Shown: positions 1-28,990 of the stretch, piece by piece
How the letters are laid out: every line of letters begins with the position of its first letter
How positions within the stretch are numbered: the stretch's first letter is position 1
Assembly (NCBI GenBank): GCA_021791455.1
Contig: JAJYWM010000424.1
Span: forward strand, 1 to 28,990
DNA length: 28,990 bases
Direction: 5' to 3'
Origin: a bacterium
Lineage (GTDB): Bacteria; Chloroflexota; Dormibacteria; UBA8260; Bog-877
Notes under the pieces: model-generated
Seen by the model: only the letters and a program-made list of their open reading frames with translations
Databases searched by the model: none
What the model was told of the DNA's origin: nothing
Translations under genes and position numbers: made by a program

Positions 1-1675
1 CCTCGGCCAGGTCCGCCCCGGAGGGCGCGCCAGCCCTTCGCCCCGAACGGCCCACCAGGCGCACGCCGGAGGGCTCGAGGCGGTCCGCGAGCAGGACGCT
101 GACCTCGTCGAGGCCCCACACCTGACTGAGCTGGGCAGCGGCGGTCGTGGCCACGTCCGACACCACCAGGGATCGCCCCATCTCCCCAGTGACCGAGTTC
201 AGGGTCGCCAGCTCCTGGTTGCGCAGGGTCAGCTCCTCGGTGCGCTCGCTCACCTTGTGCTCCAACTCCCGCTGGGACTCCTCTAGCTCAAGGCGCTGTT
301 GGACCAGGCGCGCCCGCATGTCGTCGAGGGTCCGCTCGAGCATGCCAATCTCATCTCCGGTCGCGGATGTCACCGCCACGACCGTATCCAGGTCCCCGCC
401 GGCTATGCGCTCCGACGCCCGTGTCAGTCGGCGCAGCGGCTCCACCAAGCGCCCACTGAGGACGTTGGTGAAGGCGATGGCCAGCACAGCGAGCAGGAGC
501 AGGATCGGGAACAAAAGGGCGGTGACCCCCGCCACGGCGTCACCGATCTCCTGAGAGAGGCTGACCACGCTCCCGTCGAGGCCCGCCACCGGAATGGCGA
601 CTCCCAGGCTCCAACGGCTGGCGGGAAGCGGACTGTAGTAGACCTCCACAGGGTCCCCGGCCAGGGTGATCTGCTGCTGGCCCTGCTGGCCCAGGCTCAT
701 CGCGGTACCTACCGGAAGCCACGGGTTGTGCTTCGAGGTGAGGCTCACAGGCGCCGCCGTCTTGCGCTTGGCGTCAAGCCCAAGGGCCGCGGTCCCCCCC
801 TTCCCCACGCTGATCACGCCTCCGTTGCTGCTGAGCAGGAAGGCGTAGCTGCCGTTGCTGCTGCCGGGCGGACCGGCCAAGAAGTTGGACACCAGGCTCC
901 GCACCGTGATGTTCGCCCCCACCCGGTAGGTGATTCCGGACGCGGTGACCCCCTCAGCCGCGACGGTGACGGTCTGACCGCCCGCCATGGGATTGGAGTA
1001 GACAGGAGTCCAGTACGCGGCCTGCGGGGAGGGTGAGATAAGCTGGCGCCACTGCCCCAGTTCGGTCGCCGCCTGCTCCTGCTCAACCCCCAATTGGTAC
1101 TCGCTCTGGGAGGGGAGCAATTGCTGGAAGCGGGAGCGGTCCGCCGCGGTCACGGCACTGCTGGGCGAGATCTCAAGAAGGCCACTCTGGGGCAGTTGCA
1201 GCCACACCTCGGCGATGTCCTGCTGGTGCAGCTGGGCGATCGAGCTGGCGAACACCTCAAGACTCTGCAGCGCGCTGACCGCAGCCGAGGGCCTGGAGGC
1301 GCTCGCCCCGGGACCGAGGATCACGGCGTCGGTGGGTGCCTGGGCTCCTGGACCCGTGTTGAGAGCGGGGTTGGAGAGGGTGTCATTTGCGTCCAGGCCA
1401 AGGAACCCGATCTGGTCCTGGATCGCCGCCAGCTCGTCATTCACGATCGTCGCCTTGCTCTGCACCAGGTCCTCGAGGTGCAGACTCTGGCTCTGCACCA
1501 GCTCCTGGTCGGCGCGCTTGAGGGCACTGCTGTTCAGGTTGTTTAGAGCCACGACCCCCGCCACACTGAACAGGCCCAGAGGTACCACGGCGACTGCCAG
1601 CATCGAGAGGAGCAGGCGCCGCCTGATACTGAGCGCATTCCAGCGCCACCTGCCAAGACCTCGCCCCAGCCTCAT
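1..1675 (-). CDS. Sensor protein with dCache, HAMP and GAF domains (3' end cut off by window edge)
   Basis: The reading frame starts with ATG at 1675 and stays open to base 1, giving about 558 residues. The start is supported by a purine-rich GAGAGGGGA a few bases upstream. Visible in order: a basic N-terminus; a first membrane helix at about residues 20-45 (LLLSMLAVAVVPLGLFSVAG); a long extracytoplasmic region resembling a double-Cache sensor, ending in SRWSLGVAIPVAGL; a second membrane helix around FPILLLLAVLAIAF; a HAMP domain (VEPLRRLTRASERIAGGDLD); a coiled coil rich in E, L and R; then the start of a GAF domain (LNSVTGEMGRSL). The missing C-terminus is probably a histidine kinase or a GGDEF or phosphatase output domain. 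The sequence does not show which. It lies 154 bp downstream of ilvE on the same strand. Confidence 0.85.
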   Translation of the reverse strand, partial: MRLGRGLGRWRWNALSIRRRLLLSMLAVAVVPLGLFSVAGVVALNNLNSSALKRADQELVQSQSLHLEDLVQSKATIVNDELAAIQDQIGFLGLDANDTLSNPALNTGPGAQAPTDAVILGPGASASRPSAAVSALQSLEVFASSIAQLHQQDIAEVWLQLPQSGLLEISPSSAVTAADRSRFQQLLPSQSEYQLGVEQEQAATELGQWRQLISPSPQAAYWTPVYSNPMAGGQTVTVAAEGVTASGITYRVGANITVRSLVSNFLAGPPGSSNGSYAFLLSSNGGVISVGKGGTAALGLDAKRKTAAPVSLTSKHNPWLPVGTAMSLGQQGQQQITLAGDPVEVYYSPLPASRWSLGVAIPVAGLDGSVVSLSQEIGDAVAGVTALLFPILLLLAVLAIAFTNVLSGRLVEPLRRLTRASERIAGGDLDTVVAVTSATGDEIGMLERTLDDMRARLVQQRLELEESQRELEHKVSERTEELTLRNQELATLNSVTGEMGRSLVVSDVATTAAAQLSQVWGLDEVSVLLADRLEPSGVRLVGRSGRRAGAPSGADLAE

Positions 1676-1829
1676 TGACTTCCCCTCTCAGGGACCGCAG
1701 TCACGGCCGGCCAATTGCGCACTGTGCCACTCTCAAGTTGCCAGTAAGGCGCAATGGTACACCGGCCGCCCGGGCCTGGAGTTCGCGTGCCCAGGAAGCC
1801 AATACGATCCGGCCGGAGCCGGTTTGGCC

Positions 1830-2834
1830 TCAGTAGACGGGCAGGCACCACTCCCGATACTTCTCAAGCTCACCGCGCACGGCCTGGTGGTAGAGAGCCT
1901 CCAGGGAGCGGGCGTAGGGGCCCACCACCCCGTCTCCAACAGGACGCTTGTCGATCTCCACCACCGGCGACAGCTGCGCTCCGGTGCCGCAGAGCAGCAC
2001 CTCGTCCGCGATGTACAGCTCGGTGCGATCGATTGACCGCTCCAGGACGGGCAGGCCAAGTTCCTCGGTCCAGAGCTGGATCAGCGTGGCGCGGGTTATC
2101 CCCTCGAGAATGTTGTCGGAAACCGGTGGGGTGATCAGGGTTCCCTTGCGGACGATGAAGATGTTCTCGGCGGAGCCCTCGCTGACATGCCCGTCCTGCC
2201 CCAGCACGATCGCCTCGTCATACCCGTTGTCGAAGGCCTCCGACTTCGCCAGCGCGGAGTTAATGTAGGTGCCCGTGATCTTGCCCCGGGCCGGCGCCAT
2301 GTTGTCGTCGATGCGCCGCCACGATGAGACCATGCAGCGGGTGCCCCGCGCCGCCTCGATGTAATTGCCGAATGGCTGCGCGTAGATCAGGAAGGCGTCG
2401 GCCAGATTGTGCAGCCTGACCCCGATCTCCTCGGAGGACTTGTAGGCGAGCGGCCTTATGTAGACGTCCGAGGTGAAATGGTTGCGCGCCAGCAGGTCCT
2501 TGGTGATCTCGCTCAACTCCTCGACGCCGTGAGGCAGTTGCATCTTCAGGATCTTGGTCGACTGGGTCAGCCGCTGGTAGTGCTCTTCGACCCGGAACAG
2601 GTACAGCTGGCGACGGCTCTCGTTCCAATAGGCGCGGATCCCCTCGAAGCAGCCGGTCCCGTAGTGGAGGGCGTGGGTCATCGGACCGAGGCGGCAGTCG
2701 CGATATCGGCGCATCTCGCCAGCGAAGTAGACCCAGGCATCCTCCCGATCGAAGGCACCGGCCGGCGCCGGGCTTGCCGTCGCCTGCTCCATGACCATCT
2801 GACCGGAGCCGCCGCTGGCAGCTGAAGCGTCCAT
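1830..2834 (-). CDS. ilvE: Branched-chain amino acid aminotransferase
   Basis: A fold-type IV PLP enzyme that transfers the amino group between glutamate and the keto acids of Leu, Ile and Val in the cytoplasm. At 334 aa it has normal length. Diagnostic segments are HYGTGCFEGIRAYW near residue 58, the PLP lysine in ARGKITGTYINS (Lys185 by alignment with family members I know), and EGSAENIFIV near 219 for cofactor and substrate contacts. The start is ATG at 2834, with a strong AGGAGGG five bases upstream. The first about 25 residues (Ala/Gly/Ser-rich) precede the conserved fold and may be a disordered extension. A TATAGT -10 candidate lies 49 bases upstream. The gene is divergent from yvcK. 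Confidence 0.95.
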   Translation of the reverse strand: MDASAASGGSGQMVMEQATASPAPAGAFDREDAWVYFAGEMRRYRDCRLGPMTHALHYGTGCFEGIRAYWNESRRQLYLFRVEEHYQRLTQSTKILKMQLPHGVEELSEITKDLLARNHFTSDVYIRPLAYKSSEEIGVRLHNLADAFLIYAQPFGNYIEAARGTRCMVSSWRRIDDNMAPARGKITGTYINSALAKSEAFDNGYDEAIVLGQDGHVSEGSAENIFIVRKGTLITPPVSDNILEGITRATLIQLWTEELGLPVLERSIDRTELYIADEVLLCGTGAQLSPVVEIDKRPVGDGVVGPYARSLEALYHQAVRGELEKYREWCLPVY

Positions 2835-2882
2835 GCCACCCTCCTAAAACCGCCCTGGCCGGTGGGCCGAGATGCCTCGATC

Positions 2883-2888
2883 ACTATA
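2883..2888 (-). promoter_or_regulatory. Candidate -10 element for ilvE
   Basis: On the minus strand this reads TATAGT. A start site about 7 bases downstream would give a leader of about 40 nt containing the AGGAGGG ribosome site of ilvE. No good -35 hexamer is visible 17-18 bp upstream, so this is a candidate only. Confidence 0.4.
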
Positions 2889-2950
2889 CGTCCGCGGCCG
2901 ACGCGAGCCCGGCGGCCGAGTTGGCGTGAGGCCATGGGCCCTGTGGGTGG

Positions 2951-2956
2951 TACCAT
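2951..2956 (+). promoter_or_regulatory. Candidate -10 element giving a near-leaderless yvcK mRNA
   Basis: TACCAT is followed after 11 bases by the ATG at 2968, and no Shine-Dalgarno sequence precedes that ATG. The expected transcript would start about 5 nt before the start codon. The same arrangement recurs at other starts in this window, which is the main support. Confidence 0.4.
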
Positions 2957-2967
2957 CCGGCCACATC

Positions 2968-4254
2968 ATGCGAACGCCACGTCTAAGTTCGGGCGTGACG
3001 CGCTGGCTCGTACCCGGCCTCCACGTCAAACGCTGGCTGGGGGTCACGATCTTCGCCATCGTGGCTATCAGCCTGGGGATCAGTTACGCCCTGCGCGACT
3101 TCTACCTGCACGCCCACCTGCCCGCCTTCACCTACGGCCTGACTCTGCAGTTCTGGCCGCGCTGGGTCCGGGCCGCCATCTTTGCCGGCATCGGTCTGGT
3201 CCTCCTGGCCCTCGGACTCTACAAGCTGACACAGTCCCTGCTGAGCCCGTTCCCGGGCGGCAACAAGGCCCTGGTGGAGCGGCTCTACGACTTTCGGCGT
3301 CTGCGCAAGGGACCTAGGATCGTGGCGATCGGAGGTGGCACGGGCCTGTCCACGCTGCTGCGCGGGATCAAACGGCACAGTGGCAACGTGACCGCCCTGG
3401 TCACTGTGGCCGACGACGGGGGAAGCTCAGGGCGCCTCCGCGAGGAATACCGGGTGCTGCCCCCGGGTGACTTCCGCCAGTGCCTGACCGCCCTGGCGGA
3501 CGTGGAGCCCCTGATGACCGAACTCTTTCAATACCGCTTCGAGGAGGGCTCCCTGCGGGGGCATTCGTTCGGCAACCTCTTCATCATGGCCATGACCGCC
3601 GTGACCGGCGACTTCGAGCACGCCCTGCGGGAGTCCGGTCGGGTGCTCGCGGTGCGCGGCCAGATCGTCCCCTCGACCCTCGAGAGCGTGACCCTGTGCG
3701 CCGTCTCCGGCGAGGAGGTCTTGGTGGGAGAGTCGCGCGTGCCGACGGGCAAGCAGCCCATCGAGCACGTCTTTCTCGTGCCGGATCACCCTCAGCTGAA
3801 CCCGGAGGCTCAGCTCGCGATCATGAACGCCGAGATGATCGTGGTCGGTCCGGGCAGCCTCTATACCAGCCTGCTGCCGAACCTGCTCGTGGACGGGATG
3901 GTGGAGAGCCTGCGCAGCTCTCCCGCGATAAAGGTCTATGTCTGCAACGTGGCAACCCAAGCCGGAGAGACCTCGGGCTACTCCATCCACGACCATGTCG
4001 AGACCCTGGAACGGTACGTGGGACCGGACCTCTTCGATGTGGTGGTGGCCAACAGCAACCTCGGGCTGCCGCTGTCACCAGCGGCGGTGGAGGCTGGGAT
4101 CCGCCGGGTGACCTTCGATCGCAAGCAGCTGGTTGGCGGCGGAGGCCGCCCCCGCTACGTTCTGGCCGACCTCGCCAGCAACAGGCTCACGACCCACCAC
4201 GACCCCGACAAGCTGGCCCGGGTGCTGATGAAACGGGTCTGGGGCAAGGTCTGA
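2968..4254 (+). CDS. yvcK: YvcK/GlmR-family protein with N-terminal membrane anchor
   Basis: A CofD-like nucleotide-binding protein. The family (gluconeogenesis factor, GlmR) binds UDP-GlcNAc and helps direct carbon to cell-wall precursors in Bacillus and Mycobacterium. I use ATG 2968 (428 aa). The open frame extends further upstream but that part looks non-coding. Residues 23-43 and 66-88 are two membrane helices not found in the short (about 320 aa) family members. The catalytic-like fold follows, with GGGTGLSTLLRG at about 122, VADDGGSSGRLR at about 147, the HSFGNLF segment, and VGPGSLYTSL. The stop is one base away from the end of the convergent ddl gene. Neighbouring ddl and murF-like genes fit a cell-wall role. 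Confidence 0.92.
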   Translation: MRTPRLSSGVTRWLVPGLHVKRWLGVTIFAIVAISLGISYALRDFYLHAHLPAFTYGLTLQFWPRWVRAAIFAGIGLVLLALGLYKLTQSLLSPFPGGNKALVERLYDFRRLRKGPRIVAIGGGTGLSTLLRGIKRHSGNVTALVTVADDGGSSGRLREEYRVLPPGDFRQCLTALADVEPLMTELFQYRFEEGSLRGHSFGNLFIMAMTAVTGDFEHALRESGRVLAVRGQIVPSTLESVTLCAVSGEEVLVGESRVPTGKQPIEHVFLVPDHPQLNPEAQLAIMNAEMIVVGPGSLYTSLLPNLLVDGMVESLRSSPAIKVYVCNVATQAGETSGYSIHDHVETLERYVGPDLFDVVVANSNLGLPLSPAAVEAGIRRVTFDRKQLVGGGGRPRYVLADLASNRLTTHHDPDKLARVLMKRVWGKV

Positions 4255-4255
4255 G

Positions 4256-5398
4256 CTACACCTTGCCGAGCAGGGCGTTCTCGGCCAGGAGGTTGCCCGG
4301 GAGGACCGTCTGGATTGAGGGCTTTGGTTGCAGCGCCTCCCCCACCAGCTCGTCCAGCAGGGTGGCGAAGCTGACTCCGCTGGCCTCCCAGAGGTAGAAG
4401 GCGAGCGAGCCCGGGATCGTGTTGACCTCGTTGAGACTGAGCTCGCCGCTCTGGGACAGAAGGAAGTCCACCCGGACGGTCCCCCGGCATCCCAAAGCCG
4501 AAAAGGCCTTCGCGGCGAGACGTTGCACCTCGCCCCGAAGGTCCTGGGGGATCTTGGCCGGCAGTTCCCGGCGGGAGTCGCCCTTGGCGCCATCTCCCTT
4601 CGACTTCTGGGCCAGGCTCCCGCCCGGGGCGTACTTGTCGGAGTAGGAAAGAACCCCCGGCCCCTTCAGCGGCCGTTCCACCTCGCTCACGAGAGGGTTT
4701 CCGCATGAGCGCACGGCACAGTTCAGGTCCTGGGCCCCCCTGACGGCGGGCTCCACCAGAAGCTCGGAGTCGAACGAGAGGGCGAGGCTCGCCGCCTCCG
4801 TCAGCTCGTCCCGGCTGGAAGCCAGGCTGACTCCGATGCTGGAACCTCCGTGATTCGGCTTGACGACAGCTGGAAGTGGGACCTCGTCCGCAAAAGCCTG
4901 GAAGTCCTGAAGTGAGCGTGCCAGGCGGGCTTCGACGACAGGGATCCCCGCAGCCCGCAGCAGCTGCTTGCAGCGGAACTTGTCCATGGCCAGAGAGCTC
5001 GCCATGAGTCCGCTGCCGACCACGGGGATGCGGGCCAGGTCGGCGAGAGCAGCCAGCACCCCGTCCTCGCCCATGCCACCGTGGGTCAGAGGAAAGATGA
5101 CGTCGACCGCCATCTCCCTTGGCGGCCGCAGCCGGGAAGCGGCTCCCTGACGGAAGCGACCGGTGGCGAGATCCAGCGAGACCGGATCGCCATCCTCGGG
5201 CAGGCTGGTGCGAAACCTGGTCAGCTGGGAGAACCCAGGATCGGTGAGCCATACCCCCTGTTTGGTGATGTAGATGGGTATGACCTCGGCTCCCAGCTCG
5301 CTCAGGACCGGCATCACCTGGCACGCCGTTATCACGCTGATCTCGTGCTCTGGGGAGGTGGAGCCGAAGACGGCCGCGATCCTGGTTCCCTTGCGCAT
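4256..5398 (-). CDS. ddl: D-alanine--D-alanine ligase
   Basis: An ATP-grasp enzyme joining two D-alanines for the peptidoglycan stem peptide. At 380 aa it has normal length. Seen in order: N-terminal EHEISV; MDKFRCKQLLRAAGIPV at the ATP-grasp entry; VVKPNHGGSSIGVS; the omega-loop-like YSDKYAPGG; and near the C-terminus RVDFLLSQSGELSLNEVNT (metal-binding Asp, Glu and Asn) with IPGSLAFYLWEASG. I chose ATG 5398, because GGAGGG lies 6 nt upstream. A TTG one codon earlier is too close to that site. The A of the ATG is also the last base of the murF-like stop codon (TGATG), so translation is probably coupled. A Lys/Gly-rich insert follows the omega loop, at about residues 265-280. Confidence 0.95.
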   Translation of the reverse strand: MRKGTRIAAVFGSTSPEHEISVITACQVMPVLSELGAEVIPIYITKQGVWLTDPGFSQLTRFRTSLPEDGDPVSLDLATGRFRQGAASRLRPPREMAVDVIFPLTHGGMGEDGVLAALADLARIPVVGSGLMASSLAMDKFRCKQLLRAAGIPVVEARLARSLQDFQAFADEVPLPAVVKPNHGGSSIGVSLASSRDELTEAASLALSFDSELLVEPAVRGAQDLNCAVRSCGNPLVSEVERPLKGPGVLSYSDKYAPGGSLAQKSKGDGAKGDSRRELPAKIPQDLRGEVQRLAAKAFSALGCRGTVRVDFLLSQSGELSLNEVNTIPGSLAFYLWEASGVSFATLLDELVGEALQPKPSIQTVLPGNLLAENALLGKV

Positions 5399-6978
5399 CA
5401 ACTTCCCTCCAGGTACTGGTCGGGCAGGTCGTTCTCAAACAGGACGACGCTGCCCACGCCCGCGACCGATGGCAGGATCTTCTGGGCCTCGGCCAGGTCG
5501 GCGACCACACTCACCTGATGACCCGGGAATCCGCGCCGGTCGAGCCCCATGCGGATGGGAGCGCTTCGCCGGGGTCCGACCAGGATCACGTGGGTGCAGA
5601 CGTCGGCAGCCATCTCCCCCAGGTCGATCATGTTCTGCTCCTGCTCCGGCCCCAACTCAATGTATCCAGGGGTGACCAGGACCCTGCGCACTCCGGGCAG
5701 AGCCCCAAGCAGCCTCAGTGCCTCGGCAGCCCCGTCAGGATTCGAATTGTAGGCGTCGTCGATGATCGTGATGCCGGCGTTGCGGGTGACCTCCAGGCGA
5801 TGGGCGGCCCCCCGCAGCCGCCCCACCTTCTGCTTGAGCTCCGCCAGCGGCTGCCCCAGCTCTATCGCCACCGCCAGGGCGCAGAGGAGGTCGGAGAGGA
5901 GGTGGCGGCCGTACAGCGGGGTCACGAGGCTCAAATCCTCACCGGAGCTGCCCCGAAGCCGGAAGGAGGTCCCCTCCGCGGTGACCTCCTCGTCCTCCAC
6001 CCAGAACCGGTCCTGATCCGTCCCCACCTGAACCAGGCGGGCCCGCAGATGGCTCAGCAGCACGTCCTTCTCCGCGATGGCGGACGGCATCACGGCGAAT
6101 CCCCCTTCCGGGACCGCCGCCAGCAGCTCCGACTTCGCTTCGGCGATTCGCCTGCGAGTGCCGAACCTCTCCAGATGCATCAGGCCGATGGCCGTGAGAA
6201 TGGCCACCCGGGGCTCTGTGAAGGAGCAGATCTCGGCGATCTCACCGGGTCTGTAGGCTCCCATCTCGACAACCGCCACGCGGTGCTCCGGAGCCAGCCC
6301 CTCGTTGATCGCGCGGCAGACGCCGAGGGTGGTGTTGAAACTCTCCGGAGTGGCGAAGCAGGGTGAGTCCGCGCTGTCCAGCAACTGCTGCAGCAGGACC
6401 TTGGTTGTGGTCTTGCCGTAGCTGCCCGTGATCCCGATCACCAGGGGCCCAGAGGCTCGCAGCCGAGCCCTCGCCATGCCGATGTACCGGCGTCGCTGCC
6501 CAGCCTCGTAGGGGCTGAGCAGAGCGGTCGCCAGGCTGAGCGCGGCCACCAGGACCAGATCCACCAAACCCATCGCGAGGGCGCCCTCCGGGCCGGCCCA
6601 GAAGGCGAAGAACAGCGCGACCAGGGTCAGGCCGGCGGCGCTCAGGGCCAGCCTGCGGGCGCGCCTGGTCCAGGTGAGCCTCGAGCGGGTGGCAAACGGC
6701 CGGTAGAGGCCAAGGGGTAGGACGGCCGCCAGGATCAGGGCCGGTAGCAGCACCCTCCTGGTGAGCACAGCTCCCGCCAGCGCCAGCGCGATCCCGCCCA
6801 GCGCCAGCGCCAGCTGCCAGGGCAGCTTCTCCCGCAGTCGCCGCCTCGCGGTGGGCCAGAGGCGGGAGGGCAGGTACTCGTCGAGCTGAAAGAGGTAGAG
6901 CCAACCCAAAAGCTGCCTCAGGGAGGTGCAGACCCCGACCACGGCCAGCACCGCGGCCTGCCACGCGTACAGCTCCAC
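5398..6978 (-). CDS. Membrane-anchored MurF-like Mur ligase
   Basis: Probable UDP-MurNAc-tripeptide--D-Ala-D-Ala ligase, or a relative acting on a related precursor. Residues about 6-153 hold four or five hydrophobic helices and replace the UDP-binding domain 1 of classical MurF. From about 180 the Mur-ligase ATPase domain follows, with P-loop GITGSYGKTTTK (182-193) and VVEMGAYRPGEI (the usual EMG motif). The C-terminal ligase domain carries DDAYNSNPDG, which is typical of MurF. The start is GTG 6978, with GGAGGT 8 nt upstream inside the end of the hydrolase gene. The stop overlaps the ddl start by one base. Direct coupling to ddl, which makes its presumed substrate, supports MurF-type function. 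The lack of the uridine domain is odd. Confidence 0.85.
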   Translation of the reverse strand: MELYAWQAAVLAVVGVCTSLRQLLGWLYLFQLDEYLPSRLWPTARRRLREKLPWQLALALGGIALALAGAVLTRRVLLPALILAAVLPLGLYRPFATRSRLTWTRRARRLALSAAGLTLVALFFAFWAGPEGALAMGLVDLVLVAALSLATALLSPYEAGQRRRYIGMARARLRASGPLVIGITGSYGKTTTKVLLQQLLDSADSPCFATPESFNTTLGVCRAINEGLAPEHRVAVVEMGAYRPGEIAEICSFTEPRVAILTAIGLMHLERFGTRRRIAEAKSELLAAVPEGGFAVMPSAIAEKDVLLSHLRARLVQVGTDQDRFWVEDEEVTAEGTSFRLRGSSGEDLSLVTPLYGRHLLSDLLCALAVAIELGQPLAELKQKVGRLRGAAHRLEVTRNAGITIIDDAYNSNPDGAAEALRLLGALPGVRRVLVTPGYIELGPEQEQNMIDLGEMAADVCTHVILVGPRRSAPIRMGLDRRGFPGHQVSVVADLAEAQKILPSVAGVGSVVLFENDLPDQYLEGS

Positions 6979-6982
6979 TGGC

Positions 6983-7792
6983 TCAGACCTCCGCTGCCAT
7001 GAAGGAGTCGAAGATCACGGCGAACCGGACCGCCTCGTCCGCGAAGGGGAAGTGGCCGCTGTTCTCCAGGACCACCAACTCCGAGGTGGACACGATGGCC
7101 CGGAGCCTCTCGGCATGAGGCCTGAGGGGCAGCTCCTGGTCTTGGGCGCCCCAAATGATCAAGGCGGGGATCGAGATCTCGGACGCGATCTCGCTGAGGT
7201 CCTCACCGACAGCGGCCACCAAGGTGGGCCGCAGAGCGGGCGCGGCCGCCCGGTAGTCCGGTGACCCGAACCGCTGGATCAGCAGCTCCTGGGCCCTAGC
7301 CCCGACCGGATCCGGAAGGGGGCGCGTCAGCGTACGCAGGGCGCGATAGGTCCTGACCCTGATCCCGGGCGCGGCCTGCGCTTCAGGGCGGATGCCGGAA
7401 GGCGCGCAGAACAGGACCCGGTCGGGGCCGGGGGCGCCCGCGGCGAGCCGCATGGCGATGGCGCCCCCGTACGAGTGGCCGAGCAGGCTGTAGCCGTCCC
7501 TGGTCCGATCGGCCAGCCAGCGACTCACCAGGGAGGCGTAGCTGGCGGTGGTCCAGCCTCCCTGGCCGAGAGGGGATTCCCCGAAGCCGGGAAGGTCCAG
7601 GGCGAGCATCCGCCTCCTGGTCCGGCTCAGGCGCAGCAGACCCGCGAATGTCGCAGCACTCGCCCCCCATCCGTGCAGGAGCACGATCGGCGGATCCTCC
7701 CCGGGACGATCCAGCCAGGAGACCGACAGGCCGTCCACCTGGCCGCTCGCCCTGGAAGCGGCAGTTCTAGGACCGTCAGTCGGCATTGGCAC
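6983..7792 (-). CDS. Alpha/beta hydrolase
   Basis: A 269-aa single-domain alpha/beta hydrolase fold. The oxyanion segment LLHGWGAS is at 38-45, the nucleophile Ser107 in GHSYGG, the acid Asp218 in WGAQDQELP, and His247 in NSGHFPF. The triad is complete, so the enzyme should be active. The substrate (ester, lactone, amide or lipid) cannot be read from sequence. No signal peptide is visible. The start is uncertain: GTG 7792 or ATG 7786, neither with a clear ribosome site. It is the first gene of a three-gene cluster, separated by only 4 bp from the murF-like gene, so a role in cell-wall precursor or carrier-lipid metabolism is possible but is inference. Confidence 0.85.
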   Translation of the reverse strand: MPMPTDGPRTAASRASGQVDGLSVSWLDRPGEDPPIVLLHGWGASAATFAGLLRLSRTRRRMLALDLPGFGESPLGQGGWTTASYASLVSRWLADRTRDGYSLLGHSYGGAIAMRLAAGAPGPDRVLFCAPSGIRPEAQAAPGIRVRTYRALRTLTRPLPDPVGARAQELLIQRFGSPDYRAAAPALRPTLVAAVGEDLSEIASEISIPALIIWGAQDQELPLRPHAERLRAIVSTSELVVLENSGHFPFADEAVRFAVIFDSFMAAEV

Positions 7793-7914
7793 TGGAGTCT
7801 ACCGGCAGCGCGGGATCACGCATTCGCGGCAAGCGGACCCAAGGTGGGCGAGGACGCCACCACCGGGGCCGGACAACCTTAAGCGCTGTCTCAGCCGGTG
7901 ATCGTCGATTTGTG

Positions 7915-7944
7915 TTGAGATCGCACGATGTCGAGCTCTATAAT
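7915..7944 (+). promoter_or_regulatory. Sigma70-type promoter for the two-component operon
   Basis: TTGAGA (7915-7920) and a perfect TATAAT (7939-7944) are separated by 18 bp, the best consensus promoter in the window. The expected start site is about 7951, which is 27 bp downstream of the first in-frame ATG (7928) and 4 bp before an in-frame GTG (7955). This predicts a leaderless or nearly leaderless mRNA beginning at the GTG. Confidence 0.65.
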
Positions 7945-7954
7945 CCCGCCTGCC

Positions 7955-8650
7955 GTGTCCGACCCGCCCTTGGATTCCCGCCCCACCCGGGTACTGGTAG
8001 TGGACGACGAGGCGTCCATCACGGAGTTCATCGAACTGGGCCTGCGGCGTGAGGGGTTCGAGGTCCGCACTGCGCCCGATGGCCGGGCCGCGTTGACAGC
8101 CGTAGACCAGTTCCGCCCGGACGTGGTGATCCTGGACATCATGATGCCCAGGATGGATGGGCTCAGCCTGACCAAGGAGCTGGCGGGAGACCACCGTCGC
8201 AGCCTGATCATCCTCAGCGCCAAGGACGAGACCAAGGATCGCATCACCGGCCTGGAGCTGGGAGCCGACGACTACCTGGTGAAGCCCTTTGACTTCGGAG
8301 AGCTGCTCGCCCGGGTCAGATCGGTCCTGCGGCGCCGCCAGCCGGAGCAGGCGGCCCTGCTCCTCGTGGGATCCTTGGAGCTGGACCGGAGGCGTCGGAT
8401 CGCTCGCTATCAAGGGGAGCAGATCGACCTCTCACCTCGGGAATTCGACCTGCTCTCGTTTCTGGCCGAACACCAGGGCGTGGTCGTGGAACGGGACCGG
8501 ATCCTGAACGCGGTCTGGGGCGTTGCCTTCTACGGGGACGACAACAACCTGGAGGTTTACGTGCGCTACCTGCGCCGCAAGCTGGGCGACTCGGAGCGCA
8601 AGCTGATCCAGACTGTGCGTGGCGTCGGGTACCGGCTTGTCGTCGACTGA
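7955..8650 (+). CDS. OmpR/PhoB-type response regulator
   Basis: A DNA-binding response regulator of 231 aa counted from GTG 7955 (240 aa if ATG 7928 is used). The receiver domain has the acidic pair in VVDDEA (about 17-18), phospho-acceptor Asp61 in VVILDIMMP, the Ser of IILSAKDE, and Lys in DDYLVKPFD. The winged-helix output domain follows, with DLSPREFDLLSFLAEH and VYVRYLRRKLG, ending in TVRGVGYRLV. I prefer the GTG because a consensus TATAAT lies only 10 bp before it and downstream of the ATG. The next gene, its kinase, overlaps the 3' end by 32 bp. Its targets are unknown. It is divergent from the cell-wall cluster. Confidence 0.93.
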   Translation: MSDPPLDSRPTRVLVVDDEASITEFIELGLRREGFEVRTAPDGRAALTAVDQFRPDVVILDIMMPRMDGLSLTKELAGDHRRSLIILSAKDETKDRITGLELGADDYLVKPFDFGELLARVRSVLRRRQPEQAALLLVGSLELDRRRRIARYQGEQIDLSPREFDLLSFLAEHQGVVVERDRILNAVWGVAFYGDDNNLEVYVRYLRRKLGDSERKLIQTVRGVGYRLVVD

Positions 8651-10142
8651 CGGCCGGGTCCGGTGGTACCACAGCCTGCGCTGGCGCCTGACCCTGAGCT
8701 TCGTCGCCCTGATGGCAATCCTACTGGCGGTCGCGGGGACGATCGAATACTCGCTACTGCGCGGCGCGGTCATATCCAGTCGCTCGCAGACTATGACCAC
8801 CGCCTTTCAGGATGCCAGAGCGGTCTTGCTTCGACTGGAGCGAACCCGCGCCACCCACGGGCGCAAGCCCCTCGGAGATGCCGCCTTGGCCAAGGCGCTG
8901 GTCGACCAGCTGGCGCTCGGCCGCCTCTCCGCGGTCGTGGTCGGCCCCAACCTGACCCGGCTGGCGTCCGCGGCCCCGGGCAACCCGCCCCATCCGCCGG
9001 TCGTCGCGGGCCCGAGTGCTCCCCTGGCCGGCCACTCGGTCCTTCTGGCTGCGGCGGACTTCGATACTCGCAGCGCCCCCATGCTGATCACAGCCGGGTC
9101 GAGCACCGATCTGGTGATGGTCTTTCCGCTGGCGGCGAGAACCGGGCGCGACCTGGGAGCAGCCGTGCTGTCGGAGTCGGCCGCGCCTCTCGAGGGAGAG
9201 TTGTCCACCGCCGCCCTGGTGATCGAGCTGGGCAGCCTGGCCGTACTCCTGCTGGCCCTTGGGACCGGACTTTGGATCACAACCCGCTCGATGCGGCCCC
9301 TCCAGCAGCTGACGGGAGCGGCCGCCTCGCTGGGAGCGGGAGACCTGAGCCAGCGCTCGGGCCTCACACCAAGGGGCGACGAGGTGGGCGTCCTGGCCAA
9401 GGTCTTCGACGAGATGGCGGAGAGCGTCGAGCGCACGGTCAGGGTGCGAGAGGAGGCGGAACGACAGATGCGCCAGTTCATCGCCGACGCCTCACACGAG
9501 CTGCGCACTCCGCTCACCTCCATCAAGGGATATTTGGAGGTCCTTCAGCGCGGAGCCATCGCCGATCCCGCCGCCGTCACCAGGGCGCTCGCCACCATGT
9601 CCCAGGAGGCAGAGCGGATGCGCCGCCTGGTGAGCGATCTCTTGACCCTGGCCCGAGCCGACCAGGGTCAGACGCTCCAGCTGCGCCCCGTCGACCTGGC
9701 CGGCTTTCTGGAAGAATTCCTGGAGGCCCGGGAGGGGAACGTCATCCGCGACCTGGGACCTAACCTCATGGCCCTGGCCGACCCTGACGCGCTCTTCACG
9801 ATCTGCCAGAACCTCCAGATCAATGCCGAACGCCACGGGGGAGGTCAGCAAGTCGAATGGCGAACCGTGGAATCGCCAGACCAGGTCGGGTTCTGCTGCG
9901 CGGATAGAGGTCCGGGCATCTCCGAAGAGGACCTCCCGCATGTGTTCGAGCGCTTCTATCGCGCTGGCGGCTCTCGGTCGCGCCAAGACGGAGGCAGCGG
10001 CCTCGGGCTGGCCATCGTCCAGTCATTGGTGGAGCGACAGGGTGGAGCCGTGCGGGCCGACTCGAAATTTGGCGACGGCGCCAGCTTCACGGTCTGGCTG
10101 AGGCGGGCCCGAGCGTCGGACTGGCGCCCCGGTCAGAGCTGA
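8619..10142 (+). CDS. Two-component sensor histidine kinase
   Basis: A membrane histidine kinase of 507 aa partnering the preceding response regulator. It has a membrane helix at about residues 23-48, an extracytoplasmic sensing region to about 190, a second helix (LGSLAVLLLALGTGLWI), HAMP (RSMRPLQQLTGAAASLGAGD), and a dimerisation/phospho-transfer helix with FIADASHELRTPLTSIKGY (His293). The ATPase domain has DRGPGISEEDLPHVFERFYR (G1/F) and GGSGLGLAIVQSLV (G2). The N box reads NLQINAERH: both Asn residues are kept, but the usual acidic residue before the second Asn is Ile. Start GTG 8619 lies inside the regulator gene. TTG 8637 is the alternative. It converges on the TusA-like gene with a 4-bp gap. 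Confidence 0.93.
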   Translation: MASGTGLSSTDGRVRWYHSLRWRLTLSFVALMAILLAVAGTIEYSLLRGAVISSRSQTMTTAFQDARAVLLRLERTRATHGRKPLGDAALAKALVDQLALGRLSAVVVGPNLTRLASAAPGNPPHPPVVAGPSAPLAGHSVLLAAADFDTRSAPMLITAGSSTDLVMVFPLAARTGRDLGAAVLSESAAPLEGELSTAALVIELGSLAVLLLALGTGLWITTRSMRPLQQLTGAAASLGAGDLSQRSGLTPRGDEVGVLAKVFDEMAESVERTVRVREEAERQMRQFIADASHELRTPLTSIKGYLEVLQRGAIADPAAVTRALATMSQEAERMRRLVSDLLTLARADQGQTLQLRPVDLAGFLEEFLEAREGNVIRDLGPNLMALADPDALFTICQNLQINAERHGGGQQVEWRTVESPDQVGFCCADRGPGISEEDLPHVFERFYRAGGSRSRQDGGSGLGLAIVQSLVERQGGAVRADSKFGDGASFTVWLRRARASDWRPGQS

Positions 10143-10146
10143 CCGC

Positions 10147-10452
10147 CTACAGAGGGCGACGCATGACCACCATCCTGGTCACCCCCGGCCACTCGGACGG
10201 CTCGACTGAAAGGACCACCTCCCCATCCGCCGCGCAACTCCTGGGGACCGACTGGCTGGGTTCGCCGTCATCGAGCAGGACCTCGAGTCGTACTCCTCGG
10301 GGCAACCGGTCCAGGGCAACCCTGGTCCGCACGAAGGTCAGAGGGCAGCCGACACCACGAAGGTCGAGTCGGGCGGGCTCAGGCGGTCCATTTCCGGCGG
10401 CTCCTCCCACCTCGTTCCCTGGGCCCTCTGCCCCAAGCGTTTTCGTAACCAT
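10147..10452 (-). CDS. TusA/SirA-like sulfur-carrier family protein
   Basis: A small protein of 101 aa. The C-terminal three quarters match the TusA/SirA fold: LDLRGVGCPLTFVRTRVALD contains the family CPxP-type site (here Cys-Pro-Leu-Thr), followed by LPRGVRLEVLLDDGEPSQSVPRS and VLSVEP. The family carries persulfide sulfur or takes part in thiol chemistry. The usual second Pro after Cys is replaced by Thr. The first about 30 residues are Gly/Pro/Glu-rich and probably disordered. ATG 10452 has no Shine-Dalgarno sequence but lies 12 nt downstream of an extended -10, as expected for a leaderless or near-leaderless start. It is divergent from the membrane peptide gene at 10481. Confidence 0.75.
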   Translation of the reverse strand: MVTKTLGAEGPGNEVGGAAGNGPPEPARLDLRGVGCPLTFVRTRVALDRLPRGVRLEVLLDDGEPSQSVPRSCAADGEVVLSVEPSEWPGVTRMVVMRRPL

Positions 10453-10459
10453 CTCGGTC

Positions 10460-10474
10460 GTGCTACCGTAGCAC
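10460..10474. promoter_or_regulatory. Symmetric bidirectional promoter
   Basis: GTGCTACCGTAGCAC is a perfect inverted repeat with 7-bp arms around one central base. On the plus strand it contains TGC-TACCGT, an extended -10, 11 nt before the ATG at 10481. On the minus strand it contains TGC-TACGGT, 12 nt before the ATG at 10452. One symmetric element can therefore serve both divergent genes. It could also be a regulator binding site. Confidence 0.55.
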
Positions 10475-10480
10475 TGACAT

Positions 10481-10669
10481 ATGAAGCATTTATTGCGACA
10501 CCCGCTCTCCGCGGTCCTCCTGGTCTTGGTGATCCTCTTCGTTGCCTTTTTTGTGGTTCTGCCCGCCGTCAGCCTCATCATCCACCTGCTCATCGGGCTG
10601 GCCATAATCTGGGTGTTGTTCTCACTGTTCCGGGTTTTCCGCCACCACCAGCCCGCGACCAGAGCCTGA
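10481..10669 (+). CDS. Small two-helix membrane protein
   Basis: A 62-aa peptide starting with a basic MKHLLRHP. Two hydrophobic stretches follow almost without a break (residues about 10-32 and 34-53), and the tail is basic (RVFRHHQPATRA). The pattern suggests a helical hairpin in the membrane with both ends in the cytoplasm. I recognise no named family. ATG 10481 lacks a ribosome site and sits 11 nt after an extended -10. Strongly hydrophobic composition and a well-placed promoter argue that it is real despite its size. It is convergent with the ABC remnant. Confidence 0.7.
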   Translation: MKHLLRHPLSAVLLVLVILFVAFFVVLPAVSLIIHLLIGLAIIWVLFSLFRVFRHHQPATRA

Positions 10670-10782
10670 GCGCAGGTCGAGGTCGGCCGAAGCACCGAAT
10701 GCACACGCTCTGGTTGACGACCTGGAGCGGCGTCGAGCGATCGCCGGTGTGCTAAGAGTCTGAAGGCCGCTGGGCGACATCC

Positions 10783-11363
10783 TCAGAGGCGGTCGAAAGC
10801 GCCACTGCGTCTGCCCGCACGTTCGAAGTAGGCGAACAACAGGTAGGCGGCACTGGCCCATGATGCCCCCACCAGCAGCTCCCAGAGGATGTCGGGCGCG
10901 GCCGCCGTGAACGACGCGCCCTGCGCCAGCATGCGCCCCGCAGCGATCCCATGGGTCAGGGGCACGATCTGAGCGAGATCCCGAAGAGGCGCCGGAAGCT
11001 GGCGCAGAGGCACCTCCACCCCACAAAGCAGGATCATCAAGAAGTAGGCGATGTTGGAGATGAGGAACACGTCTCGAACCCGCAGCCCCACCGAACCCAG
11101 TGCCATGCCGAACCCGGTGCAGGATGCGCAGGTCACGATGACCGCCAGGGCCAGCCCGGGCAGGGCGGTCGGCGGTGGGCGGAAGCCCAGGAGCAGCGCC
11201 GAAAACAGGAAGCCGAAGATGCAGGTCTGGAGGGCGGAGATCACAACCTGCAGACCACGACCGAGGAACAGGGCCAGGCGGTTCCCGTGGTGGTGAGATA
11301 GGTGCGGCGCAGCTCCTCGATCTCAACCGCAGGCCGCGCGGAGGAGGCGGTTGGAGCAGGCAC
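10783..11363 (-). pseudogene. Decayed ABC exporter: ATPase 5' end joined out of frame to permease 3' half
   Basis: The region from about 11290 to 10783 reads as the C-terminal half of an ABC-2 type permease: NRLALFLGRGLQVV, several membrane helices, DVFLISNIAYFLMILLCGVE, LPAPLRDLAQIVPLTHGIAA, ending AGRRSGAFDRL. The N-terminal about 100 residues of a normal permease are missing. Upstream, in another frame, GTG 11363 sits 10 nt after a TATATT -10 and encodes a start resembling ABC ATPases (PAVEIEELRRTYLTTT). That frame then stops at about 11247. A one-base slip near 11290 would join the two frames. The simplest reading is deletion of most of the ATPase and half of the permease plus a frameshift. 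A shortened permease translated from GTG 11244 (153 aa) is the alternative. Confidence 0.65.
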
Positions 11364-11373
11364 AGGACTGGGA

Positions 11374-11379
11374 AATATA
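11374..11379 (-). promoter_or_regulatory. -10 element of the ABC remnant
   Basis: The minus strand reads TATATT, 10 nt before GTG 11363. Spacing is the same as TATAAT to GTG at the response regulator. It suggests that the original transporter operon was transcribed as a leaderless mRNA and that the promoter survived decay of the genes. Confidence 0.45.
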
Positions 11380-11416
11380 CCCGCTCAGCCCACCCCGGGG
11401 AAGCTTCGAACTGGGC

Positions 11417-11886
11417 TCAGCGCCGACCCATGAGCTGCACCTCGAGGCATGCCTCCATGGGCAGCTCGGCGACCCCCACGGCAACCCGGGCATGGGTCCC
11501 CGCCGGACCGAGGATGGCCACCAGGAGTTCCGAGGCTCCGTCCGCTACCTCCGGCTGGCGGGCGAAGTCGGTCGCACATCGCACGAAGACGGTCATGCTC
11601 ACGAGCCCCGCGATCATGCTCAAGCCGCCCGCAGCCGTGGCAAGGGAGGCCAGGGCGCCAAGAGCGGCCTGCCTGGCAGCGACGACCCCCGCCTCGACGG
11701 TCATCGTCTCCCCCAGCCGTCCCGTCATCACCCGCCCATCTCTCATTGGGAGCACACCCGATGTGACTATCAGGGATCCCGCGGCGACGAAGGGGGCGTA
11801 CTTCGCCACCGGCGCCGGGGGGACGGGCAGGGTCAAACCGAGGCCCCTGAGCCTAGCCTCGGGGGAGTCCGCGTTCTGGTCTTCTG

Positions 11887-11890
<4 letters not shown>
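11417..11890 (-). CDS. RidA/YjgF-family protein
   Basis: 157 aa. The family hydrolyses reactive enamine/imine intermediates from PLP enzymes, or has related roles. Family segments seen: LPVPPAPVAKYAPFVAAGSL followed by IVTSGVLPM, the helix AARQAALGALASLATAAGGL, the strand VSMTVFVRCATDF, and the C-terminal HARVAVGVAELPMEACLEVQ. The length and the VPPAPVAKY opening suit the longer RidA subgroup rather than classical 130-aa RidA. The key arginine of classical enamine deaminases is not obvious. I use TTG 11890 because GGAGG lies 7 nt upstream and the TTG overlaps the TGA of the preceding gene (TTGA). It is the last gene of the long chain. Confidence 0.85.
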
Positions 11891-15849
<3,959 letters not shown>

Positions 15850-15853
<4 letters not shown>

Positions 15854-16293
15854 GCGGCGACGACCCGGACCTTGACCCGGGCCTCGACCTCGGAGTGCAC
15901 CTTGATCACCGCTTCGTACTCACCGATCTCATGCGCGGGCTCGAACTCGATCTTGCGACGATCGACCTGCACTCCCAACTTCGACTCCAGGGCCTCCGCG
16001 ACATCTATGTTCACGACCGCCCCATAGAGCTTGCCGGTGTCGCCGGCGCGAGCCGCGATCTCAACCAGGGTTGCGCTCATCTGCTCCGCCAGGGCGCGGG
16101 CGGCCACCATCTCCGCCTCCTGCCGGTGGCGTTGGCGGTCTCGTTGAGCCCTTATCTGGGCCTCGGCCCTCGGCTGGGCCGGCTGGGCCAGCCTCCTCGG
16201 GAGCAAAAAGTTGCGGGCGTAACCGTCCGCCACCTCCTTGACATCCCCCGCCTTGCCGGTCCCGGACACGTCATTGGTGAGTATTACCTTCAA
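15850..16293 (-). CDS. rplI: 50S ribosomal protein bL9
   Basis: 147 aa, normal length. The N-terminal domain KVILTNDVSGTGKAGDVKEV then ADGYARNFLLPRRLA is the bL9 signature. A long Arg/Gln/Glu-rich helix and the C-terminal domain (GKLYGAVVNIDVAEAL, IGEYEAVIKVHSEVEARVKV) follow. The start codon is TTG 16293, which is fixed by the signature because no ATG or GTG is near. AGGAGT lies 8 nt upstream. The TTG overlaps the stop of the DUF1232 gene (TTGA). The usual partners rpsF, ssb and rpsR are not next to it. Confidence 0.96.
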
Positions 16294-16802
16294 TGCGATG
16301 ACTCCTGAGTGGGTGGAAGCGAGTGAGAGTCCGCCTCTGGATCGGACAGCCCCCCTTCCCCTGACTCCGCGGAACGGTACCACGGCTGGGGCTCCCTCTG
16401 GGCGCTGGATTCCCGGCTTGCCCGCCGGAGGTTGGTCAGGCTCCTGGCCATGGAGCTTAGCCTGACCGCGCTGGCCACGCCCCGGGCCAGGTCGCGATCG
16501 AAGACGCTGGTGCGCTGCCGAATCTGCGCCTCGACATCGGCCCGCAACTCCTCGGGCACCTGGGAGTTGAAGGTGCGCACCGCCAGCACCGTGAGCGCCA
16601 CGGTGTCCATCTGCCCAACCAGGGGAACCCACGCGGGAATGTCGACCACGGGGTTGAGGATCACGGCCAGGGCTCCCGCCAGAGCCGCCTTCGGCGCCTT
16701 GGGCGTGCGCGGATCCCGCGCCAGACAGTAGGCGAGGCGGAGTTGCTGGGGCAGCTCCAGGATCAGGCTGCGGATGCGCTTGACGCGCGAGATTACGGTC
16801 AT
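16290..16802 (-). CDS. DUF1232/YkvA-like membrane protein
   Basis: 170 aa from ATG 16802. The frame is open to a TTG at 16835, which would add 11 residues. The DUF1232 core is AALAGALAVILNPVVDIPAW then VPLVGQMDTVALTVLAVRTF, matching the family pattern of two hydrophobic helices with a Pro-rich turn. The acidic residues of the usual SPIDLIPD turn are partly changed (NPVVDIPA). The C-terminal about 70 residues are charged and probably disordered. Function of the family is unknown. It sits between the nucleotidyltransferase and rplI and shares TTGA with rplI. A TAGACT -10 candidate lies just before the TTG at 16835. Confidence 0.75.
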   Translation of the reverse strand: MTVISRVKRIRSLILELPQQLRLAYCLARDPRTPKAPKAALAGALAVILNPVVDIPAWVPLVGQMDTVALTVLAVRTFNSQVPEELRADVEAQIRQRTSVFDRDLARGVASAVRLSSMARSLTNLRRASRESSAQREPQPWYRSAESGEGGLSDPEADSHSLPPTQESSH

Positions 16803-16862
16803 CAGTTGGTGATTAGGACCCCCGAAATCGGACAACCCCAGTCTAACCTGCGCCGCACACGG

Positions 16863-18311
16863 CTACCGAGTAGGGCCGCCCGCTTCCCCCGGGCGTGGCC
16901 ACCACGACGAGCGGTCCTGGTCGAGAAGAATCAGGGCGCGCTCCTCATCGGAGGAGTCCCCGGCCTGCAGCCGGCCATCCAGCAGAGCCTCGACCAAGAG
17001 CCGTTTGGCGCGCCCGATCCAGGGACCGTCCGAGAGCCCGAAATGCTGCTTCAAACGGTTGCCTCCGAGCGGGGCGTCCAGACCCCTTGGATGCTCTTCC
17101 CCCACCCGCCGCATCCGCTCCTCAAGATCATCGAGCTCATCTGTGCCCGGATACGAGGAGGCACGGGTGTCCGCCCTGGCCAGCTCCAGCAGCAACGGGC
17201 CCAGCGCGCCGGCGTCCCGCCAGAGACGTCTCACTGCGGAATCCGCCCACTCCTTGCGGTACTGGATGGGGCGCATGTGCATCTCCACCAACCGCTGCAC
17301 CTGCCCGACCTCGGAATTGGAAAAGCGCAGGCGCCTCATCACGACTCCCGCTATCTCGGCCCCGACCCGTTGGTGGCGATGGAAGGTGGGTCCGGCCGGG
17401 GTCGGGACCAGGGTGTCCGGTTTACCGATGTCGTGGAACAGGACGGCCAACCGCAAGACCTTGCCGGAGGGTGCCAGGTCCAGAGCCATGGCCGTGTGTT
17501 CAAACACGTCGCCCAGGTGATACCCCCCCTGAGCCACGGAGTGCATGCGATCCAGCTCGGGCAGGACCTCAGCCAGGATCCCGGTGCGGCGCAGGATGTG
17601 CATGCCAGCCGACGGCCGAACCCCCAGGAGCAGCTTGACCAGCTCATCGCGGAGGCGCTCCGCGGAAACGATCCGCAAGCGGTGGCGCGCCCGGCTCATC
17701 GCCTCCTCGACACCGTCCGCCAGCTCGAAATCGAGCTGGGAGGCGAAACGCGCCGCTCTGAACATCCGCAGAGGATCCTCGTCAAACGTCTGATCGGGGT
17801 CCAGAGGCGTCCTCAGCACCCGGGCTCGTATGTCCGCCAGGCCCCACCCGGTCGGATCCAGCAGCAGGCGCCGCCCGGTGAGCAGCAGGGTGTTGATGGT
17901 GAAGTCACGCCGCATCACGTCCTGCTCCAGGGTGGCGGGGGCCACCTGGGGTTTGCGGCTCTCCCTGGAGTAGGCCTCACTGCGGGCCCTTACTAGCTCC
18001 ACCGTGAAGCGGGACCCCCCGCTCAGAGGAAAGGACACCTGGGCCGTGCCGTAGCGCTCGAAGGCGACCACCTTGCCCCGCCTGCCCCAGCGGCGGGAAA
18101 GCCACTGAGCGCCTCGCTCCGCGTCCACTCGGTCCAGGACCAGGTCCACATCCGGCGAGCTCGCCCGCCCCATCACCAGATCCCGAACGTAGCCCCCGAC
18201 CACACAGGCGCGCGTCCTGAGATCCCGCTCCATCTCCTCCAGCGAGTCGATGAGCAGATCCGGGGCAGGGTCGGCGGGCAGGACGGTGACCTGGGCGCGG
18301 CGCTCAGGCAT
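16863..18311 (-). CDS. CCA-adding tRNA nucleotidyltransferase / poly(A) polymerase family with HD domain
   Basis: 482 aa. The class II nucleotidyltransferase head has VVGGYVRDLVMG (GG at 39-40), metal-binding DVDLVLD (Asp54, Asp56), RRDFTINTLLL, and EDPLRMFRAARFASQLDFEL. The C-terminal part contains an HD-type phosphohydrolase domain: GDVFEHTAMALDLA, LAVLFHDIGKPDTL and FHRHQRVGAEIA. The enzyme either repairs and adds CCA to tRNA 3' ends or polyadenylates RNA. Sequence alone does not separate the two. ATG 18311 is preceded by GAGGAG at 7 nt and overlaps the end of the HxlR gene by 8 bp. The open frame extends upstream but has no family similarity there. Confidence 0.92.
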   Translation of the reverse strand: MPERRAQVTVLPADPAPDLLIDSLEEMERDLRTRACVVGGYVRDLVMGRASSPDVDLVLDRVDAERGAQWLSRRWGRRGKVVAFERYGTAQVSFPLSGGSRFTVELVRARSEAYSRESRKPQVAPATLEQDVMRRDFTINTLLLTGRRLLLDPTGWGLADIRARVLRTPLDPDQTFDEDPLRMFRAARFASQLDFELADGVEEAMSRARHRLRIVSAERLRDELVKLLLGVRPSAGMHILRRTGILAEVLPELDRMHSVAQGGYHLGDVFEHTAMALDLAPSGKVLRLAVLFHDIGKPDTLVPTPAGPTFHRHQRVGAEIAGVVMRRLRFSNSEVGQVQRLVEMHMRPIQYRKEWADSAVRRLWRDAGALGPLLLELARADTRASSYPGTDELDDLEERMRRVGEEHPRGLDAPLGGNRLKQHFGLSDGPWIGRAKRLLVEALLDGRLQAGDSSDEERALILLDQDRSSWWPRPGEAGGPTR

Positions 18312-18750
18312 CCACCAGCTCCTCTGCCGGGCCCTGGTCCATGGTCGGCTCCAGGATCTCGTCGCAGAAGGGACAGTAGCTGCGCAGCTCCAGCTCCTCT
18401 CCGCACTCCCCATGCAATTGCCCGGCGCTCGCTCCACGCCAGCGCCGCAGCTCCCGTATCACCGGGTCCAGGGTCCGGCCGACCTCGGTGAGCCGGTACT
18501 CCGCGCGTGGGGGCCGCTCCGAATACGTGCGACTCTCGACCAGCCCGCCCGCCTCGAGGCGCCTCAGGCGCTCGGCGAGAACGTTGGACGCGATGCCGGG
18601 CACGGCTCGGCCGAGATCAGTGAACCGCAGCGGCCCTCCCTGCAGGGCGGCCACCACCAGCAGCGTCCAGCGATCGCCGACAGCCTCCAGCGCCGCGGCC
18701 AGAGCGTCCTTCTCCCAAGCGGCCCCCATGTCCTGTGCCATACCACACAT
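18304..18750 (-). CDS. HxlR-family transcriptional regulator with C-terminal cysteine cluster
   Basis: 148 aa from ATG 18750, which has GAGGGT 7 nt upstream. A longer form from GTG 18786 (160 aa) would fit a leaderless start. Winged-helix HxlR core: LEAVGDRWTLLVVAALQGGP then LRFTDLGRAVPGIASNVLAE, RLRRLEAGGLVESRTYSERP and EYRLTEVGRTLDPVI. A Cys is the second residue, near where redox-sensing HxlR proteins carry theirs. The tail ECGEELELRSYCPFCDEIL has three Cys, two as CPFC, which could bind zinc or form disulfides. Divergent from a protease gene across an 18-bp near-palindrome. It is first in the chain leading to the nucleotidyltransferase. Confidence 0.85.
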   Translation of the reverse strand: MCGMAQDMGAAWEKDALAAALEAVGDRWTLLVVAALQGGPLRFTDLGRAVPGIASNVLAERLRRLEAGGLVESRTYSERPPRAEYRLTEVGRTLDPVIRELRRWRGASAGQLHGECGEELELRSYCPFCDEILEPTMDQGPAEELVDA

Positions 18751-18792
18751 CTTGCGACCCTCAGCCCCCCAACGGCCGGCCGTCACTTTGGG

Positions 18793-18800
18793 AGTAAACT
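18793..18800. promoter_or_regulatory. Overlapping divergent -10 candidates for the HxlR and protease genes
   Basis: AGTAAACT contains TAAACT on the plus strand (18795-18800), which would give a leader of about 34 nt to the protease GTG, and TTTACT on the minus strand (18798-18793), 6 nt before GTG 18786 of the HxlR gene. No clear -35 elements are seen. The elements abut the palindrome at 18801. Confidence 0.4.
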
Positions 18801-18818
18801 GGTTACTTGCAAGTTACC
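18801..18818. promoter_or_regulatory. Candidate HxlR operator
   Basis: GGTTACTTGCAAGTTACC matches its own reverse complement at 16 of 18 positions, with a perfect ACTTGCAAGT core. It lies between the divergent HxlR and protease genes and touches both predicted -10 regions. A dimeric winged-helix repressor bound here would block both promoters. Assignment to the adjacent HxlR protein is inferred from position. Confidence 0.55.
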
Positions 18819-18840
18819 ACCTACTGACTGGAGGCTCGAA

Positions 18841-19773
18841 GTGACAGATTTCCAAGGGGTCCGCGAGGCGGTCGCGGCGGTTCGGAGCCGCGGCCTGGGG
18901 TCGGTGGTCGGGATCGGGTCGAGACCTCCGTTCGGAACCGGGGTTGTGGTGGGACAGTCGCGGGTTGTGACGTCCGCCCACAACGTCCGCTGGGACCACC
19001 GACTGATGCACTTCGCTGATGGCTCCTCAAGGCGGGCGGAGGCGACCGTGCGGGACTGGGCTCGAGACCTGGCCGTGATCACAGTCGACACCGCAGACAT
19101 AGCGGCCGCCACGTTCGCCGACTCGGCCCCCGGGCTCGGCGAACCGGTCCTGGCCGCAGCCCGCCCGGGCCCGCGGGCACTTCGGCTGACCATCGGCTAT
19201 GTATCCTCGGTCGGCCCCGGAGGTGGTGACGACGAGGGCTTCGAGCACTCCGCCCCCCTGCCCCGAGGGAGCTCGGGGGGACCCGCGTGCAACGCCTCGG
19301 GAGAGGTTGCGGGGCTCAACACCAGGCGCCTGGGCGAGGGCTTCTACTGGGCCCTTCCCGCCGGCCCGGACCTGAACCGCCGTCTCGCCGAGCTGCTCGA
19401 GGGCCGGGTCGCACAAGCGGGCTGGCTCGGACTGGCCCTCCTCCCCCCGGAGATGGCTGGGCGGCTGCGCGAGGCCGTGGGGCTGTCCGCGCGGCCGGGG
19501 GCCCTCATTAGGGAAGTGGTCCCGGGAGGGCCTGCGGCGTCGGCTGGGCTGCTGAGAGGCGACCTGCTGGTGGGACTCGACGGCCGCGCTATCGCCAACC
19601 GGCAGGACCTGCGTGCGGCCCTGGGCGCGCTCACCCCAGGCTCCTCCTCGCGCGTGCAGCTGGTTCGCGGAACCGATGAGCTCGAAGTGGAGCTGACGGC
19701 GGGCGCCCCGCCGGAGGATCAGCCCAGGCACCGGCCCGGGCCGGGTCGCGGCAGGCACCACGGGCGGGGCTGA
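18841..19773 (+). CDS. Trypsin-like serine protease with PDZ domain (HtrA-like), no visible signal sequence
   Basis: 310 aa. Trypsin fold with a full triad: His47 in VVTSAHNV, Asp76 in ARDLAVI, and Ser145 in PRGSSGGPACN. A PDZ domain covers about residues 195-290 (LGLALLPPEM, REVVPGGPAASAGLLRGDLL, VGLDGRAIANRQDLRAALG). The tail is Pro/Arg/Gly/His-rich. The start is GTG 18841 with GGAGG 6 nt upstream (18830-18834). The open frame continues upstream across the HxlR gene but is a shadow there. HtrA-family proteases usually have a signal peptide or membrane anchor. Here none is visible, so it may act in the cytoplasm. Divergent from and probably regulated with the HxlR gene. Confidence 0.88.
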   Translation: MTDFQGVREAVAAVRSRGLGSVVGIGSRPPFGTGVVVGQSRVVTSAHNVRWDHRLMHFADGSSRRAEATVRDWARDLAVITVDTADIAAATFADSAPGLGEPVLAAARPGPRALRLTIGYVSSVGPGGGDDEGFEHSAPLPRGSSGGPACNASGEVAGLNTRRLGEGFYWALPAGPDLNRRLAELLEGRVAQAGWLGLALLPPEMAGRLREAVGLSARPGALIREVVPGGPAASAGLLRGDLLVGLDGRAIANRQDLRAALGALTPGSSSRVQLVRGTDELEVELTAGAPPEDQPRHRPGPGRGRHHGRG

Positions 19774-19780
19774 CAGGTTT

Positions 19781-19799
19781 CGTTCAGTCAAGCGGAACG
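19781..19799. promoter_or_regulatory. Inverted repeat upstream of the IclR operon, possible operator
   Basis: CGTTC and GAACG form perfect 5-bp arms separated by 9 bp, covering the -35 region of the promoter at 19806. An interlaced CAGTC/GACTG pair (19785-19789 and 19800-19804) is also present. IclR regulators often control their own promoters, so an autoregulatory site is plausible but unproven. Confidence 0.3.
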
Positions 19800-19802
19800 G
19801 AC

Positions 19803-19811
19803 TGTTATCAT
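19803..19811 (+). promoter_or_regulatory. Extended -10 promoter for leaderless uORF and IclR gene
   Basis: TGT-TATCAT (extended -10) ends 6 nt before ATG 19818, so the expected +1 is the A of that ATG. The -35 region (TTCAGT, 17 bp upstream) is weak, as is usual with an extended -10. Confidence 0.5.
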
Positions 19812-19817
19812 CCGCCG

Positions 19818-19874
19818 ATGCGACGTGTGTCGGGGGTCTGTTATGAGTCCGAGGTGGCCCACTGCCTCGGCTGA
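19818..19874 (+). CDS. Leaderless 18-codon upstream ORF
   Basis: ATG 19818 encodes an 18-residue peptide (MRRVSGVCYESEVAHCLG). Its TGA (19872-19874) overlaps CTG 19871, the apparent start of the IclR gene, as CTGA. The ATG coincides with the predicted transcription start. The peptide has two Cys and no recognisable function. It is probably a leader that couples ribosomes to the IclR start. It could also be chance, as it is short. Confidence 0.4.
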   Translation: MRRVSGVCYESEVAHCLG

Positions 19875-20632
19875 CCACAAGGCAGCGCAACCCGCTGGGG
19901 CGCACGGTGCGGCTGCTGGGGTGGATGGCCGACCACGACGCCGGGGACTTCGGGGTGCGGGAGCTGGCGGCGGCCGTCGGGATGGCACCCAGCACCGTCC
20001 ATCGTTCCCTGGGAGCGCTGGAGGACGAGGGCCTGGTCGACGCGGACCCGCAGTCGGGACGCTACCGACTGAGCCTGGGGTTCTACCGCCTCGCCCTCAA
20101 GGGGTCGCGCCGCACTCCACTTCGGGAGGTCGCCCGCCCGTTCGTGCTGGAGGCGGCCCGGGCGGCCGAGGAGGCGTGCCAGCTGGCGGTTTACGGGGAG
20201 ATCCAGCTCGCGGTCATGCACCTGATGGAGATTCCCTCCACCAGGCGGTTGCAGGTTCGCGCCCGTCTCTACGAGTGGGTCCCGCTCACCAACTCCGCGG
20301 CCGGGATGGCGGTGATGTCCAGGCTCGACTCGGAGTCGGTGGTCGCCGCCTTCGCAGCCGCCAAGGGTTCCGCGTCGGGTTCCGAGCTGGCCGAGCGCTT
20401 GGACCAGGTGCGGCGGCGCGGCTTCGCGGCAGCCGTCGGCTGGGCCGAGCCAGGCTGCGTCGAGCTGGCCGCGCCCTACAACGGCTTTGAGGGTCGAGTC
20501 CAGGGAGCCCTCTGCCTGGGGCTGCCCCAGGCTCGGCACAGCCCCAAGCTGGAGGAGGCTCTGGGCAGCCTGCTGATGATGGAGGCTCAGAAGCTCACCC
20601 AGGCCCTGGAAGAGGCGGACCCGCGGGCCTGA
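19871..20632 (+). CDS. IclR-family transcriptional regulator
   Basis: 253 aa if started at CTG 19871, 241 aa from GTG 19907. The GTG start would cut into the first helix of the winged-helix domain (RTVRLLGWMADHDAGDFGVR), so I prefer the upstream CTG. There is no ATG or GTG between the in-frame stop at 19841 and 19907. The HTH is VRELAAAVGMAPSTVHRSLG, wing about GRYRLSLGFYRLAL. The C-terminal effector domain (EEACQLAVYGEIQLAVMHLM, PLTNSAAGMAVMSRLD, GWAEPGCVELAAPYNGFEGR) binds a small molecule in this family. It converges on the ROK kinase gene with 2 bp between stops. Confidence 0.88.
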   Translation: MTTRQRNPLGRTVRLLGWMADHDAGDFGVRELAAAVGMAPSTVHRSLGALEDEGLVDADPQSGRYRLSLGFYRLALKGSRRTPLREVARPFVLEAARAAEEACQLAVYGEIQLAVMHLMEIPSTRRLQVRARLYEWVPLTNSAAGMAVMSRLDSESVVAAFAAAKGSASGSELAERLDQVRRRGFAAAVGWAEPGCVELAAPYNGFEGRVQGALCLGLPQARHSPKLEEALGSLLMMEAQKLTQALEEADPRA

Positions 20633-20634
20633 CC

Positions 20635-21555
20635 TCAGGCAGTCATGGATGTGAGCGGGTCGGCGTCCATGGCCAGCTCGAAGGCCCCCACCAGCCCCTG
20701 GTCCTCCCCCAGCTCCGCCCGCAGCAGGCGGCAGTGCTGGCGGGGAGCGGCGAAGCTCCCCCCCACCACACCCCGGACCATCTCATTCCAGAAGCCGGCG
20801 CCGGCACCAAACACCCCTCCGCCGAAGGCGATTCCGTCCAGGTTGAGCAGGTTGATGAGGCCGCCGACAGCCAGGCCCAGGTGTCGGGCGGCCTCCGACA
20901 GCACCAGAGCGGCCCTGCGGTCTCCGTCCTCCGCCGCACGGGAGACCGCTGCGGCGGTCTCCATCCCGGCCAGGGAGGCGATGGCAGTGCCCGACGCCAG
21001 AGCCTCCAAACAGCCCCGGTTGCCACAGGTGCAGACCGGACCGTCGGGGTCGGCCACCATGTGTCCGAATTCGCCGGCCTTACCCTGGGCGCCGCGGTAG
21101 AGACGGCCGCCGAGCACCAGGCCGGCGCCGATTCCCGTGCTGACCGTGACGTAGCCGAAGTTGCTGAAGCCACGACCGGCTCCCTGCCGGTGCTCCCCGA
21201 GCGCGGCCAGAGTGGCGTCATGGTCAACCAGGCAGGTGCTGCCCAGGGCGGACTCCACCGCGTCCTTCAGGGCGAACATCCTCCATCCAGGGAGATTGGG
21301 AGCTCCCTCGACCACCCCTGCGAAGGGATCCACCGGGCCGGGCACGCCGATGGCGACTATCCGATCCCGGGGATTGGACGGGCCGACCTCGTCCACCAGC
21401 CGTTTGATCTGGGCGACCACCGCCTCCGGCCCCTGGTGGGCGGTTCGGTCGCGAGCCCTGGCTCGGATCGCGCCGTCCCTGGCGAAGCGGGCGACCCTGA
21501 CCCAGGTGCCGCCCAGGTCGAGGGCTATGATCGCGGGGGCCCCCTCAGCCGGCAT
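20635..21555 (-). CDS. ROK-family sugar kinase (glucokinase-like)
   Basis: 306 aa from ATG 21555. TTG 21564 is an alternative. ROK features: phosphate-binding ALDLGGTWVRVARF at the N-terminus, GVPGPVDP, the catalytic Asp in DHDATLAALGEH (usual ND replaced by HD), TVSTGIGAGLVLGG, the EFGHM segment, and the zinc-binding CTCGNRGCLEALASG. It probably phosphorylates glucose or a related hexose or N-acetylhexosamine in the cytoplasm. Substrate is not decided by these motifs. It is last in the minus-strand chain, 12 bp after endonuclease IV. Confidence 0.92.
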   Translation of the reverse strand: MPAEGAPAIIALDLGGTWVRVARFARDGAIRARARDRTAHQGPEAVVAQIKRLVDEVGPSNPRDRIVAIGVPGPVDPFAGVVEGAPNLPGWRMFALKDAVESALGSTCLVDHDATLAALGEHRQGAGRGFSNFGYVTVSTGIGAGLVLGGRLYRGAQGKAGEFGHMVADPDGPVCTCGNRGCLEALASGTAIASLAGMETAAAVSRAAEDGDRRAALVLSEAARHLGLAVGGLINLLNLDGIAFGGGVFGAGAGFWNEMVRGVVGGSFAAPRQHCRLLRAELGEDQGLVGAFELAMDADPLTSMTA

Positions 21556-21567
21556 CGCCGCCAAACC

Positions 21568-22425
21568 TCACGAGCCGGCCGTGGCAGGGCCCGCCAGATC
21601 ACGCAGTCGGGTCACGTTGGCGCGGTCCGGCCCCTGGTGCTCCAGCCCAGGGACTTCCAGGATGAACGGGGCCTGCCGTAGAAGCGGGTCGGCCAGCATC
21701 CTCCGGAAAGCATCCGCCCCGATGAAGCCGTCCCCGATGTTCTCGTGACGATCACGGTTGGACGCCAGGGGTGCCTTGGAGTCGTTGGCATGTATCGCCC
21801 ACAGCCGGTCGCCCCCGATCTCCCGCCGGATCTCCTCCGTCATGGCGTCAAGCCCACTCGCAGAGGCGAGGTCGTAGCCTGCCGTGAACGCGTGCGCGGT
21901 GTCGAGGCAGAGGCCGACCCGGGGGCTTGCGACGGCGTCCATCATCTGCCGGATCTGGGCGAAGCTGCTGCCCACGTTGTCCCCGGCCCCGGCGCTGTTC
22001 TCGATGAGGAGGCGGCTATCTCCCCCAGCCGCCTCCAAGGCGCGCCGCATCGCCCGAGACATCTGCGGCAGCGTCGCCTCGAAGCCCTGGCCCCTGTGCG
22101 AGCCCGGATGGAAGATGACCCCGCTTACCCCGAATCGATTGGCCAGATCCAGGTAGTGCGCGAGAGCGTCTTCCGAGGAGGCGAGGAGGTCCTCCCTGGC
22201 GGTGGCCAGGTTGATGAGGTAGACGGCGTGGAAGAAGAAGGAGCCGAGGCCGGTCTCCGCCATCCGCTGGCGAAAGGACGCCACGGTTTCCTCGGGCGGA
22301 TCCAGGTGGCGCCAGGTCTGAGGTGCGGTCGGATGGACCTGCACAGCCTCGGCCCCTATCTCCAGGGCACGGTCGAAGGAGTTCAGAATTCCTCCCTTGA
22401 CGGAGACATGAGCGCCTATCGTCAC
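21568..22425 (-). CDS. nfo: Endonuclease IV (AP endonuclease)
   Basis: A zinc-dependent enzyme that cuts DNA 5' to abasic sites in base-excision repair. 285 aa, normal length. Metal ligands are visible in FFFHAVYLINLA, GVIFHPGSHRG, LLIENSAGAGDNVG, VGLCLDTAHAFTAGYDL, IHANDSKAPL with NRDRHENIGDGFIG, and FILEVPG. The start is GTG 22425 or GTG 22428, immediately before TIGAHVSVKGG. The longer open frame upstream is the antisense-frame overlap with the lipoprotein gene. Closely follows the lipoprotein stop (22430). Confidence 0.95.
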   Translation of the reverse strand: MTIGAHVSVKGGILNSFDRALEIGAEAVQVHPTAPQTWRHLDPPEETVASFRQRMAETGLGSFFFHAVYLINLATAREDLLASSEDALAHYLDLANRFGVSGVIFHPGSHRGQGFEATLPQMSRAMRRALEAAGGDSRLLIENSAGAGDNVGSSFAQIRQMMDAVASPRVGLCLDTAHAFTAGYDLASASGLDAMTEEIRREIGGDRLWAIHANDSKAPLASNRDRHENIGDGFIGADAFRRMLADPLLRQAPFILEVPGLEHQGPDRANVTRLRDLAGPATAGS

Positions 22426-22429
22426 CACC

Positions 22430-23152
22430 TCAGGTACCAGACGAGGTCGCGGGCGGCACGTAGACGTCTGCCGGCGGGGGCGGATCGATGGCCGGGATCC
22501 GGCCAAAGTCGTAGTAGCGCAATGAGATCGGGCTCCTTCCGGTGACGGTCAACTCCAGCAGGTGGTAGTTCCCCTTGGCGATGTACAGACGCAATGATGA
22601 ACTGGCCGGCCCCTCCTCCACCAGCCATACCCTATCGCCCCCGAGCGAGGCGGAGCGCAGCGAGAGAGGCGCCTTCAGATACTCCCGCAGAGTCGAGCCT
22701 ATCCCGGAGCCCGTGAACGGGGCGATGCTCTGCAGGTACCGCGACGCCAGGGTCGGGGTCTGCTGCACCCAGGTGGTGGCCGGGTTGAGATCACCGGGAA
22801 GGGAGGTGATACCCAGCTGCTGGAGTCCGAGCGGAGATAGGACGTAGACCTTGTCAGAGACGGCCGTGACCTGGAGGCTGAGTGTGGGAGACCCCGGCAC
22901 GGTTGTGACCACACTGCCGGAGAAGTTTCCATCTGGCAGGGTCGCGACCACGAAGGTGGTCGTCGTGACGCCGGCCTTGGCACTGCCGGAGATGCGAAAC
23001 GACACGTGGGCCATCACCGTGGCCGATCTCTGGGTGATCGTCTGCACCGATGGCTGCTCCGAGCCGCACGCGGCCAGCAGCGGCACCAGCAGCAGAAGGG
23101 GAAGGATGGCCACGAACCGGCGCAGCCTGCTTGGGGACCAAGGAGACGTCAC
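22430..23152 (-). CDS. Lipoprotein of LppX/LprAFG-like fold
   Basis: 240 aa. A signal peptide with lipobox: RRFVAILPLLLLVPLLAACG, cysteine at about residue 28, so the mature protein should be lipid-anchored outside the membrane. The rest (VMAHVSFRISGSAKAG, DGNFSGSVVTTV, VSDKVYVLSPLG, SRYLQSIAPFTG, YHLLELTVTG, ISLRYYDFG) has the pattern of the LppX/LprG or LolA-like half-barrel that binds lipids or glycolipids. Family assignment is by pattern and moderate in certainty. GTG 23152 overlaps the exchanger stop (GTGA). The C-terminal Pro-rich tail is probably flexible. Confidence 0.8.
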   Translation of the reverse strand: MTSPWSPSRLRRFVAILPLLLLVPLLAACGSEQPSVQTITQRSATVMAHVSFRISGSAKAGVTTTTFVVATLPDGNFSGSVVTTVPGSPTLSLQVTAVSDKVYVLSPLGLQQLGITSLPGDLNPATTWVQQTPTLASRYLQSIAPFTGSGIGSTLREYLKAPLSLRSASLGGDRVWLVEEGPASSSLRLYIAKGNYHLLELTVTGRSPISLRYYDFGRIPAIDPPPPADVYVPPATSSGT

Positions 23153-24144
23153 GGGCGGGACACCATGACCGCGATCACATAGAGAGCGTAGAGCCCTATG
23201 CCAATTGGAGCCACGATGCGGGCGTCGAGGCCCCGCGGCCCGATCGCGGCCAGGGCGACCAGGGCCCCGCTGGCGGTTGCGGCAGCGGCCAGGAACCCGA
23301 TCCCAGACGGATTCCAGGGGGTGAAGCAGAGTCCGATGATGGCAGGCACGGTGGCCTGAAACACCATGGCCCCAGTGACATTGCCCAGAGCCAGCACATC
23401 CTTTCCCCGGGCAACCCAAAGGGAGCCTGCCACCATCTCCGGCAACTCGGTTGCGAGCGGTACCAGGAGCAGCGCCAGCACCAGAGCCGAGAGCCCCACG
23501 ACTGCCGCGAGCCCGTGGAGAGCGAGCAGGAACAGCTCACTGGCCAGGGACAGCCCCAGCAGGGCCAAGAGCAGCTGTACGGCCCCACCCACAGCCGAGT
23601 TCGAGCGTAGATGGCCGTGCAGGAGGCGGGACCCGAGCAGGCGCTGCAGGGGCTCTGAATCCTGGTCCGGCAGGGTCCCGCTGCGCAGGCCACGCCGCAC
23701 GAAGAGGGCGTATAGCCCGGCCAGGATCGCGGCATCCACCCATCTCAGCGGGGGCGGGGCGAAGGCGCCGAGGATGAGGAGCGCGTAGCTGGCGATGAAG
23801 GTGTAGAGGACGCCCGTGCTGGCCCCGGCGGGGACGGCCAGACGGCACCTGCCCTTGGCAAGGCACACCACGGCCGTGAGGCCCAAGCCCGCCGTCGCCA
23901 GCATGAACGGCGCCCCCAGAATGGCTCCGGTGGCGGTGGCGGCCGCGGTCGTCCCGCCTCCTATCAGGGCGACGACCGGGACTATGCTTTCCGGCAGTGC
24001 CGTGCCGATGGCGGCCAGGATGCTGCCGGTCGCCTGGTGGCTCAGGCCCAACCTCTCGGCCTGCCACTCGATGGAGTTGGTGAAGAGCGCCGCCGATGCC
24101 AGCATCAGGATCAGGCCGGCCAGGAAGAGTCCGGCTATGCCCAC
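23149..24144 (-). CDS. CaCA-family cation (Na+/Ca2+-type) exchanger
   Basis: 331 aa with about ten membrane helices in two inverted halves. The two alpha-repeat motifs are GSILAAIGTALPESIVPVVA in the first half and VPLATELPEMVAGSLWVARG followed by NVTGAMVFQATVPA in the second. The Glu in ALPES and in TELPE are the expected ion ligands. It should export Ca2+ or another cation in exchange for Na+ or H+. GTG 24144 begins just before the first helix and 4 bp after the Nudix stop. The longer open frame upstream lacks family character. Confidence 0.88.
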   Translation of the reverse strand: MGIAGLFLAGLILMLASAALFTNSIEWQAERLGLSHQATGSILAAIGTALPESIVPVVALIGGGTTAAATATGAILGAPFMLATAGLGLTAVVCLAKGRCRLAVPAGASTGVLYTFIASYALLILGAFAPPPLRWVDAAILAGLYALFVRRGLRSGTLPDQDSEPLQRLLGSRLLHGHLRSNSAVGGAVQLLLALLGLSLASELFLLALHGLAAVVGLSALVLALLLVPLATELPEMVAGSLWVARGKDVLALGNVTGAMVFQATVPAIIGLCFTPWNPSGIGFLAAAATASGALVALAAIGPRGLDARIVAPIGIGLYALYVIAVMVSRP

Positions 24145-24148
24145 GGCA

Positions 24149-24649
24149 TCACGGCCAGCGCATCTGTCCGCGACGGCGCGCCAGCACCGCGGCCGCCTCC
24201 GAGCCCAGGGCTGCGCCGTGGCGGATGACGTCACCCAGGTCCACCGGCTGCGAGCGTTCGAACGGCTGCGGGCCAGGGTCGGCCAGGGCGTCCCAGATGC
24301 GCTGCCTGTACCACGGGAAGAGTGCGGGAGGAAGGTTGTCGGGCTCGGCCCACATGAGGCGGAGCGCCTCCCTGGTGCGGCGCAGAGTTCCCCCGGTCGG
24401 GTGGGCTCGGAAGGTATGGTCGATGCCGACCCTGATCCCCCGGAAGTGGTAGACGCCCGTGAGTCGATCGATGGCGATCTGCAGGCCGCATTCCTCGCGG
24501 GTCTCGCGCATCACGGTGAGGGCGGGATCCTCCCCCTCCGCGACGTGGCCTCCCGGCGGCTCCCATCCCGGGGGCCAGGGTCGGAGCTGCAACAGCACCC
24601 GGCCCAGATGGTCGACAATGACCCCCTGGGCTCCTACCACGCGTGCCAT
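24149..24649 (-). CDS. Nudix hydrolase
   Basis: 166 aa. A perfect Nudix box at residues 34-56: G-x5-E-x7-REUxEExGU, with REECGL equivalent visible as RETREECGL. The fold starts at VVGAQGVIVDHLGRVLLQLR. It hydrolyses a nucleoside diphosphate linked to another group. The substrate is unknown. The start ATG 24649 shares one base with the stop of the M50 protease gene (TGATG), so translation is probably coupled. The C-terminal about 45 residues after the core are Arg/Ala-rich. Confidence 0.92.
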   Translation of the reverse strand: MARVVGAQGVIVDHLGRVLLQLRPWPPGWEPPGGHVAEGEDPALTVMRETREECGLQIAIDRLTGVYHFRGIRVGIDHTFRAHPTGGTLRRTREALRLMWAEPDNLPPALFPWYRQRIWDALADPGPQPFERSQPVDLGDVIRHGAALGSEAAAVLARRRGQMRWP

Positions 24650-25434
24650 CAGGTGACCAGGCAGGAGTGCGCGAGGGCGGCGCCAAGTGCGGACGAATTG
24701 GGGTAGAACAGCCACTCGAAATTTGGGAAGAAGGTCTGGGGAACTGGCCCGGTCACCACGTGCGACCAGAGCCAGTCGAAAGCTCCGTACAGCGGATACG
24801 AGAGGGGGCTGAAGCCCCCCAGCAGGTTGGGCAGGACCAAGACCACCAGGATGAGCGTGATGTAGATCCCATTGCGATTGCGCTGGGCCCACAGGAACGG
24901 CCCTGGAAACTGCCTCCCCAGGAGCCCTTCTGCGACTCCGAATCCGTCCAACGGAGGGATGGGCAGCAGGTTGAACACGAAGAGGATGACGTTGACGTAG
25001 AAAGCCTCAACCAAGAACCAGTAGACGAAGCCCAAGAGGGGCAGATGGAAGCTGGGGACCAAGCAGGTGGCGAGCCAAGGGCTGGTCGCCAGCAGTACCC
25101 GCAGTAGCACTCCGAGCCCGGCCGCCACGAGCAGATTGCTGAGGGGCCCCGCAAACGACACCCAGGCCCGCTGCCGGCCGCTTCTGACGTAGGCGGGGTT
25201 GAACATGACGGGGCGGGCGAATCCGAACCCTATCACCAGCAGCATCACCAGGCCAAGCGGGTCCACCTGATCGGCGGGGTTCAGACTGAGCCGCCCCTGC
25301 CGCCTGGGCGTGGGATCTCCGTATCCCGTTGCCGCGGCAGCGTGGCAGTACTCGTGGACGGTGAATCCGAGTGCGATCCCGGGAATGGCGAAGACGACCA
25401 GGATCAGGTAGAACTCGACCCCGCTGCCGACCAC
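24649..25434 (-). CDS. M50 family intramembrane metalloprotease (site-2 protease type)
   Basis: 261 aa, five to six membrane helices. The zinc site HEYCH (His27, Glu28, His31) lies in the first helix region (IALGFTVHEYCHAAAA). The third ligand is expected in LLPIPPLDG, the equivalent of the NPDG motif. No PDZ or CBS domain is present, as in the compact M50 subgroup. Such proteases cleave membrane helices of regulatory or damaged proteins. GTG 25434 is 6 bp after the small gene upstream. It belongs to the cluster with the Get3-like ATPase. Confidence 0.92.
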   Translation of the reverse strand: MVGSGVEFYLILVVFAIPGIALGFTVHEYCHAAAATGYGDPTPRRQGRLSLNPADQVDPLGLVMLLVIGFGFARPVMFNPAYVRSGRQRAWVSFAGPLSNLLVAAGLGVLLRVLLATSPWLATCLVPSFHLPLLGFVYWFLVEAFYVNVILFVFNLLPIPPLDGFGVAEGLLGRQFPGPFLWAQRNRNGIYITLILVVLVLPNLLGGFSPLSYPLYGAFDWLWSHVVTGPVPQTFFPNFEWLFYPNSSALGAALAHSCLVT

Positions 25435-25440
25435 CCCAGG

Positions 25441-25674
25441 TCAGTCCAGCGGGATCTTGCGGACCCGGCGCGAGTCGGCGGGTTCCGGTGCCTGCCCCTG
25501 GTGGTGCTCCAGCGCCGCGATAGCCGCGAGCAGCAGTTCCCGCTGGGCGCGGATCAAATGTATCCGGGCCTCCGGCGGCAGTAGCTCCTCCACCCCCCGG
25601 GTCGCATGGGCCACCATGTCTCCGAGGACATGGGCGGCCGACTGGCCCACGCTGGCTGGGGGTGTGCGAGGCAT
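25441..25674 (-). CDS. Small alpha-helical protein, 77 aa, unknown
   Basis: Not recognised. It is predicted mostly helical: a Gly/Ala/His-containing helix SAAHVLGDMVAHATRGVEEL and a second helix PEARIHLIRAQRELLLAAIA with ALEHH, then a charged tail ending RRVRKIPLD. No membrane helix or Cys is present. ATG 25674 shares one base with the stop of the ArsA-like gene (TGATG), so the two are probably made together, and it could be a partner of the ATPase. That role is inference from position. Confidence 0.7.
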   Translation of the reverse strand: MPRTPPASVGQSAAHVLGDMVAHATRGVEELLPPEARIHLIRAQRELLLAAIAALEHHQGQAPEPADSRRVRKIPLD

Positions 25675-26843
25675 CAGCTCGCCCTCCCGAAGAGGATCAT
25701 CAGCTTGCCGTCCTCCAGGCGGGCGGACCTGGTCTCCTTGCCACGCAGCACGCGAGGGAGGGAGATCTCCCTCTTGTAGGGGCCAACACTTATGTAGAGC
25801 TCGTCATCCTTCTGCGTCAGCTCGACCTCTTCCCGGCTGACGAAGGGAATCTGCATGGTCAGCAGGTACTCGTCACCCGTCTTGCGCAGGGTCTGCGACT
25901 TGGCCCGGTAGAGGATGTCCTCCGGGGGGGTGTCGCCGAACAATGACCCGCCCAGCTCATCGAGGTGCTCCACCCCCACTATCTCATGATCGAAGAGGCG
26001 CGACTGCAGGATGGGCACTGGCGAGAAGGCCTCGTCGACCTGCTCAGAGTACTTGGCCTGCACCCGGCGCCAATCGCTGAAGTAGCCCTCCCCGACCTCC
26101 TTTGGCAGAACCCGGTTCACCAAAACCGCGTCCACCTGGTAGTCATAGAGGTTGAGGTAGGTGAAGGCTCGTTGCGCCTCCTTGATCACCATCTTCTCCA
26201 GGTTCAGCACCAAGCGCACGGTGCAAGTCTTGGGGTCGGACAGCACCTCCTTCATCGAGTCCAGGTCCACCAGCAACTGGCGCACCGAGCCGTAGATCTC
26301 GTCACTCGGGAGCGGGACTCCAATGAACGGTTGCACCATCGGCCGGGCCATCTTCATCACCCGCCGCTCGATGGGAAAGATCTTGTTCAGATACCAGCGG
26401 GCAACGTCCGGAAAGGCGAGCAGTTGCAGGGTCTCTCCGGTGGGGGCGCAGTCCACCACCAGCACATCGAACAGCCCCTGCTCGGAGTGGCGTCGGATCC
26501 ACATCAGGCTGGCCACCTCCTCCATCCCGGGCGGGGTGGCGAGCTCCTCGGCGATGATGTCGTCCACACCCTGGGAGTTGAACAGCGAAGCCAGGTACTC
26601 GTGGATCTTCTCCCAGTGCCCCTCCATCTCATGGAGGGCGTTGACCTCCTGGGCAAACAGGTTCTCCCCCACCTGGATCGGCTCCGGGCCGATCTCGCAG
26701 TCCAGCGAGTCCCCCAGGCTGTGAGCGGCATCGGTGGAGATCACGAGAGTCTTGAGTCCACGCTTGGCGCAGCGCACCGCGGTGGCGGCTGCGATGGTGG
26801 TCTTGCCGACGCCACCCTTGCCGGTGTAGAGGATCACCCGCAT
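25674..26843 (-). CDS. ArsA/Get3 (TRC40)-family ATPase with C-terminal HSP20-like domain
   Basis: 389 aa. The deviant Walker A GKGGVGKTT (residues 8-16) is followed by switch I STDAAHSLGDSLD and switch II VVDCAPTGETL, both diagnostic of the ArsA/Get3 dimeric ATPases. A helical subdomain rich in Met and hydrophobic residues lies between about 70 and 210 (NKIFPIERRVMKMARPMVQP). Residues about 322-389 form an alpha-crystallin-like beta-sandwich (EYLLTMQIPFVSREEVELTQ, ISVGPYKREISLPRVL, LEDGKLMILF). Eukaryotic relatives insert tail-anchored membrane proteins, bacterial ArsA drives arsenite export. No ars genes are nearby, which favours a targeting or chaperone role. ATG 26843 has a TATACT -10 only 6 nt upstream, predicting leaderless mRNA. 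Confidence 0.93.
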   Translation of the reverse strand: MRVILYTGKGGVGKTTIAAATAVRCAKRGLKTLVISTDAAHSLGDSLDCEIGPEPIQVGENLFAQEVNALHEMEGHWEKIHEYLASLFNSQGVDDIIAEELATPPGMEEVASLMWIRRHSEQGLFDVLVVDCAPTGETLQLLAFPDVARWYLNKIFPIERRVMKMARPMVQPFIGVPLPSDEIYGSVRQLLVDLDSMKEVLSDPKTCTVRLVLNLEKMVIKEAQRAFTYLNLYDYQVDAVLVNRVLPKEVGEGYFSDWRRVQAKYSEQVDEAFSPVPILQSRLFDHEIVGVEHLDELGGSLFGDTPPEDILYRAKSQTLRKTGDEYLLTMQIPFVSREEVELTQKDDELYISVGPYKREISLPRVLRGKETRSARLEDGKLMILFGRAS

Positions 26844-26849
26844 GGGCCG

Positions 26850-26855
26850 AGTATA
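26850..26855 (-). promoter_or_regulatory. -10 element for leaderless ArsA/Get3-like gene
   Basis: On the minus strand TATACT ends 6 nt before ATG 26843, so transcription should start at or within one base of the ATG. No ribosome site exists in the 6-nt gap. It lies inside the 44-bp gap after the upstream gene, so the ATPase can be expressed independently. Confidence 0.6.
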
Positions 26856-26887
26856 GGGACCGGTCCCCAGTTCCCCTCCGGGGGACC

Positions 26888-27358
26888 TCAGTGGATGAAG
26901 ATCAGCCCCAGGATCACCAGCGCCAGCATCGCGAGCGAGACCCAGATGACTCCCCGGACATCCATTCGGAGATAGGGAGTGCGGTCCAGGGGCACGCCAG
27001 GACTGTCATCGAGAGGCTCCAGGTTGGCCTCCTGGCGACGCCTCAACTCCGCGCGGCCGGCGATCCTGGTGCGCTTGGGAAGCAATGACTCCGAGGCTCC
27101 GGTGGGCGGAGCTCCATCAGAGATGATCTGTTCTTCCCGCGCCTCGGCGGCGCCACGCCGAGGCAGGCCAGAGGACGCTGGTTGAGCCACGGTGCCCTCG
27201 TTGGGAGACGCCGCCCCCTCAGGGAGCCGCTGCTCGGCCGCTGTCGGCCCATCGGGGACCGACCCGGCCGCCTGCTGCGGGACGGCCGTGGAACTCCGGG
27301 GCGCGCCTGGACGCTTCCTGGGTGGGGTCGTCCCCCTGCGCTTGGTACGTCTGGCCAA
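26888..27358 (-). CDS. Tail-anchored-type membrane protein, unknown function
   Basis: 156 aa, no named family recognised. The N-terminal 25 residues are strongly basic (MARRTKRR, PRKRPGAPR). A long Ala/Pro/Gly/Glu-rich, probably disordered region follows, then a charged stretch (LPKRTRIAGRAELRRRQEAN, LEPLDDSPGVPLDRTPYLRM) and one C-terminal membrane helix (about 136-155: GVIWVSLAMLALVILGLIFI) followed by a single His. With no signal peptide and the only helix at the very end, the layout is that of a tail-anchored protein with a cytoplasmic body. TTG 27358 has GGAG 6 nt upstream. It lies 44 bp before the Get3/ArsA-like gene on the same strand. Confidence 0.75.
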   Translation of the reverse strand: MARRTKRRGTTPPRKRPGAPRSSTAVPQQAAGSVPDGPTAAEQRLPEGAASPNEGTVAQPASSGLPRRGAAEAREEQIISDGAPPTGASESLLPKRTRIAGRAELRRRQEANLEPLDDSPGVPLDRTPYLRMDVRGVIWVSLAMLALVILGLIFIH

Positions 27359-27406
27359 TTGCGGCTCCGCTGAATGGCCCCGCGGGGCTCCTAGTGAGGC
27401 GGCGCC

Positions 27407-27412
27407 AGTTTA
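27407..27412 (-). promoter_or_regulatory. Candidate -10 element for the tail-anchored protein gene
   Basis: The minus strand reads TAAACT. A start about 7 nt downstream would give a leader of about 42 nt that includes the GGAG site before TTG 27358. No good -35 is visible. Confidence 0.35.
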
Positions 27413-27975
27413 CCCAAACGCCCCGGCGGGTAGTTCAGAGGACGGTGCAGGCAGCGAGCGCCGACGGGAGGGGTTGTGTTACTTGGCGAAGGAGGGGAAC
27501 GAGGAAGTGCCAGCACCCACTGCCTGCGTGGGCGATGCGTGTGGGGCCACATCTTGTGCCCGCACAGTATTCAACCACACAATCTAGTGGGACGCAAGTG
27601 GTTCGTCACATTTTCTTCAAACCCACCTTCCGCAGCATCGGTCCTTGTCCTCGGGTTCACTCGGACCGCTTGGCGTCGGGGTCACGGCAAGTCTGGGGCG
27701 GCAGCCTGGGCCGGCAGGGTAGGCTGGTGCCCGCCAGGCCGCGCGGTGGGGCGGGCCGTCTGTGCCGACCGACGAAGGTTCGGACGCATCCGCGGCGGCG
27801 GGTTTGAGGTCAGGACCCTAGCCCCGTCTCTCGGGCAAGGGGGCGGAGGGCCAGTCCACACTTGGGCTGCCAGGACAACGGCGGAGCCTGCGCTCCCCCG
27901 CCTCCTCGTCAGTAGAGGGGACGGCCCCGTCGTGATCGGGGGAGAGCCCCCGAATGATCCGAGGCCAAGGGGCGG
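27413..27975. other. 563-bp stretch without a supported gene
   Basis: Open frames on the plus strand here (the longest runs 27476-28048 and overlaps the VOC gene) lack any recognisable domain, ribosome site or plausible composition. Minus-strand frames are broken by stops. I see no tRNA, riboswitch or insertion-sequence ends. The stretch is a little less GC-rich than its surroundings near 27560-27640 (TATTCAACCACACAATC, CACATTTTCTTCAAACC). It contains one GC-rich hairpin at 27936. Confidence 0.5.
27936..27953. terminator. GC-rich hairpin after the VOC gene, weak terminator candidate
   Basis: TCGGGGG and CCCCCGA pair perfectly over 7 bp around the loop AGAG. It lies 23 bp beyond the stop of the minus-strand VOC gene. 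No T-tract follows on either strand, so factor-independent termination is doubtful. Confidence 0.35.
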
Positions 27976-28443
27976 TCAGGCGGATCGCGACGCGGCTGGC
28001 ACATATCTCCTATCCGGGTCTGCGGGGCTCATGAGCCCGCAATCGTGACCGTCAGGATCTGCCACGATCGCGTAACGGGATCCCCAGAAGGCATCGTATG
28101 GCGGTTGCCGCCCCGTGTGCCCCGCCGCGGTCAAACGGGCATAGAGGTCGTCGACCGCATCTCTGGAAGCAACCGAGAAGTTGATCACCACAGGGCATCT
28201 AAATCCACCGAGGTCCGCGTGCCGCCAACCCTGGTGATAGAGCCTCGCCATCGCCTGGTTGTCGAGTTCCAGGATCGGCCCGTCACCGTTTTCCAACGCC
28301 ACGTGCCTCGCTCCGCTCCCGGCCGGCCACTCCCCACCGTCGAACCGAACCGACATTCCGAGCGCCCGGTAGAAGGCAACCGCCGCGTCCACGTCTTCGA
28401 CCACCAGATTCAACTGGTTGAAGTGCGGGTTGGCGTCCGACAT
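27976..28443 (-). CDS. VOC-superfamily (glyoxalase/bleomycin-resistance fold) protein
   Basis: 155 aa, one vicinal-oxygen-chelate unit of two beta-alpha-beta modules. FNQLNLVVEDVDAAVAFYRA then LGMSVRF opens the first. INFSVASRDAVDDLYARLTA and AFWGSRYAIVADPDGHDCGL form the second, the usual C-terminal signature (DPDGxxxxL). Possible metal ligands include His in PHFNQLNL? and Glu in ILELD, but they are not certain. Substrate unknown. Such proteins may be dioxygenases, glyoxalases or binding proteins. ATG 28443 has GAGGA 6 nt upstream. An extended -10 candidate lies at 28477. It looks like a single-gene unit. Confidence 0.88.
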   Translation of the reverse strand: MSDANPHFNQLNLVVEDVDAAVAFYRALGMSVRFDGGEWPAGSGARHVALENGDGPILELDNQAMARLYHQGWRHADLGGFRCPVVINFSVASRDAVDDLYARLTAAGHTGRQPPYDAFWGSRYAIVADPDGHDCGLMSPADPDRRYVPAASRSA

Positions 28444-28471
28444 GGCGGGTCCTCACCGATTGTGGACCCCA

Positions 28472-28477
28472 AAGATA
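28472..28477 (-). promoter_or_regulatory. Candidate -10 element for the VOC gene
   Basis: The minus strand reads TGG-TATCTT, an extended -10 form. The predicted leader is about 22 nt and includes the GAGGA ribosome site. Unlike several other genes in the window, this one is therefore not leaderless. Confidence 0.4.
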
Positions 28478-28489
28478 CCACCACAGTTG

Positions 28490-28501
28490 GTCGAATTCGA
28501 C
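28490..28501. promoter_or_regulatory. 12-bp perfect palindrome upstream of the VOC gene
   Basis: GTCGAATTCGAC is identical to its reverse complement and covers the -35 position relative to the -10 at 28472-28477. The position suits an operator for a dimeric repressor, but no regulator gene is adjacent. Confidence 0.35.
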
Positions 28502-28888
28502 ACGGTCCCGGATCCCCGGTGGCGACGGGGGCGGTCCCCCGGCCCGGGCCCAACAGCACGGACTTCCTGTCCTGAAGTGCTGCTCGCGAACCTACGGCGG
28601 GGAGTGGCAGCTGCAGTAGTCCTCGCCCAGGGGCGGATGGCCGGGGGAGAGGCCGTCCCAATCCCGACCGAAGCATGGGCTGCGGCTCCGTTGGCGACGC
28701 TGGCATGTCCCCACCTGGGCGGGGGCGGGCTAGAGCCAGAGGAATTGGCGTGGCTCCGACCGATCATCATGGCCTCAATTCCGGGCAGGAATCCGATGGC
28801 GCCGGAGCAGATCCGGCGCCCGGACGTTTGTGTCGCACGGGATATTGTGGCCAACCCTGCTCTCGCACGCCAAATTTGAGCCGGCATC
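28502..28888. other. 387-bp intergenic stretch without a supported gene
   Basis: It separates the VOC gene from the rightward SPFH-type gene. Both strands have open frames (minus 28453-28887, plus 28418-28879), but neither shows a domain, a membrane segment or a good start site, and the minus-strand one would cover both promoters. I see no RNA gene. Confidence 0.45.
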
Positions 28889-28897
28889 TGCTAACGT
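28889..28897 (+). promoter_or_regulatory. Extended -10 promoter giving leaderless SPFH-type gene
   Basis: TGC-TAACGT ends 7 nt before ATG 28905. The predicted start site is within a base of the ATG and no ribosome site is present. The element repeats the TGC-TA layout of the 10460 promoter. Confidence 0.5.
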
Positions 28898-28904
28898 GCG
28901 CAGC

Positions 28905-28990
28905 ATGGGAGCCCTGATCGCTCTGATCGTAATCATCGTCTTGGCTCTCATCTTCGTGCGGCTCAGTGTGCGGGTGGTGCAGCAGGGCCA
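28905..28990 (+). CDS. Probable SPFH/band-7 (stomatin/QmcA-like) protein, N-terminal fragment
   Basis: Only 28 codons lie inside the window. They encode an N-terminal membrane helix (MGALIALIVIIVLALIFVRL) followed by SVRVVQQG. A single N-terminal helix followed by a VRVVxQG-type strand is the usual opening of SPFH proteins, which form large oligomers on the membrane and often work with membrane proteases. The call rests on a short segment and would need the downstream sequence. Confidence 0.6.
   Translation, partial: MGALIALIVIIVLALIFVRLSVRVVQQG

What the first reader, a model, noticed from the sequence alone, without database searches (positions are those of the whole stretch)
24649..27412. 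Possible bacterial tail-anchored protein targeting and quality-control module
Four adjacent minus-strand genes fit together. One encodes a protein whose only membrane helix is at the extreme C-terminus. The next is a Get3/TRC40-family ATPase with an added HSP20-like chaperone domain, then a 77-aa helical protein overlapping the ATPase stop by one base, then an M50 intramembrane protease. In eukaryotes Get3 delivers tail-anchored proteins. No arsenic-resistance gene is nearby, which argues against an ArsA role. Seen: gene order, overlaps, motifs and helix position. Inferred: that the tail-anchored protein is a client, the 77-aa protein a partner, and the protease a remover of mis-inserted helices.
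Basis: partly seen in the sequence, partly recalled or inferred. Interest (0 to 1): 0.75.

Follow-up and report, generated by a model that had tools for sequence, protein, structure and literature searches.

The report
Get3-like ATPase with IxI-tailed partners
A bacterial relative of the ATPase that delivers tail-anchored membrane proteins in our own cells is encoded beside a tiny protein whose last residues look like a plug for the ATPase's chaperone domain, which suggests how such bacterial targeting machines may be assembled and controlled.

Summary
In detail: four adjacent minus-strand genes encode a tail-anchored protein, a Get3/TRC40-fold ATPase with a C-terminal alpha-crystallin (HSP20-like) domain, a 77-aa helical protein and an M50 protease. 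The reading changes. The widely conserved core is the ATPase plus the small protein (Dormibacterota, Chloroflexota, Methylomirabilota, Firmicutes, one Chitinispirillaceae genome). In Clostridia the small protein matched in 7 of 8 genomes with the ATPase (one a truncated frame) and 0 of 140 without; in Bacilli 5 of 9 against 0 of 191. All 94 distinct small ORFs (45 aa or more) found with a model lacking the tail end in [IVL]x[IVL] plus one or two residues, 84 acidic. In Firmicutes a MarR regulator upstream carries the same tail (33 of 33). Background is 0.8%; the ATPases lack the tail. In small heat-shock proteins such a tail plugs the beta4/beta8 groove of an alpha-crystallin domain, so I propose docking in trans on the ATPase. 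Two AlphaFold read-through tests were inconclusive or weakly consistent. The tail-anchored protein is a plausible client or receptor, found beside the ATPase only in Dormibacterota-type loci. The protease role is not supported.

The parts
26888..27358 (-). tail-anchored protein, 156 aa, K/R-rich N-terminus, Pro-rich middle, single C-terminal membrane helix
26894..26953 (-). C-terminal transmembrane segment of that protein (residues about 136-155)
   Evidence: sequence; hydropathy of relatives
25674..26843 (-). Get3/TRC40/ArsA-family ATPase, 389 aa, with C-terminal HSP20-like domain
   Evidence: fold of the L120 relative
25689..25877 (-). alpha-crystallin (HSP20-like) domain PF17886, residues 323-385, no IxI tail of its own
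25441..25674 (-). 77-aa helical small protein, proposed adaptor; one-base overlap with the ATPase stop
25444..25455 (-). codons of the C-terminal tail I-P-L-D of the small protein (residues 74-77)
   Evidence: tail in relatives
24649..25434 (-). M50 (site-2-type) intramembrane metalloprotease, 261 aa, GTG start; same operon, link to the core weak
24149..24649 (-). Nudix hydrolase gene, one-base overlap with the protease stop: the operon continues
   Evidence: sequence

Best explanation
The core is a two-component, membrane-protein-handling chaperone: a Get3-fold ATPase whose hydrophobic chamber would hold a helix such as a tail anchor, plus a small helical adaptor. The adaptor's C-terminal tail (I/V-x-I/V/L, usually followed by an acid) docks into the beta4/beta8 groove of the ATPase's alpha-crystallin domain, which has no tail of its own, and so brings the adaptor, or whatever it holds, to the ATPase. 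In Firmicutes a MarR regulator encoded just upstream bears the same tail and would compete for the same groove, so that occupancy of the ATPase is read out as transcription: feedback control. In Dormibacterota the upstream gene is instead a tail-anchored protein, most likely a dedicated client or the membrane receptor. Shown: gene order, co-occurrence, the tail and its absence from the ATPase, tail-anchored topology, Get3d-like fold of a relative. Inferred: docking, client identity, competition, direction of control.
Against: No direct evidence of docking. In the ATPase-stop-small fusion the tail was assigned strand but at pLDDT 47-49. In the MarR-stop-ATPase fusion the tail block had pLDDT 72 with a two-residue bridge, against 42-59 in the read-through linker, but the preceding helix end had 71 as well; no coordinates are given, so the pairing partner is unknown, and the tail is better covered by the alignment than the linker. 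No natural ATPase-small fusion was found. 49 of 91 ATPase-bearing genomes of the G029-phylum sample gave no small-protein match, and three loci of multi-copy genomes had none within the 3.2 kb held. Five genomes of that sample have a small-protein match without a strong ATPase match. One of the seven Clostridia matches (G334) is a 40-aa frame cut short before the tail, and two Bacilli loci (L170, L173) show no small protein. A few tails are not acidic (10 of 94) or run on by extra residues (KINISKE, KIDIEY). Fisher tests ignore kinship.
Confidence: 0.55

Rival explanations
1. The IxI-acid tail is a general signal for something else (a degradation tag, or a tail for the cell's ordinary small heat-shock proteins), and the operon partners carry it independently of the ATPase's HSP20-like domain.
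For: Shorter proteins of heat-shock size (open frames of about 140-190 aa) that weakly match PF17886 occur in many of these genomes, so another groove is available.
Against: The small protein follows the ATPase, not those genes: 33 of 48 matches are directly downstream of the ATPase, and of 55 Clostridia genomes with any PF17886 match the 7 with a small-protein match are all among the 8 with the ATPase.
Confidence: 0.2
2. The first reader's module: a dedicated tail-anchored targeting and quality-control unit of client, Get3, small partner and M50 protease.
For: All four genes together in 17 of 27 assessable Dormibacterota-type loci; Get3d from plants and Nostoc is reported to bind a tail-anchored protein (PMC10248533, abstract and passages).
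Against: The tail-anchored gene and the protease were not found beside the ATPase in other groups scanned; the protease is missing in 4 of 27; the operon runs on into Nudix and exchanger genes.
Confidence: 0.15
3. A metal- or oxyanion-handling ArsA-type ATPase with neighbours of unrelated function.
For: The ATPase is in the ArsA superfamily.
Against: Single-domain; arsenical-pump model far below cut-off (86.2 against 650 bits); no ars transporter family in the window ORFs scanned; the conserved partners are not transporters.
Confidence: 0.05

Closest known systems
Get3d / NosGet3d (alpha-crystallin-domain Get3 of plants and photosynthetic bacteria)
   Same: Get3 fold followed by a C-terminal alpha-crystallin domain; the model of a relative aligns with 8egk over residues 1-388. 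The domain's role was called unclear by its authors (PMC10248533 passages).
   Different: NosAFP equivalog model 146 bits against a cut-off of 325; P-loop and switch motifs look intact, whereas Get3d is described as having an incomplete active site (abstract); encoded with an IxI-tailed partner, which the passages I read do not mention.
Archaeal and eukaryotic Get3/TRC40
   Different: EGYF where 3zq6 has CEFC, so no CXXC motif; extra alpha-crystallin domain. Other GET partners were not searched for.
IXI/IPV binding to small heat-shock proteins, including BAG3 in trans
   Same: Same short hydrophobic-x-hydrophobic tail, same kind of domain to receive it (PMC4823740 and PMC8047445 passages).
   Different: Here the tail would be at the extreme C-terminus, usually followed by an acid, on two unrelated bacterial operon partners, and the receiving domain is fused to a Get3 ATPase.
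Single-domain ArsA homologues without ars genes (Castillo and Saier 2010)
   Same: Single-domain ArsA homologues (their clusters 8-13) whose context gave no clue to function (PMC2963123 passages).
   Different: Here context does give a clue: a conserved small protein and a MarR with a shared tail. Whether these ATPases fall in those clusters was not tested.

Membership tests
Get3/TRC40 | Get3/ArsA nucleotide-binding fold with GKGGVGKT loop and switch motifs | tested here: met
   fold of relative L120
Get3/TRC40 | CXXC zinc-binding motif of the homodimer (recalled as typical of eukaryotic and archaeal members) | tested here: not met
   alignments to 3zq6 and 3ug6 show no cysteines at that place
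Get3/TRC40 | binds and delivers tail-anchored proteins | not testable with these tools
   needs biochemistry
Get3d | C-terminal alpha-crystallin domain | tested here: met
   PF17886 4.5e-20; seven strands and NosGet3d alignment for relative L120
Get3d | NCBIfam NosAFP equivalog cut-off | tested here: not met
   146 bits, cut-off 325
ArsA arsenical pump ATPase | arsenical pump equivalog model | tested here: not met
   86.2 bits, cut-off 650
ArsA arsenical pump ATPase | arsenite transporter gene nearby | tested here: not met
   none among window ORFs scanned
tail-anchored protein | single membrane helix at the extreme C-terminus | tested here: met
   120 of 120 listed relatives, by hydropathy
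tail-anchored protein | Sec-independent, post-translational insertion | not testable with these tools
   needs insertion assay
M50 protease | PF02163, HExxH and LDG motifs | tested here: met
   motifs in the translation
small heat-shock IXI tail system | C-terminal IxI/V motif on the partner | tested here: met
small heat-shock IXI tail system | docking in the beta4/beta8 groove of an alpha-crystallin domain | tested here: inconclusive

The most novel reading that the evidence does not exclude
Bacteria of several phyla run a GET-like chaperone whose assembly and control use a C-terminal IxI-acid docking code: a small adaptor and, in Firmicutes, the operon's own MarR regulator compete for the groove of the ATPase's alpha-crystallin domain, so that client load is read out directly as transcription, and in Dormibacterota a dedicated tail-anchored protein is the operon's client or receptor.
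Probability: 0.35. Interest if true: 0.8.

Novelty: new variant of a known kind. Interest (0 to 1): 0.62.

Why it matters
The alpha-crystallin domain of Get3-type ATPases has been described as without a clear role (PMC10248533), and no partner for the bacterial ATPases turned up in my literature searches (open-licence papers only). A conserved tail on two unrelated operon partners names a concrete binding site, two partners and a simple peptide-binding test, some of them in strains with culture-collection numbers (record titles). It also hints that binding in trans of IxI tails, known from BAG3 in animals, has a bacterial counterpart.

Tried and rejected
Own genome: none is held. A mixed alignment of fusions with many separate small proteins put 44 of 47 small rows inside the ATPase, so it was not folded; A5 used six in-frame read-through loci instead. 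A first MarR-ATPase alignment split the tail and was replaced by A7. Search for natural ATPase-small fusions: none at E 0.001 (low sensitivity). Small proteins against Pfam and NCBIfam: the window's 77-aa protein gave only a Pfam match at E 0.022 below cut-off and no NCBIfam match, three relatives only weak or no Pfam matches; six database relatives carry a precomputed PF27253.1 that my Pfam scan did not report and whose name no call gave. Arsenic role and gas-vesicle role set aside: no such genes among the window ORFs scanned. Shorter proteins also match PF17886, so I took the ATPase as open frame of about 350 aa or more, or best E of 1e-14 or less in the G029-phylum sample; that is a proxy. 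The adjacency count 33 of 48 and the 27-locus table were counted by hand. Rows dropped before the 27-locus count: duplicates L082, L088, L089, L092, L093, L095, L098, L102, L103, L123, L124, L129, and four loci with too little upstream DNA (L007, L012, L029, L130). L017 has a broken ATPase frame and was kept. In one search, 97 of 105 ATPase tails were parsed; two flagged (L018, L079) are mis-parses on reading, and of the eight unparsed none ends in the motif, though L054 has LSL five residues before its end. One search counts only ORFs of 45 aa or more, so it leaves out the truncated G334 copy; the copies in L172 and L175 did not reach its threshold. The three Bacilli genomes G386, G459 and G513 were not read for a MarR.
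Full report
What is there. The four genes are real and as described. The 156-aa product of 26888-27358 has a K/R-rich start, a proline-rich middle and one membrane helix ending one residue from the C-terminus. A profile search found 351 relatives and listed 120; all 120 have a single C-terminal hydrophobic segment and none a second. The ATPase at 25674-26843 has PF02374 and PF17886 domains and passes TIGR00345. The 77-aa product overlaps its stop by one base, and the M50 protease follows with HExxH and LDG motifs. The operon then continues: the protease stop shares a base with the ATG of a Nudix gene, and an exchanger gene lies beyond. No arsenic transporter family was seen in the window ORFs scanned.

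What is conserved. A scan of species genomes returned the best 80 of 235 relatives. Tail-anchored gene, ATPase, small gene and protease recur in order in Dormibacterota-type loci. Of 27 distinct loci with usable flanks, all 27 have the small gene, 23 the protease, 21 the tail-anchored gene directly upstream, and 17 all four (hand count). In a subset a DUF1003 gene takes the upstream place (Pfam: L021 over cut-off, L121 just below). Outside this group neither the tail-anchored gene nor the protease was found beside the ATPase, where flanks range from about 150 bases to 6 kb. What persists is the ATPase and a small helical protein, mostly 67-94 aa, that starts close to the ATPase stop, in Methylomirabilota, Firmicutes, Chloroflexota and a Chitinispirillaceae genome. 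Many Chloroflexota loci of the first 80 have no such neighbour, but 13 of their genomes have one elsewhere or on another contig (hand count).

The tail. These small proteins are very divergent but end alike: KIPLD, RIKVE, KVSIE, NITIE. To avoid circularity I built a model without the last ten residues; it found 60 of 8878 ORFs in the first 80 loci, including 11 outside the seed, all with the tail. Over all loci it found 94 distinct ORFs of 45 aa or more, 94 with [IVL]x[IVL] followed by one or two residues and 84 ending in an acid; for loci fetched later, 34 of 34. In Firmicutes the gene upstream of the ATPase is a MarR regulator (Pfam 2.8e-13 for L038). It ends KKIEIE, RKIEID and the like: 33 of 33 found with a tail-less model, with both isoleucines invariant in 23 of 23 rows after a variable linker. 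Background among the other ORFs of 130 aa or more in the first 80 loci was 5 of 657. More divergent MarRs in four Bacilli loci without a small-protein match still end RIQIED, KINIDE or KINIEE (Pfam MarR confirmed for L171). Exceptions: the G334 copy is a 40-aa frame without tail, and L172 and L175 have extra residues after it (KINISKE, KIDIEY).

Co-occurrence. In 148 Clostridia genomes the ATPase was in 8 and the small protein matched in 7, all among the 8 and all directly downstream, one of them truncated; reading the eighth shows a divergent copy between two tandem ATPases. In 200 Bacilli genomes the ATPase was in 9 and the small protein in 5, all among the 9; reading the other four shows a small ORF with the tail in two (L171, L172) and none recognised in two (L170, L173). 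In 151 genomes of the phylum of G029 it was 42 of 91 with the ATPase against 5 of 60 without. In one family of 11 genomes the small protein was in 7; of the other four, three had only weak PF17886 matches (best E 1.5e-7 to 1.1e-6) and the fourth had a copy below threshold. Of 47 genomes already known to hold the ATPase, 40 had a match. Kinship is not corrected for.

Interpretation. In small heat-shock proteins a C-terminal IXI motif fills the groove between strands beta4 and beta8 of a neighbouring alpha-crystallin domain (PMC4823740, passages), and BAG3 uses IPV motifs to bind HSP27 in trans (PMC8047445, passages). An ATPase that has the domain but not the tail, next to genes whose products have the tail but not the domain, is most simply explained by docking in trans. 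The tail-anchored protein is then a plausible client or receptor in Dormibacterota; Get3d is reported to bind a tail-anchored protein and its alpha-crystallin domain's role is called unclear (PMC10248533, abstract and passages; section 8). The MarR would couple occupancy to transcription. The protease's role in quality control is not supported.

Limits. Docking, client and control are inferred. Counts by hand are marked. The literature library holds open-licence papers only; searches found no description of these partners, which is not proof of absence.

Noticed in passing
window 27440-27600 (minus): A non-coding element upstream of the tail-anchored gene, 83-89% identical over 156-161 bp in nine distinct relatives (L001, L002, L003, L005, L006, L008, L010, L015, L019; L129 repeats L015) and partly in L013, with a promoter-like TTGCGN-N17-TTnAAT and a strong hairpin of about 19 pairs with a C-rich loop; no Rfam match over the gathering score. 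Too conserved for covariation (0 of 32 pairs with both sides changed). Candidate leader or small RNA.
   Followed up: partly
window 27399-27418 (minus): A second conserved motif, TTTGGGTAAACTGGCGCC or close variants, some 40-60 bases before the tail-anchored start, in the 10 sequences aligned (weakest in L008); promoter-like.
   Followed up: no
L168: Two tandem ArsA-HSP20 ATPases with a divergent IxI-tailed small protein between them in a Clostridia genome.
   Followed up: partly
L112, L114, L118: Three genomes of the G029-phylum sample (G095, G158, G174) with six PF17886 matches each, whose ATPase copies read here have no small protein within the 3.2 kb held; their partner is unknown.
   Followed up: no
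L018, L021, L119, L121, L122: A DUF1003-like gene lies directly upstream of the ATPase in place of the tail-anchored gene (Pfam run for L021 and L121 only; the others by resemblance, and L018 is unsure); in L021 the tail-anchored gene is about 1 kb further up.
   Followed up: partly
P0001-P0004, P0006, P0013: Database relatives of the 77-aa protein carry the precomputed Pfam accession PF27253.1, not reported by the Pfam copy scanned here.
   Followed up: no
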